A stretch of DNA of 64,000 nt. Origin: Streptomyces sp. B3I8 (GTDB lineage: Bacteria > Actinomycetota > Actinomycetes > Streptomycetales > Streptomycetaceae). The translations under genes were made by a program, and so were the position numbers. The notes below the pieces were generated by a model that searched no databases, was not told the origin of the DNA, and saw only the letters and a list, made by a program, of their open reading frames with translations. Below, in pieces: positions 1-64,000 of the stretch. Within the stretch, counting starts at the first letter, position 1. Each line of letters starts with the position of its first letter. The stretch lies in the NCBI RefSeq assembly GCF_030816915.1, contig NZ_JAUSYN010000002.1, positions 7,081,501 to 7,145,500 on the forward strand, written 5' to 3'.

Positions 1-816
1 GCACTGCCGGGCGAGCAGCAGGGCAACTACCGCACCACGTTCTTCGACGACTTCACCACCTCCTCCCTGGACCGCTCCAAGTGGCGGGTGGTCCGCACCG
101 GCACCGAGATGGGCCCGGTCAACGGCGAGTCGCAGGCCTACGTCGACTCCACCGACAACGTCCGCACCGAGAACGGCAACCTGGTGCTGCGCGCCAAGTA
201 CTGCAAGGGCTGCACCACGGCGGGCGGCGGCACCTACGACTTCACCTCGGGCCGCGTCGACACCAACACCAAGTTCGACTTCACCTACGGCAAGGTCAGC
301 GCCCGCATGAAGCTGCCCGTCGGCGACGGCTACTGGCCCGCGTTCTGGCTGCTCGGCAGCAACGTCGACGACCCCTCGGTGTCCTGGCCGGCCTCCGGCG
401 AGACCGACATCATGGAGAACATCGGCTACGGCGACTGGACCAGCTCCGCCCTGCACGGGCCGGGCTACTCGGCCGACGGCAACATCGGCGCCCGGCAGAC
501 CTATCCGAACGGCGGCACCGCCGACCAGTGGCACACCTACGCGGTCGAGTGGACGCCGACGGCGATGCGTTTCTACGTCGACGACCGGCTCGTCCAGGAG
601 ACCACCCGCAACGTCCTGGAATCGACGCGCGGCAAGTGGGTCTACGACCACAACCAGTACGTCATCCTCAACCTCGCGCTCGGCGGCGCGTACCCGGCCG
701 GCTGGAACAAGGTGACCAGCCCCTACTGGGGGCTGCCGCAGTCCAGCGTCGACCGGATCGCGGCCGGCAACGTACAGGCGGAGGTGGACTGGGTCCGCGT
801 CGAGCAGAAGGGGTGA
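1..816 (+). CDS. GH16 endo-beta-glucanase, 5'-truncated by window edge
   Basis: The frame is already open at the first base, so the N-terminus and any signal peptide lie outside the window; 271 residues remain. The catalytic motif of glycoside hydrolase family 16 is seen as GETDIMENIG (nucleophile E134, D136, acid/base E139, numbered from the window edge), followed by the family's WHTYAVEWTP and a terminal VDWVRV strand. GH16 enzymes of this type hydrolyse beta-1,3 or mixed-linkage glucans outside the cell. No carbohydrate-binding module follows the catalytic domain. The exact glucan is not readable from sequence. A strong hairpin follows the stop, so this is probably the end of a transcript. 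Confidence 0.9.
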   Translation, partial: ALPGEQQGNYRTTFFDDFTTSSLDRSKWRVVRTGTEMGPVNGESQAYVDSTDNVRTENGNLVLRAKYCKGCTTAGGGTYDFTSGRVDTNTKFDFTYGKVSARMKLPVGDGYWPAFWLLGSNVDDPSVSWPASGETDIMENIGYGDWTSSALHGPGYSADGNIGARQTYPNGGTADQWHTYAVEWTPTAMRFYVDDRLVQETTRNVLESTRGKWVYDHNQYVILNLALGGAYPAGWNKVTSPYWGLPQSSVDRIAAGNVQAEVDWVRVEQKG

Positions 817-821
817 CGAGC

Positions 822-862
822 GGGCCCCGCCCCCCGCAGCGTCAGGCGGGGGGCGGGGGCCG
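822..862. terminator. GC-rich hairpin terminator
   Basis: A near-perfect inverted repeat of about 15 bp (arms roughly 823-837 and 845-861, one bulged base, loop agcgtcag) begins six bases after the glucanase stop. There is no U-run, which is common for actinomycete terminators. It may also serve the convergent gene ending at 933. Confidence 0.6.
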
Positions 863-932
863 TCGGCCGTCCGGGACGAGGAGCGCGGACCGGGACCGGG
901 TGCGCGGTCCGGGCGCGCTGTTCCTGTGCGCG

Positions 933-1325
933 CTACTCCTCCGCGGCATGGCGCCGCATCCGTTCGTTGTGCCAGGCGATGGCCCGGCGCAGTTCCGGCT
1001 CGTGCAGCCCGGTGCGGCAGCCGAGCTGGTCCATGGTGAGCGTGGGCGGGCCGGTGGTCAGCACCCGCGTGATCTTCGCGGCCCACAGCTCCTCCCGCAC
1101 GTAGGGACGCCGCAGGTACTGCTCGCGCAGCACCTCGAAGTGCTCGTCCCCGCAGGCGGTGAGGGCGCGCAGCCCGTCGTACCCGTCGTTCGTCGGATGG
1201 ACGGACGAGGAGTCCGGCACGTAGCCGCACTTGGCCTGGTCCTGCGGGAACGTCGCCGCGCACAGGTCGCACAGCTCCAGCGGGAGGATCCTGGCCGGTC
1301 GGGCGCCTTTCCTGCGCTTCCACAT
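933..1325 (-). CDS. Conserved hypothetical protein with Cys motifs
   Basis: A 130-residue basic protein beginning MWKRRKGARP. An early CDLCAATFPQDQAKCGY segment (about residues 19-33) resembles a small zinc-binding knuckle, and the C-terminal half is predicted helical. The ATG is preceded by a good GGAGGG ribosome site. It starts 21 bases after the stop of the glutamine amidotransferase gene on the same strand, so the two are probably cotranscribed. I do not recognise a named family and assign no function. Coding is supported by strong third-position GC bias and the ribosome site. Confidence 0.65.
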   Translation of the reverse strand: MWKRRKGARPARILPLELCDLCAATFPQDQAKCGYVPDSSSVHPTNDGYDGLRALTACGDEHFEVLREQYLRRPYVREELWAAKITRVLTTGPPTLTMDQLGCRTGLHEPELRRAIAWHNERMRRHAAEE

Positions 1326-1346
1326 GGTCCCTCCAGGTCTCGGGTC

Positions 1347-2216
1347 TCAGGCGGCCCTCTGCGAAGCGGCCGCGTCGGGGCGGAGGTCCGCCAGGGTGAG
1401 CCGGTGCGCCGGTGGGTCCGGCAGCACGACATGGTGGGTGGCGTGCAGATCGGGGCCGACGTGCAGCAGTTCGCCCGGCTCCATCAGCCGCCACTGCGGG
1501 TTGTCGTCCATGCGTTCACTGGCGACCACCACGGCGGGGGACTCGGCCAGGTGCGCGGAGCGGACGCGCAGCCGGCCGTCGGTGCCGCTGTGGTCGAGGT
1601 GCCGGGTGCCGTGGTGGCCGCCGGCGTGCCTGCGCAGCGTGTAGAGCCGGTGGGTCTCCGGGTAGCGCAGCGCCCAGAGTTCCTGGGGTGTGGTGAGGAC
1701 CAGGTTGAGGGCGTAGACGGGCAGGTTCTCGGCGATCCAGCCGACGGCGCTCTCGATGCCCGCGGCGATGTCGCCGTCGTGGCGTCGGATCTCCCGGGTG
1801 ATCAGGGCGAAGCACCGTTCCGAGTCGGTGTCGCCGTTGACCGGTGCGCGGTCCTCGCCGAGGTGCTCGTCGAGCCGGTCCAGGCCTTCGACCACCCCGT
1901 TGTGGGCGAACAGCCGGCCCTCCTGCTCGAAGGGGTGGGTGTTGCGGGTGTCCAGGCCGCCGGTGGAGGCGAACCGGATGTGGGCGAGGAAGGTCTCCGA
2001 CTCCACCTTCCGGGCCTCCCGCGCGAACGCCCGGTCCTCGCGGGCGGCCAGGGGCGCCTTGTGCACCACGGGGGTGCCGTCGTCGGCGTAGTACCCGAGA
2101 CCGGTGCCGTCGGGATCGTGACGGCTCTGCTCACTGAGGCTGTCGGGGGCGTCCAGCAGCCAGAACGTGGCGCGGGTGCGCCGCGGAGCGCTGCTGAGGC
2201 CGAACAGACGGCACAT
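1347..2216 (-). CDS. Class II glutamine amidotransferase (EgtC/YafJ-like)
   Basis: A 289-residue Ntn hydrolase beginning MCRLFGLSS, so after removal of Met the catalytic Cys2 becomes N-terminal, as in class II glutaminases. Further family segments are AHIRFASTGG near residue 95 and HNGVVEG near 125, which form the glutamine pocket. Proteins of this length without a synthetase domain include EgtC, which hydrolyses a gamma-glutamyl amide, and YafJ-like enzymes of unknown acceptor. No other ergothioneine gene is nearby, so EgtC function is not claimed. It lies downstream of gadB on the same strand; a link through glutamate metabolism is only suggestive. Confidence 0.8.
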   Translation of the reverse strand: MCRLFGLSSAPRRTRATFWLLDAPDSLSEQSRHDPDGTGLGYYADDGTPVVHKAPLAAREDRAFAREARKVESETFLAHIRFASTGGLDTRNTHPFEQEGRLFAHNGVVEGLDRLDEHLGEDRAPVNGDTDSERCFALITREIRRHDGDIAAGIESAVGWIAENLPVYALNLVLTTPQELWALRYPETHRLYTLRRHAGGHHGTRHLDHSGTDGRLRVRSAHLAESPAVVVASERMDDNPQWRLMEPGELLHVGPDLHATHHVVLPDPPAHRLTLADLRPDAAASQRAA

Positions 2217-2229
2217 CGGTCTCCTCCTC

Positions 2230-2328
2230 CGGCTCGGATCGGGTCGGCCCGGTTCGGGTCAGCTCGGTTCAGTTCGGATCGGTTCGATTCGGGTCGGTTC
2301 GGCTCGGCTCGGTTCGGGTCGGTCCGGA
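2230..2328. repeat. Degenerate pentanucleotide tandem array (NCCGA)n
   Basis: Read on the minus strand the gap between gadB and the amidotransferase gene is about 19 successive five-base units of the form NCCGA (accga, cccga, gccga, tccga and a few variants such as actga). It fills nearly the whole spacer. The array is unlike flanking sequence and looks like slippage-derived satellite DNA. It would be transcribed as part of the gadB message if the genes are cotranscribed. Confidence 0.85.
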
Positions 2329-2333
2329 CCGTG

Positions 2334-3764
2334 TCAGTCGCGGCCAGGGGTGCGCGGGTTCTTGGTCTCCGCGCCGTGGGCGAAACCGCCCGCGTCGTCG
2401 GCGTCGCGGTGCGGTTCGTGCTGCTTGTCCAGCCGGGTCAGGACCCGGCGCAGGTCCCGCATCAGCAGGTCGGCCAGGTCGTGGCTGAACCCGTTGCGCA
2501 CCACGATCCGCAGCGCGGCCAGGTCCGTGCGGTCCCTGGGGAAGGTGTACGCGGGCACCAGCCACCCGCGTTCGCGCAGCCCCGCGGAGACGTCGAAGAC
2601 ACTGAAGTGCTCCACCCCGTCCCGCATCCGGAAGGCGAACACCGGAATGTCGTTGCCGTCCGTGAGCAGTTCGAACGGGCCGAGACCGGCGATCTGCCGG
2701 GCCAGACCGGTGGCGACGTCCCGGCAGGTCTGCTGCACCCGCCGGTAACCCTCGAAGCCCAGCCGCAGGAAGTTGTAGTACTGGGCGACGATCTGGGCGC
2801 CCGGCCGGGAGAAGTTGAGCGCGAACGTCGGCATGTCCCCGCCGAGGTAGTTCACATGGAACACCAGGTCGTCCGGGAGCGCCTCCTCGTCCCGCCACAG
2901 CGCCCACCCGACGCCCGGCATCACCAGCCCGTACTTGTGGCCGGAGGTGTTGATGGAGGCGACCCGCGGCAGCCGGAAGTCCCACTCCAGGTCCGGGTCG
3001 AGGAACGGGGCGATCATCGCCCCGGAGGCGCCGTCGACATGGATCGGGATGTCGAGACCGGTGCGCGCCTGCACATCGTCCAGGGCCGCGGCGATGTCCG
3101 CGACGGGCTCGTAGGAGCCGTCGAAGGTGGAGCCCAGGACGGCGACGACACCGATGGTGTTCTCGTCGCACAGTTCCACCGCCTTCTCCGCCGTGAGGTG
3201 GAAGCGGTCGCCCTCCATCGGCACGTACCGGGGCTCGACCTCGAAGTAGTCGGCGAACTTCTCCCAGCAGATCTGCACGTTGATGCCCATGACGAGGTTG
3301 GGCCGGTCGGCCGGCTTGCCCTCGGCCCGGCGCCGGTGCTGCCAGCGTCGCTTGAGCGCCAGGCCGCCGAGCATCGCCGCCTCGCTGGAGCCCGTCGTCG
3401 AGCAGCCCATCGCCCGGTGCGGGTGCTCGGCGTGCCACAGCCGGGCGAGCATGTGCACGCACCGCGTCTCCAGCTCGGCGGTCTGCGGGTACTCGTCCTT
3501 GTCGATCATGTTCTTCTCGGCGCACTCGTCCATCAGCCGCCGGGCCTGGGGCTCGGCCCAGGTCGAGACGAACGTCGCCAGGTTCTGCCGGGCATTGCCG
3601 TCGAGCATCAGCTCGTCGTGGATCACCTGGTAGGCGGTGTCCGGTTCCATCTCGCCGTCCGGCAGCGCGTACCGGGGCACCCGCAGGGGCTCCCGGCTGA
3701 AGACCGGGTTGATCTCCAGATCCCGGCTCTCGTGGCCGTCGTCACCGTGGTGCTGCACGGGCAT
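2334..3764 (-). CDS. gadB: Glutamate decarboxylase
   Basis: A 476-residue PLP-dependent decarboxylase converting L-glutamate to GABA and CO2, with consumption of a cytoplasmic proton. The PLP-binding lysine is K277 in NTSGHKYGL, and D244 in HVDGASGAM would contact the pyridine nitrogen. The CSTTGSSEAAMLGG block (about 121-134) is also typical of GAD. Length matches the family (about 466-475). The frame stays open upstream to 4049, but the extra 95 residues are low-complexity and unlike GAD, so I chose the ATG at 3764. The acidic, His-rich C-terminal tail resembles the pH-responsive tail region of bacterial GADs. No GABA antiporter lies beside it. Confidence 0.93.
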   Translation of the reverse strand: MPVQHHGDDGHESRDLEINPVFSREPLRVPRYALPDGEMEPDTAYQVIHDELMLDGNARQNLATFVSTWAEPQARRLMDECAEKNMIDKDEYPQTAELETRCVHMLARLWHAEHPHRAMGCSTTGSSEAAMLGGLALKRRWQHRRRAEGKPADRPNLVMGINVQICWEKFADYFEVEPRYVPMEGDRFHLTAEKAVELCDENTIGVVAVLGSTFDGSYEPVADIAAALDDVQARTGLDIPIHVDGASGAMIAPFLDPDLEWDFRLPRVASINTSGHKYGLVMPGVGWALWRDEEALPDDLVFHVNYLGGDMPTFALNFSRPGAQIVAQYYNFLRLGFEGYRRVQQTCRDVATGLARQIAGLGPFELLTDGNDIPVFAFRMRDGVEHFSVFDVSAGLRERGWLVPAYTFPRDRTDLAALRIVVRNGFSHDLADLLMRDLRRVLTRLDKQHEPHRDADDAGGFAHGAETKNPRTPGRD

Positions 3765-4129
3765 GCGTGGTCCGCCTCTCGTCCTGCTCACCGGATGGAC
3801 CGGTTCGCTCTCCTCTGCGGGAGTTCCCGCCGCCCGCCCGGCGAACCGCCCGCGGCCGTACGAAAGCGAGTTCCGGGCCAGGCGGCCGACGGTTTCCGGC
3901 CCGTCTCCCGCCGCGGTTCCGGTCGGTGCCGGGGACGGCGTCCCGGTGGGCGTGGCGATGGCGTGGTGGTCGGTCACACGGTGGGTGACGCGGTCGGCGT
4001 GGCGGTGGCGTTCATCGGCGGCCGGGGGTGCTCCCGCGGCCCGGGTCACCCGGATGGGGGTCCTGACCGGGGCCCGGCGCCGCCTGCCGGGGTCTGCTGG
4101 AAGGGGCGTCGTCCCAGGAGGTGGTGACC
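3765..4129. other. Intergenic region between divergent gadB and a small Cys protein
   Basis: This 365-base stretch must carry the divergent promoters of gadB and the gene starting at 4130. Open frames cross it on both strands, but they lack ribosome sites and their translations are Pro/Arg/Thr-rich without family resemblance. I see no strong hairpin or operator in it. Confidence 0.5.
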
Positions 4130-4321
4130 ATGCACGAGATGCGCGTCGGTCCGGAACCCGGCAGTGGAAAACCGGTGTGGCACGTGGTGACCGAACAGCG
4201 CGGCACCAGCCTGTGCGGAGCGGAGGTCTCGGGCGGACCGGCGGCCTCGCCGGACGAGACGGACCACCACTGCCTGCCCTGCATGACCCGCTTCCAGCAA
4301 CTGCTGGAGGCGGGCCGGTGA
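4130..4321 (+). CDS. Small Cys-containing protein (putative zinc ribbon)
   Basis: A 63-residue protein. AGGAGG at 4116-4121 sits eight bases before the ATG; in-frame GTGs at 4121 and 4124 are too close to that site. It contains a single Cys in SLCGAEV and a CLPCM pair near the end, a spacing seen in small metal-binding actinomycete proteins. Its neighbours are gadB (divergent) and a transporter gene. Function unknown. Confidence 0.6.
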   Translation: MHEMRVGPEPGSGKPVWHVVTEQRGTSLCGAEVSGGPAASPDETDHHCLPCMTRFQQLLEAGR

Positions 4322-4554
4322 CCCCGGACGGGGAGCACGCCCCGCCCTCGTGAACCCCACCCGGCCCCGCCGTGGCAGCGGGCCGGCCCGCGCGCCCTCG
4401 TGCGCCCCTCCCGTGTGCCCCGGGGCAGACCGGGCAGGCGGTACCGGGTGCGCCCGGTGATCACCGCGGCGCGGCCTTCGCCCCGGCGGCAGCAAGGAAA
4501 CCGCCGGAGCGGAGCGCACGGTACACGCAGGGCACGTAGAGGAAAGGCGGCGGC

Positions 4555-6090
4555 GTGAGTGACGCGAGGCCTGACGGACAGTCCCCCCTCCGGCACCGGA
4601 CCGAGGTGCCGAAGAGCGTCGCGGAGCTGCCGCGGCAGGTCCGCGAGGAGCTGACCTCCAGGCTCCGGCGCAACCGGCGGGCCTTCGGCGCGGAGGACGT
4701 CCAGGTCGTGGAGGCGCCCCTGCTCAAGCGGGCCGTCGGCGCCTCGGCGCTCGGCAACTGCATGGAGTGGTTCGACTTCGGCGTCTACAGCTACCTCGCC
4801 GCCACCCTCGGCAAGGTGTTCTTCCCCGGCGCCTCGCCGGGCGCCCAGCTCATCTCCTCCTTCGCCACCTTCGCCGCGGCCTTCGTCGTACGCCCGCTCG
4901 GCGGCCTCGTCTTCGGCCCGCTCGGCGACCGGGTGGGCCGGCAGAAGGTGCTCGCCACCACCATGATCATGATGGCGGCCGGCACGTTCGTCATCGGGAT
5001 CATCCCCAGCTACTCCACCATCGGCATCGCCGCGCCGGTCCTGCTGCTGCTCGCCCGGATGATCCAGGGCTTCTCCACCGGCGGCGAGTACGGCGGCGCC
5101 ACCACCTTCGTCGCCGAGTACTCGCCCGACCGCCGCCGAGGCTTCCTCTCCAGCTGGCTCGACTTCGGCACCTTCGTCGGCTACGCGGCCGGCTCCGCCC
5201 TGGTCACCGTGCTGAACCTGGCGTTCAGCGAGGCCGAGATGCTCGCCTGGGGATGGCGCATCCCGTTCCTCATCGCCGGGCCGCTCGGCGTGATCGGCCT
5301 GTACATGCGGCTCAAGCTGGAGGAGTCCCCGGCCTTCCAGCAGCAGCTCGACGAGCACGAGAAGAGCCTCGCCCAGGAGTCCGCCGGCACGGAGTTCAGG
5401 ACCATCGTCAGGGAACACTGGCGGCCCCTGTTGATCTGCATGGGCCTGGTGCTCCTCTACAACGTCACCAACTACATGGTCACCGGCTTCCTGCCGACCT
5501 ACCAGACCGAGACCCTGGACCGCTCCAGCGGCTCCGCCGACGTGCTGGTGCTGATCGGCATGGTGTGGATCGTCCTGCTGATCACCTTCCTCGGCCGGCT
5601 CACCGACCGTGTCGGCCGACGGCCCGTCTACGCCGTCTCGGCGGTCGCCATGATCGTCCTGGCGGTGCCGTCGTTCCTGCTGATCAGGAGGGAAGGGACC
5701 TGGGGGCCCGTCGCCGGGGTCCTGATCCTGTCCACGCTGCTCGCGGGCTTCGCCGCGCCGAGCGCCGCGACGCTGCCCGCGCTGTTCCCGACCGCCGTCC
5801 GCTACGCCGCCATGGGCATCGGCTTCAACCTCGCCGTCTCCGCGTTCGGCGGCACGACGCCGCTGGTCACCGAGGCCCTGATCAACATGACAGGCAACGA
5901 CATGATGCCCGCCTACTACCTCATCCTCGCCGGTGTCATCGGGCTGGTGACCGTGAAGTTCCTCCCCGAGAGCGCACAGGTGCCGCTGCACGGGTCCCGG
6001 CCGATGGTGGGCTCCACGGAGGAACGCAGCGAGCTGATCCGTACCTCGAAGGACCTGTACCGCGTGGAGCAGGCGTCGGGGGCGCGCTGA
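4555..6090 (+). CDS. MFS transporter, metabolite:H+ symporter (MHS/ProP-like) family
   Basis: A 511-residue, 12-helix secondary transporter of the MHS branch that includes ProP, ShiA and KgtP and moves osmolytes or carboxylates with protons. The family hallmarks are present: NCMEWFDFGVYSYLA at the first helix, GDRVGRQKVL in the loop between helices 2 and 3, and a GGEYGGA segment in helix 5. A charged cytoplasmic extension of about 60 residues precedes helix 1. The GTG start follows GGAAAGG. A paralogue with a comparable extension lies at 46783-48291. The substrate cannot be read from sequence; betaine, proline or a dicarboxylate are the usual candidates. Confidence 0.85.
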   Translation: MSDARPDGQSPLRHRTEVPKSVAELPRQVREELTSRLRRNRRAFGAEDVQVVEAPLLKRAVGASALGNCMEWFDFGVYSYLAATLGKVFFPGASPGAQLISSFATFAAAFVVRPLGGLVFGPLGDRVGRQKVLATTMIMMAAGTFVIGIIPSYSTIGIAAPVLLLLARMIQGFSTGGEYGGATTFVAEYSPDRRRGFLSSWLDFGTFVGYAAGSALVTVLNLAFSEAEMLAWGWRIPFLIAGPLGVIGLYMRLKLEESPAFQQQLDEHEKSLAQESAGTEFRTIVREHWRPLLICMGLVLLYNVTNYMVTGFLPTYQTETLDRSSGSADVLVLIGMVWIVLLITFLGRLTDRVGRRPVYAVSAVAMIVLAVPSFLLIRREGTWGPVAGVLILSTLLAGFAAPSAATLPALFPTAVRYAAMGIGFNLAVSAFGGTTPLVTEALINMTGNDMMPAYYLILAGVIGLVTVKFLPESAQVPLHGSRPMVGSTEERSELIRTSKDLYRVEQASGAR

Positions 6091-6213
6091 CACCGGCCCC
6101 GACGTGGCCGAAGCCACGTCCGCGGCGTGGTCCGCGCCATATCGCGGGAAGGGGCGGCGGGGATAGTTTCCCCGTGTCCTCCCCTCCGCCTCCGCGATCG
6201 GAACGGCCTCGTC

Positions 6214-6741
6214 GTGTCCGCAGAACTCTCCCCGCTCATCGCCGCGACCTCGCAGTGGCTGACGCTCGCCTATCCGTCGGCCGGCACCGCGCTCGACTCG
6301 GTTCTCGCCGAGGTCCAGGCACGGCAGGCGGTCACCGTCGCCGCGTGGCTGTGCTATCCGACCGTGCTCGACGCCGAGCTCGCCGTGATGGCCGGGTCCG
6401 GCGGCTCCGACCGGCTCGACCGGCTCACCGGCATGGAACCCGTCGACGACGCCCAATGGCTCGGCCACGCCTGGCGCACCTGGGTGGACGAGGTCGTGGC
6501 GAGCTGGGCGGCATGCCTGCTCACCGACCCGCACCTGGCCGAGGGCGCGGTCGCCGCGATCACGGCGGGGGAGCACACGGACGGTCTGCCGCTCGACTTC
6601 CGGCGACTGCTCGCACCGGACGAGCGGGACGTCCGGGCGGCGGCCCTGCTGCGCCACCCCGACCTGGTGTCACCGGTCTCCGACCTGCACCGGGCGCGAC
6701 TGCTGGGGTGCCTCGGGCTGGGCGAGAGGCTCACGGCGTAG
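6214..6741 (+). CDS. Hypothetical protein
   Basis: A 175-residue soluble, mostly helical protein starting MSAELSPLIAATSQWLTLAY if the GTG at 6214 is used; the frame remains open upstream to 6127 but that part is Arg/Pro-rich and unlikely to be translated. It has no signal peptide or membrane segment. I do not recognise the family. It stands alone between the MHS transporter and a convergent membrane-protein gene. Confidence 0.55.
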   Translation: MSAELSPLIAATSQWLTLAYPSAGTALDSVLAEVQARQAVTVAAWLCYPTVLDAELAVMAGSGGSDRLDRLTGMEPVDDAQWLGHAWRTWVDEVVASWAACLLTDPHLAEGAVAAITAGEHTDGLPLDFRRLLAPDERDVRAAALLRHPDLVSPVSDLHRARLLGCLGLGERLTA

Positions 6742-6762
6742 CCGCGCGGCCGTGCCGCGGGT

Positions 6763-7518
6763 TCAGCCGACGTGACGGGCCGGGGTGGCGTGTGTCGGAG
6801 ACACGGCGAGGGTGGGCCCGGGTGTCGCCGGAACCCGGCGCGGGGCGTCCTCCGACTGCTTCACCGTGGCCTCGCCGGGTTCGTACCCGTCACGCGGGCC
6901 GGCGGGCGCGCGTGAGGCGACGGTCCACAGCAGGACTACCGCGCCGGCCGCGGCGAGCAGCCGGGCGATCCGGCGGCGCCTGGCCCTGGCGTCCAGGTTC
7001 CGCCAGGCCGGTCCGGCCCGCCGTTCCTCTGGCTGCCACAGCTCGCCGACGGCTTCGGCCGGGTCCCCACCGGACCCGCTGACCTCGCCCGCGTCCCACC
7101 CCGATCCGCCGGCCCCGTCCGAGCGCCGCGCGGACATGGTTCCCGGGCCGTCGGGGCGGGCGTGACCACGACCGGGCGCACCGGAGCGTGCGGTGCCGGA
7201 CCGGTCGGGACCGGGCGGATCGGCATCGGGCGGGTCCGCGTGGGAAGGGTTCGCATGAGGCGGGTCGGTGCTGGGCGAGCCGTCAGTGCCGCACCCGTTG
7301 GAGCCGGACGCGTCGGAGCCGGAGCCGGGCGCGTCGGCGCGGGGCTCGACCCGTGCGCCGTCACTCACCCGTTCCCGGGCCGACGGCTCCCTCGGCGCCG
7401 AGCGTGCGATCGCCCGCTCCGTGTCGTGGGCGAAGCGCGCCCACACCTCGTCCGGTACGGCGGGCGTGCCGCCCTCGTATCCCCGGGGGCCGCCGCCCCC
7501 CGCGCCCTGCTCGGTCAC
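6763..7518 (-). CDS. Low-complexity protein with one C-terminal membrane segment
   Basis: A 251-residue protein. The N-terminal part (VPDEVWARFAHDTERAIA) is folded-looking. A long Pro/Asp/Gly/Ser/Thr-rich linker follows, then a basic patch RARRRRIARLL leads into one hydrophobic helix (AAAGAVVLLWTVASRAP) and a short polar tail. The GTG start at 7518 follows a GGGAGCAGG ribosome site. The linker and single C-terminal helix suggest a cytoplasmic domain tethered to the membrane. Function unknown; the frame upstream of 7518 is not credible as protein. Confidence 0.55.
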   Translation of the reverse strand: MTEQGAGGGGPRGYEGGTPAVPDEVWARFAHDTERAIARSAPREPSARERVSDGARVEPRADAPGSGSDASGSNGCGTDGSPSTDPPHANPSHADPPDADPPGPDRSGTARSGAPGRGHARPDGPGTMSARRSDGAGGSGWDAGEVSGSGGDPAEAVGELWQPEERRAGPAWRNLDARARRRRIARLLAAAGAVVLLWTVASRAPAGPRDGYEPGEATVKQSEDAPRRVPATPGPTLAVSPTHATPARHVG

Positions 7519-7720
7519 GATGCCCTGCTCCCTGCCCCTCGTCCGCCCCCGCCCTCGTCCGCCGTCCTCACGGAACCGTGCAGGGCGGGGCGTCGGGGCT
7601 CCGAGATTTTCGCACGGACCGGTGCACCCCGCCGACCGGCACCCGGTCGCACGCCCCGCCTGATCCGGGTCCGCGGCGGCCCGCGCCGAGTGGAGTCCGT
7701 CGGCATCGAAAACCCGGAGA

Positions 7721-7743
7721 GCATTGCCGGATTCCGGCAATGC
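7721..7743. repeat. 10-bp inverted repeat, 3-base loop
   Basis: The arms gcattgccgg and ccggcaatgc are perfect complements around att. Its size and position in a divergent promoter region fit a dimeric repressor site or a small hairpin; which one cannot be decided from sequence. Confidence 0.7.
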
Positions 7744-7791
7744 GGGTCCCGCCGACGGTGGGCATGATGGAGGCGCGGGGGAGCACGGGGG

Positions 7792-7835
7792 CGGTCCGGG
7801 TGCCGGACACCGGCAGGTGTCCGGCACCCGGACCG
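7792..7835. repeat. 20-bp perfect inverted repeat, 4-base loop
   Basis: Arms at 7792-7811 and 7816-7835 are perfect complements (cggtccgggtgccggacacc on the left) with loop ggca. The stem is far stronger than a typical operator, so a hairpin or terminator role on either strand is likely, although no gene ends immediately beside it. Confidence 0.8.
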
Positions 7836-7905
7836 GTAGTACCCCGCCGCCGTGCCGGCGGTGTTCCGTCCTTCGCCCGACCGGTTGTGTCCCGCCGCCG
7901 TGCCG
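7831..7905. repeat. 27-bp direct repeat, period 48
   Basis: Positions 7831-7857 and 7879-7905 share gaccggt, gt and a 15-base cccgccgccgtgccg core, differing at three positions. The second copy lies about 70 bases before the start at 7977. It could be a repeated binding site or a local duplication. Confidence 0.6.
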
Positions 7906-7976
7906 CACGGTCCGCCGACCGTCCCACCGCGTGGAACCGGAACCGGGGCCCCGGGCCGCCGCCGAGAGGAGTGACC

Positions 7977-8201
7977 GTGGCCTTCCTGCTGCCGCTCGCC
8001 GCAGCCGTCCTGGTCATCGCCGTCGGCACGGCGGCCCTGACACGCGGGGACCGTCGGCGCATGCCCACGAGCGCGGACGGACCGTGGACGGAGACCGCCG
8101 CCGACGGACCGGGGACGGAGGCCGCCGCCACCCGCGCGCCGCGCGCCGACCGGCGCCGGGGCCGGGCCTACCGGAACCGTCGCCTGCGCGAGCGCGGGTG
8201 A
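7977..8201 (+). CDS. Small membrane protein with basic tail
   Basis: A 74-residue protein consisting of one N-terminal hydrophobic helix (AFLLPLAAAVLVIAVGTAAL) followed by an Arg-rich, disordered tail ending RAYRNRRLRERG. The GTG at 7977 has GAGAGGA six bases upstream; the in-frame GTG at 7971 is too close to it. Function unknown. Confidence 0.55.
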   Translation: MAFLLPLAAAVLVIAVGTAALTRGDRRRMPTSADGPWTETAADGPGTEAAATRAPRADRRRGRAYRNRRLRERG

Positions 8202-8314
8202 GACCCCTGCGACCTGCTGTTGTCAGTAGGCCTGTCTACTCTGTTCCCACCCACGCGGCTCCGGCCGCCGCGGCGCACGGACAGGGGGAGAGGGCACTGA
8301 GAGCGGGGGCGGAA

Positions 8315-9376
8315 GTGGCGGGGGCCGGGGCGGACGAGGCACACCTGGAGGAGTACGCGCGGATCCTGGCGGAGGTCTGCGCGACCGGCCGCCGCCTCAC
8401 CCGGGACGAACTGGAGTCACTGCGGGCGCAGGGCGAGCGCGCCGCAGAGGCGGGGCACGGGCTGCGCGCCCTCGTCCGCCGGCACCTCTCGGTCACCCGC
8501 GAGCTCTGGCCCACGCTGCCCGCCACCGGCACCGACCGCCTGCTCGCGGTCGTCGAGCACGCGGTGGACGCCTTCGCCGAGGGGCACGAACGCGCCCAGA
8601 AGCTCGCGATGCGCCAGGAGGAGGCGGCCCGCCGCGAGTTCATCGACGACCTGCTCTACGGCCGCAGCGACCTCGGCCGGCTCTCCGAGCGGGCCGAGCG
8701 CTTCGGTCTGCTCTTCTCCCGCGCCCACGCGGTCGCCGTCGCCGTCGGGGAGCGCGCCGTGGACGAGACCCATCCGGCCACCCGGCAGGTCGAGAGGGCC
8801 CTCGTCGCCCGTTTCGGAGAGCGGCGCATACTGCTCACCACCAAGGACGGCCGGCTGATCTGCGTCGCCCCGGGCGACGAGAGCGAGGTGCTCGCCTACT
8901 TCGCCAGGCAGGCGCACGCCTGCCTGGACGGCGGGCAGGTCGGCATCGGCCGGGCCCACCCCGGGGCCGGGGGAGTGGTGCACTCCTACGAGGAAGCCCT
9001 CAACGCCCTTCACCTGGCCGAGCGGCTCGGCCTGCACGAGCCCGTACTGCACGCCGCCGACCTGCTCGTCTACCCCGTACTGGCCCGCGACCGGCAGGCC
9101 ATGGCCGATCTGGTGCGGCACGCCCTCGGCCCGTTGGAAGCCGCGCGCGGCGGTGCCCGGCCGCTGCTGGACACGCTCACCGCGTACTTCGACTCCGGCT
9201 GCGTCTCCGCCGAGGCGGCCCGCCGACTGAGCCTCAGCGTCCGCGCGTTCACCTACCGGCTCGACCGCATCCACAAACTCACCGGCTCCGACCCCTCCGA
9301 CCCCGTGCACCGTTACACCCTGCAGACGGCGGTGATCGGCGCCCGGCTCCTCGGCTGGCCCGAATCGGACGTGTGA
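8315..9376 (+). CDS. PucR/CdaR-family transcriptional regulator
   Basis: A protein of about 353 residues with the CdaR/PucR layout: an N-terminal helical segment, a central GGDEF-like domain (about 115-235) and a C-terminal PucR-type helix-turn-helix. The HTH is visible in AARRLSLSVRAFTYRLDRIH, close to the consensus of this family. Such regulators usually respond to small metabolites and control adjacent or unlinked catabolic genes. The start is uncertain: GTG at 8315 is used here, but a CTG at 8297 has a better purine-rich site (GGGGGAGAGGG) upstream. It stands alone, with no obvious target operon next to it. Confidence 0.75.
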   Translation: MAGAGADEAHLEEYARILAEVCATGRRLTRDELESLRAQGERAAEAGHGLRALVRRHLSVTRELWPTLPATGTDRLLAVVEHAVDAFAEGHERAQKLAMRQEEAARREFIDDLLYGRSDLGRLSERAERFGLLFSRAHAVAVAVGERAVDETHPATRQVERALVARFGERRILLTTKDGRLICVAPGDESEVLAYFARQAHACLDGGQVGIGRAHPGAGGVVHSYEEALNALHLAERLGLHEPVLHAADLLVYPVLARDRQAMADLVRHALGPLEAARGGARPLLDTLTAYFDSGCVSAEAARRLSLSVRAFTYRLDRIHKLTGSDPSDPVHRYTLQTAVIGARLLGWPESDV

Positions 9377-9550
9377 GCCGCAATCTTCTGTTCCGCCCCA
9401 CTTGACCGAACCCGGCCCGTTTCCTTGCGGATTACTGACGCCGCCTTTACGTGCGCTGTGCGGGCCCACCCGTACGCTCCTCTCCTGCACCCTGCGGAAA
9501 AGCCGCAGGTCGGGCGTGAGTCACACGCCTTTCTCCCCGTACGGACGGTC

Positions 9551-9991
9551 ATGAACAACAGACGCAAGCAGAAACTCCTCGGCACCGTGGCTCCGTTGCT
9601 GACCCAGGGGGAGCAGATCGAGCTCGCCTCGCTCGCCAAGGTCGGCTCGGTCTCCGCCAAGCGCCGGGTGCTCACCACGGCGGTGGTCGGCGCGCTCACC
9701 GCCGGTGCCGTCATCGCCGTCGCCCAGCCGCGTCCCATGTACTGGGTCCTGACCGACCGTCGGCTGCTGTTCGTGGAGGCCGTCCAGGGCAGCGGCCGGC
9801 CCGGCAAGCTGCTGATGTCGCTGCCGCGCGAGTACATCACCGCCGCCCCGGCGAGCTCGGCGCTGCTCGGCCTCGGTGTCAAGACCGTCCTGACCGTGCA
9901 GGGCCAGGAGCAGGGCCTCAAGCTCACCTTCCCGCCCGCCGTCAAGGCCGACGGACGCGACCTGGCGGGACGGCTGGCAACCGCCGCCTGA
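9551..9991 (+). CDS. PH-like domain protein
   Basis: A 146-residue protein. The N-terminal 30 residues resemble the short helical lead-in of bacterial PH proteins (RRKQKLLGTVAPLLTQGEQI), followed by a hydrophobic helix and then PMYWVLTDRRLLFVEA, the characteristic strand of bacterial PH-like domains that describe an unknown ligand surface. No enzyme residues are seen. It is followed by a palindrome and a strong terminator-like hairpin. Role unknown. Confidence 0.6.
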   Translation: MNNRRKQKLLGTVAPLLTQGEQIELASLAKVGSVSAKRRVLTTAVVGALTAGAVIAVAQPRPMYWVLTDRRLLFVEAVQGSGRPGKLLMSLPREYITAAPASSALLGLGVKTVLTVQGQEQGLKLTFPPAVKADGRDLAGRLATAA

Positions 9992-9996
9992 CTAGA

Positions 9997-10008
9997 AGAA
10001 ACGTTTCT
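9997..10008. promoter_or_regulatory. 12-bp perfect palindrome (LacI-type shape)
   Basis: The sequence agaaacgtttct is a perfect palindrome with a central CG, as in operators of LacI/GalR regulators. It is AT-rich compared with its surroundings and lies 143 bases before the acyltransferase gene. No LacI-family gene is present in the window. Confidence 0.4.
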
Positions 10009-10018
10009 CTTCAGGTGG

Positions 10019-10063
10019 GTGCCGCCGCCGGTGCCGACATCGGTTCGGCACCGGCGGCGGCAC
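10019..10063. terminator. 19-bp perfect hairpin terminator
   Basis: Arms 10019-10037 and 10045-10063 pair perfectly around the loop catcggt, starting 28 bases after the stop of the PH-domain gene. This is the expected position and strength for an actinomycete intrinsic terminator without U-run. Confidence 0.7.
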
Positions 10064-10150
10064 CGTCCACCGGTATCGGACCGGGCACGGATCGGTTGCG
10101 GCACGGGATCCCCGGCTCGACGCCGCACCGGTTGCGGCAGCATCCATCTC

Positions 10151-11482
10151 ATGGACCCCACGGGCAGAGACCGGTACATCGACTTCCTGCGGGCCTGGGC
10201 GATCGTCTGCGTGGTGGTGGGGCACTGGCTGATCACCGCGCTGGTCCGCGCCCCCGGCGGAGAGGTCACCGCCCCCGAACTGCTGCTGGCCGTCCCCGGC
10301 ACCCAGTGGCTGACCCTGGCCTTCCAGATCATGCCGCTGTTCTTCCTGGCCGGCGGGCACGCCGCGAGCGGCTCCTGGGCCCGCGCCCGTGAGGCGGGCG
10401 CCGGGGCGGCCGACTGGGTCGGGGCCCGGGCCCTGCGCCTGCTGCTGCCGGCGGGGGCGTACAGCGCACTGGCCCTCCTCGCCCTCGCCGTCTGCGCCGG
10501 CCTCGGCGTGGACCCCGGCACCCTGGCGACGGTCGGGTGGGCGCTGGCCATGCAGTTCTGGTTCCTGCCGGTGTATCTGCTGCTCAGCGCCGCGACCCCG
10601 GTACTGCACGCGGCCCACCGACGCTGGGGCGTACGGGTCCCGGCGGCCATGGCGGTGGCGGCCCTGCTCGTCGACGTCCTGGTGCTCGCGGCCGGCACCC
10701 CGTACATCGGGCCGCTCAACTACATCCTTGTCTGGGGCGTCGCTTACCAGGCGGGCTTCTGCTGGCGCGACGGCCTGCTCACCGGACGCGGGCGGGCCCC
10801 GGCCGCGCTGCCCGCCGCGCTGACGGCGGGCGGGGCGCTCGCCTTCGCGGCCCTGGTCGCCCTCGGGCCGTTCCCGGTGAGCCTGATCCTGGTGACCGGA
10901 CAGCGCGTCAGCAACACCGACCCGCCCTCCGCGGCGATGCTCGCGTGGACGGTGGCCCAGATCGGCCTGTGCCTCCTCCTCGCCCCCGCCGTACGGCGAC
11001 TGCTGGACAGGGCGCGGGTCTGGCGGGCGGTGCGCCCGGTGGGCGGCGCGAGCATGACGCTGTACCTGTGGCACATGGTGCCGGTCCTCGTCGTCGCCGC
11101 GGCGTTCTACCTGACCGGGCTGGCCCCGCAGCCGGCGTTGGGCTCCGGCGGCTGGTGGGCGCTGCGACTGCCGTGGCTGGCCGTGCTGGGGGTGGTGCTG
11201 GCAACGCTGGTACGGGTGCTGCGGCCCTGGGAGCGGGGGCTTACCGCGCTGTACGCGTGGACCACCGCGGGGTCCGGCCGGGGCGGGCGGCTGTGGTGCG
11301 GCCTGGCCCTGAGCACGGCCGCGCTCACCCGCTTCGCCGGCCATGGCTTCGCCCCCGGCGGACGCGTCCCCGTACTGCCGGCGCTGGGGCTGGCGCTGGG
11401 CGTCGCCCTCGTGGCGTCCGCCGGACGACGTCGTACGGCCCGCCTCCGGGACGACGGGAGCGCGGTGACGGAGGCGGCGTAG
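10151..11482 (+). CDS. Acyltransferase family 3 membrane protein
   Basis: A 443-residue integral membrane protein with about ten helices. It begins MDPTGRDRYIDFLRAWAIV, the usual RxxxLDxLRxxAxxxV-like opening of acyltransferase-3 (OafA/NodX) proteins, and carries the expected H in VVGHWLI and the PLFFLAGGHAASG segment. These enzymes transfer acyl groups, often acetyl or succinyl, onto sugars or lipids at the membrane. The acceptor is unknown; no glycosyltransferase or polysaccharide gene lies nearby. Confidence 0.75.
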   Translation: MDPTGRDRYIDFLRAWAIVCVVVGHWLITALVRAPGGEVTAPELLLAVPGTQWLTLAFQIMPLFFLAGGHAASGSWARAREAGAGAADWVGARALRLLLPAGAYSALALLALAVCAGLGVDPGTLATVGWALAMQFWFLPVYLLLSAATPVLHAAHRRWGVRVPAAMAVAALLVDVLVLAAGTPYIGPLNYILVWGVAYQAGFCWRDGLLTGRGRAPAALPAALTAGGALAFAALVALGPFPVSLILVTGQRVSNTDPPSAAMLAWTVAQIGLCLLLAPAVRRLLDRARVWRAVRPVGGASMTLYLWHMVPVLVVAAAFYLTGLAPQPALGSGGWWALRLPWLAVLGVVLATLVRVLRPWERGLTALYAWTTAGSGRGGRLWCGLALSTAALTRFAGHGFAPGGRVPVLPALGLALGVALVASAGRRRTARLRDDGSAVTEAA

Positions 11483-11522
11483 GGGTGGTGCGAAGGCCGG
11501 CTTGCGGGGGCACGGGGAACCG

Positions 11523-11592
11523 CGCGGGCAACCACGACGCACCCGCACCCGAGCCGAACCATCGCGGGCAACCACGACGCACCCGCACCCGA
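11523..11592. repeat. 30-bp perfect direct repeat, period 40
   Basis: Positions 11523-11552 and 11563-11592 are identical over 30 bases (beginning cgcgggcaaccacgacgc). They lie in the gap between two convergent genes. The element resembles a dispersed intergenic sequence I associate with Streptomyces genomes, though I cannot verify that here. Confidence 0.8.
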
Positions 11593-11610
11593 ACCCGCGC
11601 CGAATCGCCT

Positions 11611-12912
11611 CTACCCGCACTCCGCCAACCGCTTCCGCAGGAACCGGCGTTCCGCCTCGTTGCCGACGAGGCCGAGCGCCCGCCCGTACGCCACGGCGGC
11701 CTCGTCCCGGCGCCCCGCGCGGCGGAGCAGGTCGGCCCGGGTCGCCGGGAGCAGGTGGTACCCGTCCAGCGCGCCCTCCCGCTCCAGCTCCGCCACCAGC
11801 GCGAGCCCCGCCTCCGGCCCCCGCGCCATGCCCACCGCGAACGCGCGGTTGAGCCGGACCACCGCGGACGGCACCTGGCGCACGAGCTCGCCGTACAGCG
11901 CGGCGATGTCCGCCCAGTCCGTCTCCGCCGCCGTGACCGCCGTGGCGTGACAGGCGGCGATCGCCGCCTGGATCCGGTACGGGCCGGGCCGGCCGCGCCG
12001 CAGCGCCGTCTCCAGCAGGGCGGTGCCCTCGTCGATCGCGGTCCGGTCCCAGGCGGCACGGTCCTGGTCCTCCAGGCCGACGGGGTCCCCGGCGGCGTCG
12101 GTCCGGGTGGCGCGCCGGGCGTCGTGCAGCAGCAGGAGCGCGAGCAGCCCCAGCACCTCCGGCTCGTCGGGCATCAGCCGCGCCAGCAGCCGGGCGAGCC
12201 GCAGCGCCTCCGCGCACAGCTCCGCGCGCAGCCGCTCGGTGCCGGAGGTGGCCGCGTACCCCTCGTTGAACAGCAGGTACAGCACCGCGAGCACCCCACC
12301 CGTGCGCTCGGGCAGCAGATGCGCGGGCGGCACCCGGTAGGGAATGCCCGCGTTGCGGATCTTGTGCTTGGCGCGGGTCAGGCGCGCGGCCATGGTCGTC
12401 TCGGACACCAGGAACGCGCGGGCGATCTCGGCGGTGGTCAGCCCGGCCAGCGTGCGCAGGGTGAGCGCGACCCGGGCCTCGACGGGCAGCGCCGGATGGC
12501 AGCAGGTGAAAATCAGCCGCAGTCGGTCGTCGTGCACCCCGCTGTCGTCGGGGGAGTTCGCGGAGCCCGTACCGTCGTACGACGGCTCGTCGCGTCCCAG
12601 CACCGCCACCTCCCGCAGCTTCGCCGCCCCGACCGCCTCCCGGCGCAGTACGTCCAGGGCGCGGTTGCGGGCGGTGGTGGTCAGCCAGGCGCCGGGGCGG
12701 CGCGGCACCCCGTCGCGCCGCCACCGGTCCAGGGCACCCGCGAAGGCGTCCTGCGCGCACTCCTCGGCCAGGTCCCAGTCACCGGTCACCCGGATGAGGG
12801 TGGCGACGACCTGACCCCACTCGCGGCGGAAGGCGTCGGCGACGGCGCGCTCCACCGCCTCCGCCTCGCCGTCGCCACCGGTCGCGCCCCCGCCACCGCC
12901 CGCGGAGCTCAC
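11611..12912 (-). CDS. ECF42-type RNA polymerase sigma factor
   Basis: A 433-residue protein. Sigma region 2 (about 25-95, with EECAQDAFAGALDRW) and region 4 (TLRTLAGLTTAEIARAFLVS, about 140-200) are followed by a long helical C-terminal extension rather than ending near 200. That architecture, and the coupling to DGPF-domain genes, defines group ECF42, which has no classical anti-sigma factor. The GTG start overlaps the upstream stop in GTGA. The extension, including LLFNEGYAATSG and TPR-like helices, is reported to be needed for activity in this group. Confidence 0.88.
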   Translation of the reverse strand: MSSAGGGGGATGGDGEAEAVERAVADAFRREWGQVVATLIRVTGDWDLAEECAQDAFAGALDRWRRDGVPRRPGAWLTTTARNRALDVLRREAVGAAKLREVAVLGRDEPSYDGTGSANSPDDSGVHDDRLRLIFTCCHPALPVEARVALTLRTLAGLTTAEIARAFLVSETTMAARLTRAKHKIRNAGIPYRVPPAHLLPERTGGVLAVLYLLFNEGYAATSGTERLRAELCAEALRLARLLARLMPDEPEVLGLLALLLLHDARRATRTDAAGDPVGLEDQDRAAWDRTAIDEGTALLETALRRGRPGPYRIQAAIAACHATAVTAAETDWADIAALYGELVRQVPSAVVRLNRAFAVGMARGPEAGLALVAELEREGALDGYHLLPATRADLLRRAGRRDEAAVAYGRALGLVGNEAERRFLRKRLAECG

Positions 12913-13247
12913 TCCCACACCGGCCGTACCTCCACCGAGCCCCCGCCGGCCGCTGCCGGGTGTTCGGCGGCCAGGGCGATCGCCTCGTCGAGGTCGGCGG
13001 CCTCGACGAAGTCGATTCCGGCGACGTACTCCTTGGCCTCCGCGAACGGCCCGTCGGTGAGCAGCACTTCGTCGCCCGCGACCCGTACGGTCGTGGCGTC
13101 GGACGCCGGCCGCAGCCGGGCCCCGCCGGTCACCGCGCCGGCCCGCGCCGCCTCGATGTAGGCGGCGAAGCGCGGGTCGGCCATGACCTCCTCGGGGCTC
13201 GCCCCGGGACCGTCGACCGGGACGCAGATGAAGAACGCGTATCTCAT
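12909..13247 (-). CDS. YCII/DGPF-domain protein
   Basis: A 112-residue ferredoxin-fold protein. The signature DGPFAEAKE is present, preceded by a conserved VRVAGDEVLLT. DGPF proteins are the usual partners and reported targets of ECF42 sigma factors; their biochemical role is not established. It overlaps the upstream gene in ATGA and the downstream sigma gene in GTGA, so the three are translationally coupled. Confidence 0.85.
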   Translation of the reverse strand: MRYAFFICVPVDGPGASPEEVMADPRFAAYIEAARAGAVTGGARLRPASDATTVRVAGDEVLLTDGPFAEAKEYVAGIDFVEAADLDEAIALAAEHPAAAGGGSVEVRPVWE

Positions 13248-13966
13248 GACGCTCCCTCCTCGCCGGTGGCCAGGGACAGGTGCTCGTGGGCGATGAACCA
13301 GCGTTCCGCGACCGCCCGGTACCCGGTGGTGACCCGCAGCAGCCGGTCCAGGGCCGTGCCGTCGGTGAGCGTGCCGGTCGTCCGGACCAGGGCACGGCCG
13401 AAGGCCACGTTCTCGGCGACGTGCAGGGAGGACTCGACGACCTCCCGGCGCACCGGCCCGACCACCGACCCGTACGCCCCCTCCCACGCCTTGCGCAGCG
13501 CGGCGGTCCCGTGCACGGCGACGCCGGCCGGGGAGATCACCTCCACGTCCGGCGTGTAGTGGGCCAGGGCGGCCTCCACGTCTCGTTCCCGGGCGGCCAG
13601 GGTCAGTGCGGCGTCGAGCAGGCGCAGCGGCTCGCGGGCGTCCTCGTCGTCCCAGAACGGCCGTACCTCCATGGCGCCGATCGTGGCCACGGGGTGCCTG
13701 GCGGCCGCGTCGACGGCCTCCTGGAGGGTGTCGCACTCCAGCACGTCGTACCCGGCGACGTACTCCTTGGTCTCCGCGAACGGCCCGTCGGTACGCAGCA
13801 CCTCGCCGCCGCGCACGCGGACGGTGACGGCCTCGGCCGGCGGCCGCAGCCGGTGGCCGTGCAGCCGTACGCCCTGGTTCCCCAACTCCTCGACCCAGGG
13901 TTCGACAGGGGGCATCCCGGTGGCGTCGGCGGTGTCGTCGCCGCAGACCAGCAGCATGTACTTCAT
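13244..13966 (-). CDS. DGPF-domain protein fused to a SnoaL-like domain
   Basis: A 240-residue two-domain protein. Residues 1-105 form a DGPF/YCII domain (DGPFAETKEYVAGYDVLEC), and residues about 112-235 form an NTF2/SnoaL-like fold (AALTLAARERDVEAALAHY at its start and a W/F-rich end). It is the first gene of the ECF42 operon. The SnoaL-like half might bind or process a small ligand, but no catalytic residues can be assigned. The second, single-domain DGPF protein follows immediately. Confidence 0.8.
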   Translation of the reverse strand: MKYMLLVCGDDTADATGMPPVEPWVEELGNQGVRLHGHRLRPPAEAVTVRVRGGEVLRTDGPFAETKEYVAGYDVLECDTLQEAVDAAARHPVATIGAMEVRPFWDDEDAREPLRLLDAALTLAARERDVEAALAHYTPDVEVISPAGVAVHGTAALRKAWEGAYGSVVGPVRREVVESSLHVAENVAFGRALVRTTGTLTDGTALDRLLRVTTGYRAVAERWFIAHEHLSLATGEEGAS

Positions 13967-14151
13967 GGTGGAGTCCTCCCGGTGTTTCGTGGGGCGTCCG
14001 CCGGGTGTTCGTCAGGTTCTCGATGAGATGCCGTGTCCCACCCGGTCCGTCACCCCACCGACGAACGGGCCGGCGCCGTATCGACAACGCCGCGCCATTT
14101 CTTCTCACGCGTGATCCGCGAAGACGCCCAGCCCCGGCCCCGGAGCACCCT

Positions 14152-16902
14152 TCACCCCAGCGCCTGCTCGGCCCAGATGACCTTCCCCTCCCGTACGTAC
14201 CGCGTGCCCCACCGCGTCGCCACCTGGGCGACCAGGAACAGTCCCCGCCCGCCCTCGTCCGTCGTCGCCGCGTACCGCAGGTGCGGTGACGTCCCGCTCG
14301 CGTCGAACACCTCGCATATCAGGCTCCGGTCCCGCAGCATCCGCACCCGGATCGGACCGCTGCCGTAGCGGATCGCGTTGGTCACCAGCTCGCTCAGGAT
14401 CAGTTCCGTCGCGAAGACCAGCTCGTCCAGCCCCCACTCGGCCAGCCGCCGCGACACCTGCGCGCGCACCACGCCGACCGCCGCCGGATCGGACGGCACC
14501 TCCCACTCCGCCACGTCGTCCGCGCCGAGCGCCCGCGTACGGGCCACGATCAGGGCCACGTCGTCGTTCTGGCCGGCCGGCAGCAGGGTCTCCAGCACGG
14601 ACCGGCAGACGGCGTCCACGGACTGGTCACCGGCCGCGGCCAGCGCCCGGCGCAGCGCCTCCAGGCCGACGTCGATGTCCCGCTCCCTGCTCTCCACCAG
14701 GCCGTCCGTGTACAGCACCAGGCGGCTGCCCTCGGCCAGCTCCACCTCGGCCGTCTCGAAGGGCAGACCACCCAGGCCCAGCGGGGGACCGGCCGGCACA
14801 TCGGGGAAGACGACCTCGCCGTCCGGACCGGCCACGGCCGGCGGCGGATGCCCCGCCCGCGCCATAGTGCAGATCCGCGAGACCGGGTCGTAGATCGCGT
14901 ACAGGCAGGTCGCGCCGGTGATCGCGGCGGTGTCGTCCTGCGCCTCGTCCTGGTCGATGCGGTCGACGAGCTCGTCCAGGTAGGCGAGGATCTCGTCCGG
15001 CGGCAGGTCGAGCGCCGAGAAGTTCCGCACCGCCGTGCGCAGCCGCCCCATGGTGGCGGCGGCGTGCAGCCCGTGCCCGACCACGTCACCGACGACGACG
15101 GCGACCCGGGCCCCCGACAGCGGCAGCACGTCGAACCAGTCGCCGCCCACCCCCGCCTGCGCCGGGAGGTAGCGGTAGGCGAGGTCCAGGGCGCTCTGGT
15201 CGGGGAGGTTGCGCGGCAGCAGACTGCGCTGGAGCGTCACGGCCATCGTGTGCTCGCGGGTGTAGCGGCGCGCGTTGTCGATGGAGACCGCCGCCCGCGC
15301 GACGAGCTCCTCGGCGAGGACCAGCTCCTCCTGGTCGAACGGCTCAGGCCGCTCCGAGCGCCAGAAGTTGACCAGACCCATCACCAGCGGGCCCACCCGC
15401 ACCGGCACGGTGATCAGCGAGTGGATGCCCTGCTCCATCACCTGCGCGGACCGCTCCAGATCCTGGGCCTGCCAGTCGGGGGCCCGGGACAGGTCCGGTA
15501 CGAGGAGCGCCGTGCCGGTGCTCAGGCTGCGCGCCTGCGGGGAACTCGGGACGAACGTGATGCGCTCGCCCACCGGGTACAGCGGCGCGTCCTTACGGAG
15601 GCCGCTGAGCGCCGAGCGGCGCAGGGTGCTGGCCGGCTTCGGCTCCTGACCCTCCAGCACCTCGGGGGAGAGGTCCACGGTGACGAAGTCGGCGAAACGC
15701 GGCACGGCCGTCTCCGCCAACTCCTCGGCGGTACGGGTGACGTCCAGGGTGGCGCCGATCCCGACCCCGGCGTCGTACAGCAGCCGCAGCCGCTCGCGTG
15801 CCACCTCGGCCCTGCCGGAGAGCGCCCGCAGCTCGGTGGTGTCGCGCAGCGTGGCGACGCTGCCGAAGGGGCCGCCGCGCAACTGGGTGGGCCGCTGGCT
15901 GACCGCCAGCAACCGGCCCTCGACCAGGTGCACCTCGTCCGTGGCCATCCGACGGGACGCCAGAAGATCGGCCATGTCCTGGGCGAGGCCGAGCTCGCCC
16001 ACCCGCAGGCCCTCGGCCGCGTCCGGCAGATCCAGCAGCCGGTGCGCCTCGTCGTTGGCGAGGACCAGCCGCCCGCCGCCGTCGACGATGACCACACCCT
16101 CGCGCACCGCGTGCAGCACCGCGTCGTGATGCTCGTACATCCGCGTCATCTCGGCCGGGCCCAGACCGTGCGTCTGGTGCTGCAACCGGCGGCTCACCAG
16201 TGCCGTGCCCGCCGTGGCCAGGGCCATCGCGACACCCGCGGCGCCCAGCAGGAGGGGGAGTTGCCGATCGGCGGCGCCGCCGATGTTGTCGGTGGTGACG
16301 CCCGCCGACACCAGCCCCTGCACCGAACCGTCGGGCGCCTCGACGGGGACGACGGCCTGCACCAGCCTGCCGATCGTGCCGTCGATCTCCTCGGTGACGG
16401 GTCGTCCGGCCAGCGCGGGGGCGACCGTGCCGACGAACTTCTTCCCGATGCGGTCCGGCTTGGGGTGCGTGAAGCGGATCGCGTCGGTGTTCATGACGAC
16501 GACGAAGTCCACGTGCGCCCTCTTGCGCACCGCCTCCGCCCTTGGCTGCAGCACCTTGGTGGGGTTCGCGCTGTGCAGCGCCTGGAGGGTGCCGGGCGCG
16601 TTGGCGAAGGTCTCGGCGACGGCGAGCGAGCGGTTGCGCGCCTCCTGGGTGGTGTCATGACGCACCTGCAGCACCAGCGCCACCACCGAGGCGACGATCA
16701 GCAGCATGACGATCACGGCCTGGAGGACGAACACCTGTCCGGCGACGCTGCGGCCGCTGACCGCCGCCCACAGCCTGGCGAGCGGCCGCCGACGGCGGGG
16801 GCGGGCGGGGGACGGCGGTGCATGCCCGTCCGCGCGACCGGCACGCGAGGCGCCGACGCGGCGGGGCGGCTGAGCCCGAGATCGACCCGGCAGTCGGACC
16901 AT
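14152..16902 (-). CDS. Membrane sensor with PAS, GAF, PP2C (SpoIIE) and kinase-like ATPase domains
   Basis: A 916-residue multidomain regulator. Two membrane helices (about 55-80 and 215-237) flank an extracellular sensor resembling the CitA/DcuS type. PAS (about 260-355) and GAF (about 375-545) domains follow. A PP2C phosphatase (VGGDWFDVLPLSGARVAVVVGDVVGHG, split here across about 590-620, with the C-terminal NDDVALIVAR) and an RsbW-like HATPase domain (ELILSELVTNAIRYG) complete it. Proteins with both phosphatase and anti-sigma-kinase-like domains are common in Streptomyces and act in partner-switching control of sigma factors. Its ligand and target are unknown. It is monocistronic. Confidence 0.88.
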   Translation of the reverse strand: MVRLPGRSRAQPPRRVGASRAGRADGHAPPSPARPRRRRPLARLWAAVSGRSVAGQVFVLQAVIVMLLIVASVVALVLQVRHDTTQEARNRSLAVAETFANAPGTLQALHSANPTKVLQPRAEAVRKRAHVDFVVVMNTDAIRFTHPKPDRIGKKFVGTVAPALAGRPVTEEIDGTIGRLVQAVVPVEAPDGSVQGLVSAGVTTDNIGGAADRQLPLLLGAAGVAMALATAGTALVSRRLQHQTHGLGPAEMTRMYEHHDAVLHAVREGVVIVDGGGRLVLANDEAHRLLDLPDAAEGLRVGELGLAQDMADLLASRRMATDEVHLVEGRLLAVSQRPTQLRGGPFGSVATLRDTTELRALSGRAEVARERLRLLYDAGVGIGATLDVTRTAEELAETAVPRFADFVTVDLSPEVLEGQEPKPASTLRRSALSGLRKDAPLYPVGERITFVPSSPQARSLSTGTALLVPDLSRAPDWQAQDLERSAQVMEQGIHSLITVPVRVGPLVMGLVNFWRSERPEPFDQEELVLAEELVARAAVSIDNARRYTREHTMAVTLQRSLLPRNLPDQSALDLAYRYLPAQAGVGGDWFDVLPLSGARVAVVVGDVVGHGLHAAATMGRLRTAVRNFSALDLPPDEILAYLDELVDRIDQDEAQDDTAAITGATCLYAIYDPVSRICTMARAGHPPPAVAGPDGEVVFPDVPAGPPLGLGGLPFETAEVELAEGSRLVLYTDGLVESRERDIDVGLEALRRALAAAGDQSVDAVCRSVLETLLPAGQNDDVALIVARTRALGADDVAEWEVPSDPAAVGVVRAQVSRRLAEWGLDELVFATELILSELVTNAIRYGSGPIRVRMLRDRSLICEVFDASGTSPHLRYAATTDEGGRGLFLVAQVATRWGTRYVREGKVIWAEQALG

Positions 16903-17120
16903 GCCCCATGTCTACACTGCGCACCGCCCCGAGGCGAGGCCCACCCCGTCCCGGGGGTGCGCTCCTTCCCGATCCCTCTCCGACATTCCCGAGAACTACT
17001 CATTGCCGTAACGGCAAAGTTGTTTGCCCGCGGTGCCGACGGGGCCGCACGCTTCCCCAGGGCGCCGGACCGGCTCGGCGCCGCACCCCGCTTCCGACGC
17101 GCAGTCACTCAGGAGGGCCC

Positions 17121-17777
17121 ATGCACCCCGACCCCGCCAGCGACCCCGCCGCCTTCTGGGAGGCCCGATACCGGGACAACGGGCGGGTCTGGAGCGGTCG
17201 CCCCAACACCCCGCTCGTCCAGCAGACGGAGGGACTGCGACCCGGCCGCGCCCTCGACCTCGGCTGCGGCGAGGGCGCCGACGCCGTCTGGCTCGCCTCC
17301 CGCGGCTGGCAGGTCACCGGCGTCGACATCTCGCCCACCGCCCTCGCCCGCGCCGCCGCGCACGCCGCCGAGGCCGGCGTCGGTGACCGCACCACGTGGG
17401 AGCGGCACGAACTGGGCAGGTCCTTCCCAAAGGGCACCTTCGACCTGGTCAACGCGGAATACCTGCAGTCCCCGGTCGCGCTGGACCAGGACGGGGCCCT
17501 GCGCCGGGCCGCCGACGCACTCGCCCCCGGCGGCACCCTGCTGATCGTGATGCACGCCGGGTGGCCGTCGTGGCAGGAGGAGCCGCCGTTCGAGGCGGAG
17601 TTCCCCACGCTCGACGGGCTGCTCCAGCGGCTGGCACTGCCGGAGGAGGAGTGGGTGCTCGAGACGAAGGAGACACTCCGCAGGCCGAGTCCCTCCCCGG
17701 ACGGGGTGCGCGGATACCGTGAGGACCATGTGTGGCGGCTGCGCCGGGTGGGAGGGGGGTCGGGCTCGGGAGCCTGA
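17121..17777 (+). CDS. Class I SAM-dependent methyltransferase
   Basis: A 218-residue Rossmann methyltransferase. Motif I is ALDLGCGEGADAVWLA (about 46-61), the acidic residue of motif II is in VTGVDISP, and post-motif LAPGGTLLIV is present. The N-terminal YRDNGRVWSGRPN block resembles small thiopurine/tellurite-type methyltransferases (TehB-like). AGGAGGG precedes the ATG. Substrate unknown. Confidence 0.8.
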   Translation: MHPDPASDPAAFWEARYRDNGRVWSGRPNTPLVQQTEGLRPGRALDLGCGEGADAVWLASRGWQVTGVDISPTALARAAAHAAEAGVGDRTTWERHELGRSFPKGTFDLVNAEYLQSPVALDQDGALRRAADALAPGGTLLIVMHAGWPSWQEEPPFEAEFPTLDGLLQRLALPEEEWVLETKETLRRPSPSPDGVRGYREDHVWRLRRVGGGSGSGA

Positions 17778-17899
17778 GGCGGGGCCGTCGGCCCCGAGCG
17801 CCGAGCCTGGCGGCAACCCGTCCCGGGCCGCGCTCGCCCCGCCCAACGTCCTGGGAGAGCGAGGCCGGCCGGGACGCAGGACGCCCGGCCAGCCCTCAG

Positions 17900-19360
17900 T
17901 CACTCGGTCAGGGCGATGTACTTCTCCTCGAGGAACTCCAGAATCCCCTCCGAGCTGCCCTCGCGGCCGAGGCCGCTCTGCTTGACGCCTCCGAACGGCG
18001 CTGCCGGGTCGCTCACCACGCCCCTGTTGACAGCGACCATGCCGGCTTCGAGCCGCCGGGCAACGGCCATGGCGGCCCGCTCCTCGCCGAAGACGTAGGC
18101 CATGAGCCCGTAGACCGTGTCGTTGGCCATGCGTACGGCGTCGTCGACGTCGTCGTAGCGGACCACCGCCGTGACCGGTCCGAAGATCTCGGTCACGTTG
18201 ATCTGCGACCCGTGCTCGACGTCGGTCAGGAGGGTCGCGTCGTAGAAGGCGCCCGTGGCCGAGGGTTTTCCGCCGCGCACGAGGGTGGCGCCGCTCGCGA
18301 CCGCGTCGTCGACGAGGGCAGCGACCTTGTCGCGCTCTGCGACGGAGACCAGGGCTCCGAGGTGGTGGGAGCGGTCCAGGCCCGGGCCGACCACCATCTC
18401 GGCCAGGGCGGCGTCCATGCGGGCGACGAACTCGTCGTGGAGTGAGGTGTGTACGTAGAACCTGTTCGCGGCGGTGCAGGCCGAGCCGCCGTTGCGCATC
18501 TTCGCCTGCAGGGCCCCGGCGACCGTGAGGTCGAGGTCCGCGCCGGGCAGGACGATGACCGGGGCGTTGCCGCCGAGCTCCATCGATGTGCTGACGACGC
18601 TGTCGGCGCAGGCGTGCAGCAGGGTCCGGCCCACCTCGGTCGACCCGGTGAACGATACCTTCCGCACCTCGGCGCGATCGATCATCTGCTGCACCAGTGG
18701 ACCTGTCGGCACCGGTGTGACCAGGTTGACCACCCCGCGCGGGACGCCCACTCGACGCAGCGCCTCCACGACGTACGCCGCCGTCAGGGGCGTCTCGCGC
18801 GCGGGCTTGAGGATCGTCGTGCACCCGGCGGCGAGGGCCGGAGCGAGCTTGCGGGTCGCCATCGCGGCCGGGAAGTTCCATGGGGTGATCAGCAGCGAGA
18901 CCCCGACCGGCTGCCGGTCGACGACGATCCGCTTGTCGCCGGACGGCGAGCGCCGGTATTCGCCCGGAATCCGCACCGCTTCTTCCGCGAACCACCGGAA
19001 GAACTCGGTGGCGTAGCGCGCCTCGCCGACGGCGTCGGCCCAGGCCTTGCCGTTCTCCCGCACGATCAGGGTCGCAAGGTGCTCCTCCTCCGCGGTGAGC
19101 AGCTCGTACGCGGCACGGAGGAGTTCACCGCGCTCCCGTGGTGCGGTCGCCGCCCAGTCGTCCAGCGCGGCGGCTGCCGCGTCGACGGCGTCGTGGCAGT
19201 CCCGCTCGGTCGCGATGGCGAACGCGGCGATCGTGGAGAGGTCAGCGGGGTCGACCACATCGAACCGGCCGCCGTCGGCGCCGGCGCGCCACGTGCCGTC
19301 GATGAACAGGTCGGCATGCACCGGGGGGAGGCCGGGTGGGGGAGGGCTGGGCAAGGTCAT
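17900..19360 (-). CDS. NAD(P)-dependent aldehyde dehydrogenase (succinate-semialdehyde dehydrogenase-like)
   Basis: A 486-residue aldehyde dehydrogenase. The cofactor loop FTGSTEVGRTL, the general base in MELGGNAPVI and the catalytic cysteine in GGSACTAANRF are all present. Overall it most resembles succinate-semialdehyde dehydrogenases, which make succinate from succinic semialdehyde, but small changes redirect such enzymes to other aldehydes. It overlaps the Fe-alcohol dehydrogenase stop/start in ATGA and is the last gene of the leftward catabolic operon, so it probably oxidises the aldehyde made by that enzyme. Confidence 0.85.
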   Translation of the reverse strand: MTLPSPPPPGLPPVHADLFIDGTWRAGADGGRFDVVDPADLSTIAAFAIATERDCHDAVDAAAAALDDWAATAPRERGELLRAAYELLTAEEEHLATLIVRENGKAWADAVGEARYATEFFRWFAEEAVRIPGEYRRSPSGDKRIVVDRQPVGVSLLITPWNFPAAMATRKLAPALAAGCTTILKPARETPLTAAYVVEALRRVGVPRGVVNLVTPVPTGPLVQQMIDRAEVRKVSFTGSTEVGRTLLHACADSVVSTSMELGGNAPVIVLPGADLDLTVAGALQAKMRNGGSACTAANRFYVHTSLHDEFVARMDAALAEMVVGPGLDRSHHLGALVSVAERDKVAALVDDAVASGATLVRGGKPSATGAFYDATLLTDVEHGSQINVTEIFGPVTAVVRYDDVDDAVRMANDTVYGLMAYVFGEERAAMAVARRLEAGMVAVNRGVVSDPAAPFGGVKQSGLGREGSSEGILEFLEEKYIALTE

Positions 19361-20583
19361 GCGAGGGTCTCCTTCTTCAGGGTTCCGGCCAGGGCACGTC
19401 CGAGGAGGTCGAGCAGCAGCTCGTGGGTCGGCTCGACCGGCGCGATCGCCAGCAGTCGCTGCGACTTCTGGGCGAGTCCGGCGATCTGCGGCAACTGGTC
19501 TCGCGAGATGCCGATCTCGGTGAGCGAACCGGGTACCCCGATGGCGTGGTTGATCTCGACGATCCTGCGGATGGTCCGCTCGGCGGACGCCTCCTGGGCG
19601 GGCAGCCCTTCAAGAGCGGCGCCGAGGCGGGCGATCCGATCGGCGATGTCCGGCTCGGTCCGCATCACGTCCAGGGCGTAGGGGAGCAGCAGCCCGGTAC
19701 CGAGCCCGTGCGGTGTGCTGGTCATGGCCCCGATCGGGTACTGCAGGGCATGGCACAGATGAGTGCCGGTCGAGCCGAAGGCGATGCCGGCGAGGAGCGC
19801 GCCGCGGGCGACCTCCTCGCGCGCCCTGCGGTCCGCGGGCGTGTGCACGGCGGGCGACAGCCACGGCCCCAGGTGCGCCGCGGCCTGTAGGGCCACCGAT
19901 TCCGCCAGGGCGTTACGGCCGGTGAACACCGGCACCGTGGAAGCCCAGTCCGGGTCGAGGGGGCGGGCGGTGAACGACTCCACCGCGTGTACCAGTGCGT
20001 CGATGCCCGAGTACGCGGTCACGGTGGCGGGCGCCCCGAGGGTGAGCTCAGGGTCGACGACAGCCGCGGCCGGTACAAGGAACGGACTGGAGACGCCTAC
20101 CTTGAGTTCGCGTTCGGGGTCGGACACGACGGCGACGGGAGTCACCTCCGAGCCGGTGCCGGCCGTGGTCGGGACCGCCACGATCGGGAGGACGGGGCCG
20201 GGGACGAGGTTCTCCCCGTAGTAGCGGCTCAACGGGCCGCCATGGGTCGCGAGGAGCGCCACCACCTTCGCCGCGTCCAGGGCACTGCCGCCGCCGATCG
20301 CGAGGATGACGTCCGCACCGTACGTGCGGGCGAGTTCGGCCGCGCCGTCGAGGGTGGCGACCGGAAGCTCGGGGGTGATGTCGGAGTGCACCCGCACGGT
20401 GAGGCCCGCCGTCTCGAGCCCGGTGACGATATCGGCGAGGTGTCGCGAGCCCCGGAGAAACGGGTCGACGACCGCGAGCACTCGTCGGCCATGGACGGCG
20501 ACGACCTCGGCCAGCTGGGCACGGGTACCGTAGCCGAAATGCACACGTGCGGGGAGACGGAGTGTTCCGGTGAGCTCAGGCAT
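19357..20583 (-). CDS. Iron-containing (group III) alcohol dehydrogenase
   Basis: A 408-residue group III dehydrogenase. The nucleotide-binding GGGSALDAAK motif is followed by TTAGTGSEVTP; the metal ligands fall in SGIDALVHAVE (Asp, His) and HALQYP...STPHGLG (two His). The family includes 1,3-propanediol, 4-hydroxybutyrate and maleylacetate enzymes; subgroup cannot be fixed by eye. It is coupled to the aldehyde dehydrogenase downstream, which suggests alcohol to aldehyde to acid oxidation. The preceding aldolase stub ends inside its first codons. Confidence 0.85.
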   Translation of the reverse strand: MPELTGTLRLPARVHFGYGTRAQLAEVVAVHGRRVLAVVDPFLRGSRHLADIVTGLETAGLTVRVHSDITPELPVATLDGAAELARTYGADVILAIGGGSALDAAKVVALLATHGGPLSRYYGENLVPGPVLPIVAVPTTAGTGSEVTPVAVVSDPERELKVGVSSPFLVPAAAVVDPELTLGAPATVTAYSGIDALVHAVESFTARPLDPDWASTVPVFTGRNALAESVALQAAAHLGPWLSPAVHTPADRRAREEVARGALLAGIAFGSTGTHLCHALQYPIGAMTSTPHGLGTGLLLPYALDVMRTEPDIADRIARLGAALEGLPAQEASAERTIRRIVEINHAIGVPGSLTEIGISRDQLPQIAGLAQKSQRLLAIAPVEPTHELLLDLLGRALAGTLKKETLA

Positions 20584-20845
20584 GGGTCAGCCATTCTCTG
20601 CCGCCGGCGCTGCCGGCCCTGGATGCCGTGTCGGCCGCCCCGTTGACCGCCGGTTCCACCGCCAACCGGGCGGCGCCGCCGAGCAGGCCGGCATCGTTGT
20701 TCAACATGGTGTGGTGGAAGCCTGCACGGGCGAAGATCTCCACGACCTCCCTCGCGGGCAGCGTGCCCCAGGTCCCGAGCGCTGGTCCGTCGTGCTCGGC
20801 GTGGGCTGCGCGCAGGAGGCGTCTTTGATGCCGGGGGGTGCTCAT
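20576..20845 (-). pseudogene. Truncated HpcH/HpaI-type aldolase remnant
   Basis: An 89-residue frame whose first half matches the start of HpcH/HpaI aldolases: GTWGTLPAREVVEIFARAG is the opening strand and helix of that TIM barrel. The expected DxEHG metal/substrate segment is missing, and from residue 50 the sequence becomes a low-complexity tail. A full enzyme is about 250 residues. The ATG overlaps the bicupin stop (ATGA), so the translational coupling has survived the truncation. Either a deletion removed about 200 residues or the stub has a new role. Confidence 0.55.
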
Positions 20846-21753
20846 GTCGCCGGGTAGTCCTCGGCGTTGAGCACCCAGCCCGAGGCGGAGAAGTCCTCGC
20901 GGGGTGGCGAGAAGATGTCGATGAGCTGCTGATGCTCACCGACCCCCTGGGTGGTGTGGACGGTCGGCGGCGGGATCACGCAGATCGATGGGCTGCCGAC
21001 CTCGAGGCTCTCGTCGGCCCGCCACTGGGTCGAGTCCGGTCCCCACGGGTAGCGGATGTGGTGGACGAATCGGCCCTTCACCGCCAGCGAGATCTGCTCG
21101 AAGTCGTCGTGGTGGTGCGGCGACAGCTTGTGTGCGTCGCGTGGTTGCGGTTCCTCGGCGAGGAAGTTGACCATCAGGTTCGTCGTACGGAAGATCCGTC
21201 CGAACCGGCCCTCGGTGATCGGGGTCTCTGCCAGCCGGTAGACGCGGAGCGCGAACCCGTCGACCGGGTCGGGCCAGGGAGAAAGGGGAGTGACCCGCTC
21301 GTCGGGCTCGGCGTAGACCTCGGAGTTCACGGCGCGTTCGGCGAGGTCCTCGGCCCGGTGGGAGAACAGCCGGATGAGCGCACCGTCCCCCTCGACACGG
21401 ATCTCGCTGTCGCCGGGAGGCACCACCACGAGGGCTTCCTCGTCGAGCGTCGCTGACGTCCCACCGCCCGTCACCGTGACCGGGGCGCTGTCGGAGTACA
21501 GAAGCACGGCGTACTCGTCGGGCTGACCGGACCGGGTGAAGACATCGCCGGCCCGGGCGTCGGTCCAGGCGATGACGAGGTTCGCCGCCCGGGCGACCCA
21601 CGTCCGGCTGCCGTTCGGGCCGACCTCGGTGGGCGGATGGGAACGGAACTCGATCCGCTGCGCCGACCGGATCGGCGTGCTCGGATCCACTGTTCTGGCC
21701 GGGGTGGCCGTGGACAGCTGGGACCGGATGTCGTCGGCGGCATAGGTACTCAT
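20842..21753 (-). CDS. Bicupin-type protein
   Basis: A 303-residue all-beta protein with two cupin-like halves. The C-terminal half carries the metal-binding set SPHHHDDFEQISLAVKG and a later His in PTVHTTQG; the N-terminal half lacks a clear His set. Cupins of this size in catabolic operons act as dioxygenases, isomerases or decarboxylases. It overlaps the BKACE gene by ATGA and is followed by the aldolase stub. I cannot name the reaction; a role in generating or opening the keto-acid substrate is inferred from context. Confidence 0.65.
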   Translation of the reverse strand: MSTYAADDIRSQLSTATPARTVDPSTPIRSAQRIEFRSHPPTEVGPNGSRTWVARAANLVIAWTDARAGDVFTRSGQPDEYAVLLYSDSAPVTVTGGGTSATLDEEALVVVPPGDSEIRVEGDGALIRLFSHRAEDLAERAVNSEVYAEPDERVTPLSPWPDPVDGFALRVYRLAETPITEGRFGRIFRTTNLMVNFLAEEPQPRDAHKLSPHHHDDFEQISLAVKGRFVHHIRYPWGPDSTQWRADESLEVGSPSICVIPPPTVHTTQGVGEHQQLIDIFSPPREDFSASGWVLNAEDYPAT

Positions 21754-22694
21754 ATGCGCTTACTCCCTTCGGTGGAGGCTCCGGCGCCGCGCAGCGCGAG
21801 CAGGGCGCGCGCATCGGCCGGGGTGGCGATCTGCTTGCCGAGGTCCTCGATCACGGCGCGGATCTTGTGGACCTGCTGGGCGTTGCTCTCCGCGAGCCGG
21901 CCCTTGCCGATCCACAGACTGTCCTCGAGGCCGACCCGGACATGTCCGCCCAGCCAGGCGCTGTGGGTGCCGAACTGGATCTGGTCGCGCCCGGCGGCGA
22001 ACGCGGAGAACGAGTAGTCGTCACCGAACAGCCGGTCGGCCACCCTGACCATGTGCTCGAGGTTGTCGTGGTCGGCACCGATCCCGCCGAGGATGCCGAA
22101 GACGCCCTGGATCAGCAGCGGCGGCCTGGCCAGTCCCTTCTCGACGAAGTGGGCGAGTGAGTAGAGGTGCCCGATGTCGTAGCACTCGTACTCGAAGCGG
22201 GTGCCCAGTTCCCCCAGGGCCCGCAGTGTCTCCTCGATCTTGTCGAAGGTGTTCACGAAGGGCTGGCTGTACGTGTTGAGGACGTAGGGCCTCTCCCAGT
22301 CGTGCCTCCACTCCGTGACCCTGTCGGCGATACCGGAGTAGACGAAGTTCATCGAGCCCATGTTCATCGAGGCGAGCTCGGGCCGGACCCGGATGGCGCC
22401 GGCCAGGCGTTGCTCCAGCGTCATGGCCGTCGAGCCGCCGGTGGTGATGTTGATGACCGCGTCGGTCCGGTCCGTGATGCGTCCGACGATCTCCTCGAAT
22501 ATCTCGGGCTCGTACGCGGGGCGGCCGTCGGGGTGACGTGCGTGCAGGTGCACGATCGCCGAGCCCGCCTCGACCGCACCGATCGCGCTGTCCGCCACCT
22601 CTTCGGCGGACAGCGGGAGATACGGGCTCTGCGAGGGCACGTTCACGGATCCGGTGACGGCCGTGCTGATGATGACCTTCTCGGCGACCTTCAT
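21750..22694 (-). CDS. Beta-keto acid cleavage enzyme (BKACE, DUF849)
   Basis: A 314-residue TIM-barrel enzyme of the family typified by 3-keto-5-aminohexanoate cleavage enzyme (Kce). These zinc enzymes react a beta-keto acid with acetyl-CoA to give acetoacetate and a shortened acyl-CoA. Diagnostic segments are IVHLHARHPDGRP (Zn-binding His pair), INITTGGS and the Glu/Gly-rich HVRVGLEDSLW near the end. Start and upstream stop share TGATG. The CoA-transferase encoded at 31492-32879 could consume the acetoacetate product, which ties the two halves of the island together. Confidence 0.88.
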   Translation of the reverse strand: MKVAEKVIISTAVTGSVNVPSQSPYLPLSAEEVADSAIGAVEAGSAIVHLHARHPDGRPAYEPEIFEEIVGRITDRTDAVINITTGGSTAMTLEQRLAGAIRVRPELASMNMGSMNFVYSGIADRVTEWRHDWERPYVLNTYSQPFVNTFDKIEETLRALGELGTRFEYECYDIGHLYSLAHFVEKGLARPPLLIQGVFGILGGIGADHDNLEHMVRVADRLFGDDYSFSAFAAGRDQIQFGTHSAWLGGHVRVGLEDSLWIGKGRLAESNAQQVHKIRAVIEDLGKQIATPADARALLALRGAGASTEGSKRI

Positions 22695-23605
22695 CAGGCG
22701 GTCTCCTCCAGGCCCAGCAGGAAGGCGGTGTTGCGGCAGATCATCTGACGCACGTCCTGCGCGGAGACACCGTGGTCGAGCAGCTGCTGCACGATGTACA
22801 GATAGGCGTCCACCGGGAGGGGGTTGCCCTTCTGGCCCAGGTCGGAGTTGATGACCGTTCGCTCGGGGCCGACCTTCTCGATCCAGTTGACGAGCCGCTC
22901 GATCGTGAAGTCGGGCGCCGGGACGTCCGGGTGATACATCGAGAGCTCGTGCTCCACGTAGGCGCCGTACCCCACCATCTCCTCGATGTCGGTGTCGGAG
23001 GCGTTGACGATGAAGTCGGGGTGGTGCAACAGGATGCGGCGGACCCCGTTGGCGGCGGCGGTCTTGAAGTAGGCCTTCATCGACTCGGCGTCCAGGTGCC
23101 CGCCGGTGAGCATGATGCCGGCCTCCGCGACCAGTTTGGTGACGAGGTGAGTCTGCTCCGACACCTCGCCGGAGTCGTCGAAGACCGAGACCTCCTCCTC
23201 GTAGAGGTTGCCCGCCGCGGAGGGGAATCCGTCGTCGTGGCTGTGGGCATCGATGTGCTGGGCCGCGGAGACCGTGGGCCCCCAGACGCAGCGGCCGCCC
23301 ATGTTGATGGCGACCGCGACCGCGGAGGGGTTGATCCCGCCGACCTCGGAGTTGAGCGCGACCCCGCCGTACATCGGGGTGGGTGCCTCGGCGAGCTGGG
23401 TCCTCATCGCCAGCAGGTCCATCACGGTGTTGTGGTGATGGGACTTGCACAGGATCGCCCGCATGTTGATGCGCGCCCCGTCGTGGGAGGCCTCCACATG
23501 GTCGAACCGGCGCGGGAACGGGCTGGGCCCGGAGTGGCAGTGCAGATCCACGACACCGTCCAGGACCTCGAGCAGTGCGGGAGTCGGTTCCACCGTGACG
23601 GTCAT
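22694..23605 (-). CDS. Metal-dependent hydrolase of the DUF6282 (amidohydrolase-like) type
   Basis: A 303-residue protein with the metal-binding residues of an amidohydrolase barrel: DLHCHSGPS (HxH) at about 20-28, later HHHN, GGHLD, LLHHPD and a catalytic-type Asp in INSDLGQ. Proteins of this family are poorly characterised but fit cyclic amide, lactone or ester hydrolysis. It is the first gene of the leftward operon, so it is likely to act on an early intermediate. The ATG is 240 bases from the divergent iclR start. Confidence 0.7.
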   Translation of the reverse strand: MTVTVEPTPALLEVLDGVVDLHCHSGPSPFPRRFDHVEASHDGARINMRAILCKSHHHNTVMDLLAMRTQLAEAPTPMYGGVALNSEVGGINPSAVAVAINMGGRCVWGPTVSAAQHIDAHSHDDGFPSAAGNLYEEEVSVFDDSGEVSEQTHLVTKLVAEAGIMLTGGHLDAESMKAYFKTAAANGVRRILLHHPDFIVNASDTDIEEMVGYGAYVEHELSMYHPDVPAPDFTIERLVNWIEKVGPERTVINSDLGQKGNPLPVDAYLYIVQQLLDHGVSAQDVRQMICRNTAFLLGLEETA

Positions 23606-23625
23606 TCCCTCTCCTATGTTCAGGA

Positions 23626-23651
23626 TGCGTAATCGAGATTCAGATTACGCA
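23626..23651. promoter_or_regulatory. 9-bp inverted repeat, candidate operator of the leftward operon
   Basis: The arms tgcgtaatc (23626-23634) and gattacgca (23643-23651) are perfect complements with an 8-base spacer. It lies 21 bases upstream of the hydrolase start, inside or just after its promoter, and is much more AT-rich than its surroundings. A site for the adjacent IclR regulator is the obvious guess. Confidence 0.55.
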
Positions 23652-23724
23652 CACGCACTTCTGGGTGTCAACGAACGACTTGCCCACCAATGGGGTCGCC
23701 CAGATCGCTTGTCACCGAGGTCTT

Positions 23725-23759
23725 GTTCAGATTGCGAAGCCTGTGCTTGCATTGCGAAC
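23725..23759. promoter_or_regulatory. 35-bp operator-like element, copy 1 (iclR region)
   Basis: The element runs from gttc to gaac and contains the inverted half-sites gttcagatt and attgcgaac. A second copy of the same 35-base length lies at 27638-27672, upstream of the binding-protein gene; the two agree at 22 of 35 positions, including both ends and the catt block. The location between the divergent operons fits an IclR site. Confidence 0.6.
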
Positions 23760-23844
23760 GTTCCGAGGGTCGACGGCGGGGCGCCTGTCCGTGGGGCCGG
23801 CGGCGGGGCGCCGATCTCGGCCCTCCATATCCAGGAAGGACCAC

Positions 23845-24609
23845 ATGAGCATCGAGGTGCGTCGATCGAACGCGGCGCCATCCGGCGAGACGGAGCGAGG
23901 CGGGATCCAGTCGATCGACCGCGCCGCGAACGTGCTGGCGCTGCTCGACCAGGACACCCGCAGCCTGACTCCCGCGGTGGTGGCCGAACGACTCGGGCTC
24001 AACCGCACCACCGCACACCGTTACCTGCAGTCACTCCAGACCGCCGGATTCCTCAGCACGACGTACGGTCCGGGGCCGCTGCTCGACCAACTCTCGGCCC
24101 TGGTGTCGGAGCGCCAGCAGATACTGACCCTCGCGCCCGCAGTCCTGCGCCAGCTCTCCGACAGCACCGACCTCACGACGGTGCTCAGCTTCCTCGGGCG
24201 TACCGGGGCGGTGGTGACGCTGGTCGAGGAGGCGCACCGCGGCACGATCATCCTCACTGTCAGGGTCGGCACCGTGCTCGAACCGAAGGCGGCCCAGACC
24301 CGGGCGCTGCTCGCGTTCGCGACCGACCCGGCAGCCGTCACCCGGGGGCACGCCGTACTCGGTCCCGCCGAGGCCGCCCTGGAGCGCGAGGCGCTGACGG
24401 CGGTACGCCGCCAGGGCATCGCCTGGGCGGAACTCCACGGGCAAGGGCTGGCCTCCGTGGCGGCGCCGGTGTTCGTGGGCAATGAGGCCTCCGCCGCGAT
24501 GGCACTGATCGGAACGAGCACCATGCTCCAGCCCTTGGAGCGTTCCGCCCGGCGCGTGCAGGAGCTCGAAGAAGCAGCACAGACGCTCGGAACCATGGTT
24601 TCGGGCTAG
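23845..24609 (+). CDS. IclR-family transcriptional regulator
   Basis: A 254-residue regulator with an N-terminal winged helix-turn-helix (LTPAVVAERLGLNRTTAHRY, about 41-60) and a C-terminal IclR effector domain. The ATG at 23845 follows AGGAAGGA. It is encoded between the leftward hydrolase operon and the rightward transporter genes and is 11 bases from the first permease gene, so it is probably cotranscribed with the importer. It most likely controls both gene sets in response to the imported compound or its product. Confidence 0.88.
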   Translation: MSIEVRRSNAAPSGETERGGIQSIDRAANVLALLDQDTRSLTPAVVAERLGLNRTTAHRYLQSLQTAGFLSTTYGPGPLLDQLSALVSERQQILTLAPAVLRQLSDSTDLTTVLSFLGRTGAVVTLVEEAHRGTIILTVRVGTVLEPKAAQTRALLAFATDPAAVTRGHAVLGPAEAALEREALTAVRRQGIAWAELHGQGLASVAAPVFVGNEASAAMALIGTSTMLQPLERSARRVQELEEAAQTLGTMVSG

Positions 24610-24620
24610 GACAGGAGACG

Positions 24621-25493
24621 ATGTCGATGACGACATGGATGAAACGACAACACTTGAACCCGCTCTGGCTGCTGATGGTGCCGGCCGTGGGCCTGCTCGC
24701 GGCGATCCTGCTGTTTCCTCTGGCGCAGAGCTTCGTCCGCAGTCTCGGCGAGCCCACCTGGACCCTTCGGCACTACCAGAACCTGTTCACCGACGGTGTC
24801 ACACTGCGGGTGCTCGGGCGTACGGCATCGATCTCCGCGGTCGTGACGGTGGTGACGCTCCTGTGCGGCTATCCCTACGCCTACGTGATGACCCGGGTCG
24901 GACCGGGGATGCGCGGGCTGCTGCTGGTCCTCGTGCTGATCCCGTTCTGGACCTCCGTGATGGCCCGCAACTTCGCGTGGATCCTCATCCTCCAGCGTGA
25001 CGGGCCGGTGGACTCCTTCTTCGGTCTGTTCGGCCACAGCGTGGTCTTCTACGGAACGGGCACCGGCGTCACCATCTCGATGAGCCAGGTGATGCTGCCG
25101 TTCATGGTGCTGCCCCTTTACAGCGCCCTGAGCGGGATCGACCGGCGGCTGCTACTGGCCGCCCGCGGTCTCGGGTCGCACCCGATCAAGGCATTCTGGA
25201 AGGTCTACTGGCCGCTGTCGCGCGGCGGCGTCGTGGCCGGCGTGGTCCTGGTGTTCACCCTGGCACTCGGCTTCTACGTCACCCCGGCCCTGCTCGGCTC
25301 GCCCCAGCAGTCGCTGGTCGCCCAGCTGCTCGCGACGCGCACGACCCAGCTCCTGGACTTCGCCGGTGCCGGTGCGCTGGGGATGATCGTCCTCGCGGTC
25401 ACCCTCGCACTCGTGGCCCTGGCCTACCGGGTGGGGGGCAACGTCTCCGCCATCGGCATCGTCCCGACCACCTCCGCCGAGGAGGAGGAATGA
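24621..25493 (+). CDS. ABC transporter permease (PotB-like)
   Basis: A 290-residue inner-membrane permease with six helices and the EAA-type loop LLAARGLGSHPIKAFWKVYWP that docks on the ATPase. It resembles PotB, the first permease of polyamine-type importers. An in-frame second ATG lies two codons downstream. Its stop overlaps the next start in ATGA. Confidence 0.88.
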   Translation: MSMTTWMKRQHLNPLWLLMVPAVGLLAAILLFPLAQSFVRSLGEPTWTLRHYQNLFTDGVTLRVLGRTASISAVVTVVTLLCGYPYAYVMTRVGPGMRGLLLVLVLIPFWTSVMARNFAWILILQRDGPVDSFFGLFGHSVVFYGTGTGVTISMSQVMLPFMVLPLYSALSGIDRRLLLAARGLGSHPIKAFWKVYWPLSRGGVVAGVVLVFTLALGFYVTPALLGSPQQSLVAQLLATRTTQLLDFAGAGALGMIVLAVTLALVALAYRVGGNVSAIGIVPTTSAEEEE

Positions 25494-26380
25494 CACTGCA
25501 ACCCGCCCAGAGCCCAGCTGCCATGAAAGAGCCGGCGACGCTCCCGCCGGCACAGTCCCCCTCGGCGACACGGCGCAGCCGCGGGCGCGCCCGCGGGATC
25601 GACCCGATCCCCTGGTGGCTGAAGCTCGTCGTCGCTCTCGTCGCGGTCTACCTGATCCTGCCGACGGTGTTCGTCATCCCGATGAGCTTCGGCTCGACCC
25701 GGTCGTTCGCCTTCCCGCCGAAGAACCTCAGCCTCGACCTCTACCGCAACTTCTTCACCGACCCGGACTGGCTGACCTCGCTGCGCAACTCGGTGGTGGT
25801 CGGGCTGCTGGCCGCCCTCATCGCGACCATCGTCGGCACCGCCGCGGCCGTAGGCCTGCACCACCTTCAGGGCAAGCCGGCGCGGATCCTGCGGGCGTTG
25901 CTCATGATTCCGCTGGTGACGCCCGCGATCGTCGTCGCGGTCGCCGTCTACATCTCGTTCCTCAAATGGCACCTCGTCGGGACCGTGCAGGGCTACGTGC
26001 TCGCCCATGCCGCCATCGGCGTCCCCTTCGTCCTGGTGGCGGTGACCAGCGCCCTCAGCGGTTTCGACTCCACCCTCGTGCGCGCCTCCGCGTCGCTGGG
26101 AGCGTCGCCGCTCAGGACGTTCGGCCGGGTCACGATGCCGCTCATCGGCAAAGGCATCCTCAGCGGCGCCGTCTTCGCCTTCGTGACGTCGTTCGACGAG
26201 GTCGTCATCGCCCTGTTCCTGCGCGATCCGACATTCCAGACGATGCCCGTGCAGATGTACAACAGCGTCACCTACGAGATCGACCCCACCATGGCCGCGG
26301 CATCCAGCCTCGTGGTGGTCGTGGTGACCGTCGTCTGCCTCGTCCTGCAGTACCTGGGCAGCCGAACCAAGACGCGATAG
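25490..26380 (+). CDS. ABC transporter permease (PotC-like)
   Basis: A 296-residue permease: about 45 residues of charged cytoplasmic lead-in, then six helices and the ATPase-docking loop RASASLGASPLRTFGRVTMP (about 198-217). It pairs with the PotB-like protein encoded immediately upstream, to form the translocation channel. The N-terminal extension is longer than in E. coli PotC. Confidence 0.88.
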   Translation: MTLQPAQSPAAMKEPATLPPAQSPSATRRSRGRARGIDPIPWWLKLVVALVAVYLILPTVFVIPMSFGSTRSFAFPPKNLSLDLYRNFFTDPDWLTSLRNSVVVGLLAALIATIVGTAAAVGLHHLQGKPARILRALLMIPLVTPAIVVAVAVYISFLKWHLVGTVQGYVLAHAAIGVPFVLVAVTSALSGFDSTLVRASASLGASPLRTFGRVTMPLIGKGILSGAVFAFVTSFDEVVIALFLRDPTFQTMPVQMYNSVTYEIDPTMAAASSLVVVVVTVVCLVLQYLGSRTKTR

Positions 26381-26388
26381 GAGATCGC

Positions 26389-27543
26389 ATGCCCACCACC
26401 CACGCCACGACGCCCACCCCCGAGGCCGCCGCGGAGGCGGTCAACAACCGGTCGGGGACCCGGATCCGGCTCACCGACGTCAGTAAGGACTTCGGTCTCC
26501 CCGAGCCCGCGGTCGACACCATCTCGCTGACGATCGAGCCGGGAGAGTTCATGACACTGCTGGGGCCGAGCGGCTCCGGCAAGACCACGACGCTCAACCT
26601 CATAGCGGGCTTCGAGACCCTCACCACGGGGTCGATCATGTTCAACGGCGGTGACGTCAGCGCACTGCCCCCGCACAAGCGCAATCTGGGAATGCTGTTC
26701 CAGAACTACGCGCTCTTCCCCCATCTGACCGTGGCGCAGAACGTCGCCTACCCCCTGCGCGAACGCCGACTGCCCAAAGCGCGGATCACCGAGAAGGTCG
26801 GCCAGGTACTCGAACTGGTGCAACTCACCGGACGCGACAAGCACTACCCCTCCCAGCTCTCCGGTGGGCAGCAGCAGCGTGTGGCGCTCGCCCGCGCCAT
26901 CGTCTTCGACCCCAACGCACTGCTCCTCGACGAGCCGCTCGGAGCGCTGGACCGCAACCTGCGCGGCACCCTGCAGCAAGAGATTCAGCGCATCCACCGT
27001 GAGCTCGGGTCGACGTTCGTGTTCGTCACACACGATCAGGAGGAGGCGATGAACCTCTCCGACCGGATCGCGCTGTTCAACAAGGGACGTCTCGAGCAGG
27101 TGGGCACCCCCGAGGCGCTCTACGCGACACCCGAGACGTTGTTCACCGCCCGCTTCCTGGGCGACTCCAACGTCTTCGACATCGCGGACGCGAAAGGTGT
27201 CACGTCGGGGAGCGCGGTGGCCTGGGAGGGCCGCACCCTGGCGGTCGAGGCCGGCACGGTGTCGCCGCGGGTCACCGCCGGGGAACCGGCCGCACTCGTG
27301 GTCCGCCCGGAGGACATGCGGATCGCCACCACGCCGGACGAGGTGCCGTCCGGGGCCAACCATGTCTCCGCCACTGTGCGCCAGCTCGACTACCTGGGCT
27401 CCTACCGCACCGCCGTACTCTCCCTCGGAGGCGGGGGGACCGTGGGACGCGCCCGGCTGGCGCCCCAGGAGGGCGGTCTGCGGGAGGGCCAGGCGGTGAC
27501 CGCCTGGTGGCATGTCGACCGGCAGCGTGTGGTGGCTCGCTGA
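26389..27543 (+). CDS. ABC transporter ATPase (PotA-like)
   Basis: A 384-residue ATPase. Walker A is GPSGSGKTT, the signature is [14 protein letters not shown], Walker B is [11 protein letters not shown] and the switch His is in [11 protein letters not shown]-terminal TOBE domain (about 300-384) resembles that of polyamine-type importers. The ATG at 26389 lies eight bases after the permease stop, following a GGAGAT site. Together with the two permeases and the lipoprotein downstream it makes a complete importer. Confidence 0.9.
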
Positions 27544-27637
27544 GGCACTCGCTTCGTTCACGATACGAACAGCCAGTGCACATCACGCAAGAAAAGGCGC
27601 TCCGACCTCTTGTCGGGGTCGCCGCACAGGTCCTAGC

Positions 27638-27672
27638 GTTCGAAATGTGAAGTCGGAATCTACATTCTGAAC
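27638..27672. promoter_or_regulatory. 35-bp operator-like element, copy 2 (binding-protein promoter)
   Basis: Inverted half-sites gttcgaaatgt (27638-27648) and acattctgaac (27662-27672) match at nine of eleven positions. The element matches the one at 23725-23759 in length and at 22 of 35 positions. It sits 38 bases before the binding-protein start, implying that this gene has its own regulated promoter, as is usual for the abundant component of an importer. Confidence 0.65.
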
Positions 27673-27709
27673 ACATTGAAGCGAGCCGTGACAGAAAGAA
27701 GTGACCCTG

Positions 27710-28774
27710 ATGGCAAGCAAGAGAGTTCTCGGGATTCTCAGCACACTCGTCTGCGCCTCACTGCTGGCCGCCTGCGCGGGCGGTGAGTCCGAGGGCTCCG
27801 GCAAGAAGGGCGACGGAAAGCTGACCTTCGTCGCCTACGGCGGCGACGGCCAGAAGACGATGGAGGAGGCCTGGCAGAAGCCGTACATGAAGAAGAACCC
27901 GGGCGTCAGCTTCGTCAACACCTCGCCGACCGACGTCGCACAGGTCAAGGCGCAGGTCCAAAGCGGCCAGGTGAAGTGGGACGTCATCGCCACCTCGCCG
28001 GCTGCCGCCGAGCAGAACTGCGGGACGCTGTTCGAACCGCTCGAGATCACCGGCGTCAAGCGCAGCGAACTCGTCGAGCAGTCGATAGGGAAGTGCTACA
28101 CCGGCAACTTCATCAACGCCACGCCGATCGCCTACCGCACCAAGGCATTCCCCGACCCCGCCAAGGCGCCCAAGACCGTGGCGGACTTCTTCGACACCAA
28201 GAAGTTCCCCGGCAAGCGAGGGCTGGTCAACAACCTGCAGAACGGCATCCTCGAGTACCCGTTGCTGGCCGACGGAGTGTCGCCCGGCAACCTCTATCCC
28301 CTCGATGTCGACCGCTCGCTCAAGAAGCTCGACACAATTCGCGATCAGACCACTTTCGCGCCCAACGTCGGTGCGCTCCAGCAGGCGGTCGGGGCCGGCC
28401 AGGTCGACATCTTCGCGTTGCCCGACTCGCGCATCACTCCGCTCCTGCAGGACGGCGTCGACATCACCGTGGTCTGGGACGTGACGGTCACCTCCATCAA
28501 CGGCTTCGCCGTACCGAAGGGGTCGCCGGAGAAGAAGAACGCCGAGAAGTTCATGGCCTGGGTGCTCGGTCCCGAGGCCTCGGCCAACATCTCCCAGGCG
28601 CTCGGCACCGCGCCGATCAACAAGGCCGCGAAGCCGAACCTCTCCAAGGAGGCCAAGCAGGTCGAGGTGTACGGCCCGGCGAACACCGGCAAGACAGTCC
28701 TCCAGGACATCGACTGGTATGCCAAGAACTTCAACGATGTGACCACGAAGTTGCAGAACTGGCTGGCCGGATGA
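27710..28774 (+). CDS. Extracellular solute-binding lipoprotein (PotD-like)
   Basis: A 354-residue lipoprotein. The signal peptide ends at the lipobox LLAAC, with Cys22 as the lipidation site. The mature part has the bilobed type of PotD/FbpA-like proteins (LTFVAYGGDGQKTMEEAW near its start). The ATG at 27710 is placed about ten bases after AGAAAG; a GTG at 27701 in the same frame is too close to that site. The family binds polyamines, organic cations, sugars or carboxylates; the ligand pocket does not show the obvious acidic pair for polyamines, so the substrate is left open. Confidence 0.85.
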   Translation: MASKRVLGILSTLVCASLLAACAGGESEGSGKKGDGKLTFVAYGGDGQKTMEEAWQKPYMKKNPGVSFVNTSPTDVAQVKAQVQSGQVKWDVIATSPAAAEQNCGTLFEPLEITGVKRSELVEQSIGKCYTGNFINATPIAYRTKAFPDPAKAPKTVADFFDTKKFPGKRGLVNNLQNGILEYPLLADGVSPGNLYPLDVDRSLKKLDTIRDQTTFAPNVGALQQAVGAGQVDIFALPDSRITPLLQDGVDITVVWDVTVTSINGFAVPKGSPEKKNAEKFMAWVLGPEASANISQALGTAPINKAAKPNLSKEAKQVEVYGPANTGKTVLQDIDWYAKNFNDVTTKLQNWLAG

Positions 28775-29018
28775 CGTTCCTCGTCGCGCTGCGAGCCCCG
28801 GGCCGGGATGTCCTCCCTGCGAACAGCCGTCCGTACAGGGCGGACAGCGCCCCGGACGGGGCACTCGCCCCGGGCCTCCCTCCGCGGACGGTGAGGGCCG
28901 GCGGCGAGAACCGGTCCGAGCCGGACCACGGGCCCGTCGCTGCCGCGCCTCGACGGCAGCGACCGGCACCCCCCAGCCGGAGAGCCACGGCTGCCGGAGG
29001 CCCCGTCCCGACGGCGAG
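28775..29018. other. Spacer after the importer genes
   Basis: I see no clear gene here. Frames on both strands are Arg/Pro-rich. With the small frame that follows, it separates the binding-protein gene from the cyclase gene by 456 bases, longer than other gaps in the island. Confidence 0.4.
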
Positions 29019-29234
29019 GTGGCCGAGGTGCGCCGTGAGGAGTACGGCGTGGTGAGCCCGAAGGTCCTGCCGCTCGTGGCGGCAGGACCGGCCTTCGGTG
29101 AGAAGGGGCATCGGGCCACGGTGACATTCCTGGGAGCCGGCGACACCGTCTCGGCTCCGGTGCACGAGAAACCGCGGGAGACCGCACACGCGATCAGTGG
29201 CGCGAACGGAGCGCCGCCGGAGGCCGACCTATGA
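29019..29234 (+). CDS. Possible small protein or gene remnant, coupled to the cyclase gene
   Basis: A 71-residue frame with strong third-position GC bias from GTG 29019; it ends in TATGA, overlapping the ATG of the cyclase gene. The middle (PKVLPLVAAGPAFGEKGHRATVTFLGAGD, quoted here only in part as PAFGEKGHRATVTFLGAGD) looks foldable, but I recognise no family. Coupling and codon bias favour translation; the lack of homology and short length leave a remnant equally possible. Confidence 0.35.
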   Translation: MAEVRREEYGVVSPKVLPLVAAGPAFGEKGHRATVTFLGAGDTVSAPVHEKPRETAHAISGANGAPPEADL

Positions 29235-30214
29235 CCAAGCCGACATACGACCAGCTCGTGAACGCCCAGCCCCCGTACTCGGCCTGGGACGTCTTCGGAC
29301 GCGACGACGAGCTGGGCACGATCAACTGGCTGACCCCCGAACGGGTCGCCGCGGCGGCCACGTTGATCCGCACGGGCGAGAGGTTCAACCTCGACCACAC
29401 GGTGAACGCCTTCGAGCCGTACCCCACCGGGACGCGGCCGGCCACCGAGCACCACGTGTTCGCCAACAACGAGTTCCACCGCGACGACTGGCTCGACTCC
29501 TTCTACCTGCAGTCCACCTCGCAGATCGACGCACTGCGGCACATCGGGCACCCGCGGCACGGGTTCTACAACGGACTGTCGGCGGAGGACAACTCCGAGG
29601 ACACGACTCGGCTGGGCATCCACCGCTGGGCACAGGCCGGCATCGCCGGACGGGGCGTGCTGCTGGACGTGCCTCGCTACTTCGCGGCCGAAGGCCGTGA
29701 GTACGACGTCGAGTCGACCGTGCTGATCGACGCCGACACCCTCGACGCGATCGCGGCATACCAGGGCGTCGACTGGCGCGGCGGCGACCTGTTGCTGCTG
29801 CGCACCGGCTGGGCGGAGAACTACGTCGCGAAGTCGACCGAGGAGCGCATCGAGTTCAACGCGCGCAACAAGTCACCCGGTCTGGCACAGAGGGAAGCGA
29901 CGCTGCGCTGGCTGTGGGACCACGAGATCGCGCTCGTCGCCAGTGACACTCCCGGCGTCGAGGCGGACCCGGTCGTCGAGTCCGACTTCCGCGTGCCCGG
30001 CGAGCGGCCACCGGAGCACGGTGTCGACCACAGCGGGATGCTGCACCGGCCGCTCATCGCTCTGCTGGGCATGGCGATGGGGGAACTGTGGAAGCTCGAC
30101 GAACTCGCCGAGTACTGCCTCCGCGAGCGGCGCTACGAGTTCTTCCTGACCTGTAAGCCGCTCAACATCATCGGCGGGGTCGGGTCCCCGCCCAACGCAC
30201 TGGCGATCGCCTGA
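29231..30214 (+). CDS. Cyclase-family hydrolase (kynurenine formamidase-like fold)
   Basis: A 327-residue protein of the cyclase family (PF04199), whose members are metal-dependent hydrolases such as bacterial kynurenine formamidase and isatin hydrolase. The metal segment is TSQIDALRHIGH, a degenerate form of the usual HxGTHxDxPxH in which D and H are kept. DLLLLRTGW and VASDTPGVEA are further family blocks. It probably opens an amide or lactone ring. It is the first enzyme gene of the rightward set. Confidence 0.75.
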   Translation: MTKPTYDQLVNAQPPYSAWDVFGRDDELGTINWLTPERVAAAATLIRTGERFNLDHTVNAFEPYPTGTRPATEHHVFANNEFHRDDWLDSFYLQSTSQIDALRHIGHPRHGFYNGLSAEDNSEDTTRLGIHRWAQAGIAGRGVLLDVPRYFAAEGREYDVESTVLIDADTLDAIAAYQGVDWRGGDLLLLRTGWAENYVAKSTEERIEFNARNKSPGLAQREATLRWLWDHEIALVASDTPGVEADPVVESDFRVPGERPPEHGVDHSGMLHRPLIALLGMAMGELWKLDELAEYCLRERRYEFFLTCKPLNIIGGVGSPPNALAIA

Positions 30215-30245
30215 GTCCCCCGTCGAACGCAGTCGAGAGAGAGAT

Positions 30246-31010
30246 ATGAACGACTTCGAGAACGACATCGTCATCGTCACCGGAGCGAGCACCGGGATCG
30301 GCGCCGCGACCGCGCGGCTGCTGGGCTCCTCCGGAGCGCGAGTGGTGGTGAACTACAACCGCTCGAAGGACCAGGCGGAGGGCGTCGTGAAGGACGTCAA
30401 GGAGGCCGGCGGTGACGCCATCGCCGTCCAGGCCGACATGGGCTCGGAGGCCGACGTCCTCCGGCTCTTCGAAACGACCGACGAGGCCTTCGGGCCGGTC
30501 ACCGCACTGGTCAACAACGCCGGCGTGAACGGGCCTCGGCACCGCGCCGCCGACGAGTACGAGTGGCAGGAGACGATGGATCTGCTGGCGGTCAACACGG
30601 TGGGCGTGCTGATCGCCTGCCGGGAGGCCATCAAGCGGATGTCGACCAAGCACGGCGGCAACGGCGGCACCATCGTCAACGTCTCCTCCATCGGTGCCCT
30701 GACCGGCTCGCCCGGCCGGTTCATCCACTACGCCGGCTCGAAGGCGGCCGTCGACACCATGACCAAGGGACTCGCCGTCGAGGTCGCGCGCGACGGCATC
30801 CGAGTGAACTCCGTCCGGCCCGGGATGGTGGACACCCCCATCCATGCCAAGACCGGCCAGGCCGACCGGATCGCCGAGTTCGCCGCACAGAACCCTCTCG
30901 GCCGCGCTGGTCTCCCGGAGGAAGTCGCCGAGGCCATCGCATGGTTGCTCTCCGGGAAGTCCTCTCTCGTGACCGGCGCGGTGCTCGACGTGATGGGCGC
31001 GCAGCGCTGA
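30246..31010 (+). CDS. Short-chain dehydrogenase/reductase (FabG-like)
   Basis: A 254-residue classical SDR. The nucleotide motif TGASTGIG, NNAG, and the catalytic Ser in NVSSIGA with YAGSK (Tyr, Lys) are all intact; the C-terminus is the usual NPLGRAGLPEEVAEAIAWLL. The Asn at NYNRSKDQ after strand 2 suggests NADP preference. In this operon, oxidation of a 3-hydroxy acid to the 3-keto acid used by BKACE is a plausible role. Purine-rich GAGAGAGAT precedes the ATG. Confidence 0.88.
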   Translation: MNDFENDIVIVTGASTGIGAATARLLGSSGARVVVNYNRSKDQAEGVVKDVKEAGGDAIAVQADMGSEADVLRLFETTDEAFGPVTALVNNAGVNGPRHRAADEYEWQETMDLLAVNTVGVLIACREAIKRMSTKHGGNGGTIVNVSSIGALTGSPGRFIHYAGSKAAVDTMTKGLAVEVARDGIRVNSVRPGMVDTPIHAKTGQADRIAEFAAQNPLGRAGLPEEVAEAIAWLLSGKSSLVTGAVLDVMGAQR

Positions 31011-31029
31011 CCGTCCCGTCCGGGCGCCG

Positions 31030-31270
31030 CCGGCAGGGCGTGGCCGCGCTCTCGGCTCGCCCGGGGCCGGCCGTGCAGCAGTGCGGCGATCCGGGAGGCG
31101 CCGCAGGCCGGATCGCGCAGCAGGTCGCGGAGGGCGAGCGCGTCCTCGCGCGCGGGCTCGACGGGATCCCGGAGGCCTCCAGGTACAACACTCCCGTCGC
31201 GGCGGCCACGGCCAGGTCGGAGCGCTCCAGCCCGCACCAGCGCCGCGCATACGGCACCTGGTTGAGGGGC
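31030..31270 (-). pseudogene. Coding-like remnant with frameshift, family unknown
   Basis: Between the SDR and CoA-transferase genes (481 bases), the minus strand reads VPYARRWCGLERSDLAVAAA and on to EASGIP with strong codon bias, then continues in another frame as EDALALRDLLRDPACGASRI. There is no start codon or ribosome site. The pattern fits a decayed gene inserted or left between two catabolic genes. I do not recognise the protein. The rest of the gap to 31491 shows nothing apart from the GGAAGGA site before the next start. Confidence 0.35.
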
Positions 31271-31491
31271 GGTCGCCGCCCGCGCGACGCTCGCCGAGGC
31301 ATTCGCCCACTTCATGCCGTCGCGCTGCGAACCGTGCCGCGCCGCCGGCGAAGGTGGTCCGCCGATATCGCGACGGCAGAGGGACGTCGGCACCACCCCC
31401 AGCGCCTCGGCACAGGCCGAGCCGACTCGGAGGATCCGGGCCGAACCGGCGAGCCGGCCCTGACGCCCTCACCAATCCCTGGAAGGACAGT

Positions 31492-32241
31492 ATGAGATCG
31501 AAGGTGTTCGATTCTCCCGCAGCCGCAGTCGCGGACATCGTCGACGGATCGTCGCTCGCGGTCGGAGGGTTCGGCCTGTGCGGTATTCCGTCAGAGTTGA
31601 TCGGTGGCCTCGCCATGAGCGGAGTGACCCGGCTCGAAGTGTTCTCCAACAACTGCGGCGTCGACGACTGCGGTCTGGGCGTACTGTTGTCGGCCGGCCA
31701 GATCCGCCGGGTCACCGCGTCGTACGTGGGCGAGAACAAGGAGTTCGCGCGCCAGTACCTGTCGGGTGAGCTCGAGGTGGAGCTGACCCCGCAGGGCACG
31801 CTGGCCGAACGCTTGCGTGCGGGCGGTGCCGGGATCCCCGCCTTCTACACACCGGCCGGTATCGGCACCATGGTGTCCGAGGGCGGCCTGCCATGGCGGT
31901 ACAACGCAGACGGCTCGATCGCAGTGGCGTCGCCGCCCAAGGAGACCCGCGAGTTCGGTGACCGGAGCTACGTTCTCGAAGAGTCGATCACGGCGGATTT
32001 CGCACTCGTCCACGCCGAGGTCGGCGACGCCGAGGGCAATCTCGTGTTCGCCAAGACCGCCATGAACTTCAACCCGCTTGTCGCCATGGCCGGCCGGGTC
32101 ACCATCGCCCAGGTCGAGAAGCTCGTCGAACCCGGCGAACTCGATCCGGCGCAGGTACACCTGCCGGGGGTGTTCGTGCAGCGAGTGGTACGCGTGGGCG
32201 CGGTGGACAAGCGAATCGAGAAGCGGACGGTGTCGGCATGA
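31492..32241 (+). CDS. 3-oxoacid CoA-transferase, subunit A
   Basis: A 249-residue alpha subunit of a family I CoA-transferase. The opening [20 protein letters not shown] and the later [12 protein letters not shown] are characteristic. With subunit B it would transfer CoA from succinyl-CoA to a 3-oxoacid, typically acetoacetate. ATG follows GGAAGGA at six bases. Its stop overlaps the start of subunit B in ATGA. Confidence 0.88.
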
Positions 32242-32879
32242 GTTGGTCACGTGAACAGATGGCTGCGCGCGCCGCAGCCGAGATGATCGACGGCGAGTAC
32301 GTCAATCTGGGGATCGGACTGCCGACCTTGATCCCCAACTACCTGCCCGCAGGGGTCCGGGTGGTGCTTCACTCGGAGAACGGGATACTCGGCACCGGCC
32401 CGTACCCGACCGTGGACCACGTCGATCCCGACTTGATCAACGCCGGCAAGGAAACGGTGACGGTGAACCCCGGTGCGGCTTTCTTCGATTCGGCGTTGTC
32501 GTTCGGCATGATCCGCGGTGGTCACATCGACACCGCGGTTCTCGGTGGCATGCAGGTTTCCCGGAACGGTGACCTTGCCAACTGGATGGTGCCGGGCAAG
32601 ATGGTCAAGGGCATGGGGGGCGCCATGGATCTGGTGCACGGCGCCCGGCGCGTCATCGTGGTCATGGAACACACGGACCGTCACGGCAATCCCAAGCTCG
32701 TCGACGAGTGCTCCCTGCCGCTCACGGGCCGGGCGGTGGTGCAACACGTCATCACCGACCTCGGCGTGATCGACGTCCGGGGCGGCGCACTCGTGCTGCG
32801 CGAACTCGCCCCCGACGTCACCGTGGAGGAGGTGCGGGCCGCTACCGGCGTCGGCCTGCTCGTCGAGTCGGCCGGATAG
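32238..32879 (+). CDS. 3-oxoacid CoA-transferase, subunit B
   Basis: A 213-residue beta subunit. The catalytic glutamate is in [12 protein letters not shown], and [14 protein letters not shown] and [14 protein letters not shown] are the flanking family blocks. Coupled to subunit A by ATGA. Because BKACE makes acetoacetate, this enzyme would return it as acetoacetyl-CoA for thiolytic cleavage; pcaIJ-type beta-ketoadipate specificity is the alternative, but no other pca gene is present. Confidence 0.88.
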
Positions 32880-33008
32880 CCGGCCACGGTCCAGTTCCAG
32901 GCAGACCTTGGGGGTGAGCAGTCCCGCGAACGCGGCGAACTCAAGTGTGGGACGGCCGCGGCCGACGTCGGCCTCGTTGTCCCAGACCAGCGTCTCGGGG
33001 GGACGGCG
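32880..33008 (-). pseudogene. Remnant of IS21-type transposase (IstA catalytic core)
   Basis: The minus strand reads PPETLVWDNEADVGRGRP then TLEFAAFAGLLTPKVCLELD, which closely resembles the LVWDNEA-G-GRGRPT...FAAFAGTL segment of IstA-type integrase-core transposases. There is no start and no IstB partner, and the frame is lost on both sides. It abuts the last catabolic gene. The rest of the gap to 33210 has no credible gene. Confidence 0.55.
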
Positions 33009-33210
33009 ACCCGCTCGGAGGCCGTTCTACCATGTCCGAAACGGAGTTGCCGCGGGCGATCCGCAAGGCCAACAGGTCACCTACGCGGGAGGCCAGGGCG
33101 TGGAGCGGGGCGCGTTGCGGCGCGGGCCGGCGCCCCGCGACGTAACGTGCAGTCGCACGGCCCACCTGACCCCACCCCGGCCCCTCCCGACCACCAGAAG
33201 GCGCAGACCA

Positions 33211-34110
33211 ATGACCACCACACCCACCGTCGCCGTCCTCGGTACCGGCATCATGGGCGCGCCCATGGCGCGCAACCTCGCCAGGTCCGGGCTCGCCGTG
33301 CGGGCCTGGAACCGTACGCGGGACAAGGCGGAACCCCTGACGGCGGACGGCGTCACGGTCACCGACACCCCCGCCGAGGCCGTCACCGGCGCCGACGTCG
33401 TCCTCACCATGCTCTACGACGGCCCCGCCACCCTCGACGTCATGCGGCAGGCCGCCGACGCGCTGCGCCCCGGCACCGCGTGGGTACAGTCGACAACGGC
33501 GGGCATCGAGGGGATCGACGACCTCGCGGCCTTCGCCCGCGTCCACGGCCTCGTCTTCTTCGACGCCCCCGTGCTCGGCACCCGTCAGCCCGCCGAGGCC
33601 GGACAGCTCCTCGTCCTCGCGGCCGGCCCCGAGGCGCACCGCCCGGCCGTGGCCCCCGTCTTCGACGCCGTCGGCGCCCGGACCGTGTGGACCGGGGAGG
33701 ACGGTGCGGCCGGCACCGCCACCCGGCTGAAGCTGGTCGCCAACAGCTGGGTCCTCGCGGCCACCAGCGCCGCCGGCGAGGTGCTCGCCCTGGCCCAGGC
33801 GCTCGGCGTCGACCCGGCGCATTTCTTCGACGCCATCGGCGGCGGTGCCCTCGACCTGCCCTACCTGCGGGCCAAGGCCGACCTCGTGCTGAACGACCGG
33901 CTCTCGCCCGCCCAGTTCGCCGTGGCGACGGCCGCCAAGGACGCCCGGCTGATCGTGCGGGCCGGGGAGCGGGGCGGTGTCCGCCTCGACGTCGCCGCCG
34001 CGAGCGCCGCGCGCATGGAGCGTGCCGCCGCGCAGGGGCACGGCGACGAGGACATGGCCGCCGCCTACTACGCCAGCTTCGAGCAGCCGCCCGCGCCCGA
34101 GGGAGCCTGA
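33211..34110 (+). CDS. NAD(P)-binding 3-hydroxyisobutyrate dehydrogenase-like protein
   Basis: A 299-residue beta-hydroxyacid dehydrogenase. The Rossmann motif VLGTGIMGAPMARNLARSG is followed by NRTRDKAEP, indicating NADP preference. The active-site lysine is in RLKLVANSW. The family oxidises 3-hydroxyisobutyrate, tartronate semialdehyde or related acids and includes imine reductases. It is outside the catabolic island, on the far side of the transposase remnant, so involvement in it is uncertain. Confidence 0.85.
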   Translation: MTTTPTVAVLGTGIMGAPMARNLARSGLAVRAWNRTRDKAEPLTADGVTVTDTPAEAVTGADVVLTMLYDGPATLDVMRQAADALRPGTAWVQSTTAGIEGIDDLAAFARVHGLVFFDAPVLGTRQPAEAGQLLVLAAGPEAHRPAVAPVFDAVGARTVWTGEDGAAGTATRLKLVANSWVLAATSAAGEVLALAQALGVDPAHFFDAIGGGALDLPYLRAKADLVLNDRLSPAQFAVATAAKDARLIVRAGERGGVRLDVAAASAARMERAAAQGHGDEDMAAAYYASFEQPPAPEGA

Positions 34111-34262
34111 CCTCTCTCGACACCTCCGGGCGGACCTGCCCCGCTCCCGCGTGGCCACCGATTCGCATGCTGATGGCACATACATTTAGTGTCGGTCCGA
34201 GCAAGCAGAGAAGCATGCGGGAAACCAGCAGAACCGTGTGTCCGCCCGGAGGAGCAGTCCCC

Positions 34263-35366
34263 TTGTCCAGCAGTCTCTTCACGCCGTACACCCTGCGGGG
34301 CGTCACCTTCCCCAACCGGGCATGGATGGCCCCGATGTGCCAGTACAGCGCCCCCGCCGAGGGAGCCGGCACCGGCGCCCCCACCGACTGGCACCTGCAG
34401 CACTACGGTGCCCGGGCGGTGGGCGGTCCCGGGCTCATCCTGGTCGAGGCCACCGGTGTGGTGCCCGAGGGCCGCATCTCCCCGTACGACCTGGGCATCT
34501 GGAACGACACCCAGGTCGAGGCGCACCGCCGGATCACCTCCTTCCTCAGCGAGCACGGCGTGGTGCCGGGCATCCAGCTCGCGCACGCTGGCCGAAAGGC
34601 CAGCACCGACGCGGAGTTCTACAGCGGCGCCCCGCTGACGCCCGACCGTCTCGGCTGGCGGCCCGTCGCGCCGAGCGGACTCCCCTTCGACGAGGGGCAC
34701 CCGGTGCCGCACGAACTGGCCGCCGAGGAGGTCCGGGGCGTCGTCGACGGCTTCGTCGCCGCCGCCCGCCGGGCCGTCGAGGCCGGCTACCGGGTCCTGG
34801 AGGTGCACGCCGCGCACGGTTACCTCCTCCACGAGTTCCTCTCCCCGCTCTCCAACCACCGCGGGGACGACTACGGCGGCTCCTTCGAGAACCGCGCCCG
34901 CCTCGCCGTGGAGATCGCCGACGCCGTCCGCGCGGCCGTCCCCGAGGAGACTCCCCTCTTCCTCCGGGTGTCGGCCACCGACTGGGTCGAGCCGGAGGGC
35001 TGGACGGCGGACGACACCGTACGGCTGGCCGCGCTGCTCAAGGAGCACGGCGTGGACCTGCTGCACGTCTCCACCGGCGGCAACGTGCCGCACGCCCGCA
35101 TCCCCGCCCAGCCCGGCTACCAGGTCCCCTTCGCGGCCCGGGTACGCCGGGAGGCGGGGCTGCCGACCGCCGCCGTCGGCCTGATCACCGACCCCGAGCA
35201 GGCCGAGAAGATCCTCGCCGACGGAGAGGCGGACGCGGTGGCGCTCGGGCGCGAGCTGCTGCTCAACCCGTACTGGCCGCGCCAGGCCGCCCGCGCCCTG
35301 GGCGAGGAGCACCCCTTCCCGCCCCAGTACGGGCGGGCCGAGCGCGCCCGCCGGGCGAGCGTCTGA
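34263..35366 (+). CDS. Old yellow enzyme family NADH:flavin oxidoreductase, YqjM-like
   Basis: A 367-residue FMN enzyme that reduces activated C=C bonds. MAPMCQYSA holds the Cys and Tyr typical of the YqjM (thermophilic-like) class; QLAHAGRKAS, HAAHGYLLHEFLSP and ALGRELLLNPYWP are also family blocks. The TTG start at 34263 is supported by GGAGGA nine bases upstream; an in-frame ATG at 34215 lacks one. A second, classical OYE is encoded at 40340-41416. Confidence 0.88.
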   Translation: MSSSLFTPYTLRGVTFPNRAWMAPMCQYSAPAEGAGTGAPTDWHLQHYGARAVGGPGLILVEATGVVPEGRISPYDLGIWNDTQVEAHRRITSFLSEHGVVPGIQLAHAGRKASTDAEFYSGAPLTPDRLGWRPVAPSGLPFDEGHPVPHELAAEEVRGVVDGFVAAARRAVEAGYRVLEVHAAHGYLLHEFLSPLSNHRGDDYGGSFENRARLAVEIADAVRAAVPEETPLFLRVSATDWVEPEGWTADDTVRLAALLKEHGVDLLHVSTGGNVPHARIPAQPGYQVPFAARVRREAGLPTAAVGLITDPEQAEKILADGEADAVALGRELLLNPYWPRQAARALGEEHPFPPQYGRAERARRASV

Positions 35367-35530
35367 CGGCACGCGCGGCGACACGTCACGCGCCCACGGA
35401 GGTCCCGCGAGGAACCCCGTTCCCGAGGGGCGTTGAGGGGACGGCAAGCGGCTCCCGCTATGTTCCTCCCCAAGCGCACGGGGGATCCCCTGCTCCCCCT
35501 TGGGCGTGCGTGCGAACATTCGGAGCCGAC

Positions 35531-36586
35531 GTGCAGACGACAGACGAACGGACCGGGGTGGCGGGGGGATCGCCCGCGCGACCCGGGCCATCCGCGCCAC
35601 CCGGTCCGGCCGAAGACGCCCCCGGCCGCGGCCTGCCCCCGTACTGGGCGCTGTGGCTGCTCGCGGCGGCCGTCCTGCCCGGCACGGCGCTGTTCGTCGC
35701 CGTGCGCGGCGTGGACGCGCCCGCCGTGCAGGCGTGGCGGACCGTGTGCCTGGCGATCACCGTGCAGGCGCTGCCGTTCCTCCTGCTCGGCACCGCCCTG
35801 TCCGGCGCCATCAACGCCTTCGTACCCGCCCGGGTGTTCGGCCGACTGCTGCCGAAGCGGCCCGCGCTGGCGGTGCCGGTCGCGGGGGTCGCGGGGGTCG
35901 TCCTGCCCGGCTGCGAATGCGCGTCGGTGCCGGTCGCGGGCAGTCTGATCGGCCGGGGCGTGGCCCCGGCCGCCGCGTTCACGTTCCTGCTCTCCGCGCC
36001 CGCGATCAACCCGGTCGTCCTCACCGCCACCGCGATCGCCTTCCCGGGCAGCCCCCTGATGGTGCTGGCCCGGCTCCTCGCCTCCCTCGTCACCGCCTCC
36101 GTCATGGGCTGGCTCTGGCTCCTGCTGGGCCGCACGGAGTGGCTGCGACCGGCGGTGCGGCACACCGGGCACCGGCCGGGGCACAGCCGCTTCACCGAGT
36201 TCCGGCTCGGCTTCCAGCACGACTTCCTGCACGCGGGCGGCTTCCTCGTCCTCGGCGCGATGGCCGCGGCCACCTTCAACGTGACCGTCCCGCGTTCGCT
36301 GCTCGACGCGTTCACCGGCTCGCCCTGGCTGTCGGTCCTGTTCCTCGCCGCCCTCGCGATCCTGCTCGCGGTGTGTTCCGAGGCCGACGCGTTCCTCGCC
36401 GCCTCGCTCACCGGGTTCCCGCCGGTGGCGCGGCTGGCGTTCATGGTGGTCGGCCCCATGGTCGACCTGAAGCTGATCGCCCTTCAGGCGGGCACGTTCG
36501 GCCGGGCCTTCGCGGTCCGCTTCTCCGCCGCCACGACGGTCGTCGCCGTCGTGTCCAGCGCGCTGATCGGAGGCGTCCTGCTGTGA
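35531..36586 (+). CDS. Permease of the DUF318/YraQ family
   Basis: A 351-residue membrane protein with about eight helices and the conserved PGCECASVPVAGSL segment, followed by FLLSAPAINPVVL in the second half of the core. The CxC motif suggests metal or oxyanion handling, but the substrate of this family is unknown. GTG 35531 follows GGAG. It overlaps the next gene in GTGA, and the pair is repeatedly found together. Confidence 0.8.
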   Translation: MQTTDERTGVAGGSPARPGPSAPPGPAEDAPGRGLPPYWALWLLAAAVLPGTALFVAVRGVDAPAVQAWRTVCLAITVQALPFLLLGTALSGAINAFVPARVFGRLLPKRPALAVPVAGVAGVVLPGCECASVPVAGSLIGRGVAPAAAFTFLLSAPAINPVVLTATAIAFPGSPLMVLARLLASLVTASVMGWLWLLLGRTEWLRPAVRHTGHRPGHSRFTEFRLGFQHDFLHAGGFLVLGAMAAATFNVTVPRSLLDAFTGSPWLSVLFLAALAILLAVCSEADAFLAASLTGFPPVARLAFMVVGPMVDLKLIALQAGTFGRAFAVRFSAATTVVAVVSSALIGGVLL

Positions 36587-37380
36587 ACCGGCCCGCGCAG
36601 GTGACGCTCCTCGTCCTCGGCGGCCTCGGCCTGCTGCACACGTCGCTCTTCACCGATCTGTGCCTGCGCTACGTGCGGCCGGGGATGCGCCCGCTGCTCA
36701 TCGCGTCGGGTGTGCTGCTGCTCGTGCTCGGGGTGGCGGAGGCGTGGTCGCGCCGGACCCCGCGGGAGACGCCGGACAGTCACGCACACCAGGAACAGCG
36801 ACACGGCCAGGGACACAGGCAGGGCCACGACGACGGCCACGGCCACGACCATTCCTCCGTCCCCCGCGTCGCCTGGCTGCTGTTCCTGCCCGCGCTGAGC
36901 CTGCTGTTCTGGGCCCCGCCCGCCCTCGGCGCGTTCACCGCCGCCCGGCAGCCGCCCAAGCAGGTATCCGAACAGGACCACTTCGACCCGCTGCCCGCCA
37001 CCTCGCCGCTGCCGATCACCCTCACCGACTTCACCCGCCGGGTACGCCAGGACCGTACGCGGGCGGTCGAGGGCCGCACCGTGGAGATGACCGGCCTCGT
37101 CACACCCGTCCCCAAGGGCGACCGGGCCGGCGGGGACTGGGATCTGACCCGCATCATCATCTCGTGCTGTGCGGCCGACGCGCAGTCGGTGAAGGTGCGC
37201 GTCCACCGGACTCCCGCCCCGCCCGCGGACACCTGGGTGAGGGTCACCGGCACCTGGCACCGGGACGGCACCCTCGGTACCTCCACCGCCGACGTCGCGC
37301 TCGACGCCCGTACGGTCACGAAGGTGCCCCGCCCGGTCAACGGCTATCAGGACGCCCTGCCCCTCACCCCGTCGCGCTGA
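36583..37380 (+). CDS. TIGR03943-family partner protein with His-rich loop
   Basis: A 265-residue protein: two N-terminal helices, a His/Gln-rich loop (QEQRHGQGHRQGHDDGHGHD, about 69-88), a third helix and an extracellular beta domain with a paired ISCCAAD motif. Genes of this family usually follow a DUF318 permease, and together they are thought to form a two-part transporter. The His-rich loop suggests divalent metal binding. Coupled to the permease by GTGA. Confidence 0.75.
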   Translation: MNRPAQVTLLVLGGLGLLHTSLFTDLCLRYVRPGMRPLLIASGVLLLVLGVAEAWSRRTPRETPDSHAHQEQRHGQGHRQGHDDGHGHDHSSVPRVAWLLFLPALSLLFWAPPALGAFTAARQPPKQVSEQDHFDPLPATSPLPITLTDFTRRVRQDRTRAVEGRTVEMTGLVTPVPKGDRAGGDWDLTRIIISCCAADAQSVKVRVHRTPAPPADTWVRVTGTWHRDGTLGTSTADVALDARTVTKVPRPVNGYQDALPLTPSR

Positions 37381-37453
37381 GCCGCCCCCTCACCCCTCGC
37401 GCCGAGCGGTCGCCCGCCCCGAGCCGTCGTCTCGCGGCGGAGCCCCGCCGCCG

Positions 37454-38251
37454 TCAGGGCTTGCGACCGACCCCCACGTACAGCGGCTGGTCGCGGCGCG
37501 CCGGCGCGTCCGGGTCCGGACGCCAGCGGGTGGCCAGCTCCACGCCGGGCTCGCACAGTTCGAATCCGTCGAAGAAGCGGGTCACCTCGGCACGGGAGCG
37601 AGCCTCGACCGGTGTCCCCCCGGCCCGGTAGATGGCGTCGACGCGGTCCCAGATCTCGGGCTGGAACTCCCCGGTGACATGGGAGATCACGAGGTGACTG
37701 CCCGCTGCCAGCGGCTCCGTCAAGGTCGCGACGATCTCGTACGGGTCGTGTCCGTCGGCGACGAACGGCAGCAGCGCGATCAGGGAGAGGCCGATCGGCC
37801 GGTCGAAGTCCAGGTGCTCCCTCACTCGGGCGAGGATCCTCTCCGGCTCCCGCACATCGGCGTGCAGGTACGCGGTGCGGCCCTCCGGTGTGCTGTCCAG
37901 CAGCGCCTCGGCGTGCCGTAACACGATGGGATCGTTGTCGACGTAGATCACCCGGGCGTCGGGCGTGATGCCCTGCACGATCTGGTGGAGGTTGGGCTCG
38001 GTCGGTATCCCCGTGCCGATGTCCAGGAACTGACGGACCCCCTGGTGCGCCAGGAAGCGGGCGGCCCGGTGCATGAACTCACGGTTGGACCACGCGGTGT
38101 CCTTGACGTCGGGCAGTAACTCGACGATCTTCCGGGCGGCTTCGGCGTCGGCCGGGTAGTGGTCCTTGCCGTCGAGGAACCAGTCGTACATCCGCGCCGA
38201 ATGCGGTGTGCCGGTGTCTATCTCGCTCGCGCTGAACCCGGTGTCGGTCAT
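37454..38251 (-). CDS. SAM-dependent methyltransferase of the DUF574 (PF04672) family
   Basis: A 265-residue protein with NSARMYDWFLDGKDHYPAD-like opening (TPHSARMYDWFLDGKDHY here) and the SAM pocket FLDIGTGIPTEPNLH, both diagnostic of the actinomycete-expanded DUF574 family. Streptomyces have many copies of unknown target. Monocistronic. Confidence 0.88.
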   Translation of the reverse strand: MTDTGFSASEIDTGTPHSARMYDWFLDGKDHYPADAEAARKIVELLPDVKDTAWSNREFMHRAARFLAHQGVRQFLDIGTGIPTEPNLHQIVQGITPDARVIYVDNDPIVLRHAEALLDSTPEGRTAYLHADVREPERILARVREHLDFDRPIGLSLIALLPFVADGHDPYEIVATLTEPLAAGSHLVISHVTGEFQPEIWDRVDAIYRAGGTPVEARSRAEVTRFFDGFELCEPGVELATRWRPDPDAPARRDQPLYVGVGRKP

Positions 38252-38376
38252 GTCGGCCTCCGCTGAGGTGTTCCGGTGTGGTCGCGGCCCATGGGAGTGC
38301 GGGCGGTTCAGCGGTACCACGGCGCCGGTCCGCCCGGCCATGGAGTACGGCTGCCGATTCGGCCGGCCCGGACGCG

Positions 38377-38832
38377 TCAGAGGTCGAACTCGTGCGGCGG
38401 AAGGCCGAGGGTGAAGCACGCCTCGCGCACCACGGCCTGCTCGGTCTTGTCGAAGTCGCCGTCGGCGCCGCCGATGACGATGCCGATCTGGACGACGGCC
38501 CGCGCCTCGGCGGGCTTCTTCTTCGCTTTGGCGATCTCCTGGAGCACGCTGACCTTGCCGAACGCGAAGTCGGCGGTGAGCTTGTTCAGGTTGTCCTCGA
38601 AGCGGCGGCGCAGGTCGTCGGCGGGGAAGTTCTGCAGTACCTCGTTGGTGGAGATGAGCTGCGCGACGCGCTGCCGCTCGGACGGGTCCACGGTGCCGTC
38701 GGCCGCCGCGACCAGCGCGCACATCGCCATGGCGGCGTCGCGGAAGGCGCCGCTCGTCAGGTCGTTCTTCTTCGCGGTGAGCTGGGTCTGCATCGTCGAC
38801 GCGGACTCCTTCAGGCGGTCCCACAGGGCCAT
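38377..38832 (-). CDS. terB: TerB-family tellurite resistance protein
   Basis: A 151-residue helical protein with the two acidic metal-binding patches of TerB, AAADGTVDPSER and GGADGDFDKTEQ. TerB binds divalent cations and acts at the membrane with TerC and TerD-type proteins in stress responses. No other ter gene is present in the window. It is followed by the methyltransferase gene on the same strand after 125 bases. Confidence 0.85.
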   Translation of the reverse strand: MALWDRLKESASTMQTQLTAKKNDLTSGAFRDAAMAMCALVAAADGTVDPSERQRVAQLISTNEVLQNFPADDLRRRFEDNLNKLTADFAFGKVSVLQEIAKAKKKPAEARAVVQIGIVIGGADGDFDKTEQAVVREACFTLGLPPHEFDL

Positions 38833-38960
38833 GCGCACTCCTACGTGGTGAAACGATCCGGCCGCCCTTGCGACGGGCCGGCTGCCGCCGATGTCCGACA
38901 GCACTGTAGGAACTACCCGCGGCCCCCACGAGTTCCGCCCGCAGAGCGGTGATCCGTGAG

Positions 38961-38990
38961 TTCGCGCGCAGGGTGAGCCTGGGGTATGAT
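38961..38990 (+). promoter_or_regulatory. Promoter of the tRNA-like gene
   Basis: A consensus-like -10 hexamer TATGAT (38985-38990) lies 45 bases before the mature 5' end of the tRNA; a weak -35 (ttcgcg, 38961-38966) is 18 bases upstream of it. The predicted precursor would have about 35 bases of 5' leader, normal for RNase P processing. Confidence 0.5.
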
Positions 38991-39034
38991 CATCACAACA
39001 CGCCGCCGGGGGTGAAGAACCGGCCGGAGTGCAC

Positions 39035-39107
39035 GCGTTGGTGGTCCAAGGAAAGGCGCCCCGCTTCCTGCGGGGAGATGCAGGTGCAAGGCCTGCCCAG
39101 CGCTCCA
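39035..39107 (+). tRNA. tRNA-Gly(UCC) with non-canonical T-arm (GUGC), possibly non-decoding
   Basis: The 73 bases fold into a complete cloverleaf. The acceptor stem 39035-39041 pairs with 39097-39103 over all seven positions (one U-G). The D-arm is 39044-39046/39055-39057 with loop CAAGGAAA, which keeps A14 and G18G19. The anticodon stem 39059-39063/39071-39075 is all Watson-Crick with loop CTTCCTG, giving anticodon UCC. The variable loop is AGAT, and the T-arm is 39080-39084/39092-39096 with loop TGCAAGG. Discriminator U73 and an encoded CCA follow, both as in bacterial tRNA-Gly. The T-loop has G in place of psi-55, and position 37 is U rather than a purine. Both are rare in translating tRNAs. 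Confidence 0.8.
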
Positions 39108-39111
39108 GTGT

Positions 39112-39142
39112 CGCCCCGCCCCGGGACATCCGGGACGGGGCG
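39112..39142 (+). terminator. Hairpin terminator of the tRNA-like gene
   Basis: Bases 39112-39124 pair with 39130-39142 (13 positions, a single C-A mismatch) around a five-base loop, four bases after the encoded CCA. The stem is followed by ttcgcgttccc. With the upstream -10 it defines a short transcript containing only this tRNA. Confidence 0.65.
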
Positions 39143-39233
39143 TTCGCGTTCCCTCGATGGGGCGCGCCGGGGCCGGGCCCGCCCCATCCGGATCCGGGGG
39201 CTCCGGACCGGGAGGGCTCCGGACCGGGAGGGC

Positions 39234-39749
39234 TCAGGCGCCCACCGTTCCGTCGATGCCCTCCCGCAGGAAGTCCGCGTGGCCGTTGTGCCGCGCGTAC
39301 TCCAGCAGGACGTGGACCATCACCATCCGCAGCGACACCCGTTCGCCCCACCGCGGCTGGTACCCGGCCAGTTCCAGTGAGGCCGCCTCCCGCTCGATGC
39401 GGCGGGAGACCTCGACCTCCGCCTCCCAGGCCGTGAACGCCTCCACGCGGGTCGACGCGCTCGCGTCGTACGCCGCCTGGAAGTCGATCTTCTCGGACCA
39501 CACCATCGGAGCCTCGTGGTCCTCGAACACCCGGCGGAACCAAGCGCGTTCCACCTCGGCCATGTGCCGTACCAGGCCGAGCAGCGTCAGCGTCGAGGGC
39601 GGCGAGGAACGGCGTCGCAGCTCCTCGTCGGTGAGGCCCTCGCACTTCATGGCGAGCGTCGCCCGGTGGTAGTCGAGGAACGCGCGCAGGGTCTCGCGCT
39701 CACCGCCGAGGCGTGGGGGTCCGATGCGGGGGTCGGTGCTCACGCTCAC
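39234..39749 (-). CDS. DinB-family protein (DUF664)
   Basis: A 171-residue four-helix-bundle protein. The putative metal ligands are His in LVRHMAEVERAW and the two His of YARHNGHADFLRE. DinB/DUF664 proteins of actinomycetes include mycothiol-dependent transferases. Its GTG start at 39749 lies after a 42-bp palindrome that separates it from the merR gene. Confidence 0.8.
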   Translation of the reverse strand: MSVSTDPRIGPPRLGGERETLRAFLDYHRATLAMKCEGLTDEELRRRSSPPSTLTLLGLVRHMAEVERAWFRRVFEDHEAPMVWSEKIDFQAAYDASASTRVEAFTAWEAEVEVSRRIEREAASLELAGYQPRWGERVSLRMVMVHVLLEYARHNGHADFLREGIDGTVGA

Positions 39750-39778
39750 ATGCTCCCTTGCTGCCGTACGGCGGTCTG

Positions 39779-39820
39779 CCGCGGTCGGCGGCCGTGCCCG
39801 GGCACGGCCGCCGACCGCGG
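39779..39820. repeat. 42-bp perfect palindrome without spacer
   Basis: Two 21-base arms (39779-39799, 39800-39820) are perfectly complementary with no loop bases between them; the left arm begins ccgcggtcggcggccgtg. As RNA it would need to open two or three central pairs to form a tetraloop. It lies between merR and the dinB-like gene, both on the minus strand, and probably terminates or attenuates transcription from merR. Confidence 0.85.
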
Positions 39821-39839
39821 GCGGGCGTGGTCCAACTGG

Positions 39840-40217
39840 TCAGCCCGCCACCGGCGTCTGCAGGGTTTCCCGGTATGCCGTGGCCACCGCCACCAGCCGG
39901 TCGAGCGCGTCCCGGGTCTCCATGAGTTCCTCGATGTGCCGGGACAGCCGCTCGCGCTCCTGCGCCATCCGTGCGAGGGCCGCGTCGGAGTTGTCCGCGC
40001 TGGGCGCGTCCACGCACGGCATCAGTTCGAGGATGGTCCGGCTGGAGAGCCCCGCGGTGTACATCCGCTGGATGAACGCCACCCGCTCGATCTCCTCCTC
40101 GGTGTAGTGCCGCTGCCCGCTGGGGCTGCGGACGCTCTTGAGCAGCCCCTGCTCCTCGTAGTAGCGCACCGACCGGACGCTGACCCCGGCCCGTGACGCG
40201 AGCTCCCCGATACGCAT
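39840..40217 (-). CDS. MerR-family transcriptional regulator
   Basis: A 125-residue regulator with the winged HTH MRIGELASRAGVSVRSVRYY at the extreme N-terminus and a coiled-coil dimerisation helix. A single Cys (LMPCVDAPS) is present, not the pair used by metal sensors, so an organic or redox signal is more likely. It is divergent from an old-yellow-enzyme gene whose promoter has the 20-base spacer characteristic of MerR targets. Confidence 0.88.
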   Translation of the reverse strand: MRIGELASRAGVSVRSVRYYEEQGLLKSVRSPSGQRHYTEEEIERVAFIQRMYTAGLSSRTILELMPCVDAPSADNSDAALARMAQERERLSRHIEELMETRDALDRLVAVATAYRETLQTPVAG

Positions 40218-40260
40218 GCCGTCCTCCCACCCGCTCCCGCTGTGACCTGCCGCACAGCTC

Positions 40261-40292
40261 TTGCCTCTGACGTCAATGTCAGGTTTTAGCGT
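40261..40292 (+). promoter_or_regulatory. MerR-type promoter/operator with 20-bp spacer
   Basis: TTGCCT (40261-40266) and TAGCGT (40287-40292) can be read as -35 and -10 separated by 20 bases. The spacer is occupied by ctgacgtcaatgtcag, an imperfect palindrome with 12 of 16 symmetric positions. MerR proteins activate promoters with over-long spacers by untwisting them. It drives the OYE gene. Confidence 0.7.
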
Positions 40293-40339
40293 AGCGCCGT
40301 GCCCGAGGTCCGGGCACCTCGGATCCTACGGAGTCTCGC

Positions 40340-41416
40340 ATGACCAGCCTTTTCGACGCCTACCGTCTCGGCGGACTCGACCTTCCCAACCGGACGGTGA
40401 TGGCACCGATGACCCGGGTGCGTGCCGCCGCCGACGGACTGGCCACCCCCTCGATGGCCACGTACTACGCCCAGCGCGCGACCGCCGGGCTCATCGTCTC
40501 CGAAGGTGTGCAGCCGAGCCTGGTGGGGCAGTCGAACCCGGGCACCCCCGGGCTGCACACCGACGCGCAGGTCGCCTCCTGGCGGCCCGTCACGGCCGCG
40601 GTGCACGCCAACGGCGGCCGGATCTTCGCCCAGCTCATGCACGGCGGCAGGGTCTCCCACCCCGACACCACCGGCCACCGGCCCGTGGGCCCGTCCGCCG
40701 TCGCCGCCACCGGTGAGGTGTTCACCCCGACGGGGCCGCAGCCGGCGCCCGTACCGCGCGCCCTGGAGACCGACGAGGTCCCCGAGCACGTGCTGTCCTA
40801 CGCGCGGGCCGCCCGCCGCGCCCTCGACGCCGGCTTCGACGGGGTGGAACTGCACGGCGCCAACGGCTACCTGATCTCCCAGTTCCTCTCCTCCAACGCC
40901 AACCTGCGCACCGACCGCTACGGCGGTTCCACGGCCAACCGCATCCGGTTCGCCGTCGAGGCCGTGGCCGCCACCGTCGACGCCGTCGGCGCCGGGCGGA
41001 CCGGCATCCGGCTCTCCCCGGGCGGCACCTTCTGGGGCGTCGAGGAGAGGGACGTCCCCGAGCTCTACGCCGCCCTGCTCACCGAACTCGCCCGGCTGGA
41101 GCCGGCCTACATCCACCTTGAGGCCACCGCCGAGGAGGACGTGCTCCTGGGCCTGCGGCGGGCGTGGCCGGGCACCCTCGTCATGAACCCGGTGCTCCCC
41201 ATGGGTGCCAAGCAGACCGGCCGCGCCGAGGCCGACCGCTGGCTCGACCTCGGCGCCGACCTCATCAGCTTCGGCCGCGGCTTCCTCGCCAACCCCGACC
41301 TGGTGGAGCGCCTGCGCACCGGAGTCCCGCTCGCCCCGGCCGACGAGGCCACGTACTACACGGGCGGCGACCAGGGGTACCTGACGTATCCGACGTACCA
41401 GCACGCGGCGGCCTGA
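40340..41416 (+). CDS. Old yellow enzyme family alkene reductase (NemA-like)
   Basis: A 358-residue FMN enzyme of the classical OYE class: MAPMTRVRA, QLMHGGRVSHPDT, HGANGYLISQFLSS and DLISFGRGFLANPDL are the family blocks. It reduces activated alkenes, nitrate esters or quinones with NADPH. The divergent MerR and its long-spacer promoter imply induction by an electrophile. The 5' UTR has two mutually exclusive short hairpins (40299-40317 and 40303-40322). Confidence 0.88.
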   Translation: MTSLFDAYRLGGLDLPNRTVMAPMTRVRAAADGLATPSMATYYAQRATAGLIVSEGVQPSLVGQSNPGTPGLHTDAQVASWRPVTAAVHANGGRIFAQLMHGGRVSHPDTTGHRPVGPSAVAATGEVFTPTGPQPAPVPRALETDEVPEHVLSYARAARRALDAGFDGVELHGANGYLISQFLSSNANLRTDRYGGSTANRIRFAVEAVAATVDAVGAGRTGIRLSPGGTFWGVEERDVPELYAALLTELARLEPAYIHLEATAEEDVLLGLRRAWPGTLVMNPVLPMGAKQTGRAEADRWLDLGADLISFGRGFLANPDLVERLRTGVPLAPADEATYYTGGDQGYLTYPTYQHAAA

Positions 41417-41485
41417 ACGGGCCCCGAACGGGCGGGCGCGGTGCCGGGGGAGGGCGCGATCGGCAGAGTCCGGGCGCGCCGGGCC

Positions 41486-41523
41486 GGTTCAGGCTCGGGT
41501 CCGGGTCCGGGTTCCGGCTCAGG
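41486..41523. repeat. Short GGTTC/GGGTCC-type tandem tract
   Basis: A run of five- to six-base units such as ggttca, ggctcg, ggtccg, ggttcc fills the end of the gap between the convergent OYE and tetR genes and overlaps the tetR stop. It resembles the tracts at 2230-2328 and 48302-48360. Confidence 0.5.
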
Positions 41524-42142
41524 CGGGCGGGCGGTCGTCGTCGCCCGCCCCCCGCGCGAGGGTGTCCGCCACCGTGGTGCGGGCGAGCCGGGCCACCGCG
41601 CGCAGTTCCGGCACCGGTGTGCCGGCCCGGCTCAGTACGGCGAGCGACTGGTTGACGGCGACGACGTACGTGGCGAGTTCGTCGAGCGTGCGTCCGTCGG
41701 CGGAGGAACGCGCCAGCGCCGCGCGCACCCGCCGGCGCTGCGCGTCGAGCAGCGCGCGCACCCGGGCTCCGCTGTCCTCCTCCAGCGTCGCCGACTGTGC
41801 GGCGGACTGCGCGATGAGGCACCCGGCGGGCAGCGTGGGGTCCTCGATGCGGGCGAGGGTGGCGTCGAGGAACGCCTCCACCGCGCGCACCGGATCCCCG
41901 GAACGCGCGGCGAGCGCCTCGTCGTGGAGGGCGCCGTAACGCGACGCGTAGCGGTCGAGGCAGGCGCGGAAGAGGGCGTCCTTGTTGCCGAAGGCGCCGT
42001 AGAGGGATCCGCGGCCCAGGCCGGTGGCGTTGCCGAGGACGTCGAGCGAGGCGTCGGCGTAACCGCGCTCCCAGAACACGCGCATGGCCCGGTCGAGAGC
42101 CTCGTCCACGTCGAACTGCTTCCGGCCCGGCATGCCGCTCAC
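41519..42142 (-). CDS. TetR-family transcriptional regulator
   Basis: A 207-residue repressor. The N-terminal HTH (SLDVLGNATGLGRGSLYGAF) is canonical, with a C-terminal ligand domain of the type found in AcrR/YcdC-like proteins. It is divergent from an alpha/beta hydrolase gene. The spacer between them carries a double operator at 42187-42235. The second ATG, three codons in, is an alternative start. Confidence 0.88.
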   Translation of the reverse strand: MSGMPGRKQFDVDEALDRAMRVFWERGYADASLDVLGNATGLGRGSLYGAFGNKDALFRACLDRYASRYGALHDEALAARSGDPVRAVEAFLDATLARIEDPTLPAGCLIAQSAAQSATLEEDSGARVRALLDAQRRRVRAALARSSADGRTLDELATYVVAVNQSLAVLSRAGTPVPELRAVARLARTTVADTLARGAGDDDRPPA

Positions 42143-42186
42143 CTGTCCTTCCGGCTCGTACCCTCCGACGCCCGTGATCCTACAAC

Positions 42187-42235
42187 CATCTTGGACCGAT
42201 CGGTCGAGATATCATTGACCGATCGGTCCAAGATG
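42187..42235. promoter_or_regulatory. Double TetR-type operator in a 19-bp inverted repeat
   Basis: Arms 42187-42205 and 42217-42235 are perfect complements over 19 bases. Each arm contains the 12-bp palindrome gaccgatcggtc (42194-42205 and 42217-42228), so two dimers could bind 23 bases centre to centre. It is centred in the spacer between tetR and the hydrolase gene and so can control both. Confidence 0.85.
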
Positions 42236-42281
42236 ATTAACGTGACGTGGACCGAGGCCGCCCGCGTCGAAAGGCCGCACC

Positions 42282-43232
42282 ATGTCCGCTTCCGCCCCCA
42301 GCACGCCACCGCCCGGGGAACCCGGCTCCGTCTCCGGCGTCCCGGACCTGCCGCCCGGCTTCGCCGCCACCTTCACCAGCCGGTACGTCGACACCGGCAC
42401 CCTGCGCCTGCACGCCGTCACCGGGGGTGAGGGGCCCGCGCTGCTGCTCGTCTCCGGCTGGCCGCAGAACTGGTACGCCTGGCGGCTGCTGATGCCGGCG
42501 CTGGCCCGCGACTTCCGGGTCGTCGCGGTGGACCCGCGCGGTGTCGGCCTCTCCGACAAGCCCGAGGACGGCTACGACACCGCCACGCTCGCCGCCGACA
42601 TGGCGGACCTGATGACGGCGCTCGGCCACCGCCGGTTCGCCGTGGTCGGCCACGACGTGGGGATGTGGATGGGATACGCGTTGGCCGCGGACCACCCGGA
42701 CCGGGTGGCACGCCTGGCGGTCGCCGAGGCGGCCATCCCCGGGCTGTCCCCCTCGCCGCCGCTCTTCGGCAGCGCGACGGCCAACGACCGGCTCTGGCAC
42801 TTCGCGTTCAACCGCCTCACGGAGCTGAACGAACAACTCGTCAGTGGCCGTGAACACCTCTACTTCGGCCGCCAGTTCGCCACCAAGACGGCGAAGCCGC
42901 TGCCCGAGAGCGCCGTCCGGTACTACATCGACACCATGGCCCGCGATCCCGAGGCCCTGCGCGGCAGCTTCGCCCCCTACCGGGCGCTGGACGAGACGTT
43001 CGCGCAGAACGAGCGGCGAGCCGAACGCCGGCTGACCCTCCCCGTGCTGGCGATCGGGGGAGCGGAGGTCCTCGGCGCGGGGGTCGGCGAGACGATGGCA
43101 CGCGGAGCGGACGACGTGGAGACCCTCGTCCTGCCCGACTGCGGCCACTACCCGGCCGAGGAGGCCCCCGAGGCGATGCTCACCGCGCTCACCGCGTTCC
43201 TCGCCCCCTACCGGGACGGGAAGGACGGCTGA
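42282..43232 (+). CDS. Alpha/beta hydrolase (epoxide hydrolase-like)
   Basis: A 316-residue hydrolase. The nucleophile elbow is VVGHDVGMWMGY (Asp), as in epoxide hydrolases and dehalogenases; WPQNWYAWR is the HGxPxxxxxWR-type oxyanion segment, and the catalytic His is in PDCGHYPAEEAPE. Epoxide hydrolysis is more likely than dehalogenation given PQNWYAWR. Its expression is probably controlled by the divergent TetR protein. Confidence 0.83.
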   Translation: MSASAPSTPPPGEPGSVSGVPDLPPGFAATFTSRYVDTGTLRLHAVTGGEGPALLLVSGWPQNWYAWRLLMPALARDFRVVAVDPRGVGLSDKPEDGYDTATLAADMADLMTALGHRRFAVVGHDVGMWMGYALAADHPDRVARLAVAEAAIPGLSPSPPLFGSATANDRLWHFAFNRLTELNEQLVSGREHLYFGRQFATKTAKPLPESAVRYYIDTMARDPEALRGSFAPYRALDETFAQNERRAERRLTLPVLAIGGAEVLGAGVGETMARGADDVETLVLPDCGHYPAEEAPEAMLTALTAFLAPYRDGKDG

Positions 43233-43302
43233 CGAACGCTCCCCGTCGCCGTACAACCCTCGGGCAACTCGGGATGTCCTAATCGGTAAGCGGGGATCGG
43301 GG

Positions 43303-43322
43303 CACATACATATGGGTATGTG
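43303..43322. promoter_or_regulatory. 7-bp inverted repeat upstream of a secreted-protein gene
   Basis: The arms cacatac and gtatgtg flank atatgg. The element is AT-rich compared with its neighbours and lies about 100 bases before the start at 43419. A regulator site is possible. Confidence 0.4.
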
Positions 43323-43418
43323 GATACCCGGATACGGGAGCTGATGGGTGGATATCGCCCGCGACTTCCCTTCCCGCCTCGCATTCCGGACCACAGACCA
43401 CCATGTACGGGGGAACAC

Positions 43419-43871
43419 ATGATCACGAACCGCAGGCATGTCCGTCGGGGCACCGTCGCGGCGCTCGCCGCCGTCACCGCGGGCGTTCTGTCGCTGGCCG
43501 GCGCCGGTACGGCGGGCGCCGACCCCGCGGCCGCCACCGACACCCGGCAGATCGCCTCCTCGGAGCTCGGCGACGACTACAGGATCACCCTGACGGCGGA
43601 GCGCACCGCCGGCGACGAATACAGCGCCTCCGTGCGGCTGCGGGTCTACACCCGCAGCGACGGCGCCTGGCAGCAGTCGGACAGCGCGGTGGTCGGAGAG
43701 CCGGAGGGCTGGTTCTGGTACCCGCTCACCGGCAAGGGCGCCGTCTGCCAGTTCTCCACGTCGAGCAGCGAGCCGGCGCCGATCGACGTCAGTCTGCTGC
43801 TGACGCCCTCCCTCGGCTGCTCCCTGCCGCAGCACTTCACCCTGGAGGAGGGCACCCTGCACGCCGGCTGA
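43419..43871 (+). CDS. Small secreted protein
   Basis: A 150-residue protein with a clear signal peptide: basic MITNRRHVRRG, hydrophobic TVAALAAVTAGVLSLAGAG and cleavage near AGADP. The mature part is beta-rich with two Cys, in GAVCQF and SLGCSL, that could form one disulfide. I do not recognise the family. It converges with the SGNH hydrolase gene. Confidence 0.65.
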   Translation: MITNRRHVRRGTVAALAAVTAGVLSLAGAGTAGADPAAATDTRQIASSELGDDYRITLTAERTAGDEYSASVRLRVYTRSDGAWQQSDSAVVGEPEGWFWYPLTGKGAVCQFSTSSSEPAPIDVSLLLTPSLGCSLPQHFTLEEGTLHAG

Positions 43872-43923
43872 GCCGACGCGCGCGGGGAACGCCCGGTGGC
43901 GGCAGCGGCGGCGCCGCCGTCCC

Positions 43924-45117
43924 TCAGGCCTTCCCCGCCGTGAAGAACGCCCCGCCCTCCGCGAAGACGGACTCGGCGAAGCGTTCGCCCATACGACGAT
44001 GGGCCGCCGCGTCCGGATGGAGGGCGTCCGGCAGCGGCAGCTCCTCGGCGTCCGCCTCGCCGTAGAGGTCGCGGCCGTCGAGGTGGTGCAGGTGCGGGTC
44101 GTCGGCCGCCCGCTGGGCCACGATCCGGGCCAGCTCCTCGCGGACGACGTTCAGCGTCAGCTTGCCGGCCGCGCGCTCCGCCGGGTCCCCGGCCGCCCGG
44201 GACCGCAGCCGGCCGGCGGCGAGGTCGGAGAAGTCCGGGACGCTCGGGCCGGGGGTGTCCTCGTGGATGGGGCACAGGATGGGCGAGACGACGAGCAACG
44301 GCGTCGTCGGGTGGCCCTCGCGGAGCGTGTCGAGGAAACCGTGGACCGCGGGAGTGAACGCGCGCAGCCGCATGAGATCGGCGTTGACCAGGTTGATGCC
44401 GATCTTGACGCTGATCAGGTCCGCGGGGGTGTCCCGCATGGCGCGGGCGGTGAACGGGTCGAGCAGGGCGCCGCCGCCGAGCCCCAGGTTGACCAGCTCC
44501 ACTCCGCCCAGGGAGGCGGCCAGCGCCGGCCAGGTGGTCGAGGGGCTCGCGGCGTTCGAACCGTGGCTGATCGAGCTGCCGTGGTGCAGCCACACCCGGC
44601 GGCCCCGGTCCGGCACGGGTGCGACGGGGGCGTCGGTGCGCAGGGCGAGGAGTTCGGTGGTCTCGTCGTGCGGCAGCCAGAGCTCCACGTCCTTGAGCCC
44701 CTCGGGCAGGTCCGTGAAGCGCACGGTGCCGGGAGCGCCGGTCCGTGACTCGAAGGTGCCGGCGGTCATGTCGACGACCAGGGTGTTGCCGCCGGTCACG
44801 CGCGCCTGTCCGAACAGCCGGCCGTCGACCACCAGGTCGTACACACCGTCCGGCCGGGGCGGCGCGCCGACGTACTCCCGCTTGGTGGGCAGCGTGTCCA
44901 GCTCGACGGCGGTGGCCCGGGTCCGGAAGGCCAGCCGTACGCCGGAGGGCTGGGACTCCGCCATGGTGAGCTGCCCGTCGGCGACCTGGGCGCGGGCCCG
45001 GGCGGGCAGCCGGTGCGGGAGCACGCCCCGCGCGGTGGTCTCCAGCTCCAGGGCGCCGCGCAGAAGCGCGGGGGAGAGGGGAGTGGTGATCCAGTCGTTC
45101 AGGGGGAGGTCGTTCAT
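43924..45117 (-). CDS. SGNH/GDSL-family hydrolase
   Basis: A 397-residue two-domain esterase. The N-terminal half is beta-rich, as in carbohydrate esterases; the SGNH core begins with LHHGSSISHGSN (nucleophile Ser), has the Gly/Asn blocks NLGLGGGALLD and IGINLVN, and ends with PLPDALHPDAAAHR (Asp-His pair). There is no signal peptide, so a cytoplasmic deacetylase or esterase is expected. ATG 45117 is chosen; an in-frame TTG lies six codons upstream. A tetR gene lies immediately upstream on the same strand. Confidence 0.82.
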   Translation of the reverse strand: MNDLPLNDWITTPLSPALLRGALELETTARGVLPHRLPARARAQVADGQLTMAESQPSGVRLAFRTRATAVELDTLPTKREYVGAPPRPDGVYDLVVDGRLFGQARVTGGNTLVVDMTAGTFESRTGAPGTVRFTDLPEGLKDVELWLPHDETTELLALRTDAPVAPVPDRGRRVWLHHGSSISHGSNAASPSTTWPALAASLGGVELVNLGLGGGALLDPFTARAMRDTPADLISVKIGINLVNADLMRLRAFTPAVHGFLDTLREGHPTTPLLVVSPILCPIHEDTPGPSVPDFSDLAAGRLRSRAAGDPAERAAGKLTLNVVREELARIVAQRAADDPHLHHLDGRDLYGEADAEELPLPDALHPDAAAHRRMGERFAESVFAEGGAFFTAGKA

Positions 45118-45213
45118 GGGGAGGTGCTGCCTCAAGGTGTCGATCGGAGGAGTGAAAGGGAGGGGGCGGGAGAGAGGCGGACGGTGTGGAGGGCGCCCGT
45201 CGGACGCCCGTGC

Positions 45214-45783
45214 TCACGCCGGGGGCCAGTTGCGCAGCAGGGCGTCGAGCGCGTCCAGGATGCGCGCCCAGCTCACCTGCGAATCCGGGGCGCTGTGGCT
45301 GAACCCGCCGGCCGCCTCCAGGCTGACGTATCCGTGGAAGACGCTGCCGAGCAACCGGACCGCATGGGTCTGGTCCGGCTCGGTGAGGTCGTAGCCGCGC
45401 AGCACGGCCCGCGTCATGTGCGCGTGCCGACCGCCCGCGCTCGCGGCCGCGGTCTCCGGGTCGAGCCGGTACCGCGCCGCGTCGTAGCGGCCGGGGTGCT
45501 CCCGGGCGTAGTCCCGGTAGACGTCCGCCAGGGCGGTGAGCGCGTCCTTGCCGGCGCGTCCGGCGAGGGCGGCGGCCCCGCGGTCGGCGAGTTCCTCGAG
45601 AGCGACGAGGGCGATCCGGGTCTTGAGGTCGTGCGAGTTCTTCACGTGCGAATACAGACTGGCGACCTTGACGTCGAACCGTCGCGCCACCGCCGACACC
45701 GTGACCTGGTCGAACCCGACCTCGTCGGCCAGCTCCGCACCCGCACGGGCGAGCCGTTCCGCGGTCAGCCCCGCACGCACCAT
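45214..45783 (-). CDS. TetR-family transcriptional regulator
   Basis: A 189-residue repressor with HTH QVTVSAVARRFDVKVASLYS and a C-terminal domain ending FHGYVSLEAAGGF, the WHG-type ligand domain. It precedes the SGNH hydrolase gene by 96 bases on the same strand. A matched operator lies upstream of its own start, so it is probably autoregulated and may control the hydrolase. Confidence 0.88.
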   Translation of the reverse strand: MVRAGLTAERLARAGAELADEVGFDQVTVSAVARRFDVKVASLYSHVKNSHDLKTRIALVALEELADRGAAALAGRAGKDALTALADVYRDYAREHPGRYDAARYRLDPETAAASAGGRHAHMTRAVLRGYDLTEPDQTHAVRLLGSVFHGYVSLEAAGGFSHSAPDSQVSWARILDALDALLRNWPPA

Positions 45784-45822
45784 GACGCGTCCCCTCGCTC
45801 CGACGATGTCCAGGGTGAGTAT

Positions 45823-45851
45823 GCGTTTACCTAAACCTTTTAGGCAAACGC
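45823..45851. promoter_or_regulatory. TetR operator, 13-bp imperfect inverted repeat
   Basis: The arms gcgtttacctaaa (45823-45835) and tttaggcaaacgc (45839-45851) differ from perfect symmetry at one position around a three-base spacer. It lies 40 bases upstream of the tetR start. Confidence 0.75.
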
Positions 45852-45989
45852 TTATCAATGTTAGGCCGGGAGGTGGAGGCCGCGCGGAGGATACCGGCCG
45901 GCCCGACGGGAGGCGGCCGCCTCTGACCGACAAGCGGCTTTTGCGGGGCCAGGCTGCTGCCGCCGGGGGCAACATGCCATGATCTTCCC

Positions 45990-46481
45990 ATGGGATCCAA
46001 CGTGTATTTCGACATCACCATCAACGACCAGCCCGCGGGCCGCATCGTCTTCAAGCTGTACGACGAGGACGTGCCGAAGACCGCGAAGAACTTCCGCGAG
46101 CTGGCCACCGGTGAGCACGGGTTCGGTTACGCCGGCTCGTCCTTCCACCGCATCATTCCGCAGTTCATGCTCCAGGGCGGCGACTTCACCCGGGGCAACG
46201 GCACCGGCGGCAAGAGCATCTACGGCGAGAAGTTCGCCGACGAGAACTTCACGCACAAGCACACCAAGCCGTACCTGCTCTCGATGGCCAACGCGGGCCC
46301 GAACACCAACGGCTCGCAGTTCTTCATCACGACGGTCGTGACGTCCTGGCTGGACGGCAAGCACGTCGTCTTCGGCGAGGTCGTCGAGGGCCAGGAACTG
46401 GTCGACCAGGTCGAGGCCCTGGGCAGCCAGTCCGGCTCCCCCAAGGGCAAGGTCACCATCTCCGCGTCGGGTACGGTCTGA
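45990..46481 (+). CDS. ppiA: Cyclophilin-type peptidyl-prolyl cis-trans isomerase
   Basis: A 163-residue single-domain cyclophilin without signal peptide, hence cytoplasmic. The active-site blocks [27 protein letters not shown] and [10 protein letters not shown] are intact. The length and the insertion-free core resemble the eukaryote-like cyclophilins of Streptomyces. Followed by a hexanucleotide array and a strong terminator. Confidence 0.93.
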
Positions 46482-46500
46482 GCGACCGACTCGGCTCCTC

Positions 46501-46548
46501 GCAGTCGCAGTCGCAGTCGCAGTCGCAGTCGCAGTCGCTTCCGCAGTC
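46501..46548. repeat. Hexanucleotide tandem repeat (gcagtc)
   Basis: Six perfect gcagtc units (46501-46536) are followed by a variant gcttcc and another perfect unit. It lies between the cyclophilin stop and its terminator, and looks like a polymerase-slippage microsatellite. Confidence 0.95.
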
Positions 46549-46554
46549 GCGGAA

Positions 46555-46589
46555 CCGAAGGGGCCCGGGTACACCCCGGGCCCCTTCGG
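46555..46589. terminator. 15-bp perfect hairpin terminator
   Basis: The arms 46555-46569 and 46575-46589 are perfect complements around tacac, followed by gcttgtcac. It ends the cyclophilin transcript. The rest of the gap to 46782 holds only the promoter region of the transporter. Confidence 0.8.
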
Positions 46590-46782
46590 GCTTGTCACGG
46601 GCCGCCCCAGGGCCTGTGGCCGGGGTGTTCCCCGTGCGTCGCCGGGACGCCGCAAGGTTCTCGTGCGTGCCGATCGCTCATCCGGACGAGTGTTTTCCGC
46701 CACGGGAAGTGGCCGGTTTGCCCCGGCCGTGAGCGAGTAGGTGATGGCGTGGACGCCCGTGGCCGGCAGATAGGAGCCCTCG

Positions 46783-48291
46783 ATGGCGGACAGTGACACC
46801 GGTCTCCCCACGATCGACGCCGACAGCGAGGCCCTCAAGCGCCACCGCAGACTGTTCAGGGCGGTGAAACGGCGCCGCAACCCCCCGCTGCGGCGCACCG
46901 ACATCACCGTCACCGACGAGTCGGCGGTCCGGCGGGCGGTGAAGGCGGCCTCCCTCGGCAACGCCATGGAATGGTTCGACTTCGGCATCTACAGCTACCT
47001 CGCCGTCACCATCGGCAAGGTGTTCTTCCCGTCCGGGAACGACACCGTGCAGCTCCTGTCGTCATTCGCCACGTTCGCCGTCTCCTTCCTGGTCCGCCCC
47101 CTGGGCGGCATGGTCTTCGGACCGATGGGCGACAGGATCGGCCGCAAGAAGGTCCTCGCCATGACCATGATCATGATGGCGGTCGGCACGTTCGCCATCG
47201 GTCTGATCCCGGCGTACACCACCATCGGCTTCTGGTCGCCCGTGCTGCTCATCCTCTTCCGGCTGGTCCAGGGCTTCTCCACCGGCGGCGAGTACGGCGG
47301 CGCCTCCACCTTCATCGCCGAGTACGCGCCGGACCGGCGCCGCGGCTTCTTCGGCAGCTTCCTCGAACTCGGCACGCTGGCCGGCTACGTCGGCGCGTCG
47401 GGCCTGGTGACGCTCCTGACCGCTCTCCTCGGCAGCGACGGCATGCACTCCTGGGGCTGGCGGGTGCCGTTCCTGGTGGCCGGCCCCATCGGCATCGTCG
47501 GCCTCTACCTGCGGCTCAAGCTGGACGAGACGCCCGCCTTCCAGAAGCTGGAGGACTCCTCCGCCCATCGGGCGTCCGAGTCGGCCTCCACGGTGGAGCC
47601 GACCGCGAAAGGCGACCTCGCGAAGATCTTCCGCGAGTACTGGCCCACGCTCATCCTCTGCGTCTGTCTCGTCGGCGCCTACAACATCTGCGACTACATG
47701 CTGCTGTCGTACATGCCGACCTATCTCTCCGACGAGATGGGCTACTCCGAGACGCACGGCCTGCTGGTCCTCATCGCCACCATGGTGGTGCTGATGCTGG
47801 TCATCAACCAGGTCGGCGAGCTCTCCGACCGGGTCGGCCGGAAGCCGGTGCTCATGACCGGGATGCTGGGCTTCTTCGTGCTGTCCGTCCCGTCCTTCCT
47901 GCTGGTGCAGCAGGGCAGCCTGGTGGCGGTCTCCGGCGGCATGCTGATGCTGGGCCTGTCGCTGGTCTGCCTGCTCGGCACGATGTCCGCGGCGCTGCCC
48001 GCCCTCTTCCCGACCCAGGTGCGCTACGGCTCCCTGTCCATCGGCTACAACCTCTCCGCGTCGCTGTTCGGCGGGACGACCCCGCTGGTGATCACCGCGC
48101 TGATCTCCGTCACCGGCAGCGATCTGATGCCCGCTTTCTACGCCGTGGCGGCGGCCCTCGTCGGTGTCGTCTCGGTGGCCTGCATGAAGGAGACGGCCCG
48201 CCGTCCGCTGGCGGGCTCGCCCCCGGCGGTCGCGACGGCGGAGGAGGCGGCGGAGATGGTCGGGAGCAAGGCGCAGGTGCCGAGGTTCTGA
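46783..48291 (+). CDS. MFS transporter, metabolite:H+ symporter (MHS/ProP-like) family
   Basis: A 502-residue paralogue of the protein encoded at 4555-6090. It shares ASLGNAMEWFDFGIYSYLA, GDRIGRKKVLAMTMIMMAVG and GGEYGGASTFIAEY, and likewise has about 60 charged residues before helix 1. It probably moves an osmolyte or carboxylate with protons. Substrate unknown. Confidence 0.87.
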   Translation: MADSDTGLPTIDADSEALKRHRRLFRAVKRRRNPPLRRTDITVTDESAVRRAVKAASLGNAMEWFDFGIYSYLAVTIGKVFFPSGNDTVQLLSSFATFAVSFLVRPLGGMVFGPMGDRIGRKKVLAMTMIMMAVGTFAIGLIPAYTTIGFWSPVLLILFRLVQGFSTGGEYGGASTFIAEYAPDRRRGFFGSFLELGTLAGYVGASGLVTLLTALLGSDGMHSWGWRVPFLVAGPIGIVGLYLRLKLDETPAFQKLEDSSAHRASESASTVEPTAKGDLAKIFREYWPTLILCVCLVGAYNICDYMLLSYMPTYLSDEMGYSETHGLLVLIATMVVLMLVINQVGELSDRVGRKPVLMTGMLGFFVLSVPSFLLVQQGSLVAVSGGMLMLGLSLVCLLGTMSAALPALFPTQVRYGSLSIGYNLSASLFGGTTPLVITALISVTGSDLMPAFYAVAAALVGVVSVACMKETARRPLAGSPPAVATAEEAAEMVGSKAQVPRF

Positions 48292-48301
48292 CCACCTCGG
48301 A

Positions 48302-48360
48302 GCTCGGAGCTCGAGGCGTGGGGCTTGGTTTGGGGTTCGGGTTCGGGGTTCGGGGTCCCT
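48302..48360. repeat. Tandem GGAGCTC and GGTTCGGG tract
   Basis: Three overlapping ggagctcg copies are followed by ggtttggggttcgggttcggggttcgg-type repeats between the transporter stop and the convergent Ku gene. The tract resembles those at 2230-2328 and 41486-41523. Confidence 0.6.
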
Positions 48361-48391
48361 GATGCCGGACTCCCGATCCCGCCCGGCCCCG

Positions 48392-49477
48392 TCAGGCCGC
48401 GGTCTTCTTGCGCCTCTCCCCGGTCCGGGACAGTGCCTCGACGAGGTCGTCGCGGCTCATCCGGGAACGGCCCTCGACTCCCTCGTCCGTGGCCCGCCGG
48501 TACAGCTCCGCCTTGCTCAGCTCCCGCAGGTCGGACGTGCCGCCGGGCGGCCGCCCGTGCCCCGCCTCCGACGCCTTCGCCGGCGCCGCCCGGCGTTGCT
48601 TCGCCTTCGGCGAGTCGCGCTCCGCCCGTCCCGTCCCACCCGTGCGAGCCGTCCCCGCCGTGCGGCCTGTGTGCTCCGTCCTCCCCTTCCGCGCGCGCCC
48701 GCCCGCGCGGTCGATGCTGCCCTGCAACGCCGTCATGAGGTCGGGGACGTCGGTGGCCTCCGGCGCCCCCTCCTCGGCCGCGACCTTCCGGCCCTCCGCC
48801 TTGGCGCGCACCAGCTCGCGCACCTTCTCCTGGTAGGTGTCGTGGTAGAGCGCCGGGTCCCACGGGGCGCCGAGCGTCTCGATGAGCTGCGCGGCCATCT
48901 CCAGCTCCTTGCCCCCCTCCGCCCGCTCGGACGGCAGGTCGGGCAGTTCCTCGCCGGGGTCGCGCACCTCGTCCGCCCAGTGCAGCGTCTGCAGCACCAG
49001 GATCCGCTCCGTCGCGCGCAGCGCCGTCAGATACTGCCTGCCGCGCATGACGAACGTGGCGACGCCCACCCGTCCGGTCCGTTCCAGTGCCGCGCGCAGC
49101 AGCTCGTACACCTTGAGGTACTGCTCACCGCGCGGGGCGACGTAGTACGTACGGGCGAAGTAGACCGGCTCGATCTCGGCCAGATCCACGAAGCCGGTGA
49201 TGTCGACGGTGCGGGAACGGCCGGGGGCGACCTCGTCGAGCTCGTCGGGCCCCACGACGACGTACTCGCCCCGCTCCACCTCGTACCCCTTGACGATGTC
49301 CTCGGTGTCGACGTCCTCGCCGGTGCGCTCGTTGATCCGCTTGTTGCGGACCCGGTCGGTGGTGCCGCGCTGCAACTGGTGGAAGTGGACGGTGTGGTCC
49401 TCGGTCGCCGTGAACAGGCCGACCGGCACCGTCACCAGCCCGAAGGTGATCACGCCGGTCCAGATCGCGCGTGCCAT
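48392..49477 (-). CDS. ku: Ku-family DNA end-binding protein
   Basis: A 361-residue bacterial Ku. The core (1-255) starts [19 protein letters not shown] and contains [18 protein letters not shown]. It is followed by a Lys/Arg/Thr-rich linker and a C-terminal SAP/Rho-N-like helix ([18 protein letters not shown]). Ku threads onto double-strand ends and recruits LigD for end joining. No ligD is present in the window. ATG 49477 is supported by homology; the frame continues upstream without conserved sequence. Confidence 0.93.
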
Positions 49478-49730
49478 GGCCCACCATTCCGTTCCGGTTC
49501 CGGTTCCGTCCCGCCGCGCCCGCCCCGCCCGGTGGCGCGGCGGACGGAGCCCCCGCTGCCGACCACGCTGGCACCTCCCGCCACGGGTCGCGCGTCCGGC
49601 GTGCCGGGCGGAGTAGGCCGGCCCCTGGCGCGCACAGCATCCGGGCGCGCACAGCGACCGGCGCGCGCGACCCCGGCGGGTGCGGCGGCCCCCCGCGAGC
49701 CGTCCCACGGCGGCGCGTCCCACGGCGGCG

Positions 49731-50705
49731 CTACCGTGGCTCCCTGTCCGCCCGTTCCAGCTCCCGTGCGGCCCGGTGACCCGCCCGTTCGGCGTCGCCG
49801 AGGGCGTCGGCCGCCGCCCGGTGCCTCTCCTCGGCGTGCCGCCGCTCCCGTTCGGTCCGCTCCAGCTCCGCGCGCGCCTCCCGCAGCGTCCGCTCGGCCC
49901 CGGCCACCCGCTCCCGGGCCGTGTCGAGGCGTTCCCCCGTCCGCTCCAGCTCCGCACCGGTGTCCGCCTCCTCCGTCCGCCGGCCGCTCAGCCGTTCCTC
50001 GGCCTGCCGCACCGCCTCCCTCGCCCGGGCCAGTCGCTCCTGCCGGGCACGCCGCCGCTCGGCGAGCTCGTCCCGGACCGGCGCCTTCTCCGAGGGCGGG
50101 GACGCGGAAGCCGGACGCGACGGAGCCGCCGGCCGTTCCGCACGCCCACCACCGCCGTCGGACGCCCCGGCACCGTCAAGAAGTGCCCCGTCGGAAGGGA
50201 AGTCGGAAGGCGGGGTGAGGCCCCGTTCCAGCCGGCCGGCGGCCCACCGGTCGGCCGCCTCCGGGTCGGCGAGCACCGCGCGCAAGGTCTCCTCGACGTC
50301 CCTCCGTGCCGCGTCCGACAGCCGGTGACCGGCCTCCTCCGCATGCCGGGCGGCCTGCCCGGACAACGCGGCGACGACGCTCCGGCGCCGCGCGGACAGC
50401 TCTTTGAGCCCGGTGGCGTCCAGCGCGCGGTAGGCCTCACGCAGAGACCGCCCCAGCCCCAGGAGCCGCCGGCTCTCCTCCGGCTCGGCGCGCAGCAGCA
50501 GGTTGGCCGCCCAGGCCGCCTTAGTGGGGCGGCGCGCGGCTCGGAGCGTACGGGCGTCCTCGCCGCGGCCGTCGGCCCGCGCGGCCGCGGCCAGTTCCGT
50601 ACGCCGGGCGACGAAACCGGACGGCGGCGTGGTGTACAACTCGTCGAGAGCCGGTTCCACCCCGCTCCGGCCGCCGTCCCGGCCTCCCGCGCCCTTGTCC
50701 CGCAT
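49731..50705 (-). CDS. Coiled-coil protein of unknown function
   Basis: A 324-residue protein. The N-terminal 160 residues are helical ([20 protein letters not shown] opening), then a Ser/Pro/Ala-rich linker and from about 205 a long Arg/Glu/Ala coiled coil ([20 protein letters not shown] and on). There is no membrane segment. It precedes ku on the same strand by 253 bases; such a neighbour could be structural or regulatory for DNA, but this is only contextual. Confidence 0.7.
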
Positions 50706-50864
50706 GCGTCTCAGCCTCCACCGCGGCGGCCGGTCCCGCATGCGGGCGGGCGTGCGCAGGGGACACGGGTGGGGACGGGAGGTGCGGCGAATCTTGGTGC
50801 CCGCCTAGATTGTGGGTAGACGGCGTGGGGAACGACGGTCGAGCTCAGGAAGAGGGCGGATCGG

Positions 50865-51332
50865 ATGGACGGGGCTGCCCGGAAAGAGGAGCAGTTGCTG
50901 GACGGCGGGCTGGTGCGGGCCTCGGCGGCCCTCGAAGGCGTTCCCGGAGACATCGCACGGGCGCGTGACCTGGTCCGGGATTTTTTGGTCCGCGTGCGGT
51001 CCGCACACGGCGTACCGGTGACGGAGCGCGCGCTCGGGGCGGCCCAGCTGGTGGTCAGCGAGCTGATGACGAACGCATGCAAGTACGCGTCCGGGCCCTG
51101 CCTGGTCGATCTCGGGCTGGACGCCGACCGGGTGCACATCGCCGTCTGGGACAGCGCACCCGTGCTCCCGGTGGCCAAGGCGACCGACCCGGGCCGGGTG
51201 GGCCAGCACGGCCTGGAGATAGTGATGGCCGTGTGTCAGAGCTACGAGGTGCACCGGGAGCCGGTCGGCAAGCGGACGATCGCGTCGGTCGCGCTGACCG
51301 ACGAGCCCCTCGGGCACCCCGGCGTGCGGTAG
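50865..51332 (+). CDS. ATP-binding anti-sigma kinase-like protein (RsbW/HATPase)
   Basis: A 155-residue single-domain HATPase. The N-box is VVSELMTNACKYA, followed by VWDSAPVLP and GLEIVMAVCQSYEV (G-box). Streptomyces encode many such RsbW-like proteins acting with SpoIIE-type phosphatases; two of those are in this window, but no antagonist gene is adjacent. Confidence 0.87.
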   Translation: MDGAARKEEQLLDGGLVRASAALEGVPGDIARARDLVRDFLVRVRSAHGVPVTERALGAAQLVVSELMTNACKYASGPCLVDLGLDADRVHIAVWDSAPVLPVAKATDPGRVGQHGLEIVMAVCQSYEVHREPVGKRTIASVALTDEPLGHPGVR

Positions 51333-51380
51333 GCGCCGTGGACACCGTAGGCGCCGCAGGCGCCGGCCCTCCGGCCCACC

Positions 51381-52727
51381 TCACAGCTCGCGCAGGTCCC
51401 GGACCCGGCGGATCTTGCCCACCGAACGCTCCAGGGTCTCCGGTTCCACGACGGTCACCTCCACCGTCAGCCCCACGCCGTCCTTGATGCCCCGGGCGAT
51501 GGCCCCCGCCGCCGCCTCGCGCTGCTCGGCCGGGGTCCCTGGGCGGGCCTCGACCTGGACGGCCATGTGATCCATGCGGCCCTGCCTGGTCAGCCGGAGC
51601 TGGAAGTGCGGGGCGACCCCGGGGGTGCGCAGCACGATCTCCTCGATCTGGCTGGGGAAGACGTTCACCCCGCGCAGGATGAGCATGTCGTCGCAGCGGC
51701 CGGTGATCTTCTCGATGCGGCGGAAGGCCGGCCGGGCCGTGCCCGGGAGCAGCCGGGTGAGGTCGCGGGTGCGGTAGCGGATCACGGGGAGGGCCTCCTT
51801 GGTGAGGGAGGTGAGGACCAGCTCGCCGTCCCCGCCCATGTCCCGCACCTCGTCCGTCACCGGGTCGACGACCTCGGGCAGGAAGTGGTCCTCCCACACG
51901 TGCAGTCCGTCCTTGGTCTCCACGCACTCCTGGGCGATGCCCGGGCCCATCACCTCCGACAGCCCGTATATGTCCACGGCGTGCAGGTCCAGCCGCTCCT
52001 CGATCTCACGGCGCATCTCCTCGGTCCACGGCTCGGCGCCGAAGATGCCGACACGCAGGGAGGTGGAACGCGGGTCGATGCCTTGGCGCTCGAACTCGTC
52101 GAGCAGGGTGAGCATGTAGGAGGGGGTGACCATGATGATCTCGGGCCGGAAGTCCTGGATGATCTGCACCTGGCGCGCGGTCATCCCGCCCGAGGCGGGG
52201 ATCACGGTGCAGCCGGCCCGCTCGGCGCCGTAGTGCGCGCCCAGACCGCCGGTGAACAGGCCGTACCCGTAGGAGATGTGCACCTTGTGGCCGGGGCGGC
52301 CGCCGGCGGCGCGGATCGAGCGGGCGACGAGGTCCGCCCAGACGGACAGGTCGTGCTCGGTGTAGCCGACGACGGTGGGGCGCCCGGTGGTGCCGCTGGA
52401 GGCGTGGACGCGGCGGACGTCGGCCATGGGGACGGCGAACATCCCGAAGGGGTACGTGTCGCGCAGATCGGCCTTGGTGGTGAACGGGAACCGCGCGATG
52501 TCCTCCAGGGAACGGCAGTCCTCGGGGGTGACGCCGGCCCCGTCGAACTTCCGGCGGTAGAGCTCCACATGGTCGTAGGCGTGCCGCAGGGTGGCCCGCA
52601 GCCGGGTGAGCTGGAGGGCGCGCAGTTCCTCGGGGGACATCCGCTCGGCCTCGTCCCGCAGTTCCGCCGGGAGCGGCAGGCCGCGCCGGGGTCCGGCGGC
52701 CGTCGGGATGTGCGCTTCGCTCTCCAT
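51381..52727 (-). CDS. paaK: Phenylacetate-CoA ligase
   Basis: A 448-residue adenylating enzyme that makes phenylacetyl-CoA. The ATP-binding loop is ASSGTTGRPTVVG, and the later blocks IFGAEPWTEEMR, IYGLSEVMGPG, RYRTRDLT and GRCDDMLILRGVNVFPSQ are diagnostic of PaaK. It provides the substrate for the PaaABCDE epoxidase encoded divergently at 53483-57372. The ATG at 52727 lies 12 bases after the paaI stop. Confidence 0.95.
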   Translation of the reverse strand: MESEAHIPTAAGPRRGLPLPAELRDEAERMSPEELRALQLTRLRATLRHAYDHVELYRRKFDGAGVTPEDCRSLEDIARFPFTTKADLRDTYPFGMFAVPMADVRRVHASSGTTGRPTVVGYTEHDLSVWADLVARSIRAAGGRPGHKVHISYGYGLFTGGLGAHYGAERAGCTVIPASGGMTARQVQIIQDFRPEIIMVTPSYMLTLLDEFERQGIDPRSTSLRVGIFGAEPWTEEMRREIEERLDLHAVDIYGLSEVMGPGIAQECVETKDGLHVWEDHFLPEVVDPVTDEVRDMGGDGELVLTSLTKEALPVIRYRTRDLTRLLPGTARPAFRRIEKITGRCDDMLILRGVNVFPSQIEEIVLRTPGVAPHFQLRLTRQGRMDHMAVQVEARPGTPAEQREAAAGAIARGIKDGVGLTVEVTVVEPETLERSVGKIRRVRDLREL

Positions 52728-52738
52728 GGTCACAATGG

Positions 52739-53206
52739 TCACTCCTTCGTGCGGGCCGTGCGGGCGCCGGACCCGGTGTTCCCCGGGGAGTCCGCCCGTG
52801 TGCTGCCGACCGTGCGGCTGCGGCCGCGGAACTCCGCGATCGTCTCGTCGCCGCGCCGGACGCTCACGTCGTACAGGCCGCTGCGGCCGAACCGGGTGCG
52901 CTCCCGCGCGGTGGCCACGAGGACGTCGCCCTCCCGGGCCGGGGCCACGAAGTCGATGCCCGCCCCGGCCGCGACGGTCACCGGCCCGCCGTTGCAGGCG
53001 CACGCGAAGGCCGAGTCGGCGAGGAGGAACACGTAGCCGCCGTGCGCGATGCCGTGTCCGTTGACCATCGACGCCGTCACCGTCATACGCAGGACGGCGG
53101 TGCCCTCCCCGTACTCGACGACCTCTATCCCGAGCCGACGGGAGGCCTCGTCCGCCTCGAACATCGTCCGGGCGGGATCAGGCCCCACCTGTGCGTTTCG
53201 CGCCAC
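52739..53206 (-). CDS. paaI: Phenylacetyl-CoA pathway thioesterase
   Basis: A 155-residue hot-dog thioesterase. The active-site Asp lies in HGGYVFLLADSAFACACNG, the standard PaaI segment. PaaI rescues CoA by hydrolysing stalled ring-epoxide or ring-opened CoA esters. It is cotranscribed with paaK and divergent from paaA. Confidence 0.92.
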   Translation of the reverse strand: MARNAQVGPDPARTMFEADEASRRLGIEVVEYGEGTAVLRMTVTASMVNGHGIAHGGYVFLLADSAFACACNGGPVTVAAGAGIDFVAPAREGDVLVATARERTRFGRSGLYDVSVRRGDETIAEFRGRSRTVGSTRADSPGNTGSGARTARTKE

Positions 53207-53261
53207 CTGCCGTCACCCACTTCATGCCGCCGTTGACCGCCCGGCGCCGGCCGGGCGCCCG

Positions 53262-53275
53262 ACCGACCATTCGGT
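53262..53275. promoter_or_regulatory. PaaR-like operator 1
   Basis: ACCGACCATTCGGT agrees with the core ACCGNNCGNNCGGT of actinobacterial PaaR sites at all but one fixed position, and lies within the symmetric gaccgaccattcggtc. It is 56 bases upstream of paaI. No paaR gene occurs in the window. Confidence 0.65.
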
Positions 53276-53379
53276 CCCGCGCGGCACAGTCATGTAATCC
53301 AGCCGTGCCGAAGGGTGTCAAGGGGGAGGTGCACACCCTTCGGCCCTTGCCAGGACCGTGGGTTCACGCCGTAAGATGG

Positions 53380-53393
53380 ACCGAACGAACGGT
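53380..53393. promoter_or_regulatory. PaaR-like operator 2
   Basis: ACCGAACGAACGGT matches the core ACCGNNCGNNCGGT exactly. It lies 90 bases before the paaA start, in the promoter region of the epoxidase operon. Confidence 0.7.
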
Positions 53394-53482
53394 CGGTTGG
53401 CGTAAGCGCGCACGGGCGCACGGTACGCGTGGACACTGTTCGTACGAGCGGGCGACAAGGACACGTGGTGGAAGGCGGGCGG

Positions 53483-54472
53483 ATGACCACGACGGAGACC
53501 GGCGCACCGGCGCCGGGCGGCACCGGGCCGGCGGACCTCCAGGAACGGTTCGAGGCGACGATCGCGCGCGACCAGCGCATCGAGCCGCGCGACTGGATGC
53601 CGGACGGCTACCGCAAGACGCTGATCCGGCAGATCGCGCAGCACGCGCACTCGGAGATCATCGGGATGCAGCCCGAGGGCGCCTGGATCACGCGTGCCCC
53701 CTCGCTGCGCCGCAAGGCGATCCTGCTCGCCAAGGTCCAGGACGAGGCCGGGCACGGCCTGTATCTGTACTCCGCCGCCGAGACCCTGGGCGTGGACCGG
53801 GCCGAGCTGAACCAGCGGCTCCTCGAAGGCCGCCAGAAATACTCGTCGATCTTCAACTACCCCACGCTCAGCTTCGCCGACGTCGGCGTCATCGGCTGGT
53901 TCGTGGACGGCGCGGCGATCTGCAACCAGGTCCCGCTGTGCCGCAGCTCCTACGGCCCCTACGGGCGCGCCATGGTCCGCGTCTGCAAGGAGGAGTCCTT
54001 CCATCAGCGGCAGGGCTACGAACTGCTGCGCACGATGATGCGCGGCACCGATGCCCAGCGCGAGATGGTCCAGGACGCCGTGAACCGCTGGTGGTGGCCC
54101 TCGCTGATGATGTTCGGCCCGCCCGACGAGAACTCGCCCAACTCCGCGCGGTCCATGGCCTGGAAGATCAAACGGCACAGCAACGACGAACTGCGGCAGC
54201 GGTTCGTCGACATGACGGTCCCGCAGGCCGACGCGCTCGGCGTCACCCTGCCCGACCCGGAGCTGCGCTGGAACGACGAGCGCGGCCGGTACGACTTCGG
54301 CACCCCCGACTTCGACGAGCTGGTCCGCGTCATCAAGGGCGACGGCCCGTGCAACGCCGAACGCATGGAGCGCCGCCGCACCGCCCACGACGAGGGCGCC
54401 TGGGTGCGCGAGGCGGCGGCCGCCCACGCCGCCAAGCAGGCGGCCCGTACCCGGGAAGGATCGGCGGCATGA
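53483..54472 (+). CDS. paaA: Phenylacetyl-CoA 1,2-epoxidase, catalytic subunit A
   Basis: A 329-residue di-iron oxygenase subunit. The diiron ligands fall in [13 protein letters not shown] and [12 protein letters not shown] (two E-x2-H pairs). It epoxidises the aromatic ring of phenylacetyl-CoA using O2 and electrons from PaaE. ATG 53483 is chosen over an upstream GTG at 53429, whose extra residues are unlike PaaA. Its stop overlaps paaB in ATGA. Part of paaABCDE. Confidence 0.95.
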
Positions 54473-54771
54473 GCGACACCACGGCCCCCAGGGGCGACTG
54501 GCCGCTGTACGAGGTCTTCGTGCGCGGCAAGCGCGGACTCAACCACGTGCACGTCGGCTCGCTGCACGCGGCGGACGACCGGATGGCCCTCACCCACGCC
54601 CGCGACCTGTACACCCGGCGCAACGAGGGCGTGAGCATCTGGGTGGTGCGCAGCGACCTCATCACCACCTCCACCCGCGACGAACGGGACCCGTTCTTCG
54701 ACCCCAGCGCCGACAAGGTCTACCGGCACCCCACCTTCTACGACATCCCCGACGACGTCCCCCACATCTAG
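54469..54771 (+). CDS. paaB: Phenylacetyl-CoA 1,2-epoxidase, subunit B
   Basis: A 100-residue small subunit with the diagnostic [20 protein letters not shown] opening. PaaB bridges two PaaAC heterodimers. Coupled to paaA (ATGA) and 23 bases upstream of paaC. Confidence 0.95.
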
Positions 54772-54794
54772 GAGCAGCCCATGAGGAGCAGGGC

Positions 54795-55643
54795 ATGAGC
54801 GACGACCACGTCTACCTGTCCCTGGCCCAGGGACCGGGCGCGGGCGCCGACGGCGGCGAGGGCGACGCCCGCTGGGCCTTCGGCACGGGCTTCGAGGACC
54901 CGCTGCACGGCGTGGACACCGCCGTGCCCGCCGGCCTCGACACCGCCGAGCTGGCCGCCCGCTGCCTGTCCCTCGCCGACGACGCGCTGGTCTCGGCCCA
55001 GCGGCTCGCCGAGTGGACCACCCGCGCCCCGGAGCTGGAGGAGGAGGTCGCGCTCGCCAACATCGGGCTCGACCTGCTCGGCCAGGCCCGGCTGCTGTAC
55101 GCGCGCTGCGGCCAGGTCGACGGCACCGGCCGCGGCGAGGACGCCTACGCCTACTTCCGTGACGCCGCCGACTTCCGCAACGTCCGCCTGGCCGAACTCC
55201 CGCGCGGCGACTTCGCGTTCACGATCGTGCGGCTGCTCGTGCTCTCCAGTTGGCGGCTCGCCGAGTTCCAACGGCTCACCGGCTCGCCCGACCCGGTGCT
55301 CGCCGCCGTCGCCGCCAAGGGCACCAGGGAGCTGGCCTACCACCGGCAGTACGCCGCCGAGTGGGCCGTCCGGCTCGGGGACGGCACCGAGGAGTCCCAC
55401 CGCCGGACGCGGGCCGCGCTGGACACGGTCGCCCCGTACCTGGAGGAACTCTTCGCCGCCTGCGACGTACGCGAGGAGGTCACCGCCGTGCTCGCACAGG
55501 TCACCGGGGCAGCCGGACTGACGATGCCCGCGGGGGCCGCCCTCCCCGGCGCCGGCCGCGACGGCACGCACACCGCGCACCTCACCCCGCTCCTCGCCGA
55601 ACTGCAGAGCGTGGCCCGCGCCCACCCGGAAGCCGCGTGGTGA
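54795..55643 (+). CDS. paaC: Phenylacetyl-CoA 1,2-epoxidase, subunit C
   Basis: A 282-residue ferritin-like structural subunit that supports PaaA. It retains the family's NIGLDLLGQARLLY and ELAYHRQYAAEW. The N-terminal 50 residues are Gly/Asp-rich and longer than in proteobacterial PaaC. Its stop overlaps the paaD start in GTGA. Confidence 0.93.
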   Translation: MSDDHVYLSLAQGPGAGADGGEGDARWAFGTGFEDPLHGVDTAVPAGLDTAELAARCLSLADDALVSAQRLAEWTTRAPELEEEVALANIGLDLLGQARLLYARCGQVDGTGRGEDAYAYFRDAADFRNVRLAELPRGDFAFTIVRLLVLSSWRLAEFQRLTGSPDPVLAAVAAKGTRELAYHRQYAAEWAVRLGDGTEESHRRTRAALDTVAPYLEELFAACDVREEVTAVLAQVTGAAGLTMPAGAALPGAGRDGTHTAHLTPLLAELQSVARAHPEAAW

Positions 55644-56215
55644 CCGTGCGGACCGTCCCACCGACCGGAAGCACCGGTCCCGGCGGCACCACGACCGGCA
55701 GCACCACGCCCAGCAGCACCGCGGCCGACGCCCGGCGGATCGCCGCCAGGGTGCCGGACCCCGAACTGCCCATGCTCACCCTCGCCGACCTGGGCGTCCT
55801 GCGCGACGTGCGCGTGCGGGACGACGGCACGGTCGTCGCGGACCTCACCCCCACCTACTCCGGCTGCCCGGCCATGGCCGAGATGCGGGCCGAGGTCGCC
55901 GCCCGGCTGCGCGCCGCCGGACACCCGCGGGTCCAGGTCCGCACGGTCCTCGACCCGCCCTGGACCACCGACTGGATCACCCCCGAGGGCCGCCGCAAAC
56001 TCGCCGCGCACGGCATCGCCCCGCCCGGCCCGGCCCCCCGCTCCGCCGCCGGCCCCGTACCGCTCACCCTGTCCCCGACGCGGCGCGCGGTGCCCTGCCC
56101 CCGCTGCGGCTCGGCGCGCACCGAGGAGACCTCCCGCTTCGGCTCCACCTCGTGCAAGGCGCTGCGGCGCTGCCTCGACTGCCGCGAGCCGTTCGAGCAC
56201 TTCAAGGAGATCTGA
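55640..56215 (+). CDS. paaD: Phenylacetyl-CoA epoxidase assembly protein D
   Basis: A 191-residue protein of the MIP18/SufT-type family. PDPELPMLTLADLGVLRDV is the opening and PTYSGCPAMAEM carries the conserved Cys. The C-terminus holds a four-Cys zinc/iron site: CPRCGS and SCKALRRCLDCRE. PaaD is needed for iron insertion into the epoxidase complex. Start and stop overlap neighbours (GTGA, TGATG). Confidence 0.93.
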   Translation: MTVRTVPPTGSTGPGGTTTGSTTPSSTAADARRIAARVPDPELPMLTLADLGVLRDVRVRDDGTVVADLTPTYSGCPAMAEMRAEVAARLRAAGHPRVQVRTVLDPPWTTDWITPEGRRKLAAHGIAPPGPAPRSAAGPVPLTLSPTRRAVPCPRCGSARTEETSRFGSTSCKALRRCLDCREPFEHFKEI

Positions 56216-57372
56216 TGGACGACGTGCTCGCCCGCGACGCGGCCACGACGACCCCCGAGGCCACGACGACCCCCGCGGCCGCCACGGACCCCGCCGCCCG
56301 CCGCCCCCGACGCCGGCCGGTCTTCCACCCGCTGCGTGTCGCCTCGGTGGAACGACTGTGCGAGGACGCGGTCGCCATCGGCTTCGAGGTGCCCGGGGAA
56401 CTGACCGGGGAGTTCGCGTTCGAGCCCGGCCAGTCCCTCACCCTGCGCCGCCACGTCGACGGGCGCGACGAGCGGCGCTCGTACTCGCTCTGCGCCCCCG
56501 CCGGGAGCGCGCCGCGCATCGGAGTGCGCGAGGTGGCCGGGGGACTGTTCTCCTCCTGGCTGGTCCACGAGGTCCGGCCCGGGGACACGATCGAGGTGAT
56601 GACCCCCACCGGCGCCTTCACCCCCGACCTGACCGTCCCCGCCCACCATGTGCTGATCGCCGCCGGGTCCGGCATCACCCCGATGCTGTCCATCGTGGAG
56701 TCGGTCCTCGCCGCCGACACCCGCTCCCGCGTCACGCTCTTCTACGGCAACCGCCGCACCGGTTCGGTGATGTTCGCGGACGAGCTGGCCGACCTGAAGG
56801 ACCTGTACCCCACCCGCTTCCAGCTCGCCCACGTCCTCTCCCGGGAGCCGCGCGAGGCCGAACTGTTCTCCGGCCGTCTGGACGCCGGACGGCTCGGCAC
56901 GCTCGTCGAGGCCCTGGTCGACGTGGAGGGTGCCGGCCACTGGTGGCTGTGCGGCCCGCACGGCATGGTGCGCGACGCCCGGGAGGTGCTGGCCGGGCTA
57001 GGCGTGCCCGGGGAGCGGGTCCACCAGGAGCTGTTCTACGCGGACGACGAGCCGGTGCGTACCGCGCGGCACGAGGAGGCGCCCGTCGACGGCCCCGTCA
57101 GCCGGGTCACCGTCGTCCTGGACGGCAGGGCCACCACCTCCGTGCTGCCCCGCGGGGCGGCCGTCCTGGACTCCGCGAGCAGGGTGCGGCCCGATCTGCC
57201 GTTCGCCTGCAAGGGGGGCGTCTGCGGGACCTGCCGGGCGCGGGTCGTGGCGGGGGAGGTGGACATGCGGCGCAACTACGCGCTGGAGCCGGCGGAGGTG
57301 GACGCCGGGTATGTCCTGACGTGCCAGAGCTATCCGGTGACGGAGGCGCTGACGGTGGATTACGACGGCTGA
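56215..57372 (+). CDS. paaE: Phenylacetyl-CoA epoxidase reductase
   Basis: A 385-residue iron-sulfur flavoprotein that passes electrons from NADPH to PaaA. FAD binding is by RRSYSLCAP, nucleotide binding by GSGITPMLSIVE and LCGPHGMV. The C-terminal ferredoxin holds CKGGVCGTC with a distant Cys (TCQSYP) for [2Fe-2S]. The first 40 residues are Thr/Ala/Pro-rich. Last gene of the operon; downstream pathway genes (paaG, paaZ, paaJ, paaH) are not in the window. Confidence 0.95.
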   Translation: MDDVLARDAATTTPEATTTPAAATDPAARRPRRRPVFHPLRVASVERLCEDAVAIGFEVPGELTGEFAFEPGQSLTLRRHVDGRDERRSYSLCAPAGSAPRIGVREVAGGLFSSWLVHEVRPGDTIEVMTPTGAFTPDLTVPAHHVLIAAGSGITPMLSIVESVLAADTRSRVTLFYGNRRTGSVMFADELADLKDLYPTRFQLAHVLSREPREAELFSGRLDAGRLGTLVEALVDVEGAGHWWLCGPHGMVRDAREVLAGLGVPGERVHQELFYADDEPVRTARHEEAPVDGPVSRVTVVLDGRATTSVLPRGAAVLDSASRVRPDLPFACKGGVCGTCRARVVAGEVDMRRNYALEPAEVDAGYVLTCQSYPVTEALTVDYDG

Positions 57373-58004
57373 GGCGGGCGGGCAGGGGGGCGGCGGGGGT
57401 TCTCTTCGCCCCCCCCGCCGCCCCAACCCCCCCGTCGCCCCACCCCCCAGCGTGAGCGCCGCCCCCGCGAGCAGCGTGGCCGGCACCCGGGGACCAGGGC
57501 GTCCAGGACGTAGGAGACCGTCCGGCCGGACCTGCCCCGCAGCCAGTTGACGACGTCGCCGAACAGCAGCTTGCGCGCTCGGGCCACCACCGGCCGGTGT
57601 TCTCCCACGCCGTCCTCCTGGTCCTCGGCGCCGTGGCCGACGTCTACCTGCTCACCAAGCTCAGCCACACCGCCGTCCTGCTCGGCCTGGCCTGGCTGGC
57701 CCTTGGCATCGTCCACCTGTGCGTCCTCACCCGGGGGCTGGGCCAGGAGCCGCCGGAGCTCCACCCGGAGGAGACCTCGCGCGAGGAGACGCCGGTGACC
57801 GCCCGGTGACCGCCCCGGAGTGAACCGACGGCTTACGGCCACATCCGTCACACCCTCGCAGGCCCCGGAGCGACCCTCCGGGGCCTCGCCGTGCCGCCTC
57901 GTCCGCGCACCTGGCAGGTACATGCACACCGAGGCGTGATCGCTTCGGTAGACTGTCGACCAAGGTTGCGCCAAGAGATGGCAAAAACAAGGAGGGGGTC
58001 AGCG
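57373..58004. other. Intergenic region between paaE and the antiporter operon
   Basis: Apart from the permease remnant this 632-base region holds a run of C-rich sequence just after paaE (57400-57450) and the promoter region of the antiporter genes, with AAGGAGGGGG as their ribosome site at 57989-57998. I see no further gene. Confidence 0.5.
57490..57809 (+). pseudogene. C-terminal remnant of an APC-family amino-acid permease
   Basis: From 57597 the plus strand reads VLGAVADVYLLTKLSHTAVL then GLAWLALGIVHLCVLTRG and PPELHPEE, the last two helices and tail typical of APC-type permeases; the other ten helices are absent. Immediately to the left, the minus strand has the coding-like stretch KLLFGDVVNWLRGRSGRTVS, which resembles the preceding loop and helix of the same family but in opposite orientation. 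The junction carries caccggccggtg, a 12-bp palindrome (57588-57599). A local inversion within a dead permease gene is possible; two independent fragments cannot be excluded. Confidence 0.45.
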
Positions 58005-58490
58005 GTGAGCGTTCCACGCCTGAGCAGTACGCCGTTGCCGGGAATCGGCGTGCGGTACGACCTGACGACGCGGGAGAGGCGTCGGCTCTCCGTGGTGGCC
58101 CACCGCGACGGCGCCCGGACCCTGAGCGCCTACCGCACCGACGACCCCGATGCCTGCGCCCTGTCGGCGCGGCTCACCGCGAGCGAGGCGGAGGCGCTCA
58201 TCGACGCCCTGCGCCCCGCCCACCAGAGCCCCAGCCTGCTCTCCACCACCGAACTCGGACTGGTCGCGGAGCGCATCGAACTCGCGGCCACCTCGCACTG
58301 GAACGGGCGGCTGCTGGGCGACACCCGGATGCGCACCGAGACCGGCGTCTCGATCGTCGCCGTACTGCGCCTGGCCGAGGCGATCCCGTCACCCACCCCG
58401 GACTTCCGGCTGGCGGGCGGAGACATCCTCATCATGATCGGCACCCGCGAAGGGGTCGACGCCGCCGCAGCCATACTCGGACGGGAGTGA
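58005..58490 (+). CDS. khtT: KhtT-like regulatory subunit of K+/H+ antiporter (RCK_C domain)
   Basis: A 161-residue cytoplasmic protein. Its C-terminal half (about 85-160) is a TrkA-C/RCK_C domain: IELAATSHWNGRLLGDTRMR and IVAVLRLAEAIPSPTPDFRL then GGDILIMIGT. KhtT-type subunits gate the antiporter in response to pH or c-di-AMP. GTG 58005 is supported by GGAGGGGG; an ATG at 57978 is upstream of that site. It is six bases from the antiporter gene. Confidence 0.85.
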   Translation: MSVPRLSSTPLPGIGVRYDLTTRERRRLSVVAHRDGARTLSAYRTDDPDACALSARLTASEAEALIDALRPAHQSPSLLSTTELGLVAERIELAATSHWNGRLLGDTRMRTETGVSIVAVLRLAEAIPSPTPDFRLAGGDILIMIGTREGVDAAAAILGRE

Positions 58491-58496
58491 GCGCCT

Positions 58497-59747
58497 GTGC
58501 ACTCTTCCCCCGTCTTCCTCATCGAGTTCGGCAGCATCATCCTCGGCCTCGGTCTCCTCGGCCGGTTCGCCGCCCGCTTCCAGTTCTCGCCCATCCCGCT
58601 CTACCTGCTGGCCGGCCTCGCGTTCGGCCAGGGCGGGCTGCTGCCCCTGGGCGCCAGCGAGGAGTTCGTGGCGATCGGCGCCGAGATCGGCGTCATCCTG
58701 CTGCTGCTCATGCTCGGCCTCGAATACACGGCCAGCGACCTGGTCTCCAACCTCAAGACGCACTACCCCGCCGGTCTCGTCGACGCCGCGCTCAACGCGC
58801 TGCCGGGCGCCGTCGCCGCCCTGCTCCTCGGCTGGGGGCCGGTGGCCGTGGTGGTGCTCGCCGGGGTCACCTGGGTCTCCTCCTCCGGGGTCATCGCCAA
58901 GGTGCTCGGCGACCTCGGGCGGCTCGGCAACCGCGAGACACCGACGATCCTGAGCATCCTCGTCCTCGAGGACCTCTCGATGGCCGTCTACCTGCCCATC
59001 GTCACCGCGCTGCTCGCCGGTTCCGGGCTCGCGGCCGGCAGCCTCACCCTGGCGATCGCCCTCGGCGTCGCCGGACTGGTCCTGGTCCTCGTCGTGCGGT
59101 ACGGGCGGCTGATCTCCCGCTTCGTCTCCAGCGACGACCCGGAGAAGCTGCTGCTGGTGGTACTCGGGCTCACCCTGGTGATCGCCGGTCTGGCGCAGCA
59201 GCTCCAGGTGTCCGCCGCGGTGGGCGCGTTCCTCGTGGGCATCGCGCTGTCGGGGGAGGTGGCCGAGGGCGCGCACCATCTGCTGGCGCCGCTTCGGGAC
59301 CTGTTCGCCGCGGTCTTCTTCGTCTTCTTCGGCCTGCACACCGACCCCACCAGCATCCCGCCGGTGCTGCTGCCGGCCCTCGCGCTGGCCCTGGTCACCG
59401 CGCTGACGAAGATCGCGACGGGGCACTGGGCCGCGAAGCGGGCCGGGGTCTCGGCGGGGGCGCGCTGGCGGGCGGGCGGCACGTTGGTCGCGCGCGGCGA
59501 GTTCTCCATCGTCATCGCCGGGCTCGCGGTGACCGCCGGCATCGAACCGTCGCTGGGACCGCTGACCACGGCGTACGTCCTGATCCTGGTGGTCGTCGGC
59601 CCGCTGACGGCACGCTTCACGGAGCCGGTCGCCTTGAGACTGACGAGGCGGGGGCGCACCCCGGCCGGCAGCAGCGACGCGGGCCCGGGCGGTGCGCCTC
59701 CCCGCGAGGCGCTCGACGCGTCCGAGGACACGGCGGCCCGCCCCTGA
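58497..59747 (+). CDS. khtU: K+/H+ antiporter, CPA2 family (KhtU-like)
   Basis: A 416-residue integral membrane protein with about 12 helices. PIPLYLLAGLAFGQGGLLPL and the family's VGAFLVGIALSGEVA are present, and FFVFFGLHTDPTSI is the helix-8 region. CPA2 antiporters exchange K+ or Na+ for protons. It forms a two-gene operon with the KhtT-like subunit. Confidence 0.88.
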   Translation: MHSSPVFLIEFGSIILGLGLLGRFAARFQFSPIPLYLLAGLAFGQGGLLPLGASEEFVAIGAEIGVILLLLMLGLEYTASDLVSNLKTHYPAGLVDAALNALPGAVAALLLGWGPVAVVVLAGVTWVSSSGVIAKVLGDLGRLGNRETPTILSILVLEDLSMAVYLPIVTALLAGSGLAAGSLTLAIALGVAGLVLVLVVRYGRLISRFVSSDDPEKLLLVVLGLTLVIAGLAQQLQVSAAVGAFLVGIALSGEVAEGAHHLLAPLRDLFAAVFFVFFGLHTDPTSIPPVLLPALALALVTALTKIATGHWAAKRAGVSAGARWRAGGTLVARGEFSIVIAGLAVTAGIEPSLGPLTTAYVLILVVVGPLTARFTEPVALRLTRRGRTPAGSSDAGPGGAPPREALDASEDTAARP

Positions 59748-59790
59748 CGTCCCGCGGTGGCACGCGCCCGCGTGCGCGGGCACCGCAAGG

Positions 59791-59839
59791 ACGCGGAACG
59801 GCCCCGTACCCCCGAAGGGGGCACGGGGCCGTTCCGCGT
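59791..59839. terminator. Bidirectional 17-bp hairpin with nested stem
   Basis: Arms 59791-59807 and 59823-59839 are perfect complements; inside, ccccc (59809-59813) and ggggg (59817-59821) form an inner stem around gaa. It lies between the convergent antiporter and helicase genes and can serve both strands. Confidence 0.85.
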
Positions 59840-59957
59840 GTCAGGGGCGCGGCTCGCCGGGCGGCACGTCGCGGTGTACCCGCGCCGCCGGACGGCAGAC
59901 ACCTCAGGACTCCCTCGCGCCGTGTCCGGCGCGAGACCCGAGCGAGGTCCGCGCGAT

Positions 59958-61484
59958 TCAGCCGCGCCGGCCGCCCCGGGCACCCGACCCGGAGGCGGAG
60001 CCCGAGCCGGGGTTGGGACGGCCGCGGCCCGTGCCGCCGCGGCGGCCGCGCCGCGGCGCGGCCCCGCGCCGGCGCTCCTCCGTCGCGGCGGGCGCCGCGA
60101 CGACGACCGGGACACCCGACGGCTCGCGCGCGCCGGTGATCCGCTCCCAGTCCGCCTCCACGGGCTCGTCCGCCCGCACCCGGGTCGTCCGCGGCGTGAT
60201 GCCCGCGTCAGCCATCAGCCGGGTCATCTCCCGCCGCTGGTGCGGGAGCACCAGGGTGACCACCGTGCCGGACTCGCCCGCGCGCGCCGTACGCCCGCCC
60301 CGGTGCAGATAGTCCTTGTGGTCGCCCGGCGGGTCGACGTTGACGACGAGATCCAGGTCGTCGACGTGGATGCCGCGGGCCGCGACGTTCGTCGCGATCA
60401 GCGCGGTGACGTTGCCGTCCTTGAACTGGGCCAGCGTCCGGGTGCGCTGGGACTGCGACTTCCCGCCGTGCAGCGCCGCCGCGCGCACCCCGACCGCCAG
60501 CAGCTTCTTGGCCAGCCGGTCGGCCGCGTGCTTGGTGTCGAGGAACATGATCACGCGCCCGTCGCGGGCGGCGATCCGCGCCGTGGTGGCGTGCTTGTCG
60601 TCGTCGTCGACGTGCAGCACGTGGTGCTCCATCGTGGTGACCGCGCCCGCCGCGGGGTCCACGGAGTGGACCACCGGGTCGTTCAGGTAGCGCCGCACGA
60701 GCCGGTCGACGTTGCGGTCGAGGGTCGCGGAGAACAGCAGCCGCTGGCCGTCCGGGCGGGTTCGGTCGAGCAGCGCGGTGACCTGGGGCATGAACCCCAT
60801 GTCGGTCATCTGGTCGGCCTCGTCCAGAACGGTGATCGCGACACTGTCCAGCCGGCAGTCGTCACGGTCGATGAGGTCCTTGAGCCGGCCGGGAGTGGCG
60901 ACGACGACCTCGGCCCCGCCGCGCAGCGCGCTCGCCTGCCGGCCGAGCGACACGCCGCCGACCACCGTGGTGAGCCGCAGGCCGAGGGCCCGGGCGTACG
61001 GGGTGAGGGCGGCCGTGACCTGCTGGGCCAGCTCGCGGGTGGGGACCAGGACGAGGGCCAGCGGCTGCCGCGGCTCGGCCCGCTGCCCGTGCGTACGGGC
61101 CAGCAGGGCGAGCCCGAAGGCGAGGGTCTTGCCCGACCCCGTCCGCCCGCGGCCCAGGACGTCGCGTCCGGCCAGCGAGTTCGGCAGCGTCGCGGCCTGG
61201 ATCGGGAAGGGCGCGGACATGCCCTGCGTGTCGAGAGTGGTCAGCAGCCGTGCGGGCAGGTCCAGCTCGGCGAACGACTCGACCGCCGGCAGCGCCGGGG
61301 TGACGGTCGTCGGCAGCGCGAACTCACCGTGCACGGCGGAGGCACGTCCGCCGCGGCCACCGCGGCCGGAGCCCTGGCCCCCCGAACGCTGAGGAGCTCC
61401 GGAACCCTGCTGCCCGCCCGCCCGCTGGGGGCGGGGGCGGCGGTTCCGGGCGGAACGGTTGTCGGAATGGGCAGGACGATTCAT
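59958..61484 (-). CDS. DEAD-box RNA helicase (RhlE/CshA-like)
   Basis: A 508-residue RNA helicase. Walker A is GRGRTGSGKT, motif II is VLDEADQM, motif III is SAT, and motif VI is HRGGRTARAG. About 60 Gly/Gln/Arg-rich residues precede the core, and the C-terminus is an RGG-like tail (RRGAAPRRGRRGGTGRGRP). Such tails bind RNA. Together with the adjacent cspA gene it suggests a cold-response set. ATG 61484 is chosen because the frame upstream loses family resemblance. Confidence 0.9.
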   Translation of the reverse strand: MNRPAHSDNRSARNRRPRPQRAGGQQGSGAPQRSGGQGSGRGGRGGRASAVHGEFALPTTVTPALPAVESFAELDLPARLLTTLDTQGMSAPFPIQAATLPNSLAGRDVLGRGRTGSGKTLAFGLALLARTHGQRAEPRQPLALVLVPTRELAQQVTAALTPYARALGLRLTTVVGGVSLGRQASALRGGAEVVVATPGRLKDLIDRDDCRLDSVAITVLDEADQMTDMGFMPQVTALLDRTRPDGQRLLFSATLDRNVDRLVRRYLNDPVVHSVDPAAGAVTTMEHHVLHVDDDDKHATTARIAARDGRVIMFLDTKHAADRLAKKLLAVGVRAAALHGGKSQSQRTRTLAQFKDGNVTALIATNVAARGIHVDDLDLVVNVDPPGDHKDYLHRGGRTARAGESGTVVTLVLPHQRREMTRLMADAGITPRTTRVRADEPVEADWERITGAREPSGVPVVVAAPAATEERRRGAAPRRGRRGGTGRGRPNPGSGSASGSGARGGRRG

Positions 61485-61650
61485 GCGGGCCTTCCTCGAT
61501 GCGGCACGTATCGAGGAATTCCCGCGGCACCGGGGGTGCCGTCGGCCGGCCGGTGACCGGCCGTGGGGGAATCGCAAGACTGAGCCGAAGAGACGTCGGA
61601 CGGACGCCGACGGAGATGGGGTCGAGCAAATGAGCTGAAGACATACAACG

Positions 61651-61687
61651 GGCTGGGACCCGCACCCCTGGAGTGCGGGTCCCAGCC
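61651..61687. terminator. 15-bp perfect hairpin terminator of cspA
   Basis: Arms 61651-61665 and 61673-61687 pair perfectly around ccctgga, 18 bases beyond the cspA stop on the minus strand. The stem also lies in the 5' region of the helicase transcript, 167 bases before its start. Confidence 0.8.
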
Positions 61688-61705
61688 GTTCAGAACGCCG
61701 CGGCG

Positions 61706-61909
61706 TCAGGCAGGAACGATGTTCTCGGCCTGCGGGCCCTTCTGGCCCTGCGTGACGTCGAAGGTCACCTTCTGGCCCTCCTGAAGCTCACGGAAGCCGG
61801 AGGTGGCGATGTTCGAGTAGTGGGCGAAGACGTCGGCGCCGCCACCGTCCTGCTCGATGAAGCCAAAACCCTTTTCCGAGTTGAACCACTTCACGGTGCC
61901 AGATGCCAT
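61706..61909 (-). CDS. Cold-shock protein (CspA family)
   Basis: A 67-residue OB-fold protein with both RNP motifs: [10 protein letters not shown] and DVFAHYS. It binds single-stranded RNA/DNA and melts secondary structure. AAAGGAGATT precedes the ATG. It reads in the same direction as the downstream helicase gene, with a terminator in between. Confidence 0.97.
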
Positions 61910-62295
61910 GTTGAATCTCCTTTGGGGCAGTGCCCGGAACCGCGTGTGCGGACCGGCGCCGCAGCGACGATTTACCCGACCGAAGACTCGGAAGACCCCG
62001 GATGAAATGAAATCCGAAGGCCCCGGAAACGAAAAAAGTGCCCGTCGACAAAGGTCGGAAGAGCACTCGAAGCCTCTGGTAACCAAAACTGCAACAACGT
62101 CAACGGTAGCACAATCACGGCCGGACGCCACCCCCGACCAGGGAGGGGAGTGTTCCGGGGTGTCCTGGGAGTGTCTTCGGAGTGCCTCCCGGGTGTCTTC
62201 GGAGGTGCGCCCGGCCCGGGCCGGGAGAGCCGTGCGGTGCGGCGTCGGCCTCGCGCCGAGGTGCCCTCCGGCGCCATAGGCGGAGAATGGCAGAG
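61910..62295. other. Divergent regulatory region of cspA and the phosphatase gene
   Basis: This 386-base region includes the AT-richer leader expected for a cold-shock mRNA (61910-62120) and a 12-base direct repeat gtgtcttcggag (62171-62182, 62193-62204, period 22) before the phosphatase gene. I found no convincing Y-box or riboswitch. Confidence 0.5.
62171..62204. repeat. 12-bp direct repeat, period 22
   Basis: Two perfect copies of gtgtcttcggag are spaced two helical turns apart, about 90 to 125 bases before the phosphatase start. The periodicity suits binding of one protein on the same helix face. Confidence 0.5.
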
Positions 62296-63942
62296 ATGTC
62301 CGGAATGGGAGTCGACGGTGGAGGCGGCCTCGGCGACGGTGCGGGGACGGCCGTCGCCGGTGTGCCCGCGCTCGTCGGGATCGGCGGGGTCGTGTGGGAG
62401 CCGCCGGCGGGCCGGCTGCACTGCGACGCCACGGCGCTGGCCGTGCTCGGTATGACCCGTGAGGAGTGCGAGCGGCACCCGGAGCTGCTCGCCGCGCGGG
62501 TGCTGGCCCAGGACATGCCCCGGCTGTTCGCCGAGGCGCGGCGCGTGCTGGCCCGGCGGACGGCCTTCAGCGTCTACTTCCGGATCCGCCATTCCGACGG
62601 CGACATCCGGTGGACCCACGCCCAGGGCCGGACGGTGCGTGACGCCGACGGAGGGCTGTTGCGCGTGGTGGGCGTCGTACGTGACGCCCGCCCCGACGTG
62701 GAGGCCCGCGAGTCCCAGGTGGCGGACCCCACTGGCGCCCGCCACGCCGACATGGTGCAGCAACTCACCACCACGCTCACGCAGGCCGCCACCGTCGAGG
62801 AGGTCACCGAGGCACTCGTACGGGCGGGGCTGCTCGGCCCCGCGACGGTCAAGAGCGTCGCCATCTGCTGCGAGGACCACGGCCATGTGCTGCTGCTGGC
62901 CTTCCGGGGCTTCCCGGCCTCCGTGGTCCGCGCCCTGCGCATGAGCCGGCTGGAGGACTCGCTGCCGCTGAGCGAGACGATCCGCACGGGCCGCCCCGTC
63001 TTCCTCGACCATGCCGGGCTGCTCGACCACTACCCGCAGCTCCGCAGCCTGCTGCCCGCGCACGACAGCGCCGGCTACGCCATGCTGCCGCTGACCGCCG
63101 AGGGCCGTACCTTCGGCGCGGTCGGCCTGGTCTCCGAGGGCGGCGGCTTCTCGCCGCAGGTGCGCACCCTGCTGCTCGCGCTCAGCGGCACCATCGCCCA
63201 GTCGCTGCAGCGCGCCCTGCTCTACGACCGCACCCGGGAGATGGCCGCCGGGCTGCAGACCAGCATGCTGCCGGCCAAACTGCCGCAGACACCCGCGCTC
63301 ACCCTCGCCGCCCGCTACCGCCCCGCGCCTTTCGCGCACGAGGTCGGCGGCGACTGGTACGACGCCCTGCGCCTGTCCCGGGGCCGTACGGCCCTGGTCA
63401 TCGGGGACGTCCAGGGGCACGACGTGCACGCCGCCGCCGTGATGGGCCAGTTGCGCACGGCACTGCGCGCCTATCTCGCCGAGGGGCACTCGGCGCAGGC
63501 CGCGCTGAGCCGGGCCGGACGCTTCCTCGCCGAGCTCGGCACCGACCGGTTCGCCACCTGCACCCTCGCCGTCCTCGACCCCGCGGCCGGCGAGGCCGAG
63601 ATCGTCCGCGCCGGGCACCTCGGCCCGCTGGTGCGGCACGCGGACGGGCGCTGCGCCTGGTACCCCGTGCCCGGGGGCATGCCGCTGGGACCCTTCCCCG
63701 AGGAGGAATGTCCCAGCACCCGCATCCCGTTCGAGGCGGGCGCCACCATGGTGCTGTGCACCGACGGCCTGGTGGAGTCCCGGACGGACGACATACTGGT
63801 GGGCAAGACGGCGCTGCTGCGGTGCCTGGCCTCCGCGCCCGCACCGCTCGAGACACTCGCCGACCACCTGCTCACCGCCGTCGCCGACCCCGCCGGGAAC
63901 GCGGACGACATCGCCCTCCTCCTCGCCCGCCGCGCACGGTGA
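62296..63942 (+). CDS. SpoIIE-type PP2C phosphatase with PAS and GAF domains
   Basis: A 548-residue cytoplasmic regulator. PAS (about 25-135) and GAF (about 155-310) sensor domains precede a PP2C domain (about 330-545) with [31 protein letters not shown] and the terminal [14 protein letters not shown]. It would dephosphorylate an anti-sigma antagonist. It lacks the HATPase domain of the protein encoded at 14152-16902. ATG 62296 fits GGAG at 62282; ATG 62287 is too close. Confidence 0.87.
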
Positions 63943-64000
63943 GGAGCGCGGCGGTCTCGGATCGAGCCGCTCGCCCGAACGTCCGTCGAACGCCCGCCGC

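Follow-up and report, generated by a model that had tools for sequence, protein, structure and literature searches.

Within the window, that is, the whole 64-kb stretch of Streptomyces sp. B3I8 DNA analysed here, ARAGORN reports a single tRNA gene, a tRNA-Gly(tcc) on the forward strand, and the question raised by this locus is whether the encoded RNA serves the ribosome at all. The initial annotation had described a complete tRNA-Gly(UCC) cloverleaf with GUGC in the T arm and T at position 37, and had proposed that it is charged but does not decode. The structural part of this description is confirmed by ARAGORN, by the Rfam tRNA model (37.9 bits against a cut-off of 29, in searches of a short stretch and of the whole genome) and by direct reading of the stems, which comprise 7 bp in the acceptor, 3 bp in the D, 5 bp in the anticodon and 5 bp in the T arm. 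The score is the lowest of the 67 tRNA matches that the genome-wide search listed, and a second related copy in the same genome (C2:205526-205597) is absent from those 67. A fast-filter Rfam scan of the whole 64 kb listed no match, a generic promoter and terminator scan called neither element at the locus, and single-sequence folding gave an ordinary value (z -1.34); the case for this tRNA thus rests on comparison.

The features of the locus are collected in the table. The discriminator U73 lies at 39104 and is followed by an encoded CCA, the D-loop carries G18G19, the anticodon UCC occupies 39066-39068 with the pyrimidine at position 37 (T, 39069), and C32 and G38 could pair. In the T arm G55 replaces psi55 (39086), the loop reads TGCAAGG, and the stem includes G49-C65 and A51-U63. 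Among 75 distinct tRNA sequences reported by ARAGORN (L001-L061 plus the window stretch), this is the one tRNA missing GTTC in its T arm, a comparison that did not include the second GUGC family described below, which ARAGORN does not report. The flanking genes, which we take to be TerB-like and DinB-like, were not seen together with this tRNA among the relatives' matches listed.

Features of the divergent tRNA-Gly locus (positions of the window)
Feature	Position	Strand	Evidence
-10-like box TATGAT, no good -35	38985..38990	+	direct sequence
5′ leader with possible hairpin	38998..39034	+	putative start site; removal by RNase P presumed
Divergent tRNA-Gly(UCC), family A	39035..39107	+	ARAGORN, Rfam 37.9 bits, alignment A1 (43 distinct rows); body conserved to C74 (39105)
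Anticodon loop C-U-U-C-C-U-G	39064..39070	+	direct sequence; loop classes counted
T arm GCAGG-UGCAAGG-CCUGC	39080..39096	+	direct sequence; GTGC in 81/81 full-length rows, 50/50 distinct rows
Terminator-like hairpin directly 3′ of the tRNA	39112..39142	+	fold of the stretch and comparison of 140 copies

The gene belongs to a conserved family, here called family A, whose consensus reads GCGTTGGTGGTCCAAGGAAAGACGCCCCGCTTCCTGCGGGGARATGCAGGTGCAAGGCCTGCCCGGCGCTC, followed by variable bases. Fifty distinct intact rows were counted (43 of alignment A1 and 7 from 14 extra copies) after three odd rows, rows containing N and locus L443 had been left out. All 50 carry G1 C2 G3, C70 G71 C72 U73 and a CC in the anticodon loop, and with these the acceptor elements and loop cytosines of the bacterial tRNA-Gly identity set, given as G1-C72, C2-G71, C35, C36 and U73 (PMC9976931). 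Most rows had been gathered with a pattern that prescribed the T-loop and the 3′ strand of the acceptor (C70-U73), though no part of the anticodon loop, so 83 rows whose limits came from blastn or model coordinates were checked as well (24 distinct, two partial, the model loci being the best-scoring ones); all 81 full-length rows start with GCG, end with CGCT and carry GTGC in the T arm. G55 accordingly stands in place of psi55 in 81 of 81 pattern-free rows and in 50 of 50 distinct rows, the latter count being partly ensured by the pattern. The cloverleaf itself is supported by covariation: 98.5% of cells are paired, as against 37–48% for slid partners, five pairs are changed on both sides, and in shuffles, which ignore relatedness, none of 500 scored as high on four measures and 4 of 500 did on a fifth.

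The determinants of decoding have fared differently from those of charging. The anticodon loops fall into three classes, CUUCC(U/C)G in 39 of the 50 distinct rows, (C/A)UCCAA in four and C(A/U)(G/A)CCG in seven. Base 37 is T or C, never a purine, in all 39 seven-base loops; in the 11 rows with a six-base loop this base is not scorable, and six of these 11 are without U33, all within the third class, where six of seven rows read CA(A/G)CCG with A at the place of U33. This last sub-family (L429-L442) occurs in several copies per genome (G252, G282, G289, G299, G300). G49-C65 is present in the T stem of all 50 distinct rows and A51-U63 in that of 48, with A51 opposite G63 in the other two, whereas the canonical tRNA-Gly genes compared (UCC, CCC, GCC) have G49-U65 and G51-C63, described as strong EF-Tu pairs (PMC4052509). 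Features of translating tRNAs that family A does not have are therefore psi55 and purine 37 and, in sub-families, U33 and the seven-base loop. The remainder of the body is well kept: G18G19 is invariant in alignment A1, the partners U8-A14, A15-U48 and U54-A58 are retained, the D- and T-loops are strictly conserved, U4-G69 forms a wobble in 42 of 43 rows of that alignment, and C74 is conserved as in other tRNA-Gly genes. The encoded CCA pointed out in the initial annotation holds for the window copy and not for the family, in which just 53 of 140 copies carry CA at 75-76 in the gene.

All intact distinct members, then, keep glycine identity and show altered decoding features, a comparison that lends good support to the view that family A is a tRNA of the glycine type but is not made for decoding. 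With charging determinants fixed and decoding determinants eroded, the simplest reading is that of a glycine carrier outside translation, and family A probably carries glycine elsewhere than to the ribosome, perhaps to the cell wall.

Two questions that the initial annotation had raised, whether the gene is conserved in Streptomyces and whether a canonical UCC gene coexists with it, can both be answered with yes. By score, family A occurs in about 108 of 199 same-genus genomes in one to six copies each and is missing from about 46% of the genus; the figure derives from 118 genomes with a match to covariance model R1 minus 10 weak ones, in which the best match (E about 1e-8 to 1e-6) lies in the range of the paralogue, family B. 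With blastn, 18 of 61 genomes were matched, the window's own included and a 22-base chance match in G035 among them, all of the same genus; identities were 88–100% at up to five places per genome, with divergent matches in G031 (75%) and G028 (83%). In a class-wide sample of 296 genomes from 114 genera, 16 matched at E<=1e-9, all from one genus, of which at least 12 more genomes gave no match. A search of named genomes by the T-arm/acceptor pattern returned at least 120 stretches, comprising 117 from Streptomyces, one from Actinacidiphila and two chance matches. Plasmids carry the family as well, in 69 records (67 Streptomyces, two Streptantibioticus), and S. clavuligerus plasmids among the matches listed have four to eight blastn places each. 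On one S. clavuligerus plasmid (L092), two copies lie 7 kb apart within the one 30-kb stretch that was read.

The copies are dispersed as single genes. Near-identical copies sit in unrelated flanks and locations vary between species, and presence follows clades, with four changes on a 40-genome tree whose rows were chosen by family A status. In G115, copies at C1 37152 and 49198 and at 10217383 and 10229429 are mirror-placed at both ends of a contig of 10,266,650 bases, as if in terminal inverted repeats. Decayed or rearranged copies are found at L137, L177, L188 and L443, with D-loop bases lost, insertions in the anticodon arm, a replaced 5′ end, or changed D- and T-loops. Four of 154 loci were dropped, three as chance matches (L222, L146, L209); the fourth, L157, is probably a genuine member whose D-loop has changed. 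The column profile took 142 of the remaining 150 copies, and the comparison of leaders and terminators 140.

As to the second question, canonical tRNA-Gly genes with anticodons UCC, CCC and GCC (three) coexist with family A in the genome of the window. The canonical UCC gene (G000:C2:2319071) shares with family A the acceptor-stem identity, U73-C74 and the anticodon, yet the two are about 56% identical, and GTTC, purine 37, G49-U65 and G51-C63, all present in the canonical gene, are absent from family A. Matches to the dimeric-type GlyRS amount to two pieces of one gene in 80 of 80 genomes, so that a special synthetase is not needed for charging of family A.

The weak R1 matches led to a second glycine tRNA with GUGC in its T arm, family B, at G000:C2:3365503-3365575 (L049:104-176), 78 bases upstream of a tRNA-Gly(GCC) and with a leader of its own; ARAGORN does not report it at L049. 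Its neighbours are presumably purine genes and an Lsr2-like gene. All 30 rows read have the T arm GCAG-U-G-UGC(A/G)AU(U/C)-CCUGU, with G55, a bulged U and A51-U63, together with AG in place of G18G19 (A18) and a purine at 37. A family B-type score (model R2) is reached in 198 of 199 same-genus genomes, G181 having a lower, canonical-type score only, whereas in a phylum sample no score exceeds 76 bits among 190 genomes from other genera, compared with 103–106 for family B; the 12 best of these 190 outside matches, when read, were canonical with GTTC. Families A and B are 67% identical and have G55, A51-U63 and glycine identity in common, but family B usually occupies one core locus and has purine 37, A18 and a bulged T stem, whereas family A is dispersed and has pyrimidine 37. 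Family B is the better candidate for the universal FemX reaction, with family A as an accessory. Second or third copies of family B were seen in G018, G035, G075, G084, G036, G072 and G144 (L388-L394), all without family A by score. A dosage trade-off between the families is not claimed: the 11 genomes among the 199 in which B-model matches were in surplus all score as lacking family A, and the surplus copy was confirmed by sequence in seven of eight (G222 had one), but the label changes only three times on a 40-genome tree and a paired test had no power.

A GUGC T arm is also found in the staphylococcal tRNA-Gly dedicated to the cell wall. These RNAs are further marked by pyrimidine 37 (PMC2630981) and by A51-U63 for G51-C63, A49-U65 for G49-U65 and UU or CU for G18G19 (PMC4052509). 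The likeness drawn in the initial annotation stands in part. Like family A, the RNAs of Staphylococcus aureus and S. epidermidis are extra isoacceptors beside canonical ones; pyrimidine 37 (39/39 seven-base loops) and A51-U63 (48/50) are common to both, and both hosts have Fem-type transferases. The staphylococcal A49-U65 is not shared, G49-C65 taking its place in family A so that A-U is not what replaced the G-U pair, and neither is the loss of G18G19, for which family B has AG. Six-base-loop sub-families and dispersed single genes in one to six copies, also on plasmids, likewise set family A apart. As both A49-U65 and the G18G19 loss are lacking, we do not file family A as a member of the staphylococcal type, and the two shared features look convergent. 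In the extracts of two sources at hand (PMC4052509, PMC9976931), glycine tRNAs dedicated outside translation are named for staphylococci only, and a search of the open-access literature found no description of dedicated Streptomyces glycine tRNAs.

Which enzyme would consume the glycine? All 80 genomes examined have proteins of the FemAB type, and the use of aminoacyl-tRNA is described for S. coelicolor FemX and VanK (PMC4052509), which makes FemX the default client. A plausible course of events is that the RNA is transcribed from its own promoter to its own terminator, is folded and matured like other tRNA-Gly, and would be charged by the cell's only GlyRS, given its intact identity elements. 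G55, A51-U63, pyrimidine 37, the missing G49-U65 pair and the six-base loop of some sub-families would then make for poor EF-Tu binding and bad or no decoding, leaving the glycyl-tRNA available to a transferase that depends on tRNA. FemX, which adds the bridge glycine of peptidoglycan, would be the most likely user, and the core paralogue B would feed into this pool too.

The genomic evidence for this client is mixed. No universal neighbour gene emerged when the ORFs up to 8 kb on each side of 150 copies were clustered; the largest groups, of 16, 15 and 14 copies, are apparently syntenic loci, e.g. 0.3 kb after a tsaD-like gene. Searched with a FemX profile at E<=10, the 1,195 neighbour proteins gave no match, and no common gene was seen by eye between the tandem copies of L092, L102, L118, L137, L138 and L158. 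The mean number of PF02388 match pieces is 4.15 in A-positive and 3.30 in A-negative genomes, a slight difference that genome size may explain; two pieces, or about one protein, were counted in 13 of the 40 genomes with family A and 17 of the 40 without it, and some genomes with a single FemAB protein carry the family and some with several do not. For the cell-wall donor role envisaged at the outset, FemAB-type proteins are present in every genome sampled, and neither the neighbourhood nor the number of Fem proteins ties them to family A. Given no Fem-like gene nearby, a Fem number that is barely higher, clade-wise inheritance and varying locations, we rate the reading of a glycine tRNA specialised away from decoding, encoded by a free-standing gene and used most likely by FemX, as evenly balanced between right and wrong, and weigh four rivals against it.

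The first keeps the non-decoding glycine donor and changes its main client to one or more natural-product ligases of the GNAT/Fem-like or PEARL kind or to an undescribed enzyme. Family A is patchy, multi-copy and plasmid-borne, quite unlike FemAB (80/80) and family B (198/199), and Gly-tRNA-using enzymes of Streptomyces do exist, namely Orf11 of BD-12 and AmmB3, with DhpK as another Gly-tRNA user (PMC12945691). Yet the neighbour proteins hold no Fem-like member by the FemX profile, the one profile applied, and in our judgement the clients described so far look too uncommon to account for a gene that about half of the species have; we consider this client unlikely, with something still to be said for it.

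The second rival is a regulatory tRNA-like RNA that acts uncharged, and here the transcription signals come into play. The putative promoter and terminator proposed for the gene in the initial annotation are supported by the box and hairpin listed in the table and by comparison of the copies: 114 of 140 copies have an uninterrupted stem of at least 9 bp just 3′ of the tRNA, such a stem being present in 12 of 140 control stretches, and the 3′ flank folds more stably than the control in 137 of 140. A looser hairpin pattern, which fits 140 of 140 copies but also 134 of 140 controls, was uninformative and was not used. When 145 copies were aligned on a box picked as TA...T, bases that are fixed by construction, T, G and G stood at -5, -4 and -2 in 116, 111 and 123 copies, and G, A, T and C at +7 to +10 in 95, 90, 91 and 97, giving a consensus of TG(C/G)G before and GATC after the box in most copies. 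In the window, GATCAT (38988-38993) overlaps the -10 and matches GATCWT, the site of the nucleoid protein Gbn (PMC9239103). Compared with a control, the leader folds more stably in 114 of 140 copies, but RNAalifold gave no consensus fold for 62 gapless leaders, and a hairpin in the 5′ leader is weakly supported. In the column profile of 142 copies, conservation is confined to about -55 to +107, i.e. promoter to terminator, and the profile gives no sign of the conserved ends of an ordinary IS or MITE outside these bounds.

A promoter of its own with a conserved GATC site and strictly conserved D- and T-loops would suit a regulator, and a precedent is at hand in tRNAOther of Bacillus cereus, a tRNA-like gene described as not working in translation and as part of larger regulatory RNAs (PMC3399842). 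Both RNAs are tRNA-like and, as the comparison suggests for family A, non-decoding, but family A, unlike tRNAOther, looks compact, has full glycine identity and is conserved across the genus. A GlyRS identity that stays fixed across diverged anticodon loops makes little sense for an uncharged RNA, and this reading seems to us quite improbable.

A still weaker case can be made for an ordinary, weakly expressed extra decoder of GGA/GGG whose odd loops are tolerated. The window copy retains U33 and a seven-base loop with UCC, so that weak decoding would still be possible, and the family keeps G18G19 and the tertiary partners named above; a canonical UCC gene is nevertheless present, G55 is general, a purine 37 is missing from all 39 distinct seven-base loops, and 11 of 50 rows have a six-base loop, six with A at the place of U33, which together leave the decoder very unlikely. 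Hardly credible, finally, is a role as a decoy that draws off tRNA-cleaving toxins, some other function linked to parasites, or a selfish gene that spreads by dispersal. These would fit the dispersed, multi-copy and plasmid-borne copies and their excess in convergent gaps, where 61 of 134 sites lie compared with 60 of 323 gaps of the background, but not the clade-wise presence, the lack of anything conserved beyond promoter and terminator, or the absence of matches in 50,697 phage records, the lone viral-contig match being a chance one.

Returning to the glycine carrier, it is enticing to propose, a little more tentatively than the FemX-led reading itself, that Streptomyces may run a second, translation-free glycine tRNA pool, made up of core family B and the dispersed, copy-variable family A, the latter being a carrier with a free anticodon loop and fixed GlyRS identity that would feed the cell wall and/or unrecognised tRNA-dependent chemistry. 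If this holds, a family spanning the genus of the chief antibiotic producers would mean that special tRNAs diverting aminoacyl-tRNA have evolved more than once, and low-scoring glycine tRNA genes in these genomes would be neither decoders to count nor pseudogenes to dismiss. Family A would also offer a natural series of tRNAs that lose decoding and keep charging, and an entry point to the Gly-tRNA-consuming enzymes of Streptomyces.
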